NCBI GenBank assembly: GCA_013138735.1
Contig: WTCE01000018.1
Span: forward strand, 1-64,000
Length of the DNA: 64,000 nucleotides
Origin: Crocinitomix sp.
GTDB lineage: Bacteria; Bacteroidota; Bacteroidia; Flavobacteriales_D; Crocinitomicaceae
Direction: 5' to 3'
The notes under the pieces were generated by a model, which searched no databases, was not told the origin of the DNA, and saw nothing but the letters and a program-made list of their open reading frames with translations. A program made the position numbers and the translations under genes. Positions 1-64,000 of this stretch are shown piece after piece; position 1 is the stretch's first letter, and every line of letters begins with the position of its first letter.

Positions 1-93
1 ACTGAAAGGCTAATTGCAAAATACGTAAAGGAGCAAGGAATTGAACAAGAGTATAAAAAGCTAAAAGAAAATCATCAATTGAAGCTATTTTAA
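1..93 (+). CDS. C-terminal end of an unidentified protein (partial)
   Basis: An open frame runs from the left edge to a TAA at 91-93 and encodes 30 residues rich in Lys and Glu. The last residues are HQLKLF, which resembles the pentapeptide QLxLF used by many DNA-metabolism proteins to bind the beta sliding clamp. That resemblance is only suggestive in so short a piece. The reading frame is convergent with the lipoprotein gene at 118-504, and a hairpin lies between the two stops. I do not recognise the family. Confidence 0.5.
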   Translation, partial: TERLIAKYVKEQGIEQEYKKLKENHQLKLF

Positions 94-95
94 TG

Positions 96-116
96 CCTCG
101 CGGGCTTGCCCCGAGG
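96..116. repeat. GC-rich imperfect palindrome between convergent genes
   Basis: CCTCGCGGGC and GCCCCGAGG form a GC-rich imperfect stem-loop in an AT-rich surrounding. It sits between the stop of the left-edge gene and the stop of the lipoprotein gene. It could act as a bidirectional terminator. From memory, very similar palindromes recur between genes in marine Bacteroidota, so a dispersed repeat is equally possible. Confidence 0.6.
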
Positions 117-117
117 A

Positions 118-504
118 TTATTTACTCAAAATTACCATTTCCGATCGTCTGTCAATTTCGATTAACTCAAGATCTACCATACCAGTAACCATGTCTCCAT
201 CCGAATCTTTCAGGTTATCTGCTGGCATATATAAATAAGTTCCTTTGGCCCCACCATAATAGAGTCCTGCTGAAACATCAAAAGAATGATGTTCAGTAGC
301 CGCCGCTAAATTGTCTGTAAAAAACGTGCCTAATCCAGCTTCAGCTTCTGAGATGATTTCAATCGTTCCAGAGGGATTCGTAATGGTGCTTGTCGTTGTG
401 TCCGTCTCTTCATCTACAGGAGGATCAATTGGTGTTTCTTTTTTACAAGAAAAACTAAGCAATATAATTCCAGTTGCCATAAGGCAATATTTTAAATTTT
501 TCAT
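118..504 (-). CDS. Truncated lipoprotein, probably outer-membrane anchored
   Basis: This 128-residue protein starts with a lipoprotein signal peptide (MKNLKYC..., lipobox LSFSC followed by KK). A Pro/Asp/Thr-rich linker follows. The remaining domain contains GTYLYMPADNLKDSDGDMVTG and VDLELIEI. It resembles the start of a domain found in longer Bacteroidota lipoproteins, where a 'GT.. .IPA..L.D..G..V.G.V.IELIE' core continues for many more residues. Here the protein ends directly after SEMVILSK, beside a GC-rich palindrome, so the gene looks shortened. No catalytic motif is visible. The family link is from memory; the truncation is an inference. Confidence 0.65.
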   Translation of the reverse strand: MKNLKYCLMATGIILLSFSCKKETPIDPPVDEETDTTTSTITNPSGTIEIISEAEAGLGTFFTDNLAAATEHHSFDVSAGLYYGGAKGTYLYMPADNLKDSDGDMVTGMVDLELIEIDRRSEMVILSK

Positions 505-668
505 AATTTGGGTAATATTTTATTAGGTTAAATGCAGTAATTAATTTAAGTCCTTTGAGTAGCAGAACTTTTAAAATTATCTTTTGAAACGCTTCATCAA
601 TAGAACGCATTTTATTTTGTAAAGGTTGCATTCCCCATTTTTTATCTACCGTTGCAACGTATATTTCA

Positions 669-676
669 TAAATTTG
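669..676 (+). promoter_or_regulatory. Bacteroidota -7 box for the AAA ATPase gene
   Basis: TAAATTTG fits the Bacteroidota sigma-A -7 element TAnnTTTG. It ends only 7 bases before the ATG at 684, so transcription would begin close to the start codon. A TTG at 652-654 is a poor -33 match at 14 bases spacing. Confidence 0.45.
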
Positions 677-683
677 CACTTGC

Positions 684-1391
684 ATGAATAGTTTATACTT
701 AACCAATCAAGCCACGGTAGAATTAGATGAGGTTGTCTTTGATGATAAATTGTCGAATCAAATCAATGATTTTTTAGATGAGTATTCGCATAAAGAAGTT
801 TTGGAATCGTATGATTTGCCTGTAGCAAATAAGCTTTTTCTTTATGGACGAACGGGCTGTGGTAAAACCATGACCGCCAAGGCGCTCGCCACCCGCTTGA
901 AGAAAAAAATATTTATTGTCAATTTAAGCACAATCGTTTCTTCAAGATTGGGCGAAACAGCTAAGAATTTAGCGGCACTTTTTAAAAATGTAGAGCATAA
1001 AAAAGCCGTCCTATTTTTTGACGAATTTGACTCATTAGGCAGCATGCGCGATTATGACAATAACGATACTAGTGAAATGAAGCGTGTTGTCAATACCATA
1101 TTGCAATTAATTGATGCATTCCCCAATGATTCAATTTTGATTGGTGCCACCAATCAAATTCAATTGATTGATGAAGCCTTGTTACGGCGGTTTGATTTAA
1201 AGCTTGAGTTTACAACACCGCCAAAGCCAGTTTTGGATGCTTATTACGATAAACTTTTAGTAAAATACCCAGAAATATATAGAACGATTGAGCGGATTTA
1301 TGATATCTCATTTGCTGATGCTCAAAACTTAATATTTACACGCGTAAAAAAGAATATTATCGCGTTTGAAGAGACTAAATTAAAATCATGA
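684..1391 (+). CDS. Stand-alone AAA+ ATPase
   Basis: The 235-residue protein is essentially one AAA+ module. It has Walker A GRTGCGKT (about residues 55-62), Walker B AVLFFDEFDS (about 108-117), sensor 1 IGATNQ and an arginine-finger-like LLRRFD. The fold class is that of FtsH/Cdc48-type classic AAA proteins, but no protease, substrate-binding N-domain or membrane helix is present. Small ATPases like this usually act with a separately encoded partner. Its stop overlaps the start of the isoaspartyl peptidase by 4 bases (ATGA), so the two are translationally coupled. A role in remodelling or activating the peptidase or cyanophycin-related proteins is my inference. The start at 684 is preferred because the next Met lies inside the AAA core. 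Confidence 0.85.
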   Translation: MNSLYLTNQATVELDEVVFDDKLSNQINDFLDEYSHKEVLESYDLPVANKLFLYGRTGCGKTMTAKALATRLKKKIFIVNLSTIVSSRLGETAKNLAALFKNVEHKKAVLFFDEFDSLGSMRDYDNNDTSEMKRVVNTILQLIDAFPNDSILIGATNQIQLIDEALLRRFDLKLEFTTPPKPVLDAYYDKLLVKYPEIYRTIERIYDISFADAQNLIFTRVKKNIIAFEETKLKS

Positions 1392-2317
1392 ATACATTTT
1401 CAATAGCAATACACGGTGGCGCAGGGACCTTAGTAAAAGGAATGATGACACCTGAAAAGGAAAAAGAATACCGATTAGCCTTGGAACATGCTTTAGAAGG
1501 TGGATACACCATTTTAGAAAACGGAGGTTCGTCAATTGATGCAGTTGAGGCTGCGGTAAAGCGCCTCGAAGATTCGCGTCTTTTTAATGCTGGTAAAGGG
1601 AGTGTTTTTACTGCGGCAGAAACACATGAAATGGATGCTTCTATAATGGACGGTCAAACGTTGAATGCCGGAGCCGTTTCTTTAATAAGCGGAATTAAAA
1701 ACCCCGTGAGTTTAGCAAGAGATGTAATGGATAAAAGTGAGCATGTTTTCATGGCAGGTGCAGGCGCAATGGAGTTTGCAAAAAACAATAATTACACGTT
1801 GGAGGATGATAGTTATTTTTATGATGAATTTCGCCATCAGCAATGGATAGAAATTAAAGACACAGATAGTTTTCAATTGGATCACGCGAAAAAGAAGGAT
1901 TCAAAATTTGGGACTGTTGGAGCGGTTGCCTGTGATCAAAATGGAAATATTGCTGCCGCTACATCAACTGGTGGAATGACAAATAAAAAGTTCGGTAGAG
2001 TAGGTGATAGTCCAATGATTGGAGCTGGTAATTATGCAAATAATGAAACATGTGCCGTGTCTTGTACTGGTAGTGGAGAATATTTCATTAGAGGAGTTGT
2101 AGCCTATGATGTAGCTTGTTTAATTGAGCATAAAGAGATGTCATTGGCAGATGCGGCAACTGAAGTAATTAGTAACCGTGTACTAAAATTGGGTGGTGAT
2201 GGTGGCCTTATCGCTATTAACGCGAAGGGCGAAATTGCAATGCCTTTTAATACAGAAGGGATGTACCGCGCATCTAAATCTTCAAATGGCGTTCAAAAGA
2301 TTTCGATTTATAAATAA
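1388..2317 (+). CDS. Isoaspartyl peptidase / plant-type L-asparaginase
   Basis: This 309-residue protein is an N-terminal-nucleophile hydrolase of the isoaspartyl peptidase / asparaginase family (IaaA type). IAIHGGAG near the N-terminus is the family signature. The autocleavage site is G175-T176, in FGTVGAVACD, and T176 becomes the nucleophile after self-processing. TGSGE is a further conserved block. In cyanophycin metabolism such enzymes split beta-Asp-Arg dipeptides released by cyanophycinase into aspartate and arginine. Cyanophycinase and cyanophycin synthetase lie just downstream, which supports that role. The start codon overlaps the AAA ATPase stop. No signal peptide is visible, so it should be cytoplasmic. 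General isoaspartyl repair or asparaginase activity remains possible. Confidence 0.93.
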   Translation: MNTFSIAIHGGAGTLVKGMMTPEKEKEYRLALEHALEGGYTILENGGSSIDAVEAAVKRLEDSRLFNAGKGSVFTAAETHEMDASIMDGQTLNAGAVSLISGIKNPVSLARDVMDKSEHVFMAGAGAMEFAKNNNYTLEDDSYFYDEFRHQQWIEIKDTDSFQLDHAKKKDSKFGTVGAVACDQNGNIAAATSTGGMTNKKFGRVGDSPMIGAGNYANNETCAVSCTGSGEYFIRGVVAYDVACLIEHKEMSLADAATEVISNRVLKLGGDGGLIAINAKGEIAMPFNTEGMYRASKSSNGVQKISIYK

Positions 2318-2448
2318 ATTGAAGAATATCTTTAGCGGTATTCATAGCTGGCAGATTGATTTTTTCACTGCTTTTTTTGTTTCATATTTGACATTTTATT
2401 TGCACTAGTTTTACCAACTCAACCCCAAAACATTTCTAAATACATGCT

Positions 2449-2974
2449 ATGCGCGAGGATATAGTATTACCTGAAGAGGTAATAATGAGTGAAATTTATT
2501 TGGTTCGGAACCAAAAAGTTATGTTAGATAGTGACCTAGCTGATTTGTACCAAGTGGAAACTAAAAGAGTCAATGAGTAATTAAAAAGAAATGTCGACAG
2601 ATTTCCGTCTGATTTCATGTTCCAACTCTCAAAAAATGAATGGGAAAACTTGAAGTCGCAAATTGCGACCTCAAGATGGGGAGGTAGGAGAACTTTACAC
2701 TATGTATTCACTGAATACGGAGTTTTAATGCTTTCTAGTGTTTTAAATAGCAAAAGGGCTATTGCTGTAAACATTGAGATCATGCGGGTTTATACCAAGA
2801 TGAGGGAGCTCATTTTATCGCACAAAGATATGTTGATGGAACTAGAGGAAATAAAAAAATATGTCCTCGCAAGACCAACGAATAGATATTGTCTTTGATT
2901 ATTTGACCAAATTTATCACTCAAGAGGAAGAAAAGGAGCCTATGAGGAAAGTTGGATTCAAGTCAAAAAAGTGA
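2449..2974 (+). pseudogene. ORF6N-domain protein, broken by a stop and a frameshift
   Basis: The first segment from ATG 2449 encodes IYLVRNQKVMLDSDLADLY and ends at a TAA at 2578-2580. The same frame continues as LKRNVDRFPSDFMFQLS... and FTEYGVLMLSSVLNS, both hallmarks of the ORF6N (KilA-N related) DNA-binding domain. The expected residue at the stop is Gln, so CAA to TAA is the simplest change. Near 2855-2862, after an A-run, the frame shifts by one, and the expected tail (SSQDQRIDIVFDYLTKF) is found up to a stop at 2972-2974. An intact gene would be about 175 residues. ORF6N proteins are typical of phage and accessory DNA, so this is probably a decaying mobile-element remnant. Confidence 0.85.
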
Positions 2975-3007
2975 GGAAATTATAGCGTATTTATTCAGTT
3001 CGGGAGT

Positions 3008-3020
3008 CCGCCTCAGGCGG
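3008..3020. repeat. Short GC palindrome between convergent genes
   Basis: CCGCCTCAGGCGG is a perfect 6-bp stem around one base. It lies between the end of the broken ORF6N gene and the stop of cyanophycinase. It may serve as a transcription end signal or be a dispersed repeat; no T-tract follows on either strand. Confidence 0.45.
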
Positions 3021-3033
3021 TTATATCGAAGAA

Positions 3034-3897
3034 CTAAACGAAAGGTGCATCAATCGGCAGCACAGTAATTTTTCGTGTATTGATTTCGAATCTATCGCCA
3101 TTAGACAAAACATGTGTTATCATGTTTGTAATTGTCATTGGTGTACCTTCATCTAATTGATCAATAGTATTATGTCCCAAATTTCTTGCGTCAAAAACAA
3201 TCACCATTCCAGATCCAATCACTTCAAACTCACTGTTGTTGCGAATAATTAACCCTGTATCTTCAGCTAAACCAATGCCAATTAAATCGGGGAAATGCGC
3301 AACAGATTCAGTTAGTCTGCCAAAACGCCCTCGTTTAATAAAATGCGAATCGATTATCAAATGAGGAGTGAAACTCATTCCTTCTCCCAAGCCAACAACT
3401 CCTTTTCTGAAAGATTCAGATCTGTTTCCACCTGTAATCATTTCTTCCGACATACACATGGCACCAGCACTGGTTCCAGCAATTACAAAAGCCTCATTTA
3501 AATAACGTTCTTGCAATATTTTATGGATAGTAGATCCGCCAATTTTTTTTGTAATTTTAGATTGATCTCCTCCTGAAAACATAACGCAATCAGCAGTTTT
3601 AATCAAATTTATAGCTGCCTCTTTTTCCGAATCCGAACTTTCACGTATGTCAAGGAAATGGACATTTGTACAGCCTAATTTGTCAAAGGCCTCTTTGTAA
3701 CTTTCACAAACTTCAACTGGAATGCTTGATGCGGTTGGAATTAAAACAATTTTGGAATCTATGCCACCTGCTTCTTCAACCACTTTCGATAAGATCCCAG
3801 CGTCAATAAATTCAAGTGTATGCATCTCATCTTCACCACCTTTATCTTCATTCCCCCCAATTGGTATTAACACACCCCTAACATTAGAATTTACCAT
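3034..3897 (-). CDS. cphB: Cyanophycinase
   Basis: The 287-residue protein belongs to peptidase family S51. GTSAGAMCMSEEM carries the catalytic Ser (S143) in the family's nucleophile elbow. IPIGGNEDKG near the N-terminus and MFSGGDQ are further conserved blocks. Cyanophycinase cuts the multi-L-arginyl-poly-L-aspartate storage polymer into beta-Asp-Arg dipeptides. Length is close to other CphB proteins. No signal peptide is seen, fitting intracellular breakdown rather than the secreted CphE form. It is transcribed away from cphA, with a 185-bp shared upstream region. A CAAATTTA at 3927-3934 reads TAAATTTG on this strand and may be its -7 box. Confidence 0.95.
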   Translation of the reverse strand: MVNSNVRGVLIPIGGNEDKGGEDEMHTLEFIDAGILSKVVEEAGGIDSKIVLIPTASSIPVEVCESYKEAFDKLGCTNVHFLDIRESSDSEKEAAINLIKTADCVMFSGGDQSKITKKIGGSTIHKILQERYLNEAFVIAGTSAGAMCMSEEMITGGNRSESFRKGVVGLGEGMSFTPHLIIDSHFIKRGRFGRLTESVAHFPDLIGIGLAEDTGLIIRNNSEFEVIGSGMVIVFDARNLGHNTIDQLDEGTPMTITNMITHVLSNGDRFEINTRKITVLPIDAPFV

Positions 3898-4082
3898 TTG
3901 ATCTTATTTAAATTTTCGCGTAAAGACAAATTTACAGTAATTGGTGAAAAAAATGATATATTTATAACAATTCGTTAACGACATGTTGTTATGAACGAAC
4001 CTTTGTCCCTAAAACTAAGGATGGTAAGAGTAGCTCAGTGAGGTACATTATTTTTGAGCTCAATTAAGAAAAGATTAAACCT
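3898..4082. promoter_or_regulatory. Divergent control region of cphB and cphA
   Basis: This 185-bp gap separates the cyanophycinase and cyanophycin synthetase starts. On the minus strand TAAATTTG (3927-3934) matches the -7 consensus. On the plus strand AACCTTTG (about 4000-4008) is a weaker match. Shared control of synthesis and breakdown could be exerted here, but I see no clear operator. Confidence 0.4.
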
Positions 4083-6728
4083 ATGGAAATACGCAGTATA
4101 AATGCAATGAGAGGACCAAATTATTGGTCTGTTCGCCGTCACAAATTAATTGTAATGGTGCTTGATTTAGAGGAGATGGAAGAACGTCCATCCAATAAAA
4201 TTGATGGATTTAGTGATCGATTGCAAGCCTTATTTCCGGGTATGTTTGAACATAGATGTTCTGTAGGTACGGCTGGTGGTTTTTTTCAGCGTGTTGCCGA
4301 AGGAACTTGGATGGGGCATATCATTGAACATATTGCCTTAGAAATTCAATCCTTAGCAGGAATGGAAGTTGGCTTTGGTCGTACAAGAGGTTATGGCGAA
4401 GAAGGTGTTTATAATGTGGTATTTGCCTATACGGAAGAAAAAGTTGGGCGCTTTGCTGCAAAAGTTTCAGTAGCAATATGCGAAGCTTTAATTGATGGTA
4501 AGGACTATGATCTTGAAGCAGATATTCAAGAAATGCGTGAAATCCGAGAAGATGAACGCCTTGGGCCAAGTACTGGCTCAATAATAGCCGAAGCTGAGGC
4601 GCGAGGTATTCCATGGATTCGTTTGAATAAATATTCACTCTGTCAATTGGGTTATGGGGCAAATCAAAAAAGAATTCAGGCAACTGTAACAAGCGAAACG
4701 AGCAGTATAGGTGTTGAGATTGCTTGTGATAAAGAAGATACAAAACACTTGTTGGAGCAAGCCGAGATTGAGGTGCCGCGCGGTGATATTATTCGAAGAG
4801 AACGTAGTTTGGAGGAGACGTGTAAATATGTTGGATATCCATTGGTGATTAAACCTGTTGGCGGGAATCATGGGCGTGGAATTACAGTTGGTGTTAGTAA
4901 TTATGAAGAGGCTGTCGTTGCGTATCATGCAGCTAAGGAAGTTTCTTCGGCTGTTATTGTAGAGAAGTTGATTATAGGTGAGGATTATCGTTTATTGGTA
5001 ATTAACAATGTGCTTGTTGCCGCTTCAAAACGGACGCCAGCACATGTTATTGGTGATGGTAAATCTACTGTTCGCGAATTGGTGGATATTGTGAATTCTG
5101 ACCCAAGAAGAGGGTATGGGCATGAAAATGTGTTGACGCAAATAACGATAAACGATTTAACGAAAAGTATTTTAAAGGGTGAAGGTTATACTGAAGATAG
5201 TGTGATTGCTGAAGGGGAAATGCTTATTTTAAAAGATACGGCAAACCTTTCAACAGGTGGAACGGCAGAGGATGTGACAGATATTGTTCACCCTGCAAAT
5301 GTTTCTATGTCGGAGCGTATTTCTAAAATCATTGATTTAGATATTTGTGGTATTGATATCATGACAACTGATATTTCTCAACCATTACCAGATACTGGTG
5401 GAGCCGTGCTTGAAGTTAATGCGGGACCTGGATTTAGAATGCATTTGGCGCCAACTAAAGGATTGCCAAGAAATGTTGCAGGTCATGTAATTGATAAATT
5501 ATTTCCACAAGGAAAGACAGGCCGAATTCCAATTATAGCAGTTTCTGGAACAAATGGAAAAACAACCACTACGCGTTTGATTGCGCATATGATGAAAATG
5601 ACTGGATTCCGAGTTGGTTATACAACTACTGACGGAGTTTATATTCAAAATAGATTATTAATGACGGGTGATTGTACAGGTCCTGCAAGTGCAGAGTTTG
5701 TATTAAAAGATCCAACTGTTAATTTAGCCGTTTTAGAATGTGCACGTGGCGGACTATTAAGAGCAGGTTTAGGATTTAAAAAATGTGACATTGCGATTGT
5801 TACTAATGTATCAGCAGATCATTTAGGCTTAAAAGGCATTCATACAATTGAGCAATTGGCCAAAGTGAAAGGCGTTGTGCCGGAAACTGTATTGCCAAGT
5901 GGATATGCAATTTTAAACGCGGATGATGATTTAGTCTATGAAATGCGTCGTAATGTAGATTGTAACGTTGCACTTTTCTCAATGGATGAGGAGAATCCTA
6001 GAATTAAAGCCTTGCAACGTATGGGCGGAATTTGTGCAGTTTTTGAAAACGGATATGTAACGATTTGTAGAGGAGAGTGGAAAATGCGTGTCATGCGTGT
6101 TGAAGAAATTCCTTTGACATATGGTGGTAAGGCCGAGTTTATGATTCAAAATGTATTGCCTGCGATTTTAACAGCGAACATTCAGGGGATTAGTATCGAG
6201 GATATGCGTGCGGCATTGGAAACATTTATTCCTTCAGCTTCGCAGACTCCAGGGCGCTTAAATTTATTTGAGTTTAATAATTTTTCTGTCTTATTAGATT
6301 ATGCACACAATCCAGCAGGAATGCGCGCATTGAAAAAATTTGTTGACAATTTAGAAGCAACTGTTAAGGTTGGAATCATTGCTGGAATTGGTGATCGTAG
6401 AGAAGAGGATAATAACGAGATGGGTGGAATTGCAGCCGAGATGTTTGATGAAATTATCATTCGTCAAGACAAGAGGTTACGTGGTAAAACAGAGGAAGAA
6501 TTAATCAAGATGCTGAGTGATGGAATCAAGATGAAAAATCCTTCAATCAAAACCACAATTATTCCTTCAGAAAAAGAAGCGATTACCTATGCCATTAAAA
6601 ATGCTGTTAAAGGTTCTTTAATTGTATTGAGTAGTGACGTTATTCCTGAGGCGCTTGATTTGGTGAAACACTTTAAGGAATTAGAAATGCGCGGTGAACC
6701 TATGGAGGCTCAGTCTGGGCTATGCTAA
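4083..6728 (+). CDS. cphA: Cyanophycin synthetase
   Basis: At 881 residues this matches CphA1 length (about 870-900). The N-terminus IRSINAMRGPNYWSVRRHK is the family signature. An ATP-grasp domain follows, with KPVGGNHGRGITVGV near residues 257-271, and extends to about 480. A Mur-ligase-like domain begins with SGTNGKTTTTR (about 487-497) and contains DYAHNPAG. The enzyme adds Asp to the backbone with the ATP-grasp site and Arg to each side chain with the Mur-ligase site, giving the nitrogen-storage polymer cyanophycin. It is divergent from cyanophycinase and overlaps the next gene by 7 bases. All main motifs are present, so it should be active. Confidence 0.97.
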   Translation: MEIRSINAMRGPNYWSVRRHKLIVMVLDLEEMEERPSNKIDGFSDRLQALFPGMFEHRCSVGTAGGFFQRVAEGTWMGHIIEHIALEIQSLAGMEVGFGRTRGYGEEGVYNVVFAYTEEKVGRFAAKVSVAICEALIDGKDYDLEADIQEMREIREDERLGPSTGSIIAEAEARGIPWIRLNKYSLCQLGYGANQKRIQATVTSETSSIGVEIACDKEDTKHLLEQAEIEVPRGDIIRRERSLEETCKYVGYPLVIKPVGGNHGRGITVGVSNYEEAVVAYHAAKEVSSAVIVEKLIIGEDYRLLVINNVLVAASKRTPAHVIGDGKSTVRELVDIVNSDPRRGYGHENVLTQITINDLTKSILKGEGYTEDSVIAEGEMLILKDTANLSTGGTAEDVTDIVHPANVSMSERISKIIDLDICGIDIMTTDISQPLPDTGGAVLEVNAGPGFRMHLAPTKGLPRNVAGHVIDKLFPQGKTGRIPIIAVSGTNGKTTTTRLIAHMMKMTGFRVGYTTTDGVYIQNRLLMTGDCTGPASAEFVLKDPTVNLAVLECARGGLLRAGLGFKKCDIAIVTNVSADHLGLKGIHTIEQLAKVKGVVPETVLPSGYAILNADDDLVYEMRRNVDCNVALFSMDEENPRIKALQRMGGICAVFENGYVTICRGEWKMRVMRVEEIPLTYGGKAEFMIQNVLPAILTANIQGISIEDMRAALETFIPSASQTPGRLNLFEFNNFSVLLDYAHNPAGMRALKKFVDNLEATVKVGIIAGIGDRREEDNNEMGGIAAEMFDEIIIRQDKRLRGKTEEELIKMLSDGIKMKNPSIKTTIIPSEKEAITYAIKNAVKGSLIVLSSDVIPEALDLVKHFKELEMRGEPMEAQSGLC

Positions 6729-7204
6729 TGAATCAAAATGTTAAGAAAAATATCAGATTATTAGCGGAGAAGTACAAGCACGATATTCAGTATCGGGAGA
6801 GAAGTATACTATTGACGAGTTCAATTAATCAAATTGAAATTACTCAAAAGGATAAGTATGGATTCTATTTCAGTTATAATCCAAATTTGGAGGGTAAGAA
6901 AAGAGAGGTTGATTTCCATGATATTTATGATGTCCTAATCGATCTTTTGAGTAGAAGGGAAATCTATCATTTGAAGCCAAAAAACGGAAACTTGTTAACC
7001 ATTGATGATTGGATTGATGGAGATGGTTGCGCCTCGGATAAAGCATTTCAAAAACAGTTTAAAGAATTGGATCAATCTGTTCTTGAATATAAAAACCTCG
7101 GTGGCAATAGAATTGAGGCAGAATATTATAAAGGGCTGATTATTATTATAGATGATTTACTTATGGATAAATCTAATGTTATAGAGCTGAAATCTTTGAT
7201 TTAG
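6722..7204 (+). CDS. Unknown protein translationally coupled to cphA
   Basis: The 160-residue product has no signal peptide or membrane segment and is mixed charged and hydrophobic, with Lys/Asp-rich stretches. I do not recognise a family. The ATG at 6722 overlaps the cphA stop, and a second ATG at 6728 also overlaps it (TAATG), so co-translation with cphA is likely whichever is used. The C-terminal third (EYYKGLIIIIDDLLMD) looks like an amphipathic helix-rich segment. Its position suggests a function connected with cyanophycin production, for example a granule-associated or regulatory protein. That is inference from context only. Confidence 0.7.
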   Translation: MLMNQNVKKNIRLLAEKYKHDIQYRERSILLTSSINQIEITQKDKYGFYFSYNPNLEGKKREVDFHDIYDVLIDLLSRREIYHLKPKNGNLLTIDDWIDGDGCASDKAFQKQFKELDQSVLEYKNLGGNRIEAEYYKGLIIIIDDLLMDKSNVIELKSLI

Positions 7205-7299
7205 GTCGAAAAGAGAAAATCATTCACGAAAAAACCCGCAGTAAGAAAATGTAAATATTCACCTTCCTCAAATCACAAAGCATAAGATTGAGTGATTTG

Positions 7300-7325
7300 C
7301 AAATTCATTTGGGCATTTTATCGAG
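7300..7325 (-). repeat. 26-bp repeat, copy 1 (other copy at 9458-9483)
   Basis: The sequence begins CAAATTCATTTGG and ends TATCGAG. It matches the segment at 9458-9483 in 23 of 26 positions. Both copies lie a few bases past the stop codon of a minus-strand gene, and both contain the short palindrome CAAATTCATTTG. Confidence 0.6.
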
Positions 7326-7332
7326 TTTAGCG

Positions 7333-9096
7333 CTACAACTTAGTAAAGGCATACTGCCCTTTTGTACCTTCTGAACCTTCAACAAGCAAAATATACTGTC
7401 CAGCACCTAGCTGCGAAATATCAATTTGGTTCATTAAACCATTGACATTAACTGTTCTCACAATTCGTCCAGAAAGATCTGTAATATGTATCGTCTCAGC
7501 ACTAAATTCATTACCTGTAAACACTACGTTTAACAATCCAGAGGTTGGATTTGGATAGACATTAATGCCTAATTCATCAGTTGTTTCAGCAACGTTTAAT
7601 TCAGCTGCATTGAAAACATGCAGCCCCATTGCTGGTGCCATTTCTTCGCCAAAACCTAGTGCGAAGAAATCGCCGTCACTGCTTATTGGTGTTAAAGGCT
7701 GACGATCTCTAGCTATGTTTCTTGCATAGTCTACCTGACTATTATAAGCAATCCAAATATTCGGATTCCACACTTGTAAGCAAGCTAAATATCGTTGGTC
7801 ATCTTCTAGTAATACAGGTTCATCAAAGGCCGCATAAGCAACCTGGCTTTCTTCTCCTTCGCCAAAAGTATAGGTAGCTTCAGCCACATCATCCAAGTCA
7901 GTGAAACCAAAAGCAGCATCATCTAAATCCTCAAATTCGTCATTCCATTCATATAGAATAATCCCCATTTCTTCGCCTTCTAACAGGAGGTCTACATTCC
8001 AAGCTGATTCCGCAATAAAGTAAATACCTGCCGCACCTAATCGATTTCCATTAGGGTTGTCAAAAACAAGGCAAGGTGAAAAAACAGAAGTACCTGAGCG
8101 CGTAACTCGGTTAACAGAAAATTCATTCGTTTCTTCATCTATTTTGCAATAAGAAACCATACTGTCGTTCATTATAAAGTTGAAGGATATAGTATTGTCA
8201 AAGGATGATTCATCTGCTGTGCCTAGATCAACTTCATACGTTAAGGTGTAATTTCCGGCCGGATAGCTATCAAAAGAGAAGTAAGGCAGGTCTTCAGGGC
8301 CATCTGTATAAACTTCAATAGAATCTCCAGATTCAATTTCAAAAGGTCCGCTGGTTTCTGTCCAAGTGCCTGGAGGGCCAGTTACAGTTGCTGTAATTAG
8401 AACATCACTTTGCATATTTGAGCCATAATTATAGATTGTTGTTCCAACATCAAATCCAAATTCAGAAGCGTCTACAGAAGTTTGCATGGTTGCAGCAGAA
8501 ATAACCGGGGCCATTGTTGAACGGTTTACAATACCCGCATCATCAGCATACAAGCCTAATTTATTCCCTATAAATGCTACAACGTCTTCTCCTGCATCAA
8601 TGCGCTCTCGAATCAATGCTCCGTCATCTTTAGTGATGAAAGCGAATGGTATTGTTGTTAATGGTCCATCATCTGTTCCGTTATAGCCATAAACAGAATT
8701 GTCGCGATTAACTAATATTACACCAATTGCTCCAGCGTTTTGAGCATTTAGGACTTTCGTTCCAGCATAACAATCGTTATCTGATTCCCCATCATAACGG
8801 TATAGCAATACAATTTTACCAGTTACGTCAGTGATTAATGGACCGCAAGCTTCATTCGCATGCGGTACGCCTTGGGCATTAATGCCAGGTGTTCCGTCAT
8901 CCGCAATCACAACAGTATCAGTCACAGCATCTGCGGGATCATCCAAATTTTCTAAGCCCCAATTAGGACCATCACCATTACTGGTAAATTCATATCCACC
9001 TGCAATTGACGCAGGTTCAAATATGGTAAAGGATACCTGCCCGAAGGCAATACTTGAAACTACTGTAAGTATTATGATTGCGTAAATTTTTTTCAT
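7333..9096 (-). CDS. Secreted PA-domain protein with T9SS sorting signal
   Basis: The start is placed at the second Met (MKKIYAIIILTVVSSIAFGQ), which begins a clean signal peptide; an in-frame ATG four codons upstream (9108) is possible. Residues about 60-190 contain a protease-associated domain (GKIVLLYRYDGE, GAIGVILVNRD, IPFAFITKDDGALIRE). This domain is often found beside secreted peptidases, but no peptidase catalytic motif is visible here. The middle is a series of beta-rich segments. The C-terminus has INVYPNPTSGLLNVVF and a final AFTKL, a type A T9SS sorting domain, so the protein should be exported by the type IX system. Substrate is unknown. Confidence 0.85.
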   Translation of the reverse strand: MKKIYAIIILTVVSSIAFGQVSFTIFEPASIAGGYEFTSNGDGPNWGLENLDDPADAVTDTVVIADDGTPGINAQGVPHANEACGPLITDVTGKIVLLYRYDGESDNDCYAGTKVLNAQNAGAIGVILVNRDNSVYGYNGTDDGPLTTIPFAFITKDDGALIRERIDAGEDVVAFIGNKLGLYADDAGIVNRSTMAPVISAATMQTSVDASEFGFDVGTTIYNYGSNMQSDVLITATVTGPPGTWTETSGPFEIESGDSIEVYTDGPEDLPYFSFDSYPAGNYTLTYEVDLGTADESSFDNTISFNFIMNDSMVSYCKIDEETNEFSVNRVTRSGTSVFSPCLVFDNPNGNRLGAAGIYFIAESAWNVDLLLEGEEMGIILYEWNDEFEDLDDAAFGFTDLDDVAEATYTFGEGEESQVAYAAFDEPVLLEDDQRYLACLQVWNPNIWIAYNSQVDYARNIARDRQPLTPISSDGDFFALGFGEEMAPAMGLHVFNAAELNVAETTDELGINVYPNPTSGLLNVVFTGNEFSAETIHITDLSGRIVRTVNVNGLMNQIDISQLGAGQYILLVEGSEGTKGQYAFTKL

Positions 9097-9108
9097 TATA
9101 TAAGTCAT

Positions 9109-9484
9109 TTATTACACCGAAAGGTAAGCAATAATGTCAGATTTAAATGAAAATAGAATTCAAAATTAACTGAATGTTAGCCGATTAAATCAATTGATAG
9201 GTTGATGCCCACAAAGAAGCTATCATTTATTTAAATGATAGCAATTATAAGATTTCCATGCAATGACTCGTCAGATCGAGTCATTAAAACATTGAAAAAG
9301 GCTATTAGATCGCTGCGTTGCGAGTACTTAGACGGCTTCGTTGTTTGACAAGTGTTTAATCATTAAAACATTTACCCCCGTCAAACCGAGTCATTCAATA
9401 ATTAATGCATTAAAACATTTATATATCCCGTCAAACCACGTCTGATCGAGTGATCCCCAAATTCATTTGGCGATTGTATCGAGA
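9109..9484. repeat. Repeat-rich gene-free stretch
   Basis: No coding sequence is supported in this 376-bp gap. It holds a perfect 11-bp stem (GCTATCATTTA, positions 9219-9242). It also has two imperfect tandem units of about 48 bp, shown by CATTAAAACATTT at 9361 and 9408 and CCCGTCAAACC at 9377 and 9427. A partial copy lies at about 9268-9293. The second copy of a 26-bp repeat is at 9458-9483. These may shape the 3' end of the rluB transcript. Confidence 0.6.
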
Positions 9485-10351
9485 TCACCCCATTCTCAAA
9501 AAGTCAACTTCCTTATCAGTCAAATTACGCCAAGTTCCTCTAGGTAAATCTTTTTTCGTTAATCCAGCAAATTTTACACGATCCAAGCGTGTTACATTGT
9601 GACCAATGGCCTCAAACATTCTTCGAATAACGCGGTTTTTACCTGAGTGAATTTCAACACCTACTTCACGCATGCGTGAATCAGCAATTATTTCTGCCGA
9701 GTCTACTTTTACAAAATCTTCGTCGTCTAATTCAACTCCAGCATGCAATGCTTTTATTTGCTCCACATCAATTGGGCGCTCTAGCACGACATGATAAATT
9801 TTCTTCACCTCATAACGGGGGTGCGTCAATTTTTTAGCCAAATCTCCATCATTGGTAAATAACAAAACGCCAGTAGTATTTCGATCTAGTCGACCAACAG
9901 GATAAATACGCTCTTTGCAAGCATTTTTTACCAATTGTAATACCGTCCGTCTCCCGTGTTCATCATCCATTGTTGTAATGAAATCCTTCGGTTTATTTAG
10001 TAATACGTAGCGTTTTTTCTCCGTTTGAATGGTGCTGCCATCATATTTCACTTGATCTCCAGGCTTAACTTTATAGCCCATCTCCGTGATGATTTTGCCA
10101 TTCACTTCAACAATTCCGCTCTGAATCAAAACATCAGCTTCTCTTCTTGAGCAAATTCCTGCATTCGCAATAAATTTATTCAAGCGTACATCCTCACTAA
10201 AAGACGGTAAAGGATCTCCCTTGGCTTTTTTATAGCGTTGCTCGCCTTTTCCGTATGGTTTTTTTGACGGTTTGTCAAAACCTTTACTTCTGTCCCCACT
10301 GCTGCGGCTCGGTTTTTTGCTTGCGCTAGACTTACCTTTACGTTCACTCAT
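9485..10351 (-). CDS. rluB: RluB/RsuA-family pseudouridine synthase
   Basis: The 288-residue protein has a basic, low-complexity N-terminus of about 50 residues (SASKKPSRSSGDRS...). An S4 RNA-binding domain follows (VRLNKFIANAGICSRREADVLI, about 55-100) and then the RsuA/RluB catalytic domain. PVGRLDRNTTG carries the catalytic Asp (D156). The C-terminal GKNRVIRRMFEAIGH is also conserved. Family members convert a uridine of 23S or 16S rRNA to pseudouridine. The Lys/Arg/Ser-rich extension is common in Bacteroidota homologues and probably adds RNA contacts. Distinguishing RluB from RsuA or RluE would need alignment; RluB fits the length best. A strong promoter lies upstream at 10389-10421. Confidence 0.88.
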   Translation of the reverse strand: MSERKGKSSASKKPSRSSGDRSKGFDKPSKKPYGKGEQRYKKAKGDPLPSFSEDVRLNKFIANAGICSRREADVLIQSGIVEVNGKIITEMGYKVKPGDQVKYDGSTIQTEKKRYVLLNKPKDFITTMDDEHGRRTVLQLVKNACKERIYPVGRLDRNTTGVLLFTNDGDLAKKLTHPRYEVKKIYHVVLERPIDVEQIKALHAGVELDDEDFVKVDSAEIIADSRMREVGVEIHSGKNRVIRRMFEAIGHNVTRLDRVKFAGLTKKDLPRGTWRNLTDKEVDFLRMG

Positions 10352-10388
10352 GCTGTTTGATTTATACGAAAATTTGAATTCGTCGCCG

Positions 10389-10421
10389 CAAAGATAAGAG
10401 ATATTCTATCTTGTTGACAAA
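10389..10421 (-). promoter_or_regulatory. Promoter of the rluB-type gene
   Basis: On the minus strand TTTG, 21 bases, then TATCTTTG fits the Bacteroidota housekeeping promoter (TTTG-N17-23-TAnnTTTG). The -7 box lies about 40 bases before the start codon. Confidence 0.75.
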
Positions 10422-10452
10422 CAGTGTTAAATTAAGAGCGTTCTATTGTGAT

Positions 10453-11451
10453 TTAGCGCGAGTGTTTACGTTTAGTTTTTATGGTTCGCTTATAACTAAC
10501 ATTTCGAATGAATGAAATATTAAAGTATAGATAAACGTCATTATAATCTGAGTTACCTCGCGGTTTACCTGTACTCGTCAATTCTGGAAACGGTCCAAGT
10601 GATGGGTCGGCAAAATAAGCTGCTTTGGATCCATAATTGGACTCAATCAAATCATTATCGTAATAATTGCCGCTCACATCATCTAAATAATCAGTGAAAG
10701 TATGTGTATAGCTTAATTCGCATGATAATGACCACATAGGACTGAGTCCTATTTTATAACCAACACCAACTGGGATTCCGAAACTATATCGTTCATAGGC
10801 TTTTGTGTCGTCGCTCAATCCTTGACCTTCGGTTTTTAAAGGACGTAAATTCGTCCAGCCATACCCGCCGCCTCGACCTTGAGGGATAAATCCAAAAAAA
10901 GAAACACCTGAAAAAAGATATACTTGAAAGTCTTTCGGACGAAACCCTTTAAGACCATACTTGCGGTGACGCGATCCAAATTGTTCGTTTCGAACCAATA
11001 TCAACTCAAATTGTTGTGAAATTTCAAATAGATGTGTTTGAAATTGGATATTTCTGTTTCTCCGGTGATATTGATGTGTGTAAGTGTCGTTACCTGCAAA
11101 AAGACCATATTGTAATAATGTCTTTGTTGCAAAATTGGATGCAAGCCGGTATCGAAATCCCAAATGACCTGCGAAGCTGGTCGAATTCCAGTCTATATCT
11201 AGTGGAGAAAAATGCGTTCCTTCCTTATTTCTTCCTCCAATATCGCCTAAAAAATTAGTGATACCGCCACCCAACAAAAGTGATTTCCGTTGATTTTTCC
11301 AGTGATCAGATTTAGTGAAATGTGACGACTGGCCAAAGCCGTTTATTGTTGGTGCGGAAATGATAAAGAGCAAAATAGCCATTTTAAAATACCCCATAAG
11401 TAAGCGCGAAATTATGGTCTTAAAATTATCAGAAAAATTAGAATAAGTCAA
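10453..11451 (-). CDS. Outer-membrane beta-barrel protein, PorG-like
   Basis: The product of up to 332 residues has a hydrophobic signal sequence beginning around residue 19-24 (MAILLFIISAPTINGFGQ), so the true start may be 11397 or 11382. The rest is rich in alternating aromatic and polar residues as in a beta-barrel. It includes LLLGGGITNFLGDIGG, FRYRLASNFATKTLLQYG and YTHTFTDYLDDVSGNYYDN. These blocks are typical of the PorG-like outer-membrane family of Bacteroidota, in which PorG itself belongs to the type IX secretion machinery. Whether this copy is PorG or a paralogue cannot be settled here. The C-terminus is unusually basic (YKRTIKTKRKHSR), which does not look like a classic barrel end. 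Confidence 0.75.
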   Translation of the reverse strand: MTYSNFSDNFKTIISRLLMGYFKMAILLFIISAPTINGFGQSSHFTKSDHWKNQRKSLLLGGGITNFLGDIGGRNKEGTHFSPLDIDWNSTSFAGHLGFRYRLASNFATKTLLQYGLFAGNDTYTHQYHRRNRNIQFQTHLFEISQQFELILVRNEQFGSRHRKYGLKGFRPKDFQVYLFSGVSFFGFIPQGRGGGYGWTNLRPLKTEGQGLSDDTKAYERYSFGIPVGVGYKIGLSPMWSLSCELSYTHTFTDYLDDVSGNYYDNDLIESNYGSKAAYFADPSLGPFPELTSTGKPRGNSDYNDVYLYFNISFIRNVSYKRTIKTKRKHSR

Positions 11452-11522
11452 TTTTACAAATGGTTATTGATTAAAGTGGTTGTCAATTTGATTTAGCGAA
11501 CATAGTTAGCGAGTGTTACGGA

Positions 11523-12263
11523 TTAATTGCGCAGTAAATTAAGCACAGCTTCTACATCTTCTGGGGCGTCAATGTTTGGCGTTTCCACCGTAGTCTCTAC
11601 CGTTCGAATGGAGTAGCCATTAAAAATCCAACGTAACTGTTCTAACGATTCTAGCTTTTCAAGTGTAGTGGCTTTCAAGTTCAATAGTTCTTGAAGTGTT
11701 TTCGTTCTCCAGGCGTATATACCAATATGTTTGTAAAAGGTTGTTTTATCTAACCATTTCTCATGAGGTGTATTGGCTATGTGAGGAATTGGACTGCGAC
11801 TAAAATAAATACCGTTTTTGTTATTGTCCAATACTACTTTAATTCGATTTGGATTTCGAATATCAGCTTCGTTCGACATGGGTTTCACAATGGTTCCAAT
11901 CTCAACAGATGAATCATTAAATACAGCAATCAAATCCGTCAATTGCTCTGGTCTAATGAGTGGTTCATCTCCCTGAATATTAACAACAATATCATAGTCT
12001 TTGTATTGTTCAATAACTTCACCGCAACGCTCTGTTCCGCTCCCATGCTCAGTGCTAGTCATCATCACTAATCCTCCAAAGGCTTTCACATGATCATAAA
12101 TCCGTTTATCATCAGTTGCGACAACCACATCTGTAAAGGCAATACACTTTTTAGCCTGTTCATATACACGTTGAATCATTGATTTCCCTAACAAGTCAAT
12201 TAATGGTTTGCCAGGGAATCGACTTGAGTCGTAACGTGAAGGAATGATGCCGAGTACTTTCAT
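11523..12263 (-). CDS. kdsB: CMP-KDO synthetase (3-deoxy-manno-octulosonate cytidylyltransferase)
   Basis: The 246-residue protein has the nucleotidyltransferase N-terminus IIPSRYDSSRFPGKPL, the metal- and CTP-binding block VVNIQGDEPLI, and HIGIYAWR near residue 180. It activates KDO as CMP-KDO for lipid A inner-core synthesis in the cytoplasm. Length is typical of KdsB. The gene stands alone and is divergent from the T9SS protein gene at 12426. Confidence 0.96.
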   Translation of the reverse strand: MKVLGIIPSRYDSSRFPGKPLIDLLGKSMIQRVYEQAKKCIAFTDVVVATDDKRIYDHVKAFGGLVMMTSTEHGSGTERCGEVIEQYKDYDIVVNIQGDEPLIRPEQLTDLIAVFNDSSVEIGTIVKPMSNEADIRNPNRIKVVLDNNKNGIYFSRSPIPHIANTPHEKWLDKTTFYKHIGIYAWRTKTLQELLNLKATTLEKLESLEQLRWIFNGYSIRTVETTVETPNIDAPEDVEAVLNLLRN

Positions 12264-12412
12264 AGGTGCAAATGTAATAACTACAGTCTAAGTGACTGCC
12301 GTGTCTTCGTAAAAATGACAATTTCAATTATTCTTATAGATAAGTATTTGTAATTCAAATCAATAAAAGAGCCTTTGAAAGGCTTTAAACGATTACGTCA
12401 ATAGAATTTCAC

Positions 12413-12420
12413 TATTTTTG
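12413..12420 (+). promoter_or_regulatory. -7 box immediately before a start codon
   Basis: TATTTTTG ends 5 bases before the ATG at 12426, so the mRNA is expected to be leaderless or nearly so. A small palindrome (AGCCTTTGAAAGGCT, about 12370-12384) lies in the -33 to -50 region and could bind a regulator. Confidence 0.5.
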
Positions 12421-12425
12421 CGACT

Positions 12426-14495
12426 ATGTATTACACCGCTAATCGTACTAAAATTTTTAACAAAGCTCATGTTTTAAGTCTTTTCTTAGTTGTGTCAAGT
12501 TTTTCACTTCAAGCACAACAAGCTGTTTTTGATTGGGTAGGGAATTTTGAAGGCTATTATCACGAAAGAACTTCTTGTACTCAAAATGCTGAAGGGGATG
12601 TTATTAGTGCAGGTAGCTATTGGGCAAATCCAGATTTTGACCCAGGTGACGGTTTCGCTTATAAAGTCACTGAGGGGTTGAGAGATATCTTTGTTCAAAA
12701 CTGGGATGCTGATCGGAACTTTCAATGGGTTAGTGTAGTTGGGGGGGAAGGTCATGATCAAGCTTATGATGTGAGCACAGATGATGATGGAAATATTTAC
12801 GTCGTAGGCACTTTTGAAGAATCAGTAGATTTTGATCCTGATGATGCTGAATTCATGTTAGAATCAAGCGGTAATACGGATATTTTTGTTTTAAAATTAA
12901 ACCCACTAGGTGAATTTGTTTGGGCACAGTCTTTTGGTAGCATATTTACAGAGGTCGGCTCAGGAATAACATTGGATGATTCGGGTAATTTATACATATG
13001 TGGTAGCTACAATGCTACTGTTGATTTTGACTTTGGTCCAGCGGTTAATGAGGTTACAGCCGACGAGACAGGTAATGATGCCTTTGTTTTAAAACTAAGC
13101 ACTGATGGAGATTTTGTATGGGTGAAATCATTTGGTGCAGAAGACGCGGATTTTTGTAAAGAAATTGAGTTTGACGCTTTAGGGAGTCTTAGTTTAAGTG
13201 GTTATACGCGATCTGGCGCAGACTTCGATCCAAGTGACGAAGAATATTATTTAGATTTTGCCGACCTTAAAACAAGTTCTTTTGTTTCAAAATTGGACAC
13301 AGATGGTGGTTTTTTGTGGGCGAAAATATTATCAGGTTCGGAGGGTGTTATAACAGATGGCATGACAACTGATGTGGATGGGAATATTTATATTATTGGT
13401 AATTTCTCGGATACAATATTTTTTAACATGCTGGAAGTTGTTGATACAGCTACAGCTGTTTCTTCCCATACGGATGCGTTTATAACAAAATATGAAGCAG
13501 ACGGGAGTTATGCATGGGGGAGAACCTATGGAGGTGCAGGCGGTGAGTCTGCATATGGCATTCAATCTGATGGAGCAGACTTACTTTATATTTCAGGAGG
13601 ATTTAGTGGAACAACTGATCTGGATCCAAATGAGACAACCGCAACATATAGTTCTGAGGGTTATTCAGATGCTTATATTCTGAAGTTAAACACAGATGGG
13701 ATTTATATTTGGAGTGATGCGTTTGGCGGTGAAGGAACTGATCTTAGTTATGAAGTTTACCCTGATGGCAATGGGAATATTATTTCTATCGGATCATTTA
13801 TGTTTGATGTAGACTTTGATAATTCAGAAGATGAAGCACTTATTTCGTTGCCCGGCACATTGAAACATCTCTATATTCTTAAATTAAAGGAATGTATTCC
13901 AGCAGACAGCACAGATTATATCACCGCTTGCTCAAATTATGTTTGGTCGGAAACAGGTTTCCTTTATACGAATACAAATACCTATACATACGAAACCGAA
14001 TTTGGTTGTGATTCCACTCGAACGTTGGATTTGGTAATTAACGAGATCTCAACTGTTGTGAGTTTTGAGGGGTTGACAATTGTTGCAGAGCAGAACGACG
14101 CCAGTTATCAATGGATTGATTGTAATAACGACTATTTGCCAATTGATGGTGAGACGAATCAAGCCTTTAGCCCGACAATCAATGGACATTACGCTGTAAT
14201 AATAACAACTGAAGAGGGGTGTACAGATACTTCAGCATGCACGCTTGTGGATTATATGAATATTGAAGTACAAAGCATGGGTATTCAAGTTTATCCGAAT
14301 CCGGCATCAGGTGTGTTAATTATTAACAGTGCTATTGACTTACAGGGAACATATACTATTTACAACACGTCGGGTGAAATACTGCGTAAATCGATTTTAA
14401 ATGAGGATCAACAAATTTTCATTCATGACCTCGCAACGGGGCTTTATTTTTTGCGTTTCGAAAATGGATTAGTCACTAGCTTTTCAAAAATTTAG
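12426..14495 (+). CDS. Secreted beta-propeller-like repeat protein with T9SS signal
   Basis: The 689-residue protein begins with a signal peptide (about 1-30, ending SLQAQ). Up to residue about 490 it consists of repeated units of roughly 55-65 residues with the pattern 'G..D.DfdP.....S....DiFvlKL...G.f.WakSfGg', matching SBBP-type beta-propeller repeats. A short Cys-containing segment follows (YITACSNYVWSETG). The C-terminus has IQVYPNPASGVLIINS and IYNTSGEIL, a type A T9SS sorting domain. Such proteins are cell-surface or released; the ligand is unknown. Asp-rich loops suggest calcium binding. The ATG is only 5 bases from a -7 box. Confidence 0.85.
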   Translation: MYYTANRTKIFNKAHVLSLFLVVSSFSLQAQQAVFDWVGNFEGYYHERTSCTQNAEGDVISAGSYWANPDFDPGDGFAYKVTEGLRDIFVQNWDADRNFQWVSVVGGEGHDQAYDVSTDDDGNIYVVGTFEESVDFDPDDAEFMLESSGNTDIFVLKLNPLGEFVWAQSFGSIFTEVGSGITLDDSGNLYICGSYNATVDFDFGPAVNEVTADETGNDAFVLKLSTDGDFVWVKSFGAEDADFCKEIEFDALGSLSLSGYTRSGADFDPSDEEYYLDFADLKTSSFVSKLDTDGGFLWAKILSGSEGVITDGMTTDVDGNIYIIGNFSDTIFFNMLEVVDTATAVSSHTDAFITKYEADGSYAWGRTYGGAGGESAYGIQSDGADLLYISGGFSGTTDLDPNETTATYSSEGYSDAYILKLNTDGIYIWSDAFGGEGTDLSYEVYPDGNGNIISIGSFMFDVDFDNSEDEALISLPGTLKHLYILKLKECIPADSTDYITACSNYVWSETGFLYTNTNTYTYETEFGCDSTRTLDLVINEISTVVSFEGLTIVAEQNDASYQWIDCNNDYLPIDGETNQAFSPTINGHYAVIITTEEGCTDTSACTLVDYMNIEVQSMGIQVYPNPASGVLIINSAIDLQGTYTIYNTSGEILRKSILNEDQQIFIHDLATGLYFLRFENGLVTSFSKI

Positions 14496-14513
14496 CAAAT
14501 AAGAAGTCGTCTA

Positions 14514-14768
14514 GTCAAATCATCCAGTAAAAGAGGCAATGTCTCCATCTCCTTAAGTCAAATCGAAAAGTAAAAGAGACAACGTCTCCATCTCCTTAAG
14601 TCAAATCGAAAAGTAAAAGAGATAACGTCTCCATCTCCTTAAGTCAAATCGAAAAGTAAAAGAGGCAACGCCTCCGCCAAGTAAAAGAGACAATGTCTCC
14701 ATCTCCTTAAGTCAAATCGAAAAGTAAAAGAGGCAACGCCTCCGAAAAGTAAAAGAGGCAACGCCTCC
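14514..14768. repeat. Array of seven small hairpins in 43/25-bp repeat units
   Basis: AGTAAAAGAG begins at 14526, 14569, 14612, 14655, 14680, 14723 and 14748, giving unit lengths 43, 43, 43, 25, 43 and 25. Each copy holds a 5-bp stem of the form GAGRC-AAY-GYCTC. When the fourth stem base changes (GAGGC to GAGAC) the partner usually changes too (GCCTC to GTCTC), and the remaining two copies are joined by G-T pairs. The stem is therefore conserved while the sequence varies. The array fills the gap between the convergent T9SS gene and lepA and touches the lepA stop codon. Confidence 0.9.
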
Positions 14769-16558
14769 TAGTCTAACTTCAACACTGCTAAGAAAGCTTC
14801 TTGTGGAACCTCTACACTTCCAACCTGACGCATTCTTTTCTTTCCTTTTTTCTGCTTCTCTAAGAGTTTACGTTTACGCGAAATATCACCACCATAACAT
14901 TTGGCAGTTACATCTTTACGCAATGCCTTTATCGTTTCTCTTGAAACAATTTTAGCACCAATAGCTGCTTGAATAGGAATTTCAAATTGTTGTCTTGGAA
15001 TCAATTCTTTCAGCTTAATGCAGATCTTTTTCCCTAAACTATGCGCATTACTTCTGTGCACTAATGCAGATAAAGCATCCACCTGATCTCCATTTAAAAG
15101 GATATCCATTTTCACTAAGTCAGATTTTTTATAATCAATTGGATGATAATCGAAAGAAGCATATCCTCTCGAAACTGATTTCAATTTATCATAAAAGTCA
15201 AAAACAACCTCACCCATTGGCATTTCAAATGTAATTTCAACACGTGTTTCTGTGAGGTAAACCTGGTTCTTTAACTCACCTCGTTTTTCAATACACAAAT
15301 TCATGATCTGACCAACATAGTCAGATTTAGTAATTATTTGCGCTCGAATATAAGGCTCCTCAATATAGTCGATTCTTGATGGATCGGGTAATTCAGATGG
15401 ATTGTTGACGACCATCATTTCATTATTCCTTCTTAAATAAGTCTTGTAAGATACGTTGGGCACAGTAGTAATAACAGTCATGTTAAACTCCCGCTCTAAA
15501 CGCTCTTGAATAATTTCCATGTGCAACATGCCTAAGAATCCACAACGGAAACCAAAACCTAATGCTGCTGACGATTCTGGTTCAAAAACCAATGAAGCAT
15601 CATTTAATTGTAACTTCTCCATTGAGTAGCGCAACTCTTCATATTCATCTGTGTCTACAGGGTATACTCCTGCAAATACCATTGGCTTCACATCTTCAAA
15701 ACCTTTCACAATTTCCATTGTTGGATTAGCAACTGTTGTAATTGTATCTCCAACTTTTACTTCGTTGGCTTTTTTGATTCCAGAAATAATATACCCTACA
15801 TCACCAGTCAAAACTTCTTTACGCGGCTCCATGTCCATTCGTAAAATACCAATTTCATCCGCGTAATATTCGCGTTCTGTATTCACAAACTTAACCAAAT
15901 CACCTTTTTTGATTTTCCCGTTTAAAACACGGTAATAAGCAATAATTCCTCTAAATGAATTAAATACTGAATCAAAAATCATGGCTTGTAGTGGAGCATC
16001 AGGGTTACCTTTTGGCGCCGGAACTCTTGCAATAATAGCTTCTAATATTTCTTGAACACCTAGTCCAGTTTTACCACTTGCTGGAATAACATCTGATCGC
16101 TCGCATCCAATTAAGTCTACAATTTCATCAGTTACTTCATCAGGCTGTGCACCTGGTAAATCCATTTTATTTAAAATTGGAATAATTTCTAGGTCATTTT
16201 CTAAAGCTAAATATAGATTAGAAATTGTTTGTGCTTCAATACCTTGTGCTGCATCAACAATCAATAAAGCACCTTCACAAGCTGCAATAGATCGTGATAC
16301 TTCGTATGAAAAATCAACGTGGCCAGGAGTGTCAATCAGGTTAAGTGTATAATCTATACCGTCTTGCGTATAATCCATTTGGATGGCATGACTCTTAATT
16401 GTGATCCCTCGCTCGCGCTCAATATCCATATCATCTAAAGCCTGACTCTGCATATCTCTATCGGATATTGTTCCGGTAGTTTGCAATAACCGATCGGCCA
16501 AGGTGCTTTTACCATGGTCAATATGTGCTATGATACAAAAATTCCTGATGTTCTTCAT
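14768..16558 (-). CDS. lepA: Elongation factor 4 (back-translocating GTPase LepA)
   Basis: The 596-residue protein has G1 AHIDHGKST (residues 11-19), the DxxG-type block DTPGHVDF, and NKMDLPGA as G4. The C-terminal LepA-specific region contains [19 protein letters not shown] and ends [19 protein letters not shown]4 acts on stalled or mis-translocated ribosomes at the cytoplasmic membrane or in the cytoplasm. Length is standard for the family. It is convergent with the T9SS gene across the hairpin repeat array and divergent from the DUF2851 gene. Confidence 0.98.
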
Positions 16559-16681
16559 GTTACAAAAATAGGAGATTTTACTTTAACTACTCCTATCAAA
16601 TGAACGAATAAAGTATAAGGAAATAGAATAAGCTCTAAAGACTTACTTAGCCTCATGCAATTTTTAGCATGATTTTTGCGT

Positions 16682-16776
16682 TATATGGGCAGTTGGATTG
16701 AGTCCTACCGTGGTAACGTAGGGCTTGGGTATATGGCCTTCCCTTGGTTTTTCCATGGGAAGGCTTCTTTTTTTGT
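16682..16776 (+). ncRNA. Candidate small structured RNA or 5' leader
   Basis: Two stem-loops follow one another. The first is AGTCCTAC / GTAGGGCT (about 16700-16724; 8 bp with one G-T pair). The second is GCCTTCCCTTGG / CCATGGGAAGGC (16736-16764; 12 bp with one mismatch), followed by a T-rich run to 16774. The second hairpin plus T-run has the shape of an intrinsic terminator, yet it lies 53 bases before the likely start of the DUF2851 gene (16829). It could be a small RNA or an attenuating leader. I do not recognise a known riboswitch consensus. Confidence 0.5.
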
Positions 16777-16828
16777 AAATAATTCGCTATCTTCATCCTT
16801 CGACCCCGAAACAATTCTATTTTATTTT

Positions 16829-18106
16829 ATGAAAGAGGAATACTTGCACCATGTGTTCAAGAAAAAAATGCTGGGGAATACGTTCAATACAATTAACAAT
16901 AAAACGCTTAAAGTGCTCGATTTTGGTGAGCATAACACCAATGCTGGGCCTGATTTTTTAGATGCCAAAATCAGTTATGACGGACATGTTTGGGCTGGCC
17001 CAATTGAGTTCCATGTCAATGCTTCAGATTGGTATAAGCATAAACACCAACATGATCCGGCTTATGATAATGTGGTGGCGCACTTTGTTTACAAAAGTGA
17101 TGCTGCGGTTCAGGTGAAAGATTTTATAATTCCAACAGTTGAAATTGCTGGACAGATAGATGCGAAACATTATCAAAAGTATAAAGGTTTAATGCAGTCT
17201 ACGTCGAATATTTTATGTCGCGATCAAATCAGGCAAATAGATGAGGAGGTGATTAACAAACAATTAAATTTAAGTTTAAAAGAACGGCTTTGGCGAAAAG
17301 CACTCGTTGTGATTAAAGACATTGAGGCGAACGCAGGAAATCGAGATAAGGCATTTTTATTGGCAGTTGCGCGTGTTTTCGGTGGGCAAGTTAACCAATT
17401 GCCATTTCAAACTTTGGTAGAAAAATTGGAGGTAAAATGGCTCGCTAAACTGAATTATGATTCACTAAGGACTGAAGCGCTTATTTTTGGTATTTCTGGC
17501 TTGCTGAATTTTCAGTCAGAAGAGGATTACGTAAAGCAATTACAGACTGATTTCCTGTATCAAAAAAAAATGTTTGACATTGTAGAAATGCCATTGCAAA
17601 ATTGGAAATATTCAAGAATGCGCCCGCATAACTTTCCAGATTTGCGCCTGGCACAATTCAATGGATGGTTAAATAGTCGCCCGCTTACAAATGATTTCTT
17701 AACAGCCAATTGGGACCTAGAAAACTGGAGGGACGGCTTCAAAGTTGAACTAGATCCGTTTTGGAAGAACCATTTTAGGTTAAAAGGTCCAGCTAACAAA
17801 TTAGTAACAACCAAGCTTACGGATGGATTCATTGATTTAATTTTTATTAACGCCGTTGTACCATACATTTATGCCATTGGTTTGTGGGAAGGCAATGACG
17901 CTTATGCGCAACAAGCGCAGAAAATATTGAAACAAATAAAACCTGAAAAAAACACCATCATTAGTGAATGGAAAAAGACAGGGCTTAATGTCGCCTCAGC
18001 ATTCGAAACGCAATCCTTATTAGAGTTAAAAAAACAAGGGTGTAATCGAAAAAAATGCTTATTTTGTGCCCTTGGAAAAACGATCTTAAGCCGTACCTGT
18101 TCGTAA
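16829..18106 (+). CDS. DUF2851 family protein
   Basis: The start is set at ATG 16829 (MKEEYLHHVFKKKM), where family members normally begin. The frame is open upstream to 16676, but that part covers a terminator-like hairpin. The resulting 425 residues contain FGEHNTNAGPDFLDAKI and GPIEFHVNASDWYKHKH, the N-terminal signature of DUF2851. A C-terminal Cys pattern (CNRKKCLFCALG) resembles a metal-binding site. DUF2851 proteins are common in Bacteroidota and of unknown biochemical role; His and Asp residues in the signature suggest a metal-dependent enzyme, which is speculation. The upstream stem-loops could control expression. Confidence 0.85.
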   Translation: MKEEYLHHVFKKKMLGNTFNTINNKTLKVLDFGEHNTNAGPDFLDAKISYDGHVWAGPIEFHVNASDWYKHKHQHDPAYDNVVAHFVYKSDAAVQVKDFIIPTVEIAGQIDAKHYQKYKGLMQSTSNILCRDQIRQIDEEVINKQLNLSLKERLWRKALVVIKDIEANAGNRDKAFLLAVARVFGGQVNQLPFQTLVEKLEVKWLAKLNYDSLRTEALIFGISGLLNFQSEEDYVKQLQTDFLYQKKMFDIVEMPLQNWKYSRMRPHNFPDLRLAQFNGWLNSRPLTNDFLTANWDLENWRDGFKVELDPFWKNHFRLKGPANKLVTTKLTDGFIDLIFINAVVPYIYAIGLWEGNDAYAQQAQKILKQIKPEKNTIISEWKKTGLNVASAFETQSLLELKKQGCNRKKCLFCALGKTILSRTCS

Positions 18107-18142
18107 GGTCTTTTGGTTGAACTAAAAAGTTCGAGTTCAAGA

Positions 18143-18176
18143 TTTGTGAAGTCCAAAAGTTGTGAGTTTACTTTTG
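18143..18176 (+). promoter_or_regulatory. Promoter of the PspC-like / K+ channel operon
   Basis: TTTG (18143-18146), 22 bases, then TACTTTTG (18169-18176) matches the Bacteroidota consensus. It lies 64 bases before the PspC-like start codon. Confidence 0.65.
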
Positions 18177-18240
18177 TAAATTAGTAAATTTTGGGCAAGC
18201 GTAACGTAGAAATTGGACTTTATAGACTAACTCTTAGAAG

Positions 18241-18474
18241 ATGAATATTATTCAGAAAACAGCACTCTTTTTTGAACTCCGATCATTTGGAGTGAGTACT
18301 TGGTTTGCTCGTAAAACACGGGTTGAAGTTTCTAAAGTTCGACTCTTTTTTATATATGCATCATTTATCGGATTGGGGTCGCCAATAATTATTTACATGG
18401 TGATGGCTTTTGTATTAGAGCATAAGCACATCTTTAAATTGCAACGTCGAAGAAAATCGATTTGGGAAATCTAG
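18241..18474 (+). CDS. PspC-domain small membrane protein
   Basis: The 77-residue protein matches the PspC domain: FGVSTWFARKTRVEVSKVRLFFIYASFIGLGSPIIIYMVMAF contains the family's hydrophobic helix. PspC-type proteins sit in the inner membrane and are linked to envelope stress in other bacteria. The C-terminal tail is basic (KLQRRRKS). The K+ channel gene starts 1 base after its stop, so the two are one transcription unit. Confidence 0.85.
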   Translation: MNIIQKTALFFELRSFGVSTWFARKTRVEVSKVRLFFIYASFIGLGSPIIIYMVMAFVLEHKHIFKLQRRRKSIWEI

Positions 18475-18475
18475 A

Positions 18476-19498
18476 ATGTTACTGAATTATAAATATTTCG
18501 CCAAGGTATATTATGCCATTTTTCTATTGGCAGTCGTCGTTTTAGTAGGAACGGTTGGGTTCATGATTGTTCAAGGATGGTCAATTTTGGATTCCTTTTA
18601 CATGACAATTATTACGATTTCAACAGTTGGATTTAATGAAGTACATCCATTAACTGATGGCGGAAAATTGTTTGCTTCATTTCTAATTATAACAAGCTTC
18701 GGTACTTTTGCTTATGCCGTTTCAGCAATCACATCATACATTGTTGGTGGCGAGTATAAAGCATACTTTCAAGAATATAAAGCCTTAAAAACAGCAGAAA
18801 ATATGGAAAACCATACTATAGTTTGTGGATACGGACGTGTAGGCAAACAAGCTGCACACGATTTACGTTTCTACAAAAAATCGTTCATTATTATAGAGAG
18901 AGATACTGAGATCACAGAGGATACTCGATATAATGACGTTGATTTTATCAGGGGAGACTCAACGGAAGACCCAGTATTGCTAAAAGCGAGTATTAAAAGT
19001 GCAACTTCATTGATTACAGCATTGCCAAAAGATGCTGATAATTTGTTCGTTGTGCTATCTGCTCGTGAATTGAATCCGAAACTAAAAATTATTTCTCGCG
19101 CATCCAGTTATTCATCCATGCGTAAATTAAGAATTGCTGGCGCAGATAATGTTATTATGCCAGATACCGTTGGTGGAGCGCATATGGCTTCATTGGTTGT
19201 AAATCCTGACATTATGGAGTTCATGGATTTGATTAAAGTTTCAGGTAAAGCGGCTGTGAATTTAGAGGAAATCACATTCCGTGAATTGCCTGAAGATGTA
19301 AAATACACGACTATTGGCGATTTACAAGATCGTTCACTATCGGGTTGCAATGTAATAGGCTATCGAACGGAAGATGGAGAATACATTATTAATCCTGCTA
19401 CTGATTTGAAAATCACTCCCAATTCTAAATTATTTGTGTTAGGGAATCCTGAACAAATTAAAAAACTCAACACTATTTTCGGAATTAAAAAGTCCTAA
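18476..19498 (+). CDS. Two-helix potassium channel with cytoplasmic TrkA-N (RCK) domain
   Basis: The 340-residue protein has a first membrane helix (about 10-32), a pore loop with TISTVGFNEVHPL (about 57-69) and a second helix (about 75-100). An RCK/TrkA-N Rossmann domain follows (HTIVCGYGRVGKQAAHDL, about 117-134) and then a TrkA-C-like tail. The selectivity filter reads TVGFN rather than the textbook TVGYG. It probably conducts K+ or another monovalent cation across the inner membrane under nucleotide or ligand control. It is co-transcribed with the PspC-like gene and followed 13 bases later by an RmlD-like gene. Confidence 0.9.
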   Translation: MLLNYKYFAKVYYAIFLLAVVVLVGTVGFMIVQGWSILDSFYMTIITISTVGFNEVHPLTDGGKLFASFLIITSFGTFAYAVSAITSYIVGGEYKAYFQEYKALKTAENMENHTIVCGYGRVGKQAAHDLRFYKKSFIIIERDTEITEDTRYNDVDFIRGDSTEDPVLLKASIKSATSLITALPKDADNLFVVLSARELNPKLKIISRASSYSSMRKLRIAGADNVIMPDTVGGAHMASLVVNPDIMEFMDLIKVSGKAAVNLEEITFRELPEDVKYTTIGDLQDRSLSGCNVIGYRTEDGEYIINPATDLKITPNSKLFVLGNPEQIKKLNTIFGIKKS

Positions 19499-19511
19499 AA
19501 AAAATTAATAC

Positions 19512-20399
19512 ATGATTATTCTCGTTACTGGTTCAAATGGACTTTTAGGACAAAAAATTGTTGGGCAATTATTAAAATCCAATATTCAGTTCATTGCCAC
19601 TTCGCTTGGTGAGAATAGAAATTCTGCATGTCCTGCAATTAATTATCAATCGCTCGATATTACCAATGAGGAAGCCGTTATCACAATTTTTGATGAAGTA
19701 AAACCGACAATTGTAATTAACACGGCCGCTATGACAAACGTTGATGCTTGCGAGGAGGATGAGGATAATTGTAGAAAAATTAATGTACACGGTGTCGGCT
19801 TGTTATTTGCTGCATGTAAACAATCGGATGCGCATTTTATTCACTTGTCGACCGATTTTGTTTTTGATGGTGAGGCAGGTCCTTATCGTGAAATGGATAG
19901 ACGAAATCCATTGAGTATTTACGCAAAATCTAAGGTAGATTCTGAAAATCTATTGATTAGGAGTGCTTATAAAAATTGGGCCATACTTAGAACCATAATT
20001 GTTTTTGGTGAAGGGGAGAACTTAAGTCGTTCAAACATTGTGTTGTGGGCAAAGTCTGCTTTAAAAAAGGGAGATCCACTAACCATTGTTAACGATCAAT
20101 TTAGAGCCCCTACTTGGGCAGATGACTTAGCGTGGGCATGCATTCAAACCGCTAAAATAAAGGCTAACGGAATACTACATATTTCAGGTCCAGAAACTAT
20201 ATCAATTTATGAATTAGTCATTCGAGTTGGTAAATTTTATGGATTGAATACGAGTATTATTCAGCCCATTAGCTCACAAACCTTAAATCAAAAGGCAAAA
20301 CGTCCAGCTAGAACTGGATTTGTGCTGAAAAGGGCAAAATCAACTTTGGGTTACGAACCTATGTCTTTGGAGCAAAGCTTGGCGCTAATCAAGAATTGA
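19512..20399 (+). CDS. RmlD-like dTDP-4-dehydrorhamnose reductase family protein
   Basis: The 295-residue short-chain dehydrogenase has the NAD(P)-binding motif VTGSNGLLGQKIV at the N-terminus and NTAAMTNVDACEED. The catalytic Tyr-Lys pair is in YAKSKVDSE (about 137-145), and RTIIVFGEG follows. In the RmlD subfamily these enzymes reduce dTDP-4-keto-rhamnose for surface polysaccharide. No other rhamnose genes are near, so the exact sugar nucleotide is uncertain. The gene follows the channel gene closely and may share its transcript. Confidence 0.85.
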   Translation: MIILVTGSNGLLGQKIVGQLLKSNIQFIATSLGENRNSACPAINYQSLDITNEEAVITIFDEVKPTIVINTAAMTNVDACEEDEDNCRKINVHGVGLLFAACKQSDAHFIHLSTDFVFDGEAGPYREMDRRNPLSIYAKSKVDSENLLIRSAYKNWAILRTIIVFGEGENLSRSNIVLWAKSALKKGDPLTIVNDQFRAPTWADDLAWACIQTAKIKANGILHISGPETISIYELVIRVGKFYGLNTSIIQPISSQTLNQKAKRPARTGFVLKRAKSTLGYEPMSLEQSLALIKN

Positions 20400-20423
20400 G
20401 TCCGACAAATTTTTTTATATTTG
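20396..20423 (+). promoter_or_regulatory. Promoter of the alanine:cation symporter gene
   Basis: TTG (20396-20398, overlapping the stop of the preceding gene), 17 bases, then TATATTTG (20416-20423) is a good Bacteroidota promoter match. Confidence 0.6.
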
Positions 20424-20467
20424 TTAAAAGTCGATAAGACTTAGCCACAAAACACTAAAACCATCTA

Positions 20468-22429
20468 ATGAAAAAGCTGTTATTATTATTGTTTGCATTT
20501 GTTCCGTTTATTAATTATGCGGCAGAGCAAGGAATTGACGAAAAGATTGATAAGGTATTCGGAGATGCAACAGGTTGGTTTGTTTCAAGTATATTTTATG
20601 CTATTCCATTTACAGAAAATATTCAGGTTCCTTGGGTGCTTATCGTGTTAATTGGTGGCGCAATCTTCTTTACACTTTATTTTAAACTCATCAACTTTAC
20701 CGGGTTTAAAACAGCTATACAAATTGTTCGTGGTAAATATGACGATATTGAGTCGGGTGGTGATGACCATGTTGAAGCGTCCGAAGCGGTGTTTACTGTA
20801 GATGGAGACAATCCTGACACCATTCGTGTAGAGCAAGATGCTGATCATCATGGCGAAGTATCACACTTTCAAGCTTTGACAGCGGCCTTGTCAGCAACGG
20901 TTGGTTTAGGTAATATTGCTGGGGTTGCGGTAGCCTTATCAATCGGTGGACCTGGAGCAACTTTTTGGATGATTGTGGCAGGTTTTATTGGTATGGCTTC
21001 AAAATTTACCGAATGTACCTTAGGTGTTAAGTATCGCGAGATAGATGAAAACGGGAAAGTCTTTGGTGGACCAATGTACTACCTTAAAAAAGGTTTGCGA
21101 GATAGAGGAATGGCTAAATTAGGTAAAGCTTTAGCAATCATCTTTGCCATAATGTGTATCGGAGGATCTTTTGGTGGTGGAAATATGTTTCAATCAAATC
21201 AGGCCTTCGCCATGTTAGAATCTTATGGTTCTACAAAAGGTGCAGATATTGAAAATTTTGATGAAACTGTTGGTGACCAAGTTAAATATCAATATTTTGT
21301 TACCAATGATGCGCTTGTTTCTAAGGTAGGCGAAGATTCAGTTTTTATGTCGGTTGGTGGTGAAAATTTGGCAATGACCAAAACTGATTTTATTAAAGAT
21401 TCTATTGTGTTAGCCTCTGGTGTAGCGCCAACAAAAGATACAGATTTTGGTTTGTTAGCGGGAACAACAGTTTCCTACTCTACACCTGAATCAACGGTCT
21501 CTGTTGTTGAGTCAGTCAATAATGGTCAGATGGTTTTGAAAGATGGTGAAGGCACCATGACAATTACAGAAGCACAATTCAAAACTAGTGGTGTAGTGTC
21601 ACCATTAACTGGAAGTGGTTGGATTTTTGGTCTAATCATGGCGGTATTAGTAGGGATTGTTATTATTGGTGGAATTAAAAAAATCGCGAAAGTAACAGAC
21701 AAAATTGTTCCGTTTATGGTGGTAATTTATGTCGGTGCTGCATTAGTAATTCTTGGAATGAAGTTCGACCAAATCCCGAATGCATTTAGCCAAATATTTA
21801 ACGGGGCATTTACTGGTTTAGGTATTGCAGGTGGAGCGTTCGGTGTTTTAATTCAAGGTTTTAGAAGAGCTGCTTTTTCAAATGAAGCTGGTATTGGGTC
21901 TGCCTCAATAGCTCACTCTGCTGTAAAAACAAAATATGCGGCTAGTGAGGGATTAGTTGCATTATTAGAACCGTTTATTGATACAGTAATTGTTTGTACA
22001 ATGACAGCATTGGTTTTAATCGTAACCAACGGTGATGGCTCAATTATGACTTACGGGCAAGAGGTGAAACAAGGGGTTGAAGTAACATCTGCAGCATTTG
22101 GTTCTGTCATAAGTTTCTTCCCGCTCATTTTAACTATCGCAGTTATTCTCTTTGCATTTTCTACTATGATTTCTTGGTCCTATTACGGCTATCAAGCTTG
22201 GACATTCTTGTTCGGACGAAGTAAAAATGTGGAGTATGCTTATAAAGGCTTGTTCTGTTTATTTGTTATTGTTGGGGCGGCTTCGCAATTAGGCTCAGTT
22301 ATTGATTTCTCAGACGCAATGATTTTCGCCATGCTAGTGCCTAACATGATTGGTTTATTCTTCCTCGCACCAAAAGCAAAAGAAGAGTTGGTTAGATTTA
22401 TGAAGCGTATTAAACAACCAAAGGCCTAA
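20468..22429 (+). CDS. Alanine/glycine:cation symporter with a large soluble insertion
   Basis: This is an AgcS (SSS-unrelated, Na+/H+:alanine) symporter. SATVGLGNIAGVAVALSIGGPGATFWM and FRRAAFSNEAGIGSASIAHSA are the family signatures. The 653 residues exceed the usual 450-550. The N-terminus is an apparent signal peptide (MKKLLLLLFAFVPFINYAAEQ), and a polar insert rich in Asp, Ser and Val occupies about residues 250-382. The insert falls between the GGGNMFQSNQA block and SGWIFGLIMAVLVGIVIIGG, so it sits in a loop, probably periplasmic. It imports small amino acids; the role of the insert is unknown. Confidence 0.92.
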   Translation: MKKLLLLLFAFVPFINYAAEQGIDEKIDKVFGDATGWFVSSIFYAIPFTENIQVPWVLIVLIGGAIFFTLYFKLINFTGFKTAIQIVRGKYDDIESGGDDHVEASEAVFTVDGDNPDTIRVEQDADHHGEVSHFQALTAALSATVGLGNIAGVAVALSIGGPGATFWMIVAGFIGMASKFTECTLGVKYREIDENGKVFGGPMYYLKKGLRDRGMAKLGKALAIIFAIMCIGGSFGGGNMFQSNQAFAMLESYGSTKGADIENFDETVGDQVKYQYFVTNDALVSKVGEDSVFMSVGGENLAMTKTDFIKDSIVLASGVAPTKDTDFGLLAGTTVSYSTPESTVSVVESVNNGQMVLKDGEGTMTITEAQFKTSGVVSPLTGSGWIFGLIMAVLVGIVIIGGIKKIAKVTDKIVPFMVVIYVGAALVILGMKFDQIPNAFSQIFNGAFTGLGIAGGAFGVLIQGFRRAAFSNEAGIGSASIAHSAVKTKYAASEGLVALLEPFIDTVIVCTMTALVLIVTNGDGSIMTYGQEVKQGVEVTSAAFGSVISFFPLILTIAVILFAFSTMISWSYYGYQAWTFLFGRSKNVEYAYKGLFCLFVIVGAASQLGSVIDFSDAMIFAMLVPNMIGLFFLAPKAKEELVRFMKRIKQPKA

Positions 22430-22431
22430 AT

Positions 22432-23307
22432 TTGAAACCATATTTCAATTTTAATCGGAAAGAAAAGATTGGTGTGGTAGCTTTGTCCACACTCATTCTT
22501 TTATTAACCGTTGTTTTGAATGTGGGGTATACAACTTATGTTCCAGATCCTTTTGATGTAGATGAATCTAAACTCGAATTTTTAGTCTTGGATAATTCTA
22601 ATCAAGATGATCAAGATCGACAAAATCCCGATTCGCATTTTGATAAAAACGAAAACAAAGTTGTCATAACGGATTTTGATCCCAATACAATTGATTTGGA
22701 AAAATGGATCGAATTTGGATTTTCAGAAAAACAAGCGGCATCCATTATTAAATACAGAGAGAGCTACGGACCGTTTAAGAAGAAAGAGGATATAAAAAAG
22801 CTATACGTAGTAAGTGATGAAAAATATGCTGAATTAGAACCGTATATCATAATCCAAAAGGTTGAAAAACAAGAAAAGTTCACGCCTGATTATCCCATTA
22901 TCGAAGCAACACAATTAGTTACTATTGTAGAATTAAATTCGGCAAGCAAAGAAGAGCTAATCTCAATTCAAGGCATTGGAGAGTATTTTGCTGACCGTAT
23001 CATAAACTATCGATCTAAACTAGGCGGTTTTGTTGATTTTGAGCAAATTCAAGAAATGTCAATCCGTGATGAAGCTAAAGCGGCCATTTTAGAATTAACA
23101 AAGATTGATGCCTCCAAGGTCCAAAAAACAAACATTAATACAGCAACAAAGGATGAATTGAGAAGTGTACCATATTCCAACTGGCTAACCGTAGCCACAA
23201 TTCTAAAATATCGCGATACGGAACAAATTACCAACCTTGACTTTTTAACCGAAACCGAAATTTCACTACAAGACAAAGCAAAATTTCAATTTTATATTGA
23301 ATTTTAA
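22432..23307 (+). CDS. Helix-hairpin-helix (ComEA-type) membrane-anchored protein
   Basis: The gene starts with TTG at 22432, 2 bases after the symporter stop. The 291-residue product has one N-terminal membrane helix (about 11-32: IGVVALSTLILLLTVVLNVGY). Three helix-hairpin-helix-like units follow: EFGFSEKQAASIIKYRESYGPF, ELISIQGIGEYFADRIINYR and NINTATKDELRSVPY. ComEA-type HhH domains bind DNA during uptake in competent bacteria, and related ones occur in many Bacteroidota proteins. With the anchor, the HhH part would face the periplasm. DNA binding is inferred from the family. Confidence 0.85.
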   Translation: MKPYFNFNRKEKIGVVALSTLILLLTVVLNVGYTTYVPDPFDVDESKLEFLVLDNSNQDDQDRQNPDSHFDKNENKVVITDFDPNTIDLEKWIEFGFSEKQAASIIKYRESYGPFKKKEDIKKLYVVSDEKYAELEPYIIIQKVEKQEKFTPDYPIIEATQLVTIVELNSASKEELISIQGIGEYFADRIINYRSKLGGFVDFEQIQEMSIRDEAKAAILELTKIDASKVQKTNINTATKDELRSVPYSNWLTVATILKYRDTEQITNLDFLTETEISLQDKAKFQFYIEF

Positions 23308-23430
23308 ATTTCGTTTGCTTGTTTAATACTATACGATTCGCTTGATTATTCCGTTCATGAAATATTTTTAATTTACGGTATCAAACCTTCGGTTTAATAT
23401 TACTAACTTTACGTTCGCTAATTACGAGAT

Positions 23431-24570
23431 ATGATTATAAAAGAAAACGAAAGCCAAAAAATGATCCAGCAAATGGTGCGTGATTTTTCTGAAAAAGAAA
23501 TCCGACCTAAAATGATGGAATGGGATGAAGCGCAAATTTTTCCAGTGGAGTTATTCAAGAAATTGGGTCACCTAGGATTAATGGGTGTGCTAGTGCCGCA
23601 AGAGTATGGTGGAAGTGGATTAGGCTATTTTGAGTACATCACGGTTGTGTCAGAAATTGCACAAGTATGTGGTTCAATTGGTTTATCTGTGGCAGCACAT
23701 AATTCATTGTGTACTGGGCATATTTTATATCATGGTTCAGAAGAACAAAAAAAGAAATACCTACCCAAATTAGCTACGGCTGAGTTTATTGGTGCTTGGG
23801 GCTTAACTGAAACAGGAACAGGATCAGACGCTGGAGGAATGGCAACAACTGCTGTAAAGGATGGAGACCATTATGTAATTAATGGTTCAAAAAACTTTAT
23901 AACGCATGCAATTTCTGGAGACGTTGCCGTTGTTATTGTTCGTACAGGCGAAAAAGGAGATTCTCATGGAATGAGTGCTTTTATTATTGAAAAAGGCACC
24001 CCTGGATTTATGGCTGGGAAAAAGGAAAATAAATTGGGAATGCGTGCTTCTGAAACTGCGGAGTTAATTTTTAACAATTGTAGAGTTCATGAAGATCAAT
24101 TAATTGGAAAAGAAGGCGACGGATTCATTCAAGCAATGAAAGTGCTTGATGGTGGCAGAATTTCAATTGGAGCATTGGGCTTAGGAATTGCAAAAGGAGC
24201 TTTTAAAGCAGCTGTCAAGTATTCTAAAGAGCGCGAGCAGTTTGGTAAACCAATTTCTAAATTTCAAGGCATTGCTTTCAAATTGGCCGAAATGGGAACT
24301 AAGATTAAGGCGGCTGAACTTTTATTGTTAGAAGCAGCTGATAAAAAGAATAAGCACGAGCAAATGACAATGGAAGGAGCAATGGCCAAATATTATACTT
24401 CTGAAGTCGCTGTTGAAGTGTCTGTAGAAGCCGTGCAAATATTCGGTGGATATGGTTATACGAAAGACTTTCCGGTTGAAAAATTCTTCCGCGATTCTAA
24501 ATTATGTACCATTGGCGAAGGCACCTCTGAAATACAAAAAATGGTTATTTCTAGAGAAATTTTAAAATAG
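23431..24570 (+). CDS. Acyl-CoA dehydrogenase
   Basis: The 379-residue flavoprotein has the family blocks GAWGLTETGTGSDAGGMATTA (FAD/substrate binding), QIFGGYGYTKDFPVEKFFRD and IGEGTSEIQKMVISR. The Glu in the last block is the position of the catalytic base in short/medium-chain enzymes. It oxidises acyl-CoA to trans-2-enoyl-CoA in fatty-acid or branched-chain amino-acid breakdown. Length is typical of short-chain-specific (butyryl-CoA type) members. It stands alone, and the next gene, rpsU, has its own promoter. Confidence 0.95.
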   Translation: MIIKENESQKMIQQMVRDFSEKEIRPKMMEWDEAQIFPVELFKKLGHLGLMGVLVPQEYGGSGLGYFEYITVVSEIAQVCGSIGLSVAAHNSLCTGHILYHGSEEQKKKYLPKLATAEFIGAWGLTETGTGSDAGGMATTAVKDGDHYVINGSKNFITHAISGDVAVVIVRTGEKGDSHGMSAFIIEKGTPGFMAGKKENKLGMRASETAELIFNNCRVHEDQLIGKEGDGFIQAMKVLDGGRISIGALGLGIAKGAFKAAVKYSKEREQFGKPISKFQGIAFKLAEMGTKIKAAELLLLEAADKKNKHEQMTMEGAMAKYYTSEVAVEVSVEAVQIFGGYGYTKDFPVEKFFRDSKLCTIGEGTSEIQKMVISREILK

Positions 24571-24571
24571 A

Positions 24572-24602
24572 TTTGTTAAAAAGTTTTTTTGCGCTATCTT
24601 TG
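24572..24602 (+). promoter_or_regulatory. Strong consensus promoter of rpsU
   Basis: TTTG (24572-24575), 19 bases including a T-run, then TATCTTTG (24595-24602) is the best Bacteroidota promoter match in the window. The ATG of rpsU is 33 bases further on. Confidence 0.85.
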
Positions 24603-24635
24603 CGCCCCTGATAAGATTATAATTAAACGAAAGAT

Positions 24636-24827
24636 ATGTTAATAATACCATTAAAAGAAGGCGAAAACATTGAGAGAGCACTCAAAAAGTATAAGAAGAA
24701 ATTTGAGCGTACTGGAATGTTAAAAGACCTTAGAGCAAGACAACATTTTACTAAGCCATCTGTTTTGAACAGACAAATGAAATTGAAAGCCGCTTATGTA
24801 GAAGGCTTGAGAAGAGAAGAAATGTAA
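24636..24827 (+). CDS. rpsU: 30S ribosomal protein bS21
   Basis: The 63-residue basic protein matches bS21: MLIIPLKEGENIERALKKYKKKFERTG, with the conserved ALKKYKKKF helix. In Bacteroidota bS21 takes part in sequestering the anti-SD end of 16S rRNA, in line with the SD-less starts in this window (known from the phylum, not shown here). It has its own strong promoter and a strong terminator 25 bases after the stop. Confidence 0.97.
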   Translation: MLIIPLKEGENIERALKKYKKKFERTGMLKDLRARQHFTKPSVLNRQMKLKAAYVEGLRREEM

Positions 24828-24852
24828 GAAACTTTTTCTTAAAAAATACGTT

Positions 24853-24884
24853 AAAGAGTATAGAGCAATCTATACTCTTTTTTT
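24853..24884 (+). terminator. Intrinsic terminator of rpsU, abutting the xer start codon
   Basis: AAAGAGTATAGA (24853-24864), loop GCAA, TCTATACTCTTT (24869-24880) and a T-run to 24884 form a perfect 12-bp intrinsic terminator. The ATG of the recombinase gene begins at 24885, the very next base. Confidence 0.9.
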
Positions 24885-25766
24885 ATGTCCTATACCGAAG
24901 ATTTTAAAAACTACCTGATTCATGAGCGGCGCTATTCGCAGCACACAGTCTTGGCGTATTTAAAAGATTTGGAGCAGTTCTGTTTACTGCTGGACTTAGA
25001 GTCCGACATGACAGTAAAAGAAGTGAATCATAAAATGATGCGCTATTACCTTGTTGGGCTTGTCGATTTAGGTTTGGAGAATTCTTCCGTTAATCGCAAA
25101 ATCTCTACTGTTAAGACATTTTTTAAGTTTTTGAGACAGCAAGGGGAGATAGAAGTAAACCCGGCAATCAAAATTCAAAGCTTAAAACAAAAAAAAGCAC
25201 TACCGCAATTTGTGCCAGAAAAGCAATTATGGTCTTCTGAAATATTTGATGAAGAAAAAGAAGGGCATGATCGCGCATTAGTTGAATTAATTCTAGAACT
25301 TTTTTATCAAACCGGTATTCGTTTGAGTGAATTGATAAATCTAAAAGAACAAAACGTCAGTCACAGTCAAATTAAGGTTTTAGGGAAAAGAAATAAGGAG
25401 CGGATTATTCCTATTGCAAGTAAATTGTTTGATTTGATTCATGATTTCAGAAACATTAAGGATGAAAGTGGCCTGAAGTCCGAATTTCTAATGATTTCGA
25501 AGAACGGAAAAAAACTCTCACCAAAGTTTGTTTATAGTAAAGTAAATCACTATCTTGGAAAGGCTACGAATTTGAGTAAAAAGAGTCCGCATGTTTTGCG
25601 ACACACCTTTGCTACTCATATGTTAAACAATGGAGCCTCATTGGAGTCCATCAAAAAACTATTGGGTCATACAGATTTGTCTTCAACGCAGATTTATACG
25701 CACAATTCGTTTAAGCAAATTAAAACCATTTACGAACAATCGCATCCTCGTGGTGCGGATCGGTAG
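24885..25766 (+). CDS. xerC: Tyrosine recombinase, XerC-like
   Basis: The 293-residue protein has an N-terminal SAM-like DNA-binding domain (about 1-95) and the catalytic domain. The full catalytic set is visible: R146 (TGIRLSEL), K168, H236-x-x-R239 (HVLRHTF), H262 (LLGHTDL) and nucleophile Y271 (QIYTH). Xer recombinases resolve chromosome dimers at dif. Its place between rpsU and the hibernation factor is a recurrent order in Bacteroidota, as I recall, and no attachment sites are seen, so a housekeeping role is more likely than an integrase role. Its ATG directly follows the rpsU terminator, so expression probably depends on read-through. Confidence 0.92.
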   Translation: MSYTEDFKNYLIHERRYSQHTVLAYLKDLEQFCLLLDLESDMTVKEVNHKMMRYYLVGLVDLGLENSSVNRKISTVKTFFKFLRQQGEIEVNPAIKIQSLKQKKALPQFVPEKQLWSSEIFDEEKEGHDRALVELILELFYQTGIRLSELINLKEQNVSHSQIKVLGKRNKERIIPIASKLFDLIHDFRNIKDESGLKSEFLMISKNGKKLSPKFVYSKVNHYLGKATNLSKKSPHVLRHTFATHMLNNGASLESIKKLLGHTDLSSTQIYTHNSFKQIKTIYEQSHPRGADR

Positions 25767-25793
25767 TCTTACCGATAAAAACCTTTAAGAAAT

Positions 25794-26090
25794 ATGGATT
25801 TACAAGTGCATGCTGTCCATTTTGACGCAGACAGAAAATTGATCGATTTTATAAACAAGAGACTTGAAAAGTTAGAATTGTATTTTGATGATATTATACA
25901 GGGAGAAGTTTTCTTGAAATTAGGAAATCCTTCAGACCCAGAAAATAAGGTTGCAGAAATTAAACTGGCTATTCCAGGAAAAGACTTATTTGCTAAGAAA
26001 CAGTGCAAAAGTTTTGAGGAAGCAACCGATCAAGCTTGTCAGGCTTTGAAACGCCAAGTTCAAAAGCATAAAGAAAAATTATCCGCATAA
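25794..26090 (+). CDS. hpf: Ribosome hibernation promoting factor / RaiA family
   Basis: The 98-residue protein matches the short HPF/YfiA fold: DLQVHAVHFDADRKLIDFINKRLEKLELYFDDI and the C-terminal LKRQVQKHKEKL helix. It binds the 30S decoding region in stationary phase and blocks translation. It lacks the long-HPF dimerisation domain. It follows the Xer gene by 27 bases and precedes a strong terminator, so rpsU-xerC-hpf can form one read-through unit. Confidence 0.93.
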   Translation: MDLQVHAVHFDADRKLIDFINKRLEKLELYFDDIIQGEVFLKLGNPSDPENKVAEIKLAIPGKDLFAKKQCKSFEEATDQACQALKRQVQKHKEKLSA

Positions 26091-26110
26091 ATTAAACCAA
26101 AAATTTTTAA

Positions 26111-26149
26111 AACGTCTCGAATTTGGACTCCCAATCGAGGCGTTTTTTT
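26111..26149 (+). terminator. Intrinsic terminator after hpf
   Basis: AACGTCTCGA and TCGAGGCGTT pair (one G-T) around a 14-base loop and are followed by a run of seven T. Confidence 0.88.
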
Positions 26150-26244
26150 GTCTATTTGACTAAAAAATAACAACATATAGTATTTTTAGTTTATTTTTGG
26201 AACGTAACTTGTATAGGGAGATAAGAACAATTAAAATAAAGAAA

Positions 26245-26805
26245 ATGAAAATAGTAGCAATGATAGTCGCCATGCTTGCATTAACACCAGCAATGGCTCA
26301 AACTAAAATCAGCGGTAATATAATGCCGAATGTAATGAAAGTTGGTGGAGAGTATTTGAAAATGAATGGTGGTGGCATTCGTGAAAAAATGTTTTTTGAC
26401 CTCTATGTAGGTGTTTTGTATTTACAAGAGAAAACAACAGATGCTGACGCAATAATTAACGGAGATAAGCCAATGGCTATTAAAATTAAAATCATTTCTG
26501 GAATGGTGGACAATGAAAACTTTCAAGAAGCGCTTGAGGAAGGATTTGAAAAATCAACTGGCGGTAATGTAGCACCCTATCGAGATCGAATGGATCAAAT
26601 GATGGATGTAGGCTTCGCAGATGACATTAAGACGAATGACGTCTATGATATTGTATATCAGCCAGGAATAGGTTGTACCTTATACAAAAACGACAATTCA
26701 TTGGTGACTGTAACGGGCTTAGATTTCAAAAAGGCACTCTTCGGTGTATGGCTTTGCGACGACCCTGCTGATGCTGGCTTAAAGAAGAAAATGCTAGGTA
26801 AATAA
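26245..26805 (+). CDS. Secreted chalcone-isomerase-like protein
   Basis: The start is placed at ATG 26245, which begins a signal peptide (MKIVAMIVAMLALTPAMAQ); an upstream in-frame codon at 26197 is less likely. The 186-residue product matches the bacterial chalcone isomerase-like family: KISGNIMPNVMKVGGEYLKMNGGGIREKMFFDLYVGVLYL and the C-terminal ALFGVWLCDDPADAGLKKKMLG. Bacterial members are periplasmic and of unknown substrate; the plant enzymes' flavonoid activity should not be assumed. The gene is monocistronic, after the hpf terminator. Confidence 0.85.
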   Translation: MKIVAMIVAMLALTPAMAQTKISGNIMPNVMKVGGEYLKMNGGGIREKMFFDLYVGVLYLQEKTTDADAIINGDKPMAIKIKIISGMVDNENFQEALEEGFEKSTGGNVAPYRDRMDQMMDVGFADDIKTNDVYDIVYQPGIGCTLYKNDNSLVTVTGLDFKKALFGVWLCDDPADAGLKKKMLGK

Positions 26806-26829
26806 AAAAAAAATAAAAAAAACTGAATT

Positions 26830-26865
26830 TTTGTTACCACAATAAAAATCTTTAGTATATATTTG
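26830..26865 (+). promoter_or_regulatory. Promoter of the tRNA / tuf cluster
   Basis: TTTG (26830-26833), 24 bases, then TATATTTG (26858-26865). The -7 box is excellent; the spacing is one base longer than usual. Transcription would start at about 26871. Confidence 0.65.
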
Positions 26866-26867
26866 CA

Positions 26868-26896
26868 CTCCCGTTTGAAAAAAGCGGGAGTTTTTT
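26868..26896 (+). terminator. Hairpin plus T-run at the start of the tRNA transcript
   Basis: CTCCCG (26868-26873), an 11-base loop, CGGGAG (26885-26890) and six T form a terminator-like hairpin. It overlaps the predicted transcription start of the tRNA cluster. It may end the chalcone-isomerase-like transcript, or cap the tRNA transcript's 5' end. Confidence 0.65.
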
Positions 26897-26930
26897 AGTT
26901 CTTTTAATAGAGTAATTAACATTGAGATTT

Positions 26931-27004
26931 GCCTCTGTAGCTCAGCTGGCTAGAGCAGCTGATTTGTAATCAGCAGGTCGTGGGTTCGAGTCCCTCCAGA
27001 GGCT
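26931..27004 (+). tRNA. tRNA-Thr (anticodon TGT)
   Basis: A 74-base cloverleaf with acceptor stem GCCTCTG/CAGAGGC, D-loop AGCTCAGCTGGCTAGAGC, anticodon loop TTTGTAA and T-loop GGTTCGAGTCC. CCA is not encoded. Confidence 0.97.
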
Positions 27005-27029
27005 CAATTTTAATACTATTGTTTATGAA

Positions 27030-27112
27030 GGGGAGATACCAAAGCGGCCAACTGGGGCAGACTGTAACTCTGCTGACTTATGTCTTCGTAGGTTCGAATC
27101 CTGCTCTCCCCA
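27030..27112 (+). tRNA. tRNA-Tyr (anticodon GTA)
   Basis: An 83-base class II tRNA with acceptor GGGGAGA/TCTCCCC, anticodon loop CTGTAAC, a long variable arm (TGCTGACTTATGTCTTCG) and T-loop GGTTCGAATCC. Confidence 0.97.
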
Positions 27113-27139
27113 CTAAACAATATGAAGTAAATAGTATAA

Positions 27140-27212
27140 GCGGGAGTAGCTCAGTTGATAGAGCGTCAGCCTTCCAAGCTGAGGGTCGCGAGTTTGAGTC
27201 TCGTCTCCCGCT
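27140..27212 (+). tRNA. tRNA-Gly (anticodon TCC)
   Basis: A 73-base cloverleaf with acceptor GCGGGAG/CTCCCGC, anticodon loop CTTCCAA and T-loop AGTTTGAGTCT. Confidence 0.97.
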
Positions 27213-27224
27213 CAAAAATACATA

Positions 27225-27253
27225 TAGCTGATCTCGGTTCGCCGAGATCGCTA
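27225..27253. repeat. UUCG-capped hairpin after tRNA-Gly
   Basis: GATCTCGG-TTCG-CCGAGATC is a perfect 8-bp stem with a TTCG tetraloop. Flanking TAGC/GCTA extends it to 12 bp around a bulged T. A sequence-related hairpin follows tRNA-Trp (about 28959-28989). It may be a processing signal or a dispersed repeat. Confidence 0.7.
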
Positions 27254-27347
27254 TTTGTGTTTAAATTTGTAAAGCAAAGACCGAGTCTAGTTTTGCATTT
27301 ATAACGAATAAGCTATCAAACGTGATAGTTGTTATAAAAAGTTTATT

Positions 27348-27419
<72 letters not shown>

Positions 27420-27513
27420 CTGTAAAGAGGTAAGGATGGAAAGAAGGTTTGAATTGTGAATCTGAATGCCATGGACGTTTTGTCGCGGGTTTGTTCAGTT
27501 AAATTGAACGCCG

Positions 27514-27524
27514 TCATTGGCTCT
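27514..27524 (+). repeat. Copy of the tRNA-Thr(GGT) 3' end
   Basis: TCATTGGCTCT repeats the last bases of tRNA-Thr (27411-27421) exactly. It is preceded by a small hairpin (GTTCAGT/ATTGAAC) that resembles a decayed T-arm. No complete tRNA is present. Confidence 0.65.
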
Positions 27525-27542
27525 AAAGGATAAGTACGCACT

Positions 27543-27576
27543 TTTGTAAAGTGTGTTTTGTTGTTGTATAATTTTG
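27543..27576 (+). promoter_or_regulatory. Promoter of tuf
   Basis: TTTG (27543-27546), 22 bases, then TAATTTTG (27569-27576) fits the consensus and lies 30 bases before the tuf ATG. Confidence 0.65.
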
Positions 27577-27606
27577 ATTTAATAATAAAGTAAACAATTG
27601 TAGATT

Positions 27607-28794
27607 ATGGCTAAGGAAAAATTCGACCGTTCCAAACCGCATGTGAATATTGGAACTATTGGTCACGTTGATCACGGGAAAACGACTTTAACAGCTGCTA
27701 TCACTGTAGTGCTAGCCAAAGCAGGAGGAGCAGAAGTTAGAGATTTTGATACGATCGATAACGCACCGGAAGAAAAAGAAAGAGGAATTACTATTAATAC
27801 TTCACACGTGGAGTATGAAACAGAAACTAGACACTACGCTCACGTAGATTGTCCAGGTCACGCCGATTATGTGAAAAACATGGTAACTGGTGCTGCTCAA
27901 ATGGATGGTGCTATTTTAGTTGTAGCTGCTACTGATGGACCTATGCCTCAAACTAGAGAGCATATCCTATTAGGAAGACAAGTTGGAATTCCACGTATGG
28001 TTGTATTCATGAATAAAGTGGATATGGTTGATGATGAGGAATTATTAGAATTAGTAGAAATGGAAATCAGAGAATTGCTTTCTTTCTACGAATATGATGG
28101 AGATAATGCTCCAGTAATCCCAGGATCTGCTTTAGGTGGATTGAATGGTGATGAAAAATGGGTTGGTTCAATCACAGAGCTTATGGCTGCTGTTGATGAT
28201 TATATTGAATTACCAATTAGAGATACTGAAAAAGATTTCTTAATGCCAGTAGAGGATGTATTCTCAATTACTGGACGTGGTACTGTTGCTACAGGGAAAA
28301 TCGAAACTGGTGTAATTAACTCTGGTGAAGAAGTAGATATCTTAGGAATGGGTGACGAGAAATTAAAGTCAGTTGTTACAGGTGTTGAAATGTTCCGTAA
28401 AATCTTAGATAGAGGAGAAGCTGGCGATAACGTTGGTCTTTTATTAAGAGGAATTGAGAAATCTGAAATCAGAAGAGGGATGGTAATCGCTAAGCCTGGT
28501 TCAATTACTCCACATACTAAAATTAAAGCTGAGGTTTATATCCTTAAAAAAGAAGAAGGTGGACGTCACACTCCATTTCACAATAAATATAGACCACAGT
28601 TCTATTTAAGAACAACAGATGTTACCGGTGAAATCATCCTTGAAGATGGAAGAGAAATGGTAATGCCTGGTGATAACGTTACTATTACAGTAAACCTTAT
28701 CGTTCCAGTTGCAGTTAACAAAGGGTTAAGATTTGCAATTAGAGAAGGTGGTAGAACTGTAGGTGCAGGTCAGGTTACTGAGATTATCGAGTAA
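27607..28794 (+). CDS. tuf: Elongation factor Tu
   Basis: The 395-residue GTPase has G1 [23 protein letters not shown] (G3), NKVDMVDD (G4) and GSAL (G5). Domain 2 ([17 protein letters not shown]) and domain 3 (C-terminal [14 protein letters not shown]) are complete. EF-Tu carries aminoacyl-tRNA to the ribosome and is one of the most abundant proteins. It is surrounded by tRNA genes and followed by secE-nusG-rpl genes, the conserved Bacteroidota order. Confidence 0.99.
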
Positions 28795-28823
28795 TTAAGA
28801 CACACATAGAATATTGACAGAAT

Positions 28824-28846
28824 CCCGTCAGCCTTAGGCTGACGGG
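28824..28846. repeat. Near-perfect palindrome between tuf and tRNA-Trp
   Basis: CCCGTCAGCC and GGCTGACGGG form a 10-bp stem around TTA. No T-run follows, so termination is doubtful. It may protect the tuf mRNA 3' end or guide processing from tRNA-Trp, which starts 12 bases later. Confidence 0.65.
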
Positions 28847-28857
28847 AATTCGTCTCT

Positions 28858-28928
28858 ACGGGCGTAGTTCAATGGTAGAATGTCGGTCTCCAACACCGCT
28901 GATGAGGGTTCGAATCCTTCCGCCCGTG
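28858..28928 (+). tRNA. tRNA-Trp (anticodon CCA)
   Basis: A 71-base cloverleaf with acceptor ACGGGCG/CGCCCGT, anticodon loop CTCCAAC and T-loop GGTTCGAATCC. GCCCGTGCAAA at its end recurs 77 bases downstream. Confidence 0.97.
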
Positions 28929-28998
28929 CAAAGTGTGAAGCACGAAAAGAAGTTGAAGTAGCTGATAGGGGTTCGTCCCGATAGCTATCCAAATTTCT

Positions 28999-29009
28999 GC
29001 CCGTGCAAA
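28999..29009 (+). repeat. Copy of the tRNA-Trp 3' end
   Basis: GCCCGTGCAAA repeats bases 28922-28932 exactly. Between the copies is a hairpin with GGGG-TTCG-TCCC at its tip and TAGCT/AGCTA at its base. Confidence 0.65.
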
Positions 29010-29063
29010 ACAGAAGAAATGAATAATTTGTTTCTTTGCAGAATGAAATAAAAAAATAGATAC

Positions 29064-29315
29064 GTGGCTAACATTATACAATACATAGAAGAGTCTTTTA
29101 GCGAATTGGTACACAAAGTAACTTGGCCAACATGGGATCAGTTACAAAGTAGTTCAATCGTTGTGCTTGTAGCCTCTGTACTCTTTGCGCTGATGATCTT
29201 CGTAATGGATTATATTTTTGGAATTAACATTAAACTAGAAGATAATCAGGCCGTGGCTCCACTTTGGAGTGGAATACTTGGGTTTTATTATGAGTTAGTT
29301 GGAGCATATAAATAA
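29064..29315 (+). CDS. secE: Preprotein translocase subunit SecE
   Basis: The 83-residue protein starts with GTG and matches SecE: IEESFSELVHKVTWPTWDQLQSSSIVVLVASVLFALMIFVMDYIF has the amphipathic helix and single membrane span. SecE clamps SecY in the inner-membrane Sec channel. A C-terminal tail of about 20 residues extends past the usual end. It precedes nusG, the standard order. Confidence 0.93.
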   Translation: MANIIQYIEESFSELVHKVTWPTWDQLQSSSIVVLVASVLFALMIFVMDYIFGINIKLEDNQAVAPLWSGILGFYYELVGAYK

Positions 29316-29325
29316 TCGATTTAAC

Positions 29326-29877
29326 ATGGCTGAAATTAAGAAACGTTGGTACGTTGTTAGAGCGATTGGCGGAAAAGAAAGAAAAGTTAAGGATTATATT
29401 GACCTTGAAATCAAGCGTCACAAATTGGAGCACTTAGTAGGTCAAGTTTTGATTCCTACAGAGAAAGTATACCAAATCCGCAACGGAAAAAAAATTAGTA
29501 AGGAAAAGAATTACCTACCAGGATATGTGCTTATCGAAGCAAGTCTTGAAGGGGAAGTTCAGCACATTATTAAAAGTGTACCTAATGTTATAGGGTTTAT
29601 GGGAGCTGTTAAAGGCGGTGATCCAATGCCTATGCGTACAAGTGAAGTGAATAGAATTCTTGGTAAAGTTGATGAATTGGCTGAGCAAGAAGAAGAAATG
29701 AACATACCATTTGTTGAAGGTGAAACCGTTAAAGTTGTTGACGGACCGTTTAACGGATTTAATGGTGTGATCGAGGGAGTGAATGAGGAGAAGAAAAAAC
29801 TGCAAGTAATGGTAAAGATCTTTGGTCGAAAAACTCCATTGGAGTTAAGTTACATGCAAGTTGAAAAAACAAATTAA
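29326..29877 (+). CDS. nusG: Transcription termination/antitermination factor NusG
   Basis: The start at ATG 29326 gives 183 residues beginning MAEIKKRWYVVRAIGGKERK, the NGN domain. A C-terminal KOW domain (GETVKVVDGPFNGFNGVIEGVN) follows. NusG binds RNA polymerase and couples it to Rho or the ribosome. An in-frame start at 29299 would overlap secE and is not needed. Confidence 0.97.
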   Translation: MAEIKKRWYVVRAIGGKERKVKDYIDLEIKRHKLEHLVGQVLIPTEKVYQIRNGKKISKEKNYLPGYVLIEASLEGEVQHIIKSVPNVIGFMGAVKGGDPMPMRTSEVNRILGKVDELAEQEEEMNIPFVEGETVKVVDGPFNGFNGVIEGVNEEKKKLQVMVKIFGRKTPLELSYMQVEKTN

Positions 29878-29974
29878 GCGTAGTATATTAACGTGTAGGA
29901 GTACTGCTCGAATGAAATAGAATGTTTCCCATTCGAGAATAACGGTATGTTTGACTACAAAAAACAAACATATA

Positions 29975-30418
29975 ATGGCAAAACAAGTTGATGGATTAAT
30001 CAAGCTTCAAATCAAAGGAGGAGCAGCTAATCCTTCACCTCCAGTAGGACCTGCATTGGGTGCAAAAGGGGTGAACATCATGGAGTTCTGTAAGCAGTTT
30101 AATGCTAGAACCCAGGAGAAAGCAGGAAAAGTACTTCCAGTTGTTATTACTGTATATGGAGATAAGTCTTTTGACTTCGTTGTTAAAACACCTCCAGTTG
30201 CAGTTCAATTACTAGAAGCAGCTAAACTGAAATCGGGTTCGGCAGAACCTAATCGAATTAAAGTAGCAAAAGTAACATGGGATCAAGTAAGAGCAATCGC
30301 TGAAGATAAAATTCAGGATATGAATGCTTTTAAAGTTGAGTCTGCTATGAAAATGATAGCCGGTACTGCACGCAGTATGGGTATCACAGTTCAGGGCGCA
30401 TTTCCAGAATCTAATTAA
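29975..30418 (+). CDS. rplK: 50S ribosomal protein uL11
   Basis: The start at ATG 29975 ([12 protein letters not shown]) gives 147 residues. [28 protein letters not shown] is the uL11 signature. The protein forms the GTPase-associated centre with 23S rRNA and bL12. The upstream in-frame codon at 29951 is unlikely. Confidence 0.98.
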
Positions 30419-30425
30419 TTGAGCA

Positions 30426-31121
30426 ATGGCTAGAATAGGTAAGAAAAGAAAAGAAATCTTGGGCAAGATTGACCAAGAGAAAGCTTATAGTGTGTCTGAA
30501 GCTTGCGCATTAGTGAAGGAAATTACTACAACTAAATTTGATGCATCTATTGATGTTGCAGTTCGTTTAGGAGTTGATCCCCGTAAAGCAAATCAAATGG
30601 TTCGTGGAACTGTAGCTCTACCTCACGGTACAGGTAAAGATGTTAAAGTATTAGTACTTTGCACACCTGACAAAGAGGCTGAAGCAACAGAAGCAGGAGC
30701 AGATTACGTTGGCTTGGATGAGTACATCACAAAAATTAAAGGTGGATGGACTGATGTTGACGTTATTGTAACTATGCCCTCAGTAATGGGGAAAGTTGGA
30801 GCTTTAGGTAGAATATTAGGGCCACGTGGTCTAATGCCTAATCCAAAGACAGGTACAGTAACTATGGACGTTGCTAAAGCCGTTACAGAAGTTAAAGCAG
30901 GTAAGATTGATTTTAGAGTTGACAAATTTGGTATTATTCACGCGGCAGTTGCTAAAGCTTCTTTCGAAGCAATCAAAATCCAGGATAATGTCAATGAATT
31001 GTTAAACACAATCATGAAGCTTAAACCGACAGCGGCAAAAGGAATATACGTAAAAAGTATTAACATTAGTTCAACTATGAGCCCAGGTATCTCTTTAGAT
31101 ACTAAGGCTTACGCAACCTAA
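30426..31121 (+). CDS. rplA: 50S ribosomal protein uL1
   Basis: The 231-residue protein contains [20 protein letters not shown], the uL1 signature. It forms the L1 stalk that moves deacylated tRNA. In many bacteria uL1 represses its own operon by binding the mRNA leader; no obvious leader mimic is apparent in the short upstream gap here. It follows rplK by 7 bases. Confidence 0.98.
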
Positions 31122-31135
31122 TAAACCCCGAAATT

Positions 31136-31663
31136 ATGACAAAAGAAGAAAAATCACAGTACATTGAAGACTTGGCTGCAAAGCTGTCTGAAACGGGTGT
31201 TTTCTATTTGACTGATACGGCAGGTTTAACTGTTGAGACTGTCAACCAATTAAGAGAAAAGTGTTTCAAAAGTAGCATTGAGTTACGTGTTGTAAAAAAC
31301 ACATTGCTTAGAAAAGCTATGGAAAGCATTGAAGGAACAGATTATGAAGAACTTTATGGAGTTCTTGCTGGACCTACTGCTATCATGTTCTCTGAAGTTG
31401 GAAACGCACCGGCAAAGTTGATTAAAGATTTCCGTAAGAAAAACGATAAACCACTTATTAAAGGGGCATTTATCGAAGAGTCTATCTACACTGGAGACGA
31501 AAACTTAGAATTCCTAAGTTCAATCAAAAGTAAAGAAGAGCTTATCGGAGACATCATTGGCTTGCTACAATCACCTGCTAAAAACGTTATTTCTGGACTT
31601 ATGTCTGGTGGTAACACAATCGCAGGTCTTATTAAAACGCTTTCGGAAAGAACGGAAGCATAA
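31136..31663 (+). CDS. rplJ: 50S ribosomal protein uL10
   Basis: The 175-residue protein has the N-terminal RNA-binding domain with ELRVVKNTLLRKAM and a C-terminal helix (about 140-175) that binds bL12 dimers. It forms the base of the L12 stalk. It lies between rplA and rplL as usual. Confidence 0.97.
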   Translation: MTKEEKSQYIEDLAAKLSETGVFYLTDTAGLTVETVNQLREKCFKSSIELRVVKNTLLRKAMESIEGTDYEELYGVLAGPTAIMFSEVGNAPAKLIKDFRKKNDKPLIKGAFIEESIYTGDENLEFLSSIKSKEELIGDIIGLLQSPAKNVISGLMSGGNTIAGLIKTLSERTEA

Positions 31664-31700
31664 TTATTTTTATCAATAACCTTAATTAAAACAAAATAAA

Positions 31701-32075
31701 ATGGCTGAATTAAAAGAATTCGCAGAACAACTAGTTAACCTTACAGTAAAAGAAGTTAACGAATTAGCAACTATCCTTAAAGATGAGTATGGAATCGAGC
31801 CTGCTGCTGCTGCAGCTGCTGCTGGACCTGCTGCACCTGGTGCTGGAGAAGAAGTTGAAGCTCAAACTGAGTTTGACGTAATCTTAACTGCTGCAGGTGG
31901 ATCTAAACTTGCTGTTGTGAAATTAGTGAAAGAATTAACTGGAAAAGGGTTAAAAGAAGCTAAAGAATTAGTAGATAGTGCACCGGCTGCAGTTAAAGAA
32001 GGTGTATCTCAAGACGAAGCTAACGGTCTTAAGACTGAGTTAGAAGCGGCTGGAGCAGAAGTTGAAATTAAGTAA
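31701..32075 (+). CDS. rplL: 50S ribosomal protein bL12 (L7/L12)
   Basis: The 124-residue protein has an N-terminal dimerisation domain, an Ala/Pro/Gly-rich hinge ([18 protein letters not shown]) and the C-terminal domain ([27 protein letters not shown]). The latter recruits EF-Tu, EF-G, IF2 and RF3. A close relative of this C-terminal domain is found inside the vWA protein at 57449-59962. Confidence 0.98.
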
Positions 32076-32090
32076 CAATACTTGAAATTT

Positions 32091-32132
32091 ACAGGATAGG
32101 CACTGCTCTTTTGAGCATGTGCCTACTCCTGT
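32091..32132 (+). promoter_or_regulatory. Long hairpin between rplL and rpoB
   Basis: ACAGGA/TCCTGT, AGGCAC/GTGCCT and TGCTC/GAGCA stack into one stem with a TTTT loop, followed by a short TTTTAT. It is the right place for the partial terminator or RNase processing site that sets the ratio of ribosomal protein to polymerase in other bacteria. Confidence 0.75.
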
Positions 32133-32183
32133 TTTATAGTTCACACATTTAGAATTAATTTTCTTTAATAAAAAAAATTAGCC

Positions 32184-35100
32184 TTGGTACCAAATAATAT
32201 AACTAAAGAAAGAATCAATTTTAGAAGCCAAACGGCACTGTTTGAATACCCTGATTTCCTAGATATTCAGTTGCAGTCGTTCAGACAATTCTTTCAGTTG
32301 GAGACAACACCAGAAAACAGAAGTGACGAAGGTCTTTTCAAGGTGTTTAGTGAAAATTTCCCTATCACTGATACTAGAAATCAATTCGTACTCGAATTCT
32401 TAGATTATTTCGTTGACCCCCCGCGCTACACTATTACTGAGTGTATCGATAGAGGGTTAACTTATAGTGTGCCATTAAAGGCAAAGCTGAAATTGTATTG
32501 TACAGATCCTGAACATGAGGATTTTGAAACAATCGTTCAAGACGTTTATTTGGGTACAATACCATACATGACACCTAAAGGTTCTTTTGTAATTAATGGT
32601 GCTGAACGTGTAATCGTTTCTCAGTTGCATAGATCTCCCGGAGTTTTCTTCGGACAGTCTAGACATGCTAACGGAACGAAATTATACTCTGCGCGTATTA
32701 TTCCTTTTAAAGGTTCGTGGATCGAATTCGCTACTGATATCAATTCAGTAATGTATGCGTATATCGATCGTAAAAAGAAATTGCCAGTTACTACTTTATT
32801 CCGTGCACTCGGATTTGAAAGTGATAAAGATATATTAGAAATTTTCGATCTTGCTGATGAGGTTAAAGCAACCAAAGCAGGTTTGAAAAAAGTATTGGGA
32901 CGTAAATTAGCTGCAAGAGTTTTAAAAACTTGGGTAGAAGATTTCGTAGATGAGGATACAGGAGAAGTTGTTTCTATTGAGAGAAACGAAGTATTATTAG
33001 ATCGTGAATTATTATTGGAACAAGAGCATCTTGATTTGATTTTAGACGCAGGTGTTAAATCTGTGATCTTACACAAAGAAAATGTGAATTCTGCAGATTT
33101 CGCAATTATCTATAATACTTTACAAAAAGATACTTCTAACTCTGAAAAAGAAGCTGTTGAACATATATACCGTCAATTACGTAACGCTGAGCCGCCTGAT
33201 TTTGAAACGGCGCGTGGTGTATTCGAAAAACTATTCTTCTCTGATTCAAGATATGATTTAGGTGAAGTTGGACGTTATAGAATCAATAAAAAATTAGGGT
33301 TAGATACAGATATTGAACAAAAAGTACTAACGAAAGAGGATATCATCCTTATCGTAAGATACTTGATCGAATTAATTAACGCGAAAGCGGAGATTGATGA
33401 TATTGATCACTTGTCAAATAGACGTGTAAGAACAGTTGGTGAGCAGTTGCACAATCAATTTGGTGTTGGTTTAGCACGTATGGCTAGAACAATTCGTGAA
33501 AGAATGAACGTTAGAGATAACGAGGTCTTTACACCAATTGATTTAATTAACGCAAAAACGCTTTCTTCTGTAATTAATTCATTCTTCGGAACAAATCAGC
33601 TTTCTCAGTTCATGGATCAAACCAATCCATTATCGGAGGTAACGCACAAAAGAAGACTTTCTGCACTAGGGCCAGGAGGTTTATCTCGTGAAAGAGCAGG
33701 ATTTGAGGTTCGAGATGTTCACTACACGCACTATGGTCGTCTTTGTACGATTGAAACACCAGAGGGACCAAACATTGGTTTGATTTCTTCTTTATGTGTA
33801 TTTGCGAAAGTAAATAAACTTGGATTTATCGAAACACCTTACTGGTCTGTGACCAAAGGGAAAGTAGATCATTCTGGAGTGCCTACTTATTTAAGTGCTG
33901 AAGAAGAAGAGTCGAAGATTATCGCACAAGCGAGTATGGCAATCGACAAAACTGGAAAGTTTACTGACGAGAAAATTAAAGCAAGATTAGAGGGTGATTT
34001 CCCTGTTGTTTCTCCAGATGCAATTGCATTAATGGATGTTGGAACTAACCAAATTGCTTCGATTGCTGCATCTTCTATTCCATTTTTGGAGCATGATGAT
34101 GCCAATCGTGCCCTGATGGGATCAAATATGATGCGTCAAGCGGTACCATTATTAAAACCAAATTCGCCAGTAGTTGGTACTGGAATTGAAGGTATTGTTG
34201 CCAGAGATTCTCGTGTTTTGATTAATGCTGAAGGAGATGGTGTTGTTGAATATGTAGATGCTAACGAAATCAAAATTAGATATAACTTATCTGACGCTGA
34301 TAAATTGGTAAGCTTTGATGGAGATCTTAAAACATATGCTTTAACGAAATTCCAGAAAACAAACCAGAGTACTACAATCAACCTTAGACCAATTGTGTCA
34401 AAAGGAAGTAAAGTTTCAAAAGGACAAGTTCTTTGTGAAGGTTATGCAACGCAAGCAGGTGAGTTGGCTTTAGGTCAAAACTTGAAAGTGGCTTTTATGC
34501 CTTGGCAAGGTTATAACTTTGAGGATGCAATTGTGATCTCTGAAAGAGTTGTTCGTGAGGATATCTTTACTTCAGTTCATATTGATGAGTACTCTATTGA
34601 CGTACGTGATACAAAACGTGGTCTTGAAGAATTAACTGCTGATATTCCAAACGTTTCTGAAGAAGCTACAAAAGATTTGGATGAAAACGGAATCATTAGA
34701 GTTGGTGCTGAAATTAAAGAGGGCGATATCTTAATTGGTAAGATTACTCCAAAAGGAGAAACAGATCCATCACCAGAAGAAAAATTACTAAGAGCAATCT
34801 TTGGTGATAAAGCTGGAGATGTAAAAGATGCTTCATTGAAAGCTTCTCCATCTTTAAGAGGTGTTGTAATTGCTAAAAAATTGTTCTCAAGAGCAATTAA
34901 AGATAGAAAGACTAAAGCAAAAGATAAACCAATGCTAGCGCAATTGGATGCTGACTACGAAGTAGAAGCAGGACAATTAAAAGGAGTGTTGATTGACAAA
35001 TTGCTTAAGATTTTAACAGATCACAAATCTGCAGGTGTATTTAATAACTTTAAAGAAGAAATTCTTAAAAAAGGAATTAAGTTCTCTGAAAAGAATTTGA

Positions 35101-35996
35101 TGATTGTTGACTTTAGTATTGTAAATCCATATGATTGGACAAAAGATGCTGAAATCAATAAATTAATCCAACGTGTGTTACACAACCACTCGATTAAGGC
35201 AAACGATTTATTAGGAATCTACAAACGTAAAAAATTCCAAATCTCTGTTGGTGATGAATTACCAACGGGAATTGTGAAAATGGCGAAAGTATATGTTGCT
35301 AAGAAACGTAAGTTGAAAGTGGGTGATAAGATGGCGGGTCGTCACGGAAATAAAGGTATTGTTGCCAATATTGTTCGTCAAGAAGATATGCCGTTCTTAG
35401 ATGATGGAACACCAGTTGATATTGTATTGAATCCATTAGGTGTACCATCTCGTATGAACCTTGGTCAGATTTATGAAACAGTTTTAGGATGGGCAGGAAT
35501 TGAGTTAGGTGTTAAATTTGCCTCTCCAATTTTTGACGGTGCTTCAATTGAACAAATCAATGATTATACTGATAAAGCAGGTGTACCTAGATTTGGTAGA
35601 AGTTACTTAATTGATGGTAACACAGGTGATCGTTTTGATCAACCGGCTACTGTAGGTGTGATTTACATGCTGAAATTAGGTCACATGGTTGATGATAAGA
35701 TGCACGCTCGTTCAATCGGACCATATTCATTAATTACGCAACAACCATTGGGCGGTAAAGCCCAGTTCGGTGGTCAACGTTTTGGTGAGATGGAAGTTTG
35801 GGCATTAGAGGCTTATGGAGCATCTAATATCTTAAGAGAAATCTTAACTATCAAATCGGATGATGTAATCGGAAGAGCGAAAGCTTACGAGGCAATTGTT
35901 AAAGGTGAAAACTTCGGTGAACCAGGAATTCCTGAATCATTCAACGTATTGTTGAACGAATTAGCTGGATTAGGTTTGAATATCACCTTGGATTAA
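32184..35996 (+). CDS. rpoB: RNA polymerase subunit beta
   Basis: The 1270-residue protein starts with TTG at 32184 and has the expected N-terminus (TERINF.. / [19 protein letters not shown]-like). The rifampicin region [33 protein letters not shown] is intact and wild-type in appearance, near residues 475-510. The C-terminal [22 protein letters not shown] is conserved. It forms the catalytic core with rpoC. Confidence 0.99.
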
Positions 35997-36023
35997 TTAT
36001 TAAAGAAAAAAGAAATTAGATAA

Positions 36024-36062
36024 TTTTAAGGGAGACTTCGAGAACCTCAGACTCCCTTAAAA
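36024..36062 (+). promoter_or_regulatory. Hairpin between rpoB and rpoC
   Basis: TTTTAAGGGAG (36024-36034) pairs perfectly with CTCCCTTAAAA (36052-36062) around a 17-base loop. No T-run follows beyond the stem, so a processing or stabilising role is more likely than termination. Confidence 0.65.
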
Positions 36063-36085
36063 TATGTCTTTAATCTGAAAGAAAT

Positions 36086-39000
36086 ATGGCTTATAGAAAA
36101 GAGCAAAAAACGAGAAGTAGTTTTAATAAGATAACGATTAGTTTGGCTTCTCCTGAAATGATTTTAGAAAAATCATTCGGGGAAGTTTTGAAGCCTGAAA
36201 CTATTAACTATCGAACTTATAAACCAGAACGTGACGGACTATTCTGTGAAAGAATTTTCGGACCTGTAAAGGATTATGAGTGTCATTGCGGAAAATACAA
36301 GCGTATTCGATATAAAGGAATCGTTTGTGACCGTTGTGGTGTTGAAGTTACAGAGAAGAAAGTACGTCGCGAGCGTATGGGGCACATTTCATTAGTTGTT
36401 CCTGTTGCACACATCTGGTACTTCAGATCTTTACCGAACAAAATTGGATACCTTTTAGGTTTGCCAACAAAAAAATTGGATCAAATTATCTATTACGAAA
36501 GATATGTTGTGATTCAAAAAGGTATTGCTGAGCGTTTAGATGGCGAAGAGCTAAACTACATGGACTTCTTAACAGAAGAAGAGTATTTAGACATTTTGGA
36601 TGAAATGCCAAAAGAAAATCAATATTTAGAAGATTCAGATCCGAATAAATTTATTGCAAAAATGGGTGCTGAGGCATTACATGATTTATTGCAACGTTTA
36701 GAATTGGATACTTTATCTTATGACTTAAGACATAAAGCAAATACTGAAACGTCTCAACAACGTAAAAAAGAGGCCTTAAAGCGTCTACAAGTTGTTGAGT
36801 CTTTAAGAGATTCGCAAACTAGAGTTGAAAACAGACCAGAATGGATGATCGTTAAGGTTGTTCCTGTTATTCCACCGGAATTAAGACCCTTAGTTCCTTT
36901 AGACGGAGGTCGTTTTGCAACATCTGATTTAAATGATTTATACAGACGTGTAATTATTCGTAATAACCGTTTGAAAAGATTATTGGAGATTAAAGCACCA
37001 GAAGTTATTTTGAGAAATGAGAAGCGTATGCTTCAAGAATCTGTTGATTCTTTATTCGATAACTCAAGAAAGTCATCTGCTGTTAAAACAGAATCAAACA
37101 GACCATTAAAATCATTATCTGATTCCTTAAAAGGTAAGCAAGGACGTTTCCGTCAAAACTTACTAGGAAAAAGGGTTGATTATTCAGCACGTTCTGTAAT
37201 TGTTGTAGGACCAAACTTGAAATTACACGAGTGTGGTTTACCTAAAAACATGGCAGCTGAGTTATTCAAACCGTTTATCATCAGAAAACTGATCGAAAGG
37301 GGGGTTGTTAAAACTGTAAAATCTGCAAAGAAAATAGTTGATAAGAAAGAACCAATTGTGTGGGATATCTTGGAGAACGTATTAAGAGGCCATCCGGTAC
37401 TACTTAACCGTGCACCAACACTACACAGACTAGGTATTCAAGCTTTCCAACCTAAATTGATCGAAGGAAAAGCAATTCGCCTTCACCCATTAGTTTGTAC
37501 GGCCTTCAATGCCGATTTTGATGGGGATCAAATGGCAGTTCATTTACCATTAGGTAATGCTGCAGTTTTGGAAGCACAAGTATTAATGTTGTCTTCTCAC
37601 AATATCCGTAACTCTGCAAATGGTGCACCTATTACTGTACCGTCTCAGGATATGGTCTTGGGACTTTACTACATCACGAAGTTGAAAAAAACTACGGATG
37701 AAGTAACAGTTAAAGGTGAAGGAATGACTTTTTACTCTCCAGAAGAGGTGATTATCGCCAAAAATGAAGAGGCAATTGACATTCATGCAAGTATTAAGGT
37801 AAGAACAAAAGATGTTGATGAGGATGGAAATCCAATTACACATATTGTTGAAACAACAACAGGACGTGTCATCTTTAACCAAATGGTTCCTGAAGAGGTA
37901 GGATATGTTAATGATATATTAACTAAAAAGGCTTTAAGAGATATTATCTCTAAAGTATTAGCTGTTTGTGGTACTGCTCGTACAGCTCAATTCTTAGATG
38001 ATATCAAAGGATTAGGTTATCACATGGCCTTTAAAGGTGGATTATCGTTCGTATTGGATGATGTAATTATTCCGCCGGAAAAAGATCAGATGGTTGAAAA
38101 AGCCAATAAGGATGTTGATGAAGTGATGGTGAACTATAACATGGGTCTTATCACAAACAACGAACGTTATAACCAAATTATTGATATTTGGACGCATACA
38201 AATACAAGATTAACGTCTGTATTAATGAACCGTTTAACAAGCGATCAGCAAGGATTCAACTCTATTTATATGATGATGGATTCTGGTGCTCGTGGATCTA
38301 AAGAGCAAATTCGTCAGCTTTCAGGAATGAGGGGTCTAATGGCGAAACCGCAAAAATCTGGAGCATCTTCACAAGATATTATTGAGAATCCAATTCTCTC
38401 TAACTTTAAAGAAGGTCTTTCGGTATTAGAGTACTTTATTTCTACTCACGGTGCTCGTAAAGGTTTGGCCGATACAGCATTGAAAACGGCAGATGCAGGT
38501 TACCTTACAAGACGTTTGGTTGATGTTGCTCAGGATGTAGTAATTAATGAAGAAGATTGTGGAACCTTAAGAGGAGTTACAGTTGTCGCATTAAAGAAGA
38601 ATGATGACATTGTTGAATCATTATATGACAGAGTTTTAGGTCGTGTAACAGTTCATGATGTATATGTTCCTGGAACAGAAGAATTAATCGTTGCATCAGG
38701 TGTTCAGGTAACTGAACCAATTGCTAAGAAAATTGCTGCGGCAGATATTGAAGAAGTTGAAGTACGTTCAGTACTAACTTGTGAAATGAAGCGTGGTGTT
38801 TGTGCTAAATGTTACGGACGTAACCTTTCATCAAGCCAAATGGCTGTTAAAGGTGATGCAGTTGGTGTAATTGCAGCACAATCTATTGGTGAACCGGGTA
38901 CACAGTTAACGCTGCGTACATTCCACGTTGGGGGTACGGCATCAAATATTACTGATGATTCAAGCTTAGTGGCCAAATTTGATGGTCAATTAGAAATTGA

Positions 39001-40372
39001 AGAATTAAAAACTGTAAAAGCTAAAGATAAAGATGGAAATGCTGTTGAAATGGTCTTAGGACGATCAGGTGAAGCAAAAATTTCTCATCCTGACACTGGA
39101 ATCGTAATGATGACAGCTAACGTACCTTACGGTGCGCAAATGGTATCTAAAGCTAGCGGATTAGTTAAAAAAGGAGATGTCATTTGTAAATGGGATCCAT
39201 ACAATGCAGTAATCTTGTCTGAAAGTAAAGGACAAGTAATGTTCGAAAATATTATTGACGGTGAAACATTCCGTGAAGAAATTGATGAGCAAACTGGATT
39301 TAGAGAAAAAGTAATTACTGAGAATAGAAGAAAGAAGAATGTACCTACGGTAACGCTTGTTGATTCTAAGAAAAACCCGATTCGTTCTTATAACTTACCT
39401 ACAGGAGCACATATTATTGTAAGTGATGGAGATAAGATTGAAGCAGGTGTAATCTTAGTGAAGATACCACGTGTTGCTGGTAAAACTGGGGATATTACAG
39501 GGGGTCTACCTCGTGTAACTGAGTTATTCGAAGCACGTAACCCTTCAAACCCTGCTACAGTTTCTGAAATTGATGGTATCGTTTCATACGGTAAAATCAA
39601 AAGAGGTAACCGTGAGGTAATTATTGAATCTAAAACGGGTATTATTCGTAAATACTTGGCGCCTTTATCAAAACATATCTTGGTTCAAGAGAATGATTTT
39701 GTTAAAGCAGGTCAATCGTTAACGGATGGTGCTATTACACCAAAAGATATCTTGAATATTAAAGGGCCAACGGCCGTTCAAGAATACTTAGTGAATGAGG
39801 TTCAAGAAGTTTACCGATTACAAGGGGTGAAAATTAACGACAAACATTTTGAGGTAATTGTACGCCAAATGATGTTGAAAGTTGAGATCACACAAGCTGG
39901 TGATACTGCTTTATTAGAAAACCAAAATGTGCACAAAGCTGATTTCTTTGATGAGAATGATGCATTGTTCGGCAAAAAGGTTGTTGTTGAGCCAGGAGAA
40001 TCTGATTCTATGAAAGCAGGTCAAATTATCACTGCACGAAGATTGAGAGATGAAAACTCTATGTTAAAACGTAAGGATAAAGCCTTAGTTGAAGCAAGAG
40101 AAGCAATTCCTGCAACTTCTTCACCGGTGTTACAGGGGATTACAAGAGCGTCGCTACAAACGCGAAGCTTTATCTCTGCAGCATCATTCCAGGAAACTAC
40201 TAAAGTACTGAATGAGGCAGCCTTAAATGGTAAAGAAGATTACTTGTTAGGATTGAAGGAAAATGTAATTGTTGGACATAAAATTCCAGCAGGAACAGGA
40301 TTCAGAGAATTTCAACACTTAGTTGTCGGAAGCCAAGCTGAATATGATCAGTTGACACAAGACAAAGAGTAA
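36086..40372 (+). CDS. rpoC: RNA polymerase subunit beta'
   Basis: The 1428-residue protein has the N-terminal zinc site ([20 protein letters not shown]), the active-site [12 protein letters not shown] that chelates Mg2+, and the second zinc cluster ([15 protein letters not shown]). It pairs with rpoB. Length is typical for Bacteroidota, which carry lineage-specific insertions. A strong terminator closes the operon. Confidence 0.99.
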
Positions 40373-40391
40373 TCGATTCAAATAAATTTAT

Positions 40392-40425
40392 AAAAGCCTA
40401 GACATTTATCGTCTAGGCTTTTTTT
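40392..40425 (+). terminator. Intrinsic terminator of the rpoBC operon
   Basis: AAAAGCCTAGAC and GTCTAGGCTTTT form a perfect stem around a 7-base loop, followed by T-rich sequence. Confidence 0.92.
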
Positions 40426-40458
40426 GTATCTTTAAGTTAACTACTGAAAAACGAAACA

Positions 40459-40782
40459 ATGAGCGAAACTAAAAAGTCAAAAAACCCCAATCATATTAAT
40501 ATTGAATTGCCAGAAGAAGTGGCTGAAGGGCAGTATACTAATTTGTCAATCATCACACATTCTACGAGTGAGTTTATCGTTGACTTTGTTCAATTAATGC
40601 CAGGTGTTCCTAAAGGTAAGGTGAAATCTAGAGTCATTATGACACCAGAGAACGCCAAGAAATTAATGCTCGCAATGCGCGATAATATTACCAAATACGA
40701 AGCATTACACGGTAAAATTAAAACGCATGAACAACAGCAGGCTATTCCAATGAATTTTGGTGGGCCAACTACTGAGGCGTAA
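40459..40782 (+). CDS. DUF3467 family protein
   Basis: The 107-residue protein contains INIELPEEVAEGQYTNLSIITHSTSEFIVDFVQLMPG and KSRVIMTPENAKKLMLAMRDNI, the DUF3467 signature. The family is small, cytoplasmic and of unknown function, and it commonly sits after rpoC in Bacteroidota as far as I recall. It has its own terminator at 40803-40839. Confidence 0.9.
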   Translation: MSETKKSKNPNHINIELPEEVAEGQYTNLSIITHSTSEFIVDFVQLMPGVPKGKVKSRVIMTPENAKKLMLAMRDNITKYEALHGKIKTHEQQQAIPMNFGGPTTEA

Positions 40783-40802
40783 TACTTTATATAGTATTTA
40801 AT

Positions 40803-40839
40803 AAGTCGTGTTTGCTTTAAAAGTTTGCACGGCTTTTTT
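40803..40839 (+). terminator. Intrinsic terminator after the DUF3467 gene
   Basis: AAGTCGTG pairs with CACGGCTT (one G-T) around a 17-base loop, followed by a T-run. Confidence 0.8.
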
Positions 40840-40872
40840 GTTTTTGGCATAGTTAAATGTAGAGAAGAGCTT

Positions 40873-41466
40873 CTACTGCGGGTCGCCTGTGATAATTGTC
40901 TCTCCTATTTGAACAATATTTTTCGATTGCGTTAGCTGGAATTCTTTATAATAGATGTCACCTGAAATGATATAACTTGTTATAGTGTCTTTAGTGGAGT
41001 TTAAATGCGGATTTTTAATTTGAGAGAATTCATGAATGTGTTCCGGCACGTATAGAGAGGTATCAATTAGATACAAATTATAGGTCCAATTACTACGCAC
41101 ATCTGAATATTGTTGAATTAAGACATCTTTTACTCCATCAGAATTGTAATCTTCAAATTCGAAACGCTGGACAAAACTATATACAGAGTCTCTGTAAACT
41201 ATTTCTTCATCTTTTAGAAACACAAATTCCGAATTTGGTCCGTTATAAATCTTATCAGAATAATTCGTCCAAAGTTGTACAGTTATATTTTCACCTGGAT
41301 AGAGAGTGTCGCAGTAAACTTCTTCAAAACCTTTTATTAGAGGTTCTAACGGGTTCGCTTGGTTTATAGCCGATCTACTTAGCTCAATGGACTCTTTTGG
41401 ACTGGTCTCAGCCTCTAATGTGGAATGGGCAAATAAAAGTAAAAGTGGTATGAAAATTAAACGCAT
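40873..41466 (-). CDS. Secreted protein of unknown function
   Basis: The 197-residue product has a signal peptide (MRLIFIPLLLLFAHSTLEA). The central part FEFEDYNSDGVKDVLIQQYSD has an FG-GAP/VCBS-like D-x-N-x-DG-x-x-D loop, which usually binds calcium. The rest is beta-rich. No enzyme motif is visible and I do not recognise a family. It is convergent with the DUF3467 gene. Confidence 0.7.
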   Translation of the reverse strand: MRLIFIPLLLLFAHSTLEAETSPKESIELSRSAINQANPLEPLIKGFEEVYCDTLYPGENITVQLWTNYSDKIYNGPNSEFVFLKDEEIVYRDSVYSFVQRFEFEDYNSDGVKDVLIQQYSDVRSNWTYNLYLIDTSLYVPEHIHEFSQIKNPHLNSTKDTITSYIISGDIYYKEFQLTQSKNIVQIGETIITGDPQ

Positions 41467-41628
41467 AATTAAATCTAGCTATTTGTTCTAAGAGAAAACT
41501 AGAACCAAGAGATATATCAAAAATGATTTATTTTCCGTTTAGATTTATTACGAATTCGTCACAACCTAAGAGGATCTAGGCTAATTAAATGGATTACTTG
41601 CATTTATAAGTGCAAAGTAACAACTAGT

Positions 41629-43983
41629 TTAAAATTCTAACCTGTAGTATATGTTAGGGAAAAAGCTTGTTGATTTTATCTCAACCTCTTTGTCAAGCAC
41701 AGTATCATATTCTCTATACAATGCATTTCCATTATTCAATAAGTTTTTGACTTGAATAGCCCAAACAGATTTACGTTTTTTCTTATTGATAGTATAGCTG
41801 AAGTTAAAGTCTAAAAACAGCAACGTTTCACCTTTTTCTGTAAATGCTAAAGACTCATCATAAATTGTTTCTTGCTCGAGTTTAGAATTTAAAAAATCTA
41901 AAGGTGTATAAACTTGTCCACCTAGTACGTTTAAACTTCCATTCCAACTAAATGCTCTGTATCTATCTACTCCTTTTTTAGTTTGTGAAGCTCTTAATTT
42001 GTATTCTTTTCCAATAATAAATCTTAAGTTATAATTATTGTCAAAAGCTGAGCTTCTTTGAACGCCATCACCTGCGGTGTATAAAGATCTCCAGAAGCTT
42101 GAGTTAAAAATGTAATACAAGCCATTGTCAGTATATCTTTCAAAACCTATATCAATTCCATAGTTTTGACCAGTTCCAGAATTTGTTAGGGTTCTTAAAT
42201 CACTTAACTCTTCAAGGTTAATTGTAGAGAAAGTTAAACTATCTACCGGTACATCATACAATTGTTGATAGTAAGCTTCAATCCTTAATCTGTGATTTGT
42301 AAACACTTTCCCTCTATATCCTACGATATAATGGATAGCCTTAGAGAGTCCTAAATTTTTATTTGGATTAACTATTTCGCCAGATGAACTTGTTTCTTCA
42401 TATAAGTAAGTTGCATAATTCTCTACTTGACTATGCATTCCAGAAGAAAGAGATATACTGTGCTTTGGATTTAGTTGATAATTAAGACTTAGTCTTGGTT
42501 CGATAGTTTGTTGATTGGTTACATCATAATTTAAGTAGTGCGCACCAGCTAAAATGTTAAATTTTTCAGTGATTGAAAACTTAGATTGAGTATATGCTTT
42601 CAAAAGGTTGCTTCTACCGCTGCCATCCATTAACACAATTTGTTTGTTTTGATTAAAGCTGAATTTCTCAGCTCTCCAATCATGAGCCGTTGTATTGTAA
42701 CTTAAACCTGTAATATTACTATGCTTTAAACCAAATTTATGTTTGATTGATAACGCACCTGTTACAGGCAGTGACGTGTATTCGTTAATCTTTTGATTGA
42801 TAATTGAAAAGTCATTTTGAATGTACTCTTTGTTGTCTGATTGTTTTGAGTAACTACCAACAGCTGTCGCTTTAAAAACCGTTTTGGCACCAATATACTT
42901 TTTATAAACTCCACCTATTGTAGCTGTCGTAGATGCTAAATATAATGTTGTTCTGTCAAGACTTTCCGCCCAGTCAGCACTGTCTTTAAGTGCCGATCTT
43001 GTTCTGTCACTCGTCCCAGCAAGAGCAAAAAATTGTAACTTCCCTTTTGATTTAGCTAATGGGATATCAATATTAAATGATAAATCTTGGTAGGTAGGAG
43101 AGGATGGGTTTCCAATTCTTCCTAAACCAACTGTTGCGTATCTATAATTTAGAACATAAGATGAATTGTTCTTCTTTGAAAGTGGACCTTCTGAACCAAA
43201 TTCAGCTCCTAATGAACCAATTTGAAACGTCATTTCATGTTGTTTTGAATTTCCCTTTTTAAACTTAACATCAAATACACCTCCTAAAGCATCTCCAAAT
43301 TCTGCAGAGAAAGCACCTGTGTAAAAGTCAGATTTATCCATCAATTGCATACTGAATATAGTAAAAGTACCACCGGAACCTCCGATACGAGCAAAGTGAG
43401 TTGGGTTTGGTAATTCAACACCTTCCATTTGATATTTTAAACTTCGAGGGGAATTACCTCTAATAGAAACATTGTTTACAGAAAAACTTGTTGCCGCAGT
43501 AACACCAGGTAAAGTTCCTGTAACACGAATAGGGTCATCTAAACCTCCTGCTATTCTTCTAGCATCATTTGGGTGTATTGAAAACACACTAGAGTTTGCC
43601 ATCTCGTTATTTGGAATACCTCTTTCTTTATTGAAGTTTACTTCAACTTCATCTAATTTTTTTGAGCTATTTTCCATTACAATATTCAAAACAGTTTCCT
43701 TACTAACTGTAACTGCAATAGACGGTTGAATAAAAGACTTGTAGTTTACATGCGTAAACAGAATATCGTAAAATCCAATTTCAACATCAGTGAAAGTAAA
43801 ATTTCCTTCTGCATCACAAACTGTTTCTTTATACGTTAAATTTTCAGATAGCAATTTTACAACAACACCTTCAATCGCTCGTTCAGTAAAAGATTCTTTA
43901 ATAGTACCACGAACGGTTTGGTAAGATTGACCGTACGCTATAGATGAAATGAATACCAAAATTAAAGTAAGCCTTTGTAACAT
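41629..43983 (-). CDS. TonB-dependent receptor with carboxypeptidase-like regulatory domain
   Basis: The 784-residue protein has a signal peptide (ending AYGQ) and a CarboxypepD_reg-like domain (about 22-105: VRGTIKESFTERAIEGVVVKLL). A plug domain follows (about 120-235: DPIRVTGTLPGVTAATSFSVNNVSIRGNSPRSLKYQMEG) and then a 22-strand barrel region. The C-terminus ends in YYRLEF, a typical terminal aromatic strand. It imports a substrate across the outer membrane using TonB energy. No SusD partner is adjacent, so metal or small-molecule uptake is as likely as glycans. Three CGTACG palindromes lie upstream. Confidence 0.92.
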   Translation of the reverse strand: MLQRLTLILVFISSIAYGQSYQTVRGTIKESFTERAIEGVVVKLLSENLTYKETVCDAEGNFTFTDVEIGFYDILFTHVNYKSFIQPSIAVTVSKETVLNIVMENSSKKLDEVEVNFNKERGIPNNEMANSSVFSIHPNDARRIAGGLDDPIRVTGTLPGVTAATSFSVNNVSIRGNSPRSLKYQMEGVELPNPTHFARIGGSGGTFTIFSMQLMDKSDFYTGAFSAEFGDALGGVFDVKFKKGNSKQHEMTFQIGSLGAEFGSEGPLSKKNNSSYVLNYRYATVGLGRIGNPSSPTYQDLSFNIDIPLAKSKGKLQFFALAGTSDRTRSALKDSADWAESLDRTTLYLASTTATIGGVYKKYIGAKTVFKATAVGSYSKQSDNKEYIQNDFSIINQKINEYTSLPVTGALSIKHKFGLKHSNITGLSYNTTAHDWRAEKFSFNQNKQIVLMDGSGRSNLLKAYTQSKFSITEKFNILAGAHYLNYDVTNQQTIEPRLSLNYQLNPKHSISLSSGMHSQVENYATYLYEETSSSGEIVNPNKNLGLSKAIHYIVGYRGKVFTNHRLRIEAYYQQLYDVPVDSLTFSTINLEELSDLRTLTNSGTGQNYGIDIGFERYTDNGLYYIFNSSFWRSLYTAGDGVQRSSAFDNNYNLRFIIGKEYKLRASQTKKGVDRYRAFSWNGSLNVLGGQVYTPLDFLNSKLEQETIYDESLAFTEKGETLLFLDFNFSYTINKKKRKSVWAIQVKNLLNNGNALYREYDTVLDKEVEIKSTSFFPNIYYRLEF

Positions 43984-44086
43984 ATTCTAAATTTTTGCAC
44001 AAAAGTCGTGGTTTAATCGTCGAATAGTGTCATTGAATTGTCATATATGAATATGATAAATACCACTTTATGGTATTTTGATCGGT

Positions 44087-44130
44087 TTAACGTACGTCAA
44101 AATTTACGTACGTTAAATTATTCGTACGTA
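44087..44130. promoter_or_regulatory. Three CGTACG palindromes at 16-bp spacing
   Basis: CGTACG occurs at 44091, 44107 and 44123, exactly 16 bases apart. The first two lie inside an 11-bp inverted repeat TTAACGTACGT / ACGTACGTTAA (44087-44116). They sit 104-147 bases upstream of the TonB receptor start. The arrangement looks like a cooperative operator for a dimeric regulator. Confidence 0.6.
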
Positions 44131-44259
44131 ATAGTTTTGTGTGGAATCAAACAAAAAGAACTGCAAAAATCACCTCAAACTAAGTCAAACGATTTTTTTT
44201 TGACTAATGACTACAATCTATTGCACATTGAAAATTGATAATTGTACATTGAAACAGGT

Positions 44260-44415
44260 CTACTCCCCAAACCACTTAAATACCCCAAAAAAGATCGCCA
44301 ACCAAATTAACCCTTTAATTAAAAAGAACAAAAACCCTAGAACGCCAATACGCTTAAGCCATTCGCTTTTGTACCATTTTTTTTGCTCAGGTTTTTCAGA
44401 GTTATTTGTTTGCAT
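44260..44415 (-). CDS. Small (51 aa) single-span membrane protein
   Basis: An ATG at 44413-44415 opens a 51-residue frame. It has a polar N-terminus (MQTNNSEKPEQKKWYKSEW) and a hydrophobic stretch (IGVLGFLFFLIKGLIWLAIF), and ends FFGVFKWFGE. The layout, with basic residues before one span, fits an inner-membrane microprotein, and from memory similar 45-55 residue proteins occur in other Flavobacteriales. It lies between the TonB receptor region and the alpha/beta hydrolase. Function unknown. Confidence 0.65.
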   Translation of the reverse strand: MQTNNSEKPEQKKWYKSEWLKRIGVLGFLFFLIKGLIWLAIFFGVFKWFGE

Positions 44416-44516
44416 TATTCCTTAGGAAGTCTCCAACAAATTTCATCTTTTCATTAATCAATTCAAAGTTATATGGCCTTTAAATTAATTCAGTATTGCA
44501 TTTCTACGCTAAAACC

Positions 44517-45407
44517 CTAGAGTTTAATGTAGTTTTCAAGGTGAATAATGTAGTTGGCGTAGCCATAAATACCAGGGATATCGCCATGACCAGCGCCTGT
44601 AACGCGAACGGCTTCTTTGTAGGAACCCGCATGGTTTTTATAAATTAATTCACCATTTTTAATTTCAATATAGTCATCTTCAACACCGTGCCACCATAAT
44701 AAAGGCATGCTAACATCCTTAATTTTTTCAGCATTTTCAAACTCCAACGTCGAAACAAAGTTGGGATCGACATTTAATATTAGAGAAGATTGTGCCAAAT
44801 TTTCAACAGATGCTAATGGTGATTCTAAAATAATTTTAGCCGGTTTAAAGTCGGTGCGATAAGCTGCGCGATCAATTACAGGAATACAACCTAAACTAAA
44901 GCCGTAATAAAACGTTTGCTCTTGTTTGGCACCCATGGCTATTAACCAATCAATACTCGCGTCTACATCCTCATATAGTCCTTGCTCGGTCGAATTACCT
45001 TCTGACATGCCATAACCTCTAAAATCCATCATAAACACGCCGTATTGATGTTTTTCAACAAGGCTTGCGAGTAATGTTGCTCTTGGCCAATAGGCGTCCA
45101 TATGTTTTGATTGTCCGTGGCAGTACATAATTACAGTATCACTTGCCATTGTCGCCATTTCGCCAATATAAACGCCATAAATGGTGTATTCTTCTCCCGT
45201 GCTAACGTCTGTCGAAGTCATTGAAACTAAGGTGTAGTTATCAGGCGTAACATCATAAATGGATGGGACACTTCCAGTACCTGCGTCGTAATTCTCAAAC
45301 TGGTAGGAATCAAGTTTTTCGCTTGGAAAAGCCAAAGCATCTAGGTTGGGTTTGGTGCATGATGCTACAAAAATTCCAACAATTGTATATAATAATATCT
45401 TCTTCAT
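44517..45407 (-). CDS. Lipoprotein alpha/beta hydrolase
   Basis: The 296-residue protein has a lipobox (VASC, Cys17). The alpha/beta hydrolase core has MDFRGYGMSEGNS, the nucleophile elbow YYGFSLGC with Ser171, a candidate acid Asp near 244-245 (GVEDDYIE) and His274 (GAGHGD). It resembles BAAT/FrsA-like serine hydrolases. It should face the periplasm on a lipid anchor. Its ATG overlaps the stop of the restored upstream frame (TAATG), so it was designed to be co-translated with the lipoprotein at 45407-46096. Confidence 0.85.
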   Translation of the reverse strand: MKKILLYTIVGIFVASCTKPNLDALAFPSEKLDSYQFENYDAGTGSVPSIYDVTPDNYTLVSMTSTDVSTGEEYTIYGVYIGEMATMASDTVIMYCHGQSKHMDAYWPRATLLASLVEKHQYGVFMMDFRGYGMSEGNSTEQGLYEDVDASIDWLIAMGAKQEQTFYYGFSLGCIPVIDRAAYRTDFKPAKIILESPLASVENLAQSSLILNVDPNFVSTLEFENAEKIKDVSMPLLWWHGVEDDYIEIKNGELIYKNHAGSYKEAVRVTGAGHGDIPGIYGYANYIIHLENYIKL

Positions 45408-45559
45408 TATTTATTCTTTTTACCAATTATCCATCTACATCCAACAAAAAAGGCGGTCGCTCCGTTTGTACCTAACAAATTTTTGTACGGCACAAAAGCG
45501 AGCTGATTATCTAAATAGGGTCCTAGTAATTTAATCTCGGTAGTCAGCTGCCAATTTTC
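45407..45559 (-). pseudogene. Detached C-terminal segment of the upstream outer-membrane protein
   Basis: Directly after the TAA at 45560-45562 the same frame stays open for 50 codons (ENWQLTTEIKLLGPYLDN... to GKKNK). The residues look like beta-barrel end strands, and the frame ends at a TAA (45407-45409) that overlaps the hydrolase ATG. This shows the original gene ran to 45407 and was cut by a single nonsense change (for example AAA, GAA or CAA to TAA). Stop-codon read-through cannot be excluded. Confidence 0.75.
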
Positions 45560-46096
45560 TTATTTTCCTTTAAAGACATGCCCAAATTGAGGGTTAAATA
45601 ACCAGGGTGAAATCTGTTCTTGATCCAAAGCCATTGTTTTACTCAATTCAAAATAATTGTTCGCGCCAACGTAGAAGTAGTTCCGGCGTTCGCCATAATT
45701 CCAAAAAGCATTTATGTCAAGCTTAGGCCAAAACTTGGCAATCCGATTTTCTATATTGTAGATGAAATTAAAACCGGGTGCTACTGATATATTCGGAATG
45801 AATTTCTTTTGCTCTAAAAATTTGTATGATACTCCGGCATCTAATTGGAAGTTGCCGAAAACAGCAGCTGTAGTGTGTACGGCACCAAAAACGGTAAGGT
45901 TAGTATCCAGTCCGTAGCCAACCTCAATAGTGGTAACGGGCATTGGAATAGGTCCACCAAAGTCAATAACGGGTCCACCAAATGTGCCTCCAACGCTAAC
46001 TTCACCCTTTTCTAAAGGTTCCACAAATCGAGACGGTGCACAAGCTTGATTGATGGCAATAAGGACTGGCAACAACCAAAGTAATTTTTTTTGCAT
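45560..46096 (-). CDS. Outer-membrane lipoprotein, interrupted by an in-frame stop
   Basis: The 178-residue product has a lipobox (INQACAPS) and then beta-rich segments (EVSVGGTFGGPVIDFGGPIPMPVTTIEVGYG, FGNFQLDAGVSYKFLEQ, FYVGANNYFEL), as in small outer-membrane barrels. It stops at NPQFGHVFKGK, where the frame continues past a TAA for another 50 codons. Without the last strands a barrel would be incomplete. It may be a young pseudogene. Function unknown. Confidence 0.7.
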   Translation of the reverse strand: MQKKLLWLLPVLIAINQACAPSRFVEPLEKGEVSVGGTFGGPVIDFGGPIPMPVTTIEVGYGLDTNLTVFGAVHTTAAVFGNFQLDAGVSYKFLEQKKFIPNISVAPGFNFIYNIENRIAKFWPKLDINAFWNYGERRNYFYVGANNYFELSKTMALDQEQISPWLFNPQFGHVFKGK

Positions 46097-46219
46097 GGTA
46101 TAAATTTACGAAAATTTATTATGTACGCATAGAAAAATTAATCAAATGACGATTGACTTTTATTAGCTTTGTTTTGGCTTAGAGGATTGAAAATCAAGAT
46201 TCAGAAAATTTGAATCGCC

Positions 46220-48139
46220 TTATTTGTCATATATATGCACCACATATCGAAAGAATGGAGTAGGGTAGTCTATTTTTTCAGCTTTGCGAATTATGCTTTC
46301 GCCGGCTTGTATTTTTTCAAACTCGGCTTCGCTTGGCAGCAGTTCATCCAAAATTATTTCATCAAAATGGCCCCGTTCACTTTTATTTAAGAACTTCCAA
46401 TTGTAAAAAGCTAAGGCTTGTGCATAAGTTACGCCTTGAACGAGTGCGTCTGGATTGGATTTAAAATCATAAGTGGCGACATTTGACATGCTTGAATCAC
46501 TTATTAAACATTTATCGCAGTTTAGGTAATGGTCGCTATATGACCGAAAGTTTTTGCCAGCTTCATGCGCACAATTCAAATTACATTGTTTACAATCAAT
46601 TCCTGGATAAATATTAATATCTTCTTCTAAAATATGATCTGAGTAGTCTTCTGATCGTCGAATTCCATTGCCTAAATCTAATCCCCTATGGTGTGGTTTT
46701 CTGGACCAATTTATGGAAAGGTATTCAGGATAAGGATAGTCACGGTATTGCGCCTGCCAAATAAATTCTCCAATATTTCCTTTTCTTTTGAGATCTTGCC
46801 AATAATATTTATAATGAAATTTGGATTTATCGAAATTATCTGGATTAGTAATGTCTCCGGTTGTCGTGAAAAAGGATTCAATTATTTCCCGATACTCAGA
46901 TTCAGGAATTTTTTTTGTCCATTTAAATTTATAATCAAAGGGAAACAAATAGCGATTTATGTACGTTTGACTCGGGTCATATTCTTTCCATTCTAAGTTA
47001 ACTTCGTCATAATATACATTTGGCCATGTTAAAAATTTAGCGCGTAATTCGTCAACTTTATAAGATGCGCTTGACGGATTAAAGTCTGTATAAACTATTT
47101 CGCGCAAAATAGAATCTTGAATTGCACCAAGAAATTCATAATAGTCGGCATTTGAAATCCGCCAATGCTCGGTCATGTCCGTTTCATTTATCAGAATGCG
47201 TTTAGATTCTGATTCGCGTGTTGAACCGGATTCCTCAATTTCTTCCAATGAAGGTAGCGTTAACCGAATGCGGTAAGGTATTTTTTTGACATTAATTTGT
47301 GCTTGATAGAATTTTTCCAAATAAATGAGAAACGCCTGAGCCTGGTTGCCTAATAGTCCTTGCACAGGATTGTTTTTAAAGGCTTCATCTTTATAATAAT
47401 GATTGGCTAGATTATAGTAAATATCAAATGGATGAATGGATTTTTTTGCCCAAATTTGACGATCTCTCGAAATGACAAGGGACTCCCAATGATTTTTTTT
47501 TGAACTTCGAAATCGTACTTTTCGATCGTCTAATTCTTTGTTTTTATAAAAACGTTCGTTGGGTCGTAAATAAAGGTCACTTAAAAGTGGTATATAATAA
47601 TGGGCACGAACCCTCTTTCTCCAATCATAATTATAGTCAAAAAAATGGACTTCTCTATTTATAAATCGTTCGCCCGAATTGAAAATGACAGAATCATTGC
47701 CATTGATTGCGCGGCGATAGTCACCGTGTATTAATAGATCCGAAATGATGTCTGGTGGAATTTTTGAATTTCCAGTTGGGTTGGTGTTCTCATAGATTTT
47801 CTCTCTATAAATAGAGTCTAAAACCCAAGCGTAAAATGCGTCATATTCTGTATTGTTCACCCAGTCAATTCTTAATAGTTTCAAAACCTCGATTTCTGTT
47901 TCATTCGAAATTTCATCCCTGAATCGCAAAAATTCTATTCCATTATGAATGCCGGTTGTGTCACCCTTTTGACTTAAAGAAGAGTCATGCATCACATTTC
48001 CTGCAATAATATTGTTATAACTAGCAACTGGTTTTAATTGAATGTAATCGAAATTAAAAATGGGCTGTAGTTTTTTAGGTGTTTGCCCAAAAACGGTAAC
48101 CGTGCAAAAAAGTGAGAGTAAGAATAAAAGTCTATGCAT
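46220..48139 (-). CDS. Large secreted protein with a SUMF1-like C-terminal part
   Basis: The 639-residue protein has a signal peptide (LLFLLSLFCTVTVFGQ). Most of it is unfamiliar. Repeated charged helices carry patterns such as 'W...Y..FY.WV.DSIYR' and 'W.ISNADYYEFLGAIQDSILRE'. The last 130 residues have a Cys cluster (CKQCNLNC...CDKC) and GVTYAQALAFYNWKF plus LPSEAEFEKI, which recall the formylglycine-generating-enzyme-like (SUMF1) fold used by gliding proteins GldJ/GldK. The usual catalytic Cys pair of that enzyme cannot be assigned. Likely periplasmic or cell-surface; role unknown. Confidence 0.65.
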   Translation of the reverse strand: MHRLLFLLSLFCTVTVFGQTPKKLQPIFNFDYIQLKPVASYNNIIAGNVMHDSSLSQKGDTTGIHNGIEFLRFRDEISNETEIEVLKLLRIDWVNNTEYDAFYAWVLDSIYREKIYENTNPTGNSKIPPDIISDLLIHGDYRRAINGNDSVIFNSGERFINREVHFFDYNYDWRKRVRAHYYIPLLSDLYLRPNERFYKNKELDDRKVRFRSSKKNHWESLVISRDRQIWAKKSIHPFDIYYNLANHYYKDEAFKNNPVQGLLGNQAQAFLIYLEKFYQAQINVKKIPYRIRLTLPSLEEIEESGSTRESESKRILINETDMTEHWRISNADYYEFLGAIQDSILREIVYTDFNPSSASYKVDELRAKFLTWPNVYYDEVNLEWKEYDPSQTYINRYLFPFDYKFKWTKKIPESEYREIIESFFTTTGDITNPDNFDKSKFHYKYYWQDLKRKGNIGEFIWQAQYRDYPYPEYLSINWSRKPHHRGLDLGNGIRRSEDYSDHILEEDINIYPGIDCKQCNLNCAHEAGKNFRSYSDHYLNCDKCLISDSSMSNVATYDFKSNPDALVQGVTYAQALAFYNWKFLNKSERGHFDEIILDELLPSEAEFEKIQAGESIIRKAEKIDYPTPFFRYVVHIYDK

Positions 48140-48251
48140 TGATTAGAACAAAATTAACGTCCCTTATAATAAGTTTTAATATAGGAAATGTAACAGTAAT
48201 AGCGAAATAAATGCATTAATTATTCAATTCAATTTATCACCAAATAAGAAT

Positions 48252-48259
48252 TATCTTTG
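48252..48259 (+). promoter_or_regulatory. -7 box directly before the endonuclease-family start
   Basis: TATCTTTG is a perfect TAnnTTTG. It ends 6 bases before ATG 48266, so the mRNA would be leaderless or have almost no leader. No clear -33 TTG is seen. Confidence 0.5.
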
Positions 48260-48265
48260 TACCAG

Positions 48266-49471
48266 ATGTTGCGATTGATTTTAGGTATTGGATTTGTATT
48301 TTGTTTGATGGGGGCTACTTTTGCTCAGGACACGATTAGAGTGATGTATTATAATCTCCTTAATTTCCCAGATGATTCTCCTGAAAGGATTGAAGATTTA
48401 CGACAAATTATGGGTTATGCTCAGCCAGATATATTGGTCGTTTGCGAATTACAATCAAGCGAAGGGGCAGATTTGATATTGAATGAGGCGCTTAATGTTT
48501 GGGGTGAGGATAAATTCGAAGCAGCTGAATATGTTGACGGACCTTATACAGATAACATGTTGTTCTATAATTCAGATCTGCTGGGTTTTATAGGTCAAGA
48601 AGAAATCCCTACTGATTTAAGAGACATTAATGAGTATCAACTCTACTATAAAAACCCTGGATTAGGTGCCAGTTCTGATACAATTTATTTGAATTTATAC
48701 GGCGTACATTTAAAAGCAGGATCTGGATTTTTTAATCGAAGAAAAGAACAGGCAATTGTGTTAAAATATTATTTGAATACGCTTTCTAATGCGGAGAATA
48801 TTTTTGTAGGTGGCGATTTTAATTTCTATTCTGGAAATGAGTCGGGTTGTTTGGCTATACGCGAAACTGGGGATGTTGATTTATTTGACCCGATTAGCAG
48901 TATTGGAGATTGGAATAATAATGGCGCTTATGCAAATATTCATACACAAAGTACGCGCACAGCTCCGTTGGCGGATGGCGCTGGCGGAGGTATGGATGAT
49001 CGTTTTGATCTTATTTTTACAACTGCGGATGTATTGGACAATACAAACGGTATAAATATGATTGAAGGTTCCTATCAAGCATTAGGACAGGATGGTGATC
49101 GTTTTAACAGCGCTATCAATTCTCCTTATAATCCATCTGTGCCTGATAGCGTTTCGAGTGCACTCTATTTTATGTCTGACCATCTTCCTGTTTTGCTCGA
49201 TCTGAAAACGGATTATACAGCTGATATTTCTAGTCATGTTAAGCCAAATGTGGAATGGTTTTATAATGCAACGACCAATGAATTGGTTTTTAATCAACCA
49301 ATTCAGAATGCCCAATTTGAGCTGTATGATTTAAGTGGCAAATTGATTCTGCAACAAACCATTGAAATTGCTCAAACAATTGAAATTCCTAGCCATCTTA
49401 ATAATGGACTTTTCTGCTGGAATCTGTTAGAAGATCATGCCGTGTTAAAAGGCAAGTTGGTAAAAAAGTAA
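48266..49471 (+). CDS. Secreted endonuclease/exonuclease/phosphatase-family protein with T9SS signal
   Basis: The start is put at ATG 48266 (MLRLILGIGFVFCLMGATFAQ, a signal peptide); a TTG three codons upstream lies inside the -7 box. The 401-residue protein has the EEP fold: VMYYNLLNFP, VCELQS (metal Glu), YGVHLKAGSG, VGGDFNFY (Asp/Asn pair) and the C-terminal SDHLPVLLDL (catalytic Asp-His). A weak T9SS-type tail follows (QFELYDLSGKLIL...). It could be an extracellular nuclease or phosphodiesterase. Confidence 0.85.
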   Translation: MLRLILGIGFVFCLMGATFAQDTIRVMYYNLLNFPDDSPERIEDLRQIMGYAQPDILVVCELQSSEGADLILNEALNVWGEDKFEAAEYVDGPYTDNMLFYNSDLLGFIGQEEIPTDLRDINEYQLYYKNPGLGASSDTIYLNLYGVHLKAGSGFFNRRKEQAIVLKYYLNTLSNAENIFVGGDFNFYSGNESGCLAIRETGDVDLFDPISSIGDWNNNGAYANIHTQSTRTAPLADGAGGGMDDRFDLIFTTADVLDNTNGINMIEGSYQALGQDGDRFNSAINSPYNPSVPDSVSSALYFMSDHLPVLLDLKTDYTADISSHVKPNVEWFYNATTNELVFNQPIQNAQFELYDLSGKLILQQTIEIAQTIEIPSHLNNGLFCWNLLEDHAVLKGKLVKK

Positions 49472-49511
49472 ATGGTATCTAGTCGGAAATAGACCAGTCA
49501 CTAAGTATCTC

Positions 49512-50645
49512 TTAATTGCGAACTAATTTCTCAGTATGCAATACACCATTTTGGTTAATGGTCACAAAGAAAATTCCTTTATCCGCAATGTCCAATTGAA
49601 CAGTGGTTAAAGTCTCTGTTGTTTCCAAAACAACTTGTCCTAAAGAATTATGTACCGTAATCTTTTTCTCCGCATTATCCTTAAATGACAAGGTCACTTC
49701 AGATTGATTAGATGGATTAGGATACATCATGAATTCAACAGGTGCAACGTTTGTCTCAATGCCACTCGTTAAAAAATTCAATGTGTATTGACTAAAGAAA
49801 CGCCAAATTTCTTCAGATGCGTTAAAGTCGTTATTTGTGCCAACTCCACCAAAGGCCGATCCTGGCCAAGTGTGCTCTCCATCATTTATTCGATAGAATT
49901 CAACAGTACTCCCTAATAATCCGTTTTCGTATACAAAATGTGTTGCCGTACAACCATCATCCGGATCAGTGTCAGGAATTTCTGTTACAATTGGTTCAGT
50001 ATCACATTCATTAAAGGCTACCCAATGATTAACAATGTCCTCAGTAGCCATAAAGAATAAATTTCCTTCATAGGGTACAGTTCCATCAGCCGTTCCATGA
50101 ATTTCCATTACTGGCATAGGGTGGTTAGTAATGCAGGCGTCAAACTCAACTGGAGTCATAGCTCCTGTTACAGATGCTATTGCTGCAATTCTACCGCTCA
50201 ATAAACAAGCTAATTTATAACTCATGAATCCACCATTACTCATTCCTGTGCTGTAGATTCGGTTTCCGTCAATATTATAATTCGCGTAAATTGTATCAAT
50301 CAATGCAGATAAAAATCCAACATCATCAACGCTTGAAGTTCCAAAGGTATTCCAATGATTGGTGCCTAGATCATCCGTTAATCCCATTGGGTGGACAATG
50401 ATGAAATTTGCCGTATCTGCAATTGGTCTAAAATCACCATATACTTCTTGCTCCAAATTATTAGAGCCATATCCATGCAAGTTAAATACTAGTGGAGCGG
50501 GTTGCGTTCCATCATAAATGTCTGGAATATATAATTTATAGGTACGTTCAGCTCCGTCAAAATCGAAACTTGAGACAACTGTTGTTTGGGTATTTCCTAC
50601 TGCCGCAAAAATGAGGCAAGAAGCGAAAAGTAATATTTTTTTCAT
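49512..50645 (-). CDS. Secreted esterase of the PHB-depolymerase-like family with T9SS signal
   Basis: The 377-residue protein has a signal peptide (LIFAAVGNTQ). The alpha/beta hydrolase domain has PLVFNLHGYGSN, the nucleophile block YSTGMSNGGFMSY (Ser136) and HGTADGTVPYEG; a His in NDGEHTWPG completes the triad. It resembles LpqC/feruloyl-esterase-like proteins. The C-terminus has FMMYPNPSNQSEVTLSF, a T9SS sorting domain. It probably hydrolyses an ester outside the cell. Substrate unknown. Confidence 0.88.
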   Translation of the reverse strand: MKKILLFASCLIFAAVGNTQTTVVSSFDFDGAERTYKLYIPDIYDGTQPAPLVFNLHGYGSNNLEQEVYGDFRPIADTANFIIVHPMGLTDDLGTNHWNTFGTSSVDDVGFLSALIDTIYANYNIDGNRIYSTGMSNGGFMSYKLACLLSGRIAAIASVTGAMTPVEFDACITNHPMPVMEIHGTADGTVPYEGNLFFMATEDIVNHWVAFNECDTEPIVTEIPDTDPDDGCTATHFVYENGLLGSTVEFYRINDGEHTWPGSAFGGVGTNNDFNASEEIWRFFSQYTLNFLTSGIETNVAPVEFMMYPNPSNQSEVTLSFKDNAEKKITVHNSLGQVVLETTETLTTVQLDIADKGIFFVTINQNGVLHTEKLVRN

Positions 50646-50752
50646 ATCTATTTTTTAAAGAGAACCCTAATTTATTAAAATTATGCGAGCATAGCAAAGT
50701 TTGCACCCTTTTTGAAGGTTTATTATATTGCATGGAATTAAAACTGAAATCA

Positions 50753-51553
50753 ATGAAATATTATCCCATTATCGCGTTTGTGTTACTCGCATTTGTTCAA
50801 GCGTGCGGTTCAGAGACGAACACAGAACCTTTAACAGATGAAGTGCAAACGCTTGAGGAAGTTATAGATACGGCAATTGTTGAACCCTTAGTGGAGGAGA
50901 AAATTGTAATTAATGATCATTTACAGGCAATTTTGGATAAATCAGACACTACATATCAATTGCCCATAAATGTTGACACAAATTTTGTGAACGCAATTGA
51001 TTTTGAACAAAAGTCAATTCAAACATCATTGAGTTTCGAAAATGGGCGGTATTTGGGAGCTAGACTTTTAGAGAATGCACCAACTGGAAATGCAACCTAT
51101 AATATCGAAGTCTTTTGCAAGATAGACTCCTTAAAATCTGAGGGAGAATATGAAGATTATGTCAACAATTTAGACATTGGAATGATGCAAGTCGCAGAAG
51201 CGTTTGTCGAAGGACTCATTGAAATTGACTCCAGTAAATTGATCTTACTGTGGAGTATTACGTTTAGCACATATGAAGCATGTCCTTATGCATCAGGTTC
51301 GTTAGTTTTTGGAACATTGCTGCATAATTATGAAGTACAGAACACCATGCTTTTGGCAGAAGTTTCTGGAGGCGGAGATCCACCTTCTTGGGGAGAAACG
51401 CGTATTTCAACTAGCATTTCTAAGACACTTGAAATGAAAACAAATTCAATTAATCAATATGGAGATTCTGACGAAGGTGAAGTAGAAACTATTGCGGAAT
51501 CTTATTTAACAGAGATTGGAGTTGAAGCATTTGAATACGGCATGGACTACTAA
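50753..51553 (+). CDS. Lipoprotein of unknown function
   Basis: The start at ATG 50753 gives MKYYPIIAFVLLAFVQACGS, a signal peptide with lipobox; an ATG seven codons upstream is in frame. The remaining 266-residue protein has an acidic linker and then a mixed alpha/beta region ending in VEAFEYGMDY. A block CPYASGSLVFGTLLHN may be a conserved core. No family recognised. It is divergent from the esterase gene. Confidence 0.7.
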   Translation: MKYYPIIAFVLLAFVQACGSETNTEPLTDEVQTLEEVIDTAIVEPLVEEKIVINDHLQAILDKSDTTYQLPINVDTNFVNAIDFEQKSIQTSLSFENGRYLGARLLENAPTGNATYNIEVFCKIDSLKSEGEYEDYVNNLDIGMMQVAEAFVEGLIEIDSSKLILLWSITFSTYEACPYASGSLVFGTLLHNYEVQNTMLLAEVSGGGDPPSWGETRISTSISKTLEMKTNSINQYGDSDEGEVETIAESYLTEIGVEAFEYGMDY

Positions 51554-51612
51554 AACTTTAGCATTAAACAAGTTTTAATATCGCTTAACACTTAACACTG
51601 AGAACTGTGTTT

Positions 51613-52431
51613 TTAGTCGTCAAAAAAAGCGGCAGGATTAGCATATTTATAAACCATTCCAAGAGCCAATTTTGATTTTTCGTTTGAAACAGTTTTGTCG
51701 ACCGCAGGAACGGTTGCATCAAAATCAGGAGTTTCCATGCTCAAGGCAAAAGCAGCATCAGTATAAAATGCTGCGCGAGTTGGATGCTCATCTGAAGAAC
51801 CGTTAAAAACATCACCGTAGGCATCTTTTTCAATGATTGCAGCAATTAAGGTGATACAGTCTTCTAAATGAATGAGATTAATTTTACCATTCGGGTTTGG
51901 TAGTGGTGTATTTGCCTTAAGAAATCTTCCCGGATGCCGATCAGGCCCAAAGAGTCCTGCAAATCGGACAATGGTAGCGTTTTTACCAAAATGAGTTTGA
52001 ATTACTTTTTCGGCATCCAATACAAATTGACCGGAGACCTTAGTTGGATTGGTCGCTGAATCTTCTGTTGCTATTTGATTGTTATTACCGTAAACCGAAG
52101 TTGAGCTCACAAAAATCACTTTGAGATCAGAATCGCACCGATCAACAATTTCTTGCATTTGTAATGCATAATTATCTGCAAGATTATCTTTTTTTCCAGG
52201 TGGAATGTTGATAATCAGGGTGTCAATGTCTTGAATGAAATTTTTCCAATTACCTTGAATATTGTTCTTCGTGATTTTGATAATCCTCACAGCCAATTGC
52301 GACTGAAGTAATTGCATTAATTTTTCTGATGATGTTGTGCTACCAGTTATTTCGAAGCCCTTTTTAAAAAGATGCTTTGCAAGTGGAAGCCCTAGCCATC
52401 CTAATCCCAGAATTGCAATTTTTTTAGACAT
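51613..52431 (-). CDS. NAD-dependent epimerase/dehydratase-like protein, YeeZ type
   Basis: The 272-residue Rossmann protein begins KKIAILGLGWLGLPLAKHLFKKG, a dinucleotide-binding motif. FVSSTSVYGNN is the SDR Ser block and VRFAGLFGPDRHPGRF is conserved in the YeeZ-like group. The classical YxxxK pair is not obvious, so it may be an atypical or non-catalytic SDR. Cytoplasmic. It is convergent with the lipoprotein gene at 50753. Confidence 0.82.
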   Translation of the reverse strand: MSKKIAILGLGWLGLPLAKHLFKKGFEITGSTTSSEKLMQLLQSQLAVRIIKITKNNIQGNWKNFIQDIDTLIINIPPGKKDNLADNYALQMQEIVDRCDSDLKVIFVSSTSVYGNNNQIATEDSATNPTKVSGQFVLDAEKVIQTHFGKNATIVRFAGLFGPDRHPGRFLKANTPLPNPNGKINLIHLEDCITLIAAIIEKDAYGDVFNGSSDEHPTRAAFYTDAAFALSMETPDFDATVPAVDKTVSNEKSKLALGMVYKYANPAAFFDD

Positions 52432-52606
52432 GTTTAAAGTTCAAACCGTACACACAATTGAATAATAGTCGTATTGGATTCGGGTTAATCTACATTAAAA
52501 CAAAAATAAGGAATTAACTTATAAAATTCGATTTTTTTGGCCTTAATCATCAAAGAATTTAATCTTTTAATTCAACCGTTAAATAGATTCTGTAAGTGTT
52601 ATCGCT

Positions 52607-54763
52607 TTATCGTTTAATAAATTTTAGCGTTGACTCTCCTTGTTCATGAATAATTTTCACCAAATATATACCAGTTTCCAATTCGCTTGTGTTAAAGGTA
52701 TAGTCAGACTTTTCAATGCCAGAAAAGGTATAGATTAAATCCCCTGTAATTGAGCGAATTTGAATAGATTTTGCTTGCGTATTTGTAGGTATTATCAGTT
52801 GAATGTCCCCGTTCCCCGGATTTGGATAAAGTTGGAAACCTGCTTCGTTTGAATTGCCCATTATTCCAATAACCTTTTCTAAATCAATGGTGATTAGTCC
52901 AGTGCTTAAAGCTGGGATTTCATAAGAGCTTAGGTCAACTGACAGCTCTTCAACAATTGTCAATGATGGATTTTCAGTATTATCATGCCAAGTGTCATTA
53001 AACTTTGTTTCGCCAAAACTGGAATATAATCCAGTAGAATCTGCTGCCTGCAAATAGGAACTACTTGCTAGTTCATTAATTGTATAGGTACTTCCTTCAA
53101 ATAATGTTGAGGTGAAATCCGCGACATCAAGCGGTAAACTATTCGTCGTTTTATTACTATAATAAATCAATATTTGCGGATTGATTTCGGCGTCATTTTG
53201 AATCAAAAAACTATTTACAGTCACCGTATTGCTATCTAATAAAATCGGAATGTCTATGCCTTGATACGAATAGGCTTCAGATGCCTGTGCAAGAGGTTCG
53301 AAAAATTGGTAGGTATAAAAATTCGATTGGATTGCTGAAGTGTCTACGCCTAATCTTGTTTGAATAACGGACCATCTGTTTTTATAACCAATTCTGTGAT
53401 GGGTTGAAAATTCAATTGTATTATTGTTCGTAACGTTAAATTCTATTTGTTGCATCAAATGTTCTTGGATAAAACTCGCGTACAAAAAGGTGTTCATATA
53501 GTCCAAATTGTTTCCTGTATGTACGCCGGGAGAAATGATTCCCCATTCGGTTAGCCACAACTTTGTATCTGTTGGAAAACCGTCTAAGGCGTGTGAAAAT
53601 TCTGGTTTTAATTCGTGTCGGGTATAATCTCCTAAAGCACATTTCCCACAGTCGAAACGGCAAGTTCGGTCCGTCACGTAATCATCTGGACATCCGTCTG
53701 GGCAAGGTTCACCCTCACTAATACAAGCGTTGTTGGTATAATAATCATGGAGGGCTACCGCATCATAAAATTCAGGAGTATAAGCTTTAACCGCGTTATT
53801 CCAAGTGGCATTTGAAGGTTCAGAGAGTACGGCAAATTTCATTTCGGGATATTCGGCAGCAATTCGTTTACTATAAATATCACTCAAAGCCATATAAGTT
53901 TCAGGTGTTACATTACTATTCGAAGTTTGATAGAACGGAAAAAATAATTCATTCCCAAATTCAATTCCAACCACATTAATGTCATTGTCTATTAAATAAT
54001 CCAAGGCGTCAATAACTTCTTTATAATACAATTCAAAAATGGCTGTTGGGTCAGCAATGTTTAAATGATCACTTGGATCGGAAGGTTCTAAATACGCCTC
54101 TTTCAATACGGTTACTAAAAATTTTGTTTGAAAATGAGCGAATACATTCGGTACATAAATCACATCCATTTTGTAATCCGTGTCGCCAGTTGCATGAACC
54201 TCTTCCTCAACCGCCAAAACATAATTCACGAAACCACGAATGTAATTTGGATTGGCAGCCGCATCATCTAAGATTACACGCGGGTCTTTTTTACAAAATT
54301 GTTCACGGATTACATTTGCTCCACCAAAAACACTGGTTTCTACATCTTGTGTGCCGCATCCAGCTGCAAAAATTGGAGCGTCTGGATCATAAGTCCCATC
54401 TTCATACTCGTAGAGGTGATAAAAATTTGCAATTGTCCCGCCTGGAAAACGCATGCTAGTCGGTTTAATGTCGGCAGTTTTTTGAACCAAGTTTTCTTGT
54501 GGGGTAAAGGATACAATCTTGAAATCATTAAACGTATCAAATGGGGGAGGCAAAATGGCGCAAGCATCAACAATGCTGACAGGGCTATTGGAGGCTTCAA
54601 ACATTTCATTAAATGTTGGACCTGTATTAAAACCACTCAATTTTGAATTCACAATTTGCGCGTCAGTAATGTTAAAATTTAATTCAACTGTTTGCGCATT
54701 AGCTGATGGACCTATGCATATAAAAGCTATTATTCCAAGAATAAAGGGTAAGCATTTTTTCAT
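52607..54763 (-). CDS. Secreted clan-A-type glycoside hydrolase with T9SS signal
   Basis: The 718-residue protein has a signal peptide (PSANAQ). The catalytic region contains SMRFPGGTIANFYHLYEYE, VVGIEFGNELFFPF with putative acid/base Glu272, and LWLTEWG with putative nucleophile Glu406. This is the pattern of (beta/alpha)8 retaining hydrolases such as alpha-L-arabinofuranosidases and GH39/GH79-like enzymes. A Cys-rich loop (CISEGEPCPDGCPDDYVTDR, then CRFDCGKC, residues about 347-375) lies between them. The C-terminus has LYPNPGNGDIQLII, a T9SS sorting domain. It probably attacks a plant or algal polysaccharide outside the cell. Confidence 0.78.
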   Translation of the reverse strand: MKKCLPFILGIIAFICIGPSANAQTVELNFNITDAQIVNSKLSGFNTGPTFNEMFEASNSPVSIVDACAILPPPFDTFNDFKIVSFTPQENLVQKTADIKPTSMRFPGGTIANFYHLYEYEDGTYDPDAPIFAAGCGTQDVETSVFGGANVIREQFCKKDPRVILDDAAANPNYIRGFVNYVLAVEEEVHATGDTDYKMDVIYVPNVFAHFQTKFLVTVLKEAYLEPSDPSDHLNIADPTAIFELYYKEVIDALDYLIDNDINVVGIEFGNELFFPFYQTSNSNVTPETYMALSDIYSKRIAAEYPEMKFAVLSEPSNATWNNAVKAYTPEFYDAVALHDYYTNNACISEGEPCPDGCPDDYVTDRTCRFDCGKCALGDYTRHELKPEFSHALDGFPTDTKLWLTEWGIISPGVHTGNNLDYMNTFLYASFIQEHLMQQIEFNVTNNNTIEFSTHHRIGYKNRWSVIQTRLGVDTSAIQSNFYTYQFFEPLAQASEAYSYQGIDIPILLDSNTVTVNSFLIQNDAEINPQILIYYSNKTTNSLPLDVADFTSTLFEGSTYTINELASSSYLQAADSTGLYSSFGETKFNDTWHDNTENPSLTIVEELSVDLSSYEIPALSTGLITIDLEKVIGIMGNSNEAGFQLYPNPGNGDIQLIIPTNTQAKSIQIRSITGDLIYTFSGIEKSDYTFNTSELETGIYLVKIIHEQGESTLKFIKR

Positions 54764-54911
54764 AGAGTGGTTCTTAGTTGGTTATAATTGGGAGGCCATA
54801 TTTTCAATATTATCGATTTTGCTTAAAATAACCCCTATTGGATTTCATAATTAATCACTATTTAAATTAACATTTTCAGTCTGTGGATCGTATAACTCTG
54901 TTAGTTTGTAT

Positions 54912-54919
54912 TATTTTTG
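54912..54919 (+). promoter_or_regulatory. Candidate -7 box of the MoxR ternary operon
   Basis: TATTTTTG matches TAnnTTTG and lies 41 bases before the first ATG of the five-gene operon. A convincing -33 element is not seen. Confidence 0.45.
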
Positions 54920-54960
54920 ATTTGGTTAAAACGCACAATCCAGAACAATAACGACTTAAA

Positions 54961-55602
54961 ATGCAAGAGAATTATTTTTTGAATATGCTAAAATCACTAC
55001 GCGAAAGTGAAGAGGTTATTTTGTATCAAAATATTCTAAAAATATCAGCCGAAGAAAAAAAAATGACGACTGATTTTTTGCAAGAGGCTTACACAAAGGA
55101 AGAACTCAATTATCCGAATAAAGCACCTGAATTTGATGCGTTAGCTGCAATTTGGGCGGCAGAGGTGGTGTATTTAACGGCACAATTAATTTTGTATCGC
55201 AAAGATGAGATTGAAGCCTTGGCTGAATTATTTAAATCGGATCATATTCCTGTTACGGCGAGTTCAATGCTTTCAACTGATCTTTGTTTGCGATTTGTCC
55301 CGGACATGTTAATTGAATTGAAAATGATCGATCCGGAAGATCAATTGATTGAAGTTTTGGAGGGGATTATGAAAAAATGGCATTATTCAGCCATCAATTA
55401 CCAGCAGGAGGTAAATGATTTAAACCTTGATGCTATAGCAGCAAATCAATGTTTGAAACAACTTTATCTGAATCGAATCGTTTTGAAGAGGAATATAAAA
55501 TTAGCCGAACTCGACCTGTTCAATCAAGCGATTCACGGAAATTTGGGGATATACCAAAAAGAGTATTGGCCAGACTTTAAATTGAATGAAAAAAATGAAT
55601 GA
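54961..55602 (+). CDS. First gene of the MoxR-vWA operon, unknown all-alpha protein
   Basis: The 213-residue protein is predicted mainly helical from its repeating hydrophobic/charged pattern (EEVILYQNILKISAEEKKMTTDFLQEAYTKEELNYP; FDALAAIWAAEVVYLTAQLILY). It has no signal peptide. I recognise no enzyme motif. Its last 17 bases overlap the MoxR ATPase gene, so it belongs to the operon. In described MoxR-vWA-beta-propeller ternary systems several small companion domains (named bpX) are encoded alongside MoxR; this is probably one, but I cannot say which. Confidence 0.7.
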   Translation: MQENYFLNMLKSLRESEEVILYQNILKISAEEKKMTTDFLQEAYTKEELNYPNKAPEFDALAAIWAAEVVYLTAQLILYRKDEIEALAELFKSDHIPVTASSMLSTDLCLRFVPDMLIELKMIDPEDQLIEVLEGIMKKWHYSAINYQQEVNDLNLDAIAANQCLKQLYLNRIVLKRNIKLAELDLFNQAIHGNLGIYQKEYWPDFKLNEKNE

Positions 55603-56725
55603 TAATATAGAAAAATTAAATGCTGTTTTGAATTTTATCAAATCCACTTTTGTGGGGAAAGATGAAATAATAGATTTATTGGGGATTTCATTAATTGCAC
55701 GCGAAAACGCCTTTTTACTAGGCCCTCCGGGTACTGCAAAAAGTGCAATTGTAAGAGCATTGTCAAATTCAATTGTAGATGGAAAAAACTTTGAGTATTT
55801 ATTGACGCGCTTTACAGAGCCGAATGAGATTTTTGGTCCTTTTGACATTCGAGAACTCAAGGAAGGGAAATTAATGACCAATACCAGCGGCATGCTTCCA
55901 GAAGCTTCTATGATTTTTTTAGATGAGATTTTTAATGCCAATAGTGCCATTTTAAATAGTCTTTTATTGGCATTAAATGAAAAGATTTTTAGAAGAGGTC
56001 AGGAAACGAGAAAAATTCCTGCACTAATGTTTGTTGGTGCAAGTAATGTCTTACCTGAAGATGAATCATTAGATGCCTTATTGGATCGATTTTTAATCCG
56101 CGTCCGTTGCGATTATGTTAATCCAGATTTATTGGAACAAGTTTTACTAGCGGGTCGAAAATTAGAATTAGAAACTACTGAACCGCCAAAAATCAATCCT
56201 ACTGAAATTATCCAATTGCAGAATGAAGCGAAACAAGTTGATTTGTCAACCGTGCGTGGTCCCTTTGTTAATTTGGTGCATAGTTTACGAAATACGGGGA
56301 TTAATGTTTCGGATAGACGAGCGGTTAAAATTCAAAATTTATTAGCCGCAAGCGCATTAATTTGTGGGAGAAGCGAAGCGATATTATCCGATTTATGGGT
56401 GCTCAAATACATCTGGGATACCGAAGAACAAATTGAAATATTGTCGGGATTAATCGATACGATTATTGATAAAGATGAGGCTGAATTGGCGCATCCTCAG
56501 GCTAAGTTTAATAAAATTCCAAATCCAGAGGAACTGATAAAAGAAGTAGAGTTATTGACCAGTCAATGGGACAATGGCAGCCTATCTTTTGAAGAACAGA
56601 ATGTGGTGAAAGATAAACTGCGCTACGTTCAAACGCGCTGCGGTTGGATTAAAAACGAAACACATAAAGAACATTTGTTAACAGAAATAGAAACGTTATG
56701 GCACAAGATGCTGCAGACAGTGTAA
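55586..56725 (+). CDS. MoxR-family AAA+ ATPase of a ternary system
   Basis: The 379-residue protein has Walker A GPPGTAKS (46-53), Walker B MIFLDEIF (109-116), sensor 1 GASN (151-154) and an arginine finger at R168 (LLDRFLIR). FTEPNEIFGPFD is the MoxR/RavA signature. The C-terminal lid contains VRGPFVNLVHSLR and VSDRRAVKIQ. MoxR ATPases remodel or activate partners bearing vWA domains, and a vWA protein is encoded two genes downstream. It overlaps its neighbours on both sides (17 and 28 bases). The start may also be 55595 (second Met). Confidence 0.93.
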   Translation: MKKMNDNIEKLNAVLNFIKSTFVGKDEIIDLLGISLIARENAFLLGPPGTAKSAIVRALSNSIVDGKNFEYLLTRFTEPNEIFGPFDIRELKEGKLMTNTSGMLPEASMIFLDEIFNANSAILNSLLLALNEKIFRRGQETRKIPALMFVGASNVLPEDESLDALLDRFLIRVRCDYVNPDLLEQVLLAGRKLELETTEPPKINPTEIIQLQNEAKQVDLSTVRGPFVNLVHSLRNTGINVSDRRAVKIQNLLAASALICGRSEAILSDLWVLKYIWDTEEQIEILSGLIDTIIDKDEAELAHPQAKFNKIPNPEELIKEVELLTSQWDNGSLSFEEQNVVKDKLRYVQTRCGWIKNETHKEHLLTEIETLWHKMLQTV

Positions 56726-57456
56726 AGTTTTATTTACGGGTTGAAAAGGCGTTTCAAAATGATTTGGCTGAATTAAGAGCTTGGGCAAATTTGAAAGTGG
56801 CAATTGAAGCAGATGAAATTTGGGTGACGAATTTCACCTATGATCAAATTCATTCCACAATTGTAAAGCAAATACCTTTTAAGACCCTGTATTATGCGAA
56901 GAATGGTAAACTGTTTTTCTTGAACAGTCGTTTGCCAGAAAAAAAGGAACCACAATTTTTGTGGACTCCAATTGTGCGTGCTACGCCATTAAGTTTGGTA
57001 GATTATAATCATAACTATTTCGGAGTAAATGAATCCATTGATATTGCATTCGTCCAATCTGAAATAGAACAAAATCCAGCGGCGATTTTAACTGATTTAT
57101 CCATCCTAAATGATTTTATTCAAAACGCACCAGCCGTTAGATTAGCAAATTTGAAATGGTGCCTAATTAATGAAAGTAAAGCATTGATTATTGGTAGTCC
57201 TTTATTACCAATTAATGGTAAAGTATTTTGGAAATCGCATTTAATGTTTTTGCCAACCGGTTGGAATTTTGAACTGTCAATTGCCGCTGATTTAATTGAA
57301 AATTTGATTAATGAGGATAAATTAGAATACATTTTATGGAATGAGCAAGGGCAATTTTCAAGAATTCCAATCGCTTCGTTTCAATCCTTATCAATCAGTT
57401 CATTTCGCAAATCTGTAACTGCAGACGGACATAAAATTTTGTTGGAAAGTGAATAA
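56698..57456 (+). CDS. MoxR-operon companion protein (bpX-like)
   Basis: The 252-residue protein overlaps the MoxR gene by 28 bases and the next gene by 8. The N-terminal part is helical with many aromatic residues (FYLRVEKAFQNDLAELRAWANLK). The C-terminal half contains KWCLINESKALIIGSPLLPINGKVFWKSHLMFLPTGWNFE, a 'P..G..FW....LPTGW' block. I believe this is typical of companion domains in MoxR-vWA-beta-propeller systems. No catalytic residues can be named. Probably cytoplasmic, acting with MoxR and the vWA protein. Confidence 0.65.
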   Translation: MAQDAADSVKFYLRVEKAFQNDLAELRAWANLKVAIEADEIWVTNFTYDQIHSTIVKQIPFKTLYYAKNGKLFFLNSRLPEKKEPQFLWTPIVRATPLSLVDYNHNYFGVNESIDIAFVQSEIEQNPAAILTDLSILNDFIQNAPAVRLANLKWCLINESKALIIGSPLLPINGKVFWKSHLMFLPTGWNFELSIAADLIENLINEDKLEYILWNEQGQFSRIPIASFQSLSISSFRKSVTADGHKILLESE

Positions 57457-59962
57457 TTACCTGTCCTTATATAAAAACTATTTTTGGCAGTGGGAAGATG
57501 GCGCTCAGGTCATTGCAATTCCTGATGGGAGTACAATTGTTTACCGACAATTAATGGGAGAGATCTTGACTGAATTATATCCTGATGGAATACCTCCTTT
57601 TGGATCTATTTTATTGGCATTAGCCGTTTTACATCCACAGGGAAAGGAAAATAGTGACCAGATTTTTCAAATCACAAGGCAATTAGACGATCCTGAAATT
57701 AATACTGAAAAATATAGTGACGAAGCTTTTGGTTTTTTACGAATGTTGGAAACCATGCCTGCAAAATATAAAACAGGCGATTTAAAAAAATATGTAATTC
57801 GTGCTTTGTTTCGAGATGCTCATAATAGCATTTCATTGAAGAAGTCACAAGGGATTTCCTCAGATTTTGATAGTTTTCAGCACAATTACAACCCTGCAAA
57901 ACTATCTCAATCTGCATTTGATAAAGATTTTAGAGTCATTGCATTGTTAAGTCGTGAATTTGATTCTGTAAACTCAATAATTGACAAAATTAATACGCTT
58001 CCAGATTTAGAAGAAAACCTTAACCTAGAAGAAATTGACAAAGAGGGTCCAAAAGATTTTATTGATGAATTAATCATGAATCCAGGCACGCATAAAGTGG
58101 GAGCATTGGTAAAAGTTTTATGGTCGGGATTAAACTTGCCGGTGAAAAGTAGTCAGCCCAGTCAGATGCCAATGGGCGGCGTATCCGACTTAACCAATAA
58201 AGGGCAATTACCGCAATTATTAATTTCAGAATTTGCAAATGATGATTTGATTTTTCTTTCGCGCCTTGCAAATAATGAAGCACTTTACCTCAACCGTGAA
58301 TCGCCGCCAACCGAGAACGATATGCGCCGCGTTATTTTAATTGATGTTTCGCTAAAAAATTGGGGTACGGCCAAAACAATTGCTTTTGCAACAATGCTCG
58401 CAATTGCTAAACATCCTAAAACAACAATTGATTGTGATGTTTTTGTAGTTGGAGAAACATTTCAAAAGGTAGTATACAATACAGTTGAAGGAATAATGAA
58501 AGCCTTGCAAATTGTAGACGCCTCCTTAGAGCCTTCTAAAGGTTTGCAAAATTATTTCGACATATTTCCGGCTAACAAAAATCAGGAGGTTTTTGTATTG
58601 ACTGAACGGACAACAAAAAATAATCCTAACATGCTAAAAACAATGCATGATTTAGGCGCGGATATTAGTTATTGGATTTATAATGATGCCCAAGGACATA
58701 TTGATGTTTATAAGAAATTAAAAACAAGCAGTAAGCATTTGCAACACCTTGAATTGCCGTATGAGCAATTGTGGCAGAAGCAAGGATCAAAAAAACCGAA
58801 AAGAAAAAAGGAAGAGCAAGCAGATGAAAGTTTTTACCCGATTCTATTCCGCCCAATCGAGCGAGATAGAGCAGTAGCGGTGGTTGATGGAATGGTTTTT
58901 TTATTGACAAAAAGTAAAGCGTTATTTAGATTGTCATCCTCCAGTGTAAAACACCACGAAAAAGGCTGGGAATTTATAATGAAAGATTTGCCTTTTTATG
59001 ATCCTAATTTTAAAGTAGGTTGTTTGTCAAACGGAGAGTATTTGATGTTGCTTTATAATATGACTTCGAATAAAATTGCCATTGTTAATTTAAACACGAA
59101 CGAAGTCATTATAAAAACGGGAAAATCCTTTGGTGCAACAAGAGATAAATTTTCCTTTATCAATGATAAATTTTATCATCTACACGGCGATAAGCAGTTC
59201 AGTATAGATCAGTTTGGCGAAATGGAGAAAATCTTATCCATACGTTCTGAAACGATATCCGAAGAATATAAAGAGCTGATGGAGTATCATTCCAAACAAT
59301 CAAATCGGCACAATATGCTAAAGTGGATTACGAAGCTTGGCATAAGTGAAAAGGGCAATTTGACCTGTAATACAAGTCAATTGCACAAAGCATTTGGTGA
59401 GCATTTAAAATTGGAGGTATTTGCGGATGCACCCATGATGATAATGGCAGAAAGTTCAGAAGAAGGAATTTTCATTTTTCCTGATGGAAGTATTGTTCGC
59501 AATACTTTTCTAGGAATGATTGAATTAATAAGTAGTGATAAGAGTATTCCAATAATTTATGTCCCTACTGCGCTGAATGCATCACTGGGAGCAGCTACGC
59601 TTGATTCGTTTTCAGGAAATTCCTATTATTATAATCAACCACTATATGATGTGGTTTTGGAGGATGCAGGACCAAGTAAGCTACAAATTGTTAAAATAAT
59701 AAGAGAAAGTACGGCTTTAGGATTGAAAGAAATCAAAGAACTAGTGGATGATCCGCCAAAACGGATTCCCTTTTTGTTGGGTACAGAAGAGGCGGATGAA
59801 ATACTGAAGTCTCTTTCAGAATTCGAAGGCAAAGCACATAAAAAAGCACTAATGGCTAATTTTACCGAAAAGCCCGAAATTATTCCCATGTATAAATTTT
59901 ACACGACATATATTCAAGCATTTGTTGATGTCATAAAAACACACCATGGAGTTAAAGCTTAA
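57449..59962 (+). CDS. vWA plus beta-propeller protein with bL12-like C-terminal domain
   Basis: The 837-residue protein starts with GTG, overlapping the previous stop. Region about 1-290 is helical and charged. A vWA-like domain starts at VILIDVSLKNWG (D299, S301, then K303 where the MIDAS usually has Ser) and runs to about 440. A Lys-rich linker follows (KKPKRKKEEQ). Residues about 460-690 show repeated beta-strand units (VAVVDGMVFLLTKSKALFRLS; VGCLSNGEYLMLLYN; FSFINDKFYHLHGDKQFS), as in a beta-propeller. At Y733-I773 is a segment matching the bL12 C-terminal domain (SKLQIVKIIRESTALGLKEI); by hand 22 of 41 residues equal the bL12 at 31701. The vWA-propeller arrangement beside MoxR defines the ternary system; the L12-like part is unusual. 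Confidence 0.88.
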   Translation: MNNYLSLYKNYFWQWEDGAQVIAIPDGSTIVYRQLMGEILTELYPDGIPPFGSILLALAVLHPQGKENSDQIFQITRQLDDPEINTEKYSDEAFGFLRMLETMPAKYKTGDLKKYVIRALFRDAHNSISLKKSQGISSDFDSFQHNYNPAKLSQSAFDKDFRVIALLSREFDSVNSIIDKINTLPDLEENLNLEEIDKEGPKDFIDELIMNPGTHKVGALVKVLWSGLNLPVKSSQPSQMPMGGVSDLTNKGQLPQLLISEFANDDLIFLSRLANNEALYLNRESPPTENDMRRVILIDVSLKNWGTAKTIAFATMLAIAKHPKTTIDCDVFVVGETFQKVVYNTVEGIMKALQIVDASLEPSKGLQNYFDIFPANKNQEVFVLTERTTKNNPNMLKTMHDLGADISYWIYNDAQGHIDVYKKLKTSSKHLQHLELPYEQLWQKQGSKKPKRKKEEQADESFYPILFRPIERDRAVAVVDGMVFLLTKSKALFRLSSSSVKHHEKGWEFIMKDLPFYDPNFKVGCLSNGEYLMLLYNMTSNKIAIVNLNTNEVIIKTGKSFGATRDKFSFINDKFYHLHGDKQFSIDQFGEMEKILSIRSETISEEYKELMEYHSKQSNRHNMLKWITKLGISEKGNLTCNTSQLHKAFGEHLKLEVFADAPMMIMAESSEEGIFIFPDGSIVRNTFLGMIELISSDKSIPIIYVPTALNASLGAATLDSFSGNSYYYNQPLYDVVLEDAGPSKLQIVKIIRESTALGLKEIKELVDDPPKRIPFLLGTEEADEILKSLSEFEGKAHKKALMANFTEKPEIIPMYKFYTTYIQAFVDVIKTHHGVKA

Positions 59963-61712
59963 CATTTCAAGACATAGCGCTTATCCAATTGGTGGATTTT
60001 TAATTACAGGAAGCAATCCTAAGAATTGGTTGCTTGAAATTCAGGCACTCAATTTTCAATTGAATCAAGTTACTATTTATCCTATCCCAGGTAATGTGCC
60101 TAATTCCATTTGGGGATGCTTCGTTATTACTAATGCGAATATTGAAACAGGTGATTTAGGAAAAAATGAAGCCTGTCAACGCGTGTTTCCGAATTTGTAT
60201 ATTCCAGAAAAATCCAAATTAATTCCAAGTGTTTTAGCAAGTGATTATGAGCGTCATTTTTCTGAAAAAATGCATCTCTTGCATCCTGATTTTGGATTGG
60301 TAGAATTCAATGATGATTTTAAGTTGATAGCTTTATTCAACGTTCCAAAAGAACAATTTGTTTATACCTTCAAACCTGCTGAAAGCACTTTTATTCCAGC
60401 AAAAATTGATCGGTTTGAAGTACGAAAGGTGGAGGGTGAAGATCCATTAAAGAAACTGGAGGAAAAAGTAGTCCCAAAATCAGAAAAACTGCCCGATAAA
60501 CCATTGAATTTAAAAGAAAAGGTAAAGCTTAAACTTTACGATAAATTATTCAATCGAAAGAAAGACAAAGACGGAAATGAGACAATAGCGCCAACAGCCT
60601 TGCTAAAAGGTTTGAGTAAATTAAGAGGTGCTTTTGGATCTAAAAAAGGGTCAATTGATGGGATGCAACAAGATTTGGAGGATTTAGAAGAACGCAATAA
60701 GGCACAAGTTGATCGTTTGTTGGACATGTTAAAAAACAATCCAGACGAAGCCCTTAAATATGCTGTGCCATTAGATCAAAATGGATCGAGTCGAGGATCG
60801 AATGAGGGGCTGTTTGATATTTCAAAACGCAGGAATGGTTTTGGGCTATTTGGAGGGATGTTAGGAGGACTTTTTGGTGGTCTGGGATCAGGTGGTGGTG
60901 CTGGTGGTTCAGGTGGCGGATCTGTAGATATTGGAGATGGTTTTCACCGCTTATCAAATCAATATCATGAAACTGCGCGTGAACTTTTGGCAAAAAAAGA
61001 ATATGAAAAAGCCGCGTTTGTCTATATGAAATTGCTAAAACAATATGGTTTAGCTGGAGACGCTATGGCGCAAGGTGGATTTTATAATGAAGCCGCTGAA
61101 ATTTATTTGAAGTTTCAGAATAACAAAGCGAAAGCAGCCGAATGTTATGAAAAAGGCAAAATGATGACAGAGGCCATTGAATTGTATGCCGAATTGGGTC
61201 AGCACGAAAAAGTTGGCGACCTATATGTTGGACAAAATAAACGTGGTTTAGCCAACGAATTTTACCAGAAAAAAGTGGATGAACATCACAAAGGACATTT
61301 CTATGTTAAAGCGGCGGCAGTTTATAGACATAAAATGTTGCAAGATGAAGAGGCGCAACAAACTTTGATGCAAGGTTGGGATGAAAATCGACAAGGTTAT
61401 GAATGTTTAACAACCTATTTAGAACACATTCCCGAAAAGAAAAGATTGGCAAAAATTAACGGGGTATTTCGGGAAAAAGTAAATGACAGAAATCGGGAAG
61501 AATTTTTGAAAGTCATTCATCATGAGTTTAAAAAGAAGACACAACCTGAAAAAGAAAGCTTGAAAGAAATTGCTTATGAAATAGTTGCCGAGCAAGCAAA
61601 AATTAACTCCAATATTGTAGAAGAGTTGCGGAAATTCAATACAAAAGACACAGAGATTTTGAAAGACACGACCCGCTTTAAAATTTTAAAAGGCAAAGGT
61701 AAGAGGCGGTAA
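59946..61712 (+). CDS. Last gene of the MoxR operon: coiled-coil, Gly-rich linker and TPR-like repeats
   Basis: The 588-residue protein overlaps the vWA gene by 17 bases. Residues about 1-150 form a globular N-terminal domain (SAYPIGGFLITGSNPKNWLLEI). A highly charged Lys/Glu region with coiled-coil character follows (about 160-275). Residues about 298-332 are Gly-rich (GGMLGGLFGGLGSGGGAGGS). The rest has TPR-like helical repeats (ARELLAKKEYEKAAFVYMKLL; YNEAAEIYLKFQNNKAKAAECYEKG; MTEAIELYAELGQHEKVGDLY). The tail is basic (KGKGKRR). TPR repeats usually bind peptides, so it may be an adaptor presenting a target to the MoxR-vWA machine. Function is inferred from context. Confidence 0.72.
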   Translation: MELKLNISRHSAYPIGGFLITGSNPKNWLLEIQALNFQLNQVTIYPIPGNVPNSIWGCFVITNANIETGDLGKNEACQRVFPNLYIPEKSKLIPSVLASDYERHFSEKMHLLHPDFGLVEFNDDFKLIALFNVPKEQFVYTFKPAESTFIPAKIDRFEVRKVEGEDPLKKLEEKVVPKSEKLPDKPLNLKEKVKLKLYDKLFNRKKDKDGNETIAPTALLKGLSKLRGAFGSKKGSIDGMQQDLEDLEERNKAQVDRLLDMLKNNPDEALKYAVPLDQNGSSRGSNEGLFDISKRRNGFGLFGGMLGGLFGGLGSGGGAGGSGGGSVDIGDGFHRLSNQYHETARELLAKKEYEKAAFVYMKLLKQYGLAGDAMAQGGFYNEAAEIYLKFQNNKAKAAECYEKGKMMTEAIELYAELGQHEKVGDLYVGQNKRGLANEFYQKKVDEHHKGHFYVKAAAVYRHKMLQDEEAQQTLMQGWDENRQGYECLTTYLEHIPEKKRLAKINGVFREKVNDRNREEFLKVIHHEFKKKTQPEKESLKEIAYEIVAEQAKINSNIVEELRKFNTKDTEILKDTTRFKILKGKGKRR

Positions 61713-61756
61713 TTAGGCTGCCAGTAAATTAATTTTAAAAAGAGTTCAAATAAAAC

Positions 61757-61791
61757 AAAAAGGCAACGTCAAATTATGATGTTGCCTTTTT
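61757..61791. terminator. Bidirectional terminator between the MoxR operon and the USP gene
   Basis: AAAAAGGCAACGTC and GATGTTGCCTTTTT pair around a 7-base loop. Ts follow on the plus strand and As precede, so it can end transcription in both directions. Confidence 0.85.
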
Positions 61792-61808
61792 GTTTAAAAA
61801 TGATTTGA

Positions 61809-62633
61809 TTACATCATAGTTACGTTACCTAAGCGACTATTCAATGTTGGGCTAACAATCATGACTGGAATATTTTCCTTATTCATCAGTAATTCTTGCT
61901 CATAATTTGGCCCCAATAAGCCAGTGCCTAGAATTGTGTTCATTTGCATATTCATAATGGTGATTAAATCCACATTATATTGTTTAGCCGTGTTGATTGT
62001 GTCTTCATTGAAGTTTTTACCTTTACTTAATTCAATAGAATAAGAGATTCCTTCCTGATCTAGCTGTCTTTTCATGAAAACTAAATTCGTAGCAGTATCA
62101 ATTTTTAAGCTTTCATCTTTTTCTTCCTTGTACAATAAAATTACGTGGGAATTGAAATATTTCGCAATCGCGATAACCGCTTTTATTTTTTGTTTGTTTT
62201 CGCGATTATGACTAGCTGTGGCCAGTATGGTTTTGAAACCACCATCTTCTGGAATTTTTGAATTTTTTTGGACAATTACATAAGGGATTTGGCTGTTCGT
62301 CACTAATTTAAGTGCATTAGATCCTAATACTTTTTGCATTCCGGTTGCACCATGGGTGCCCATAAATATTAATTCAGCTGCCGACTCTTTTGACATGACG
62401 GCAATATCTTTAAAACTACCTACACGAATAACCGCGTTAATAGCGACTTCATCATTAATAGATTTAATCCATTCGTCCAGCTTTTTTTTGGCAGGAAGAA
62501 TATCCTTTTTACTTGCACAAAAATGAATGACATTTAATTTCGATTTAGAAAATAGTGCCGTTTGAATCGCATGTCTTAATGCGGTAGCAGCCGCGTCTGA
62601 AAAATCCGTAGGTACTAAAATTGTAGGTTCCAT
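61809..62633 (-). CDS. Universal stress protein, two UspA domains
   Basis: The 274-residue protein holds two tandem UspA folds. The first begins TILVPTDFSDAAATALRHAIQ and contains IFMGTHGATGMQKVLGSNA; the second begins GFKTILATASHNRENKQ and ends near IPVMIVSP. The G-x-x-G-x9-G(S/T) nucleotide pattern is clear in the first domain and poor in the second, a usual situation in two-domain USPs. It lies 26 bases after the adenylate cyclase gene on the same strand, so the two may be co-transcribed and respond to the same stress. Confidence 0.9.
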   Translation of the reverse strand: MEPTILVPTDFSDAAATALRHAIQTALFSKSKLNVIHFCASKKDILPAKKKLDEWIKSINDEVAINAVIRVGSFKDIAVMSKESAAELIFMGTHGATGMQKVLGSNALKLVTNSQIPYVIVQKNSKIPEDGGFKTILATASHNRENKQKIKAVIAIAKYFNSHVILLYKEEKDESLKIDTATNLVFMKRQLDQEGISYSIELSKGKNFNEDTINTAKQYNVDLITIMNMQMNTILGTGLLGPNYEQELLMNKENIPVMIVSPTLNSRLGNVTMM

Positions 62634-62659
62634 GGTTATAGTTTAATGAGACTTCTAAA

Positions 62660-64000
62660 TTAATTTATTTCGTCGATAAAGTACATATCGATTTCTCCTT
62701 TATTTTTGGCATATATTTTTCCGCGGTGACTTGCTTTCACTTTATTCTTCACCAATTCATAAGTAGATTCGGATATATTTACTTTACTTATTTCGCCACT
62801 GCTCTCCATCCGCGCTGCAACATTAACGGCATCTCCCCAAATGTCATAGGCAAATTTCCGAATTCCTACAACACCAGCCACAACTGGCCCTGTGTTTATG
62901 CCTATACGGATATTCCATTTCGGTGCCTTTGCAGGTAATTTGGTATTGAATATATCCACGTAATCTCTCATTTCCATTGCCGCTCTTACAGCATTTTCAG
63001 CATGTTTTGGATCTTCTTCGGGGAGTCCTGCCGCACACATATATGCATCACCAATTGTCTTAATCCGGTTCAATCCATATTTCTCGACAATTAAATCGAA
63101 TTGTAGAAAAATCTCATCTAATTTTTCTACCAACTGAACGGGTGAAAGTTTTTCCGAAATTTTTGTAAAGCCTGCAAAATCGGTAAAAATAATGCTGATT
63201 ACGTCGTAATGTCTTGGAATTGACTTTCCTTTTTCCTTTAATTCTTCCGCTACTGAAATTGGCAAGATGTTCAATAGTAATTTATCTGCTTTATCTCTTT
63301 CGGCGGCAATCAAAATTCGCTGTGCATCAATTTCTCGTTTTCGTTTTCGCAAGTTTAAATAAAACAAGATGATTAAGAGAATAATTAAAAGTAAGCCAAA
63401 TAGAAAGTAAATTAAATTTCTGGTAAATGCTGCTCTTTCATTTAATTCAAGTTTGAGAATTTCGCCATTCTTTTTTTCAAGCAAGAGGTTCTTTTCTTGC
63501 TTCTGACGTTCTATTTTTTCCAATTGCAAGGCCAGCGCTTGCTTTTCCTTCTGCTCTGCCAACATCCGCACTTCATTTTCACTTTCCTTTAGCGATAATG
63601 CTTGCTTTTGTAATTCTAATTGATTCCTAATCTCCTTTAATTGTAACGCTTGGGTAATAAACTGTTGATGCGTTAATAGCGAGTCAGATTCAAATCGTTT
63701 CAAACGTTCTTCATCTGCATCTCGTTCGGCCATTAAACGTTTAATTTCTAAATCTTTGATTTCCTGACTGACAAAATGCAATTGAACTTCCTCTTCCGTT
63801 CGATCTAAAAATAGTTGTTGGAGTTCAATTTTAGACTGACTGCGATCTTTGATCGTTTGCAATGAATCTTTGATCACTAGGTGCCGATTCATGTGCGTCA
63901 ATGCGTCTTCATATTCATAAAGGCCTTGGTCAATTAATGCACGAGTATAATACCCCGATTGATAGACATCACCAATTTCATGCTTTTTAGATAAGTCGAT
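62660..64000 (-). CDS. Class III adenylate cyclase with TPR/coiled-coil sensor region (5' end beyond the window)
   Basis: The reading frame is open to the right edge, so the N-terminus is missing. Visible residues begin with TPR-like helices (DVYQSGYYTRALIDQGLYEYEDAL). A long coiled coil follows (ERLKRFESDSLLTHQQFITQ...) and then one membrane span (NLIYFLFGLLLIILLIILFYLNL). The cyclase domain has IFTDFAGFTKI and GDAYM (the two metal Asp), IKTIGD with the adenine-specifying Lys, YDIWGDAVNVAARMES with the specifying Asp and the catalytic Asn/Arg. Those residues point to ATP rather than GTP. A cell-surface or periplasmic TPR part presumably senses and regulates cAMP output. Confidence 0.9.
   Translation of the reverse strand: MDLSKKHEIGDVYQSGYYTRALIDQGLYEYEDALTHMNRHLVIKDSLQTIKDRSQSKIELQQLFLDRTEEEVQLHFVSQEIKDLEIKRLMAERDADEERLKRFESDSLLTHQQFITQALQLKEIRNQLELQKQALSLKESENEVRMLAEQKEKQALALQLEKIERQKQEKNLLLEKKNGEILKLELNERAAFTRNLIYFLFGLLLIILLIILFYLNLRKRKREIDAQRILIAAERDKADKLLLNILPISVAEELKEKGKSIPRHYDVISIIFTDFAGFTKISEKLSPVQLVEKLDEIFLQFDLIVEKYGLNRIKTIGDAYMCAAGLPEEDPKHAENAVRAAMEMRDYVDIFNTKLPAKAPKWNIRIGINTGPVVAGVVGIRKFAYDIWGDAVNVAARMESSGEISKVNISESTYELVKNKVKASHRGKIYAKNKGEIDMYFIDEIN

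Follow-up and report, generated by a model that had tools for sequence, protein, structure and literature searches.

The vWA component of a beta-propeller MoxR-vWA ternary system in Crocinitomix sp. contains a C-terminal domain of the ribosomal protein bL12. Copies of this domain occur at three insertion sites in related vWA proteins, and at two of them (A and C) the basic patch with which bL12 binds translation factors is, to judge from site rates, under strong constraint; at site B this constraint appears to be relaxed. The presence of an L12 domain in such proteins is already in print, and its apparent derivation from one lineage and the apparent preservation of the patch are added here.

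The author of a preliminary description of this DNA was not aware that the domain had been described. The systems were however reported as vWA-MoxR subsystem 4 by Kaur et al. 2020 (eLife 9:e52696, PMC7159879), who note L12/ClpS insertions "at different points" in the vWA proteins of several Bacteroidetes. In the accessible text of that paper one sentence is given to the domain, which is called multimerizing; a single lineage and retention of the factor patch are not mentioned there, and the defence or conflict role of the system is itself a prediction. The main text, as accessible, of two later papers on ternary systems (PMC8195603, PMC10907252) contains neither L12 nor ClpS, and no other report of L12 in MoxR-vWA systems was found in the open-licence literature.

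The L12 domain and its operon

The stretch of DNA analysed, referred to as the window, comprises 64,000 nucleotides (contig WTCE01000018.1, positions 1 to 64,000 of the forward strand). The features needed below are the following.

54961-55602, + strand: bpX4 gene (Pfam PF19920, E 8.1e-67)
55586-56725, + strand: bpMoxR AAA+ ATPase gene (Pfam PF20030, E 4.2e-97; P-loop GPPGTAKS)
56698-57456, + strand: bpX2 gene (Pfam PF19918, E 4.3e-72)
57449-59962, + strand: vWA component of the beta-propeller MoxR-vWA ternary system (open reading frame, GTG start, 837 aa)
57527-57988, + strand: bpX0 domain, residues 27-180 of the vWA protein (Pfam PF19915, E 1e-26, above the cut-off)
59471-59638, + strand: bpX1 domain, residues 675-730 of the vWA protein (Pfam PF19917, E 1.9e-12, above the cut-off)
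59642-59851, + strand: bL12 C-terminal-like domain, residues 732-801 of the vWA protein, site A (Pfam, AF2, Foldseek)
59645-59767, + strand: segment first noticed, residues 733-773, holding the first strand and the two factor-binding helices (rplL match, alignment in E. coli numbering)
59946-61712, + strand: third component, bpX3 and a helical-repeat (TPR-like) region (Pfam PF19919, E 5.9e-41)
31701-32075, + strand: rplL, the genuine bL12 gene of the genome, used as the comparison sequence (Ribosomal_L12 E 1.4e-26, Ribosomal_L12_N E 5.6e-14)

The genes for bpX4, bpMoxR, bpX2, the vWA protein and the bpX3 protein make up a five-gene operon on the + strand. The P-loop of the ATPase is invariant in 10 aligned MoxR sequences, the window's included, and the protein matches the RavA model with E 3.8e-57, below that model's cut-off. 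Pfam matches of the third component to Clathrin, SNAP and TPR_6 each fall below the cut-off. The product of 57449-59962 has no Pfam vWA match at E up to 1, and its vWA label is based on the operon, on the family description in Kaur et al. 2020 and on a modelled alternation of strands and helices at residues 293-424. The model has helices at residues 33-227, in the N-terminal part, and strands at 474-723, in the C-terminal beta region; propeller structures come up often among its best Foldseek matches, with poor superposition (rmsd about 19-25 A). The first metal-site motif (58343-58357) reads DVSLK instead of DxSxS, which we take to be the canonical form at this position, and the metal site of the vWA domain therefore looks degenerate.

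For residues 733-773 the preliminary description had counted 22 identities in 41 ungapped positions against rplL. This count is confirmed, the placement at 59645-59767 is correct, and the runner-up offset yields 8. Local alignment of the whole vWA protein with rplL gave a score of 118; over 1000 shuffles the score averaged 34 and did not exceed 55. The Pfam Ribosomal_L12 search that had been proposed as a check returned residues 733-792 with E 5.6e-14 and a score of 52.7 bits, well over the cut-off (25.9). The NCBIfam L12 model (TIGR00855) matches residues 730-795 with E 7.5e-11, below its equivalog cut-off, and phmmer finds the solved bL12 structures 1dd3 (E 2e-9) and 1ctf (E 8.2e-9). An AlphaFold (AF2) model built on 55 sequences, the window's and those of fetched loci, has a mean pLDDT of 84.7, with ten-residue means of 88 to 96 across residues 731-800. 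Its L12 domain consists of strands at 732-739 and 795-800, helices at 744-755, 759-767 and 779-791, and a two-residue strand (771-772) at the place of the middle strand of bL12; the relative placement of domains in the model is unreliable, given a pTM of 0.50. Searched with the whole model, Foldseek finds M. tuberculosis bL12 (8yeq), with TM 0.88 on the target, E 6e-4 and an rmsd of 2.0 A over 72 columns, as well as E. coli L7 (1rqu), with an rmsd of 1.6 A over 71. Structure prediction, which had been named as a possible refutation, thus gives the L12 fold, and the segment is a bL12 C-terminal domain by sequence and by fold. The stretch first noticed is real and is part of a longer domain, modelled to about residue 800.

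The bpX1 match covers profile positions 4-59 of 82 and ends two residues ahead of the L12 match; the L12 domain therefore interrupts bpX1, late in the profile. In the homologue L038, which has no L12 domain, the bpX1 match spans positions 2-82 of 82. The C-terminal helix that follows the L12 domain can be aligned across homologues and is probably the remainder of the bpX1 profile. The L038 protein (L038:4338-6923) ends, at the very C-terminus, in a fused TonB_C domain (PF03544, E 5.3e-18).

The term mimic, used in the preliminary description, is too strong if it means imitation of the stalk: bL12 is anchored through its N-terminal dimerisation domain, Ribosomal_L12_N, which Pfam at E up to 1 finds in rplL and does not find in the vWA protein. 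The same result bears on an alternative, in which the domain is an adaptor or oligomerisation module that makes contacts within the MoxR-vWA complex, either by multimerising or by delivering to the AAA+ ring in the manner of ClpS, and is unrelated to translation. This would agree with the word multimerizing in Kaur et al. 2020 and with the location of the domain in the propeller-bearing region of a protein that partners an AAA+ ATPase. The printed label has a weak point, however, because bL12 dimerises through precisely the N-terminal domain (PMC6753160, PMC10602876) that is unmatched here, and a Pfam search at E up to 1 found no ClpS family match in the vWA protein either.

Distribution and descent of the domain

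A scan with a MoxR alignment yielded at least 80 loci, the best by MoxR similarity, 74 of them with a complete vWA gene. Six were left out, three that run off the contig (L036, L047, L075) and three with no vWA match (L041, L049, L084). The 74 loci, the window and five genes (L018-L022) form a set of 80 proteins, in which Pfam finds bpX1 in 80 and Ribosomal_L12 in 41; since these loci are the best matches by MoxR similarity, 41 of 80 is not a prevalence. By iterated HMM the L12 domain is present in 42 of the same best-listed set and absent from 38 (39 by Pfam). The question of whether other bpX vWA proteins carry the segment is thereby answered, and absence from every homologue, which would have spoken against the domain, is not what is seen. 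A less biased draw consisted of 11 genomes with a bpX0 match, 10 of which could be judged (G265 is cut); an L12 domain is carried by 6 of the 10, namely four recognised by blast with rplL, the window's own, and G354, whose gene is the same as that of L024.

The 42 domain copies occupy three sites: 22, including the window's, lie late in bpX1 (site A), 18 just ahead of bpX1 (site B) and 2 earlier in bpX1 (site C). Sixteen of the site-B copies are labelled Flavobacterium and two come from other genomes. The site-C copies belong to Rufibacter hautae (L048), where bpX1 picks up again at profile position 28, and to a Cytophagales MAG (L053), where it does so at position 30. In a model of the L053 protein, residues 716-789 run through the complete beta-alpha-alpha-beta-alpha-beta order (mean pLDDT 80.8, pTM 0.42). 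The L12 module is optional, in that the operon is largely the same with or without it: most of the loci L024-L103 contain the five families in one order, with minor differences such as an extra ORF or a third component on two ORFs. On the MoxR tree, which comes from a quick search without bootstrap, the minimum number of changes is 8 for the presence or absence of L12 and 11 when four labels (A, B, C, none) are distinguished. No separate L12-domain protein was found beside the operons of L024-L103 among ORFs of at least 100 aa at E 0.01, and no other domain replaces L12 at its site in the 15 domain-less members of 39 aligned proteins.

Beyond these systems, 146 of 148 Bacteroidota genomes have an L12 match and, besides the window's own genome, two have a second one, weak in both cases. 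These second Ribosomal_L12 matches (G048:C36:29576-29659, in a frame of 447 aa, and G039:C4:245166-245297, in a frame of 202 aa) are possibly other non-ribosomal L12-like domains. No MoxR relative was confirmed in viral contigs, and the annotated features listed for L12 relatives in phage and plasmid records (20 and 66) are rplL. Two taxonomic labels deserve comment. A MAG labelled Thalassovita (Pseudomonadota; L028, PBYL01000306.1) has the operon with a site-A L12 domain amid Bacteroidota relatives, and this contig is possibly mis-binned or mislabelled. In a complete chromosome labelled Glaciecola amylolytica (L045, CP034120.1) the operon has the same position as in G390, of the window's family, and the label is probably wrong.

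In a tree of the 42 system domains and 27 bL12 rows, with only 74 columns for the 69 rows, bL12 splits off at a support of 87/92, all site-B copies group in a single clade (100/96) and those of site C join each other (95/79). The L12 domain of the window and its own rplL are identical at 70 of 123 DNA positions, with no identical run longer than 6. Repeated capture from the host rplL was rejected as the simplest reading on the basis of this split and of the DNA identity. The latter also leaves recent gene conversion with rplL, which the short distance between the two in the window had suggested, unsupported. A single old capture of a bL12 C-terminal domain followed by relocation appears, with moderate support, to be favoured over repeated capture, and the domain would then descend from one old lineage inside vWA proteins, with no recent copying of host rplL. 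The nearest relative of the window vWA protein, that of L024, is 64% identical to it. The L12 domain of L024:11218-13731 has diverged much faster (end branch 1.14 versus 0.23), and its MoxR is 92% identical.

The divergence of the copies also bears on a second alternative, that the domain is an integrated decoy, an imitation of the stalk C-terminal domain that is bound by invader proteins aimed at the stalk or its factors and so triggers the machine. Decoy-like inactive modules are proposed for related MoxR-vWA systems in the accessible text of Kaur et al. 2020, and a decoy would also keep a binding surface. If the domain were a decoy, its sequence would be expected to follow that of host bL12, whereas the copies have diverged as a lineage. 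The defence role is moreover a prediction in its own right, and PADLOC gives one weak match among the five proteins (MoxR, E 0.0042). We consider this reading quite unlikely.

Constraint on the factor-binding patch

In bL12, helices 4 and 5 of the C-terminal domain bear a conserved, positively charged site that binds IF2, EF-Tu, EF-G and RF3 (PMC6753160), and changes of K65 and K70 weaken the binding of EF-Tu (PMC10602876). Residues K744, K749, R752, K760 and K763 of the vWA protein are equivalent to K65, K70, R73, K81 and K84 of E. coli bL12, so that the window domain retains all five. The mean pairwise identity of the 22 site-A domains is only 25%. Of the 24 domains from sites A and C, 19 have lysine or arginine at position 65, 22 at position 70, 19 at position 73 and 22 at position 84. 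All four basic residues are present in 14, and the corresponding numbers for other bL12 lysines are 9 (K81), 5 (K95) and 8 (K100). There are exceptions: L059 has none of the four, L042 has two, and L024 has N at the position of K84 and E at that of K81.

Site rates yield a similar picture. Ranked from the slowest of 68 positions in the A and C copies, K84 is 2, K70 is 6, V66 is 7, R73 is 8 and K65 is 14, which places the slow patch positions among the hydrophobic core; R73, K84 and V66 are factor-contact residues as well, as we understand earlier mutational work on bL12. Five other lysines, each of them K in 12 or 13 of 13 bL12 representatives, rank 52 (K81), 65 (K95), 42 (K100), 35 (K107) and 58 (K120), and the ranks of the four patch residues differ from those of these five with p 0.008 (Mann-Whitney). 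A mean rank as low as that of the five patch positions was obtained in 15 of 100000 random draws. When the window and L024 were omitted, the ranks became 1 (K84), 5 (K70), 6 (R73), 8 (V66) and 18 (K65), and realignment without bL12 left those of the five positions unchanged within one place; no figures for 107, 108 and 120 are taken from this realignment, where the row of E. coli is out of register towards the C-terminus. K81, which likewise lies in helix 5 and is conserved in bL12, has decayed in the A and C copies, and of positions 67, 68 and 69, which we take to be part of the NMR-mapped contact region, the first two are not strongly conserved (ranks 56 and 34) and the third is moderately so (21).

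Simulation provided an expectation for lysines under no special constraint. When 5000 lysine sites were simulated along the same unrooted tree, starting from an arbitrary root, lysine or arginine was kept in a mean of 10.8 of 24 domains. Retention in at least 22 of 24 was reached by 3.2% of the sites and in at least 19 of 24 by 14.6%, and since 14.6% of sites equal K65 and R73, the case rests on the four residues together and on K70 and K84. The copies at site B, mostly from Flavobacterium, serve as an internal control. There the ranks are 67 for K65, 41 for K70, 27 for R73 and 28 for K84, and it is other positions that are fixed; because the site-B tree is shorter (6.7 versus 27.1 substitutions per site summed), this contrast is softer than the numbers imply. 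These copies suggest that the fold itself does not demand the patch residues.

The same data may be set against the alternative of a passive insert, a small stable domain that loops in the C-terminal region can tolerate and that is conserved mainly for folding. Such an insert might well be absent from 38 of 80 relatives (best-listed loci) and found at three sites, and much of the surface has drifted. If folding were the main constraint, however, basic surface residues would not be expected among the slowest sites, beyond the simulated expectation for four together, and the site-B copies stay recognisable domains without the patch residues. This makes the passive insert improbable in our judgement, more so than any other reading discussed. 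For the adaptor module considered earlier, the optional nature of the domain, its several sites and the lack of constraint on the factor patch in Flavobacterium are all congenial. On the other hand, the domain-less systems, whose operon is largely the same, would be expected to have an internal contact too, and slow evolution of exactly the factor-contact residues is not predicted by this reading. We regard an adaptor role as unlikely, if less so than the decoy.

Proposed role and known systems

The preserved gripping surface suggests that the domain may still bind translation factors. No other single explanation accounts for the conserved patch as well as docking of the machine on a translational GTPase, a possibility raised in the preliminary description, and on the sequence comparisons presented above we give such docking about an even chance; the patch could instead bind another acidic partner. 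According to the docking model, the A and C forms would mostly have kept the helix-4/helix-5 basic patch that contacts translational GTPases and would still bind an acidic helix of EF-Tu, EF-G, IF2 or RF3. The MoxR ATPase would in this way be brought to, or made responsive to, a translation factor or the translating ribosome. In Flavobacterium, where the site is another one and the constraint on the patch has been lost, the partner has probably changed. A fuller version, which is possible and which we put forward tentatively, is that a group of MoxR-vWA machines took over the factor-gripping domain of the ribosome and preserved its gripping face over a very long time, and that an ATP-driven remodelling machine thus seizes EF-Tu, EF-G, IF2 or RF3 and halts translation in an infected cell or senses an attack on it; Flavobacterium would at a later stage have moved the domain, with a change of partner. 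The known ribosomal partners and the conserved contact residues together provide a short list of candidate targets, which reduces the question of the machine's target to a simple binding test. A positive outcome would add a case in which a ribosomal binding module is reused outside the ribosome.

Among known systems, the RavA-ViaA and NorQ-NorD chaperone pairs resemble this one in combining a MoxR ATPase with a vWA partner, and we know of no L12 domain in either pair. The ClpS adaptor is a partner of an AAA+ ATPase. Kaur et al. 2020 name ClpS together with L12 as one domain; the vWA protein differs from it in showing no ClpS family sequence match. The closest likeness is to the beta-propeller MoxR-vWA ternary systems, after which the families bpMoxR and bpX0-bpX4 of the window operon are named. 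The P-loop of their MoxR proteins is often GXXXTAKS, and GPPGTAKS in the window conforms to this; the vWA component has an N-terminal helical domain and a C-terminal beta region, and a TPR-like third component and the linked bpX2 and bpX4 genes lie in the same operon. From ribosomal bL12 the protein differs in that it has no match to the N-terminal dimerisation domain and carries its L12 domain fused into 837 aa, apparently as a separate lineage. With the C-terminal domain of bL12, the window domain shares its sequence, its fold and the factor-contact residues.
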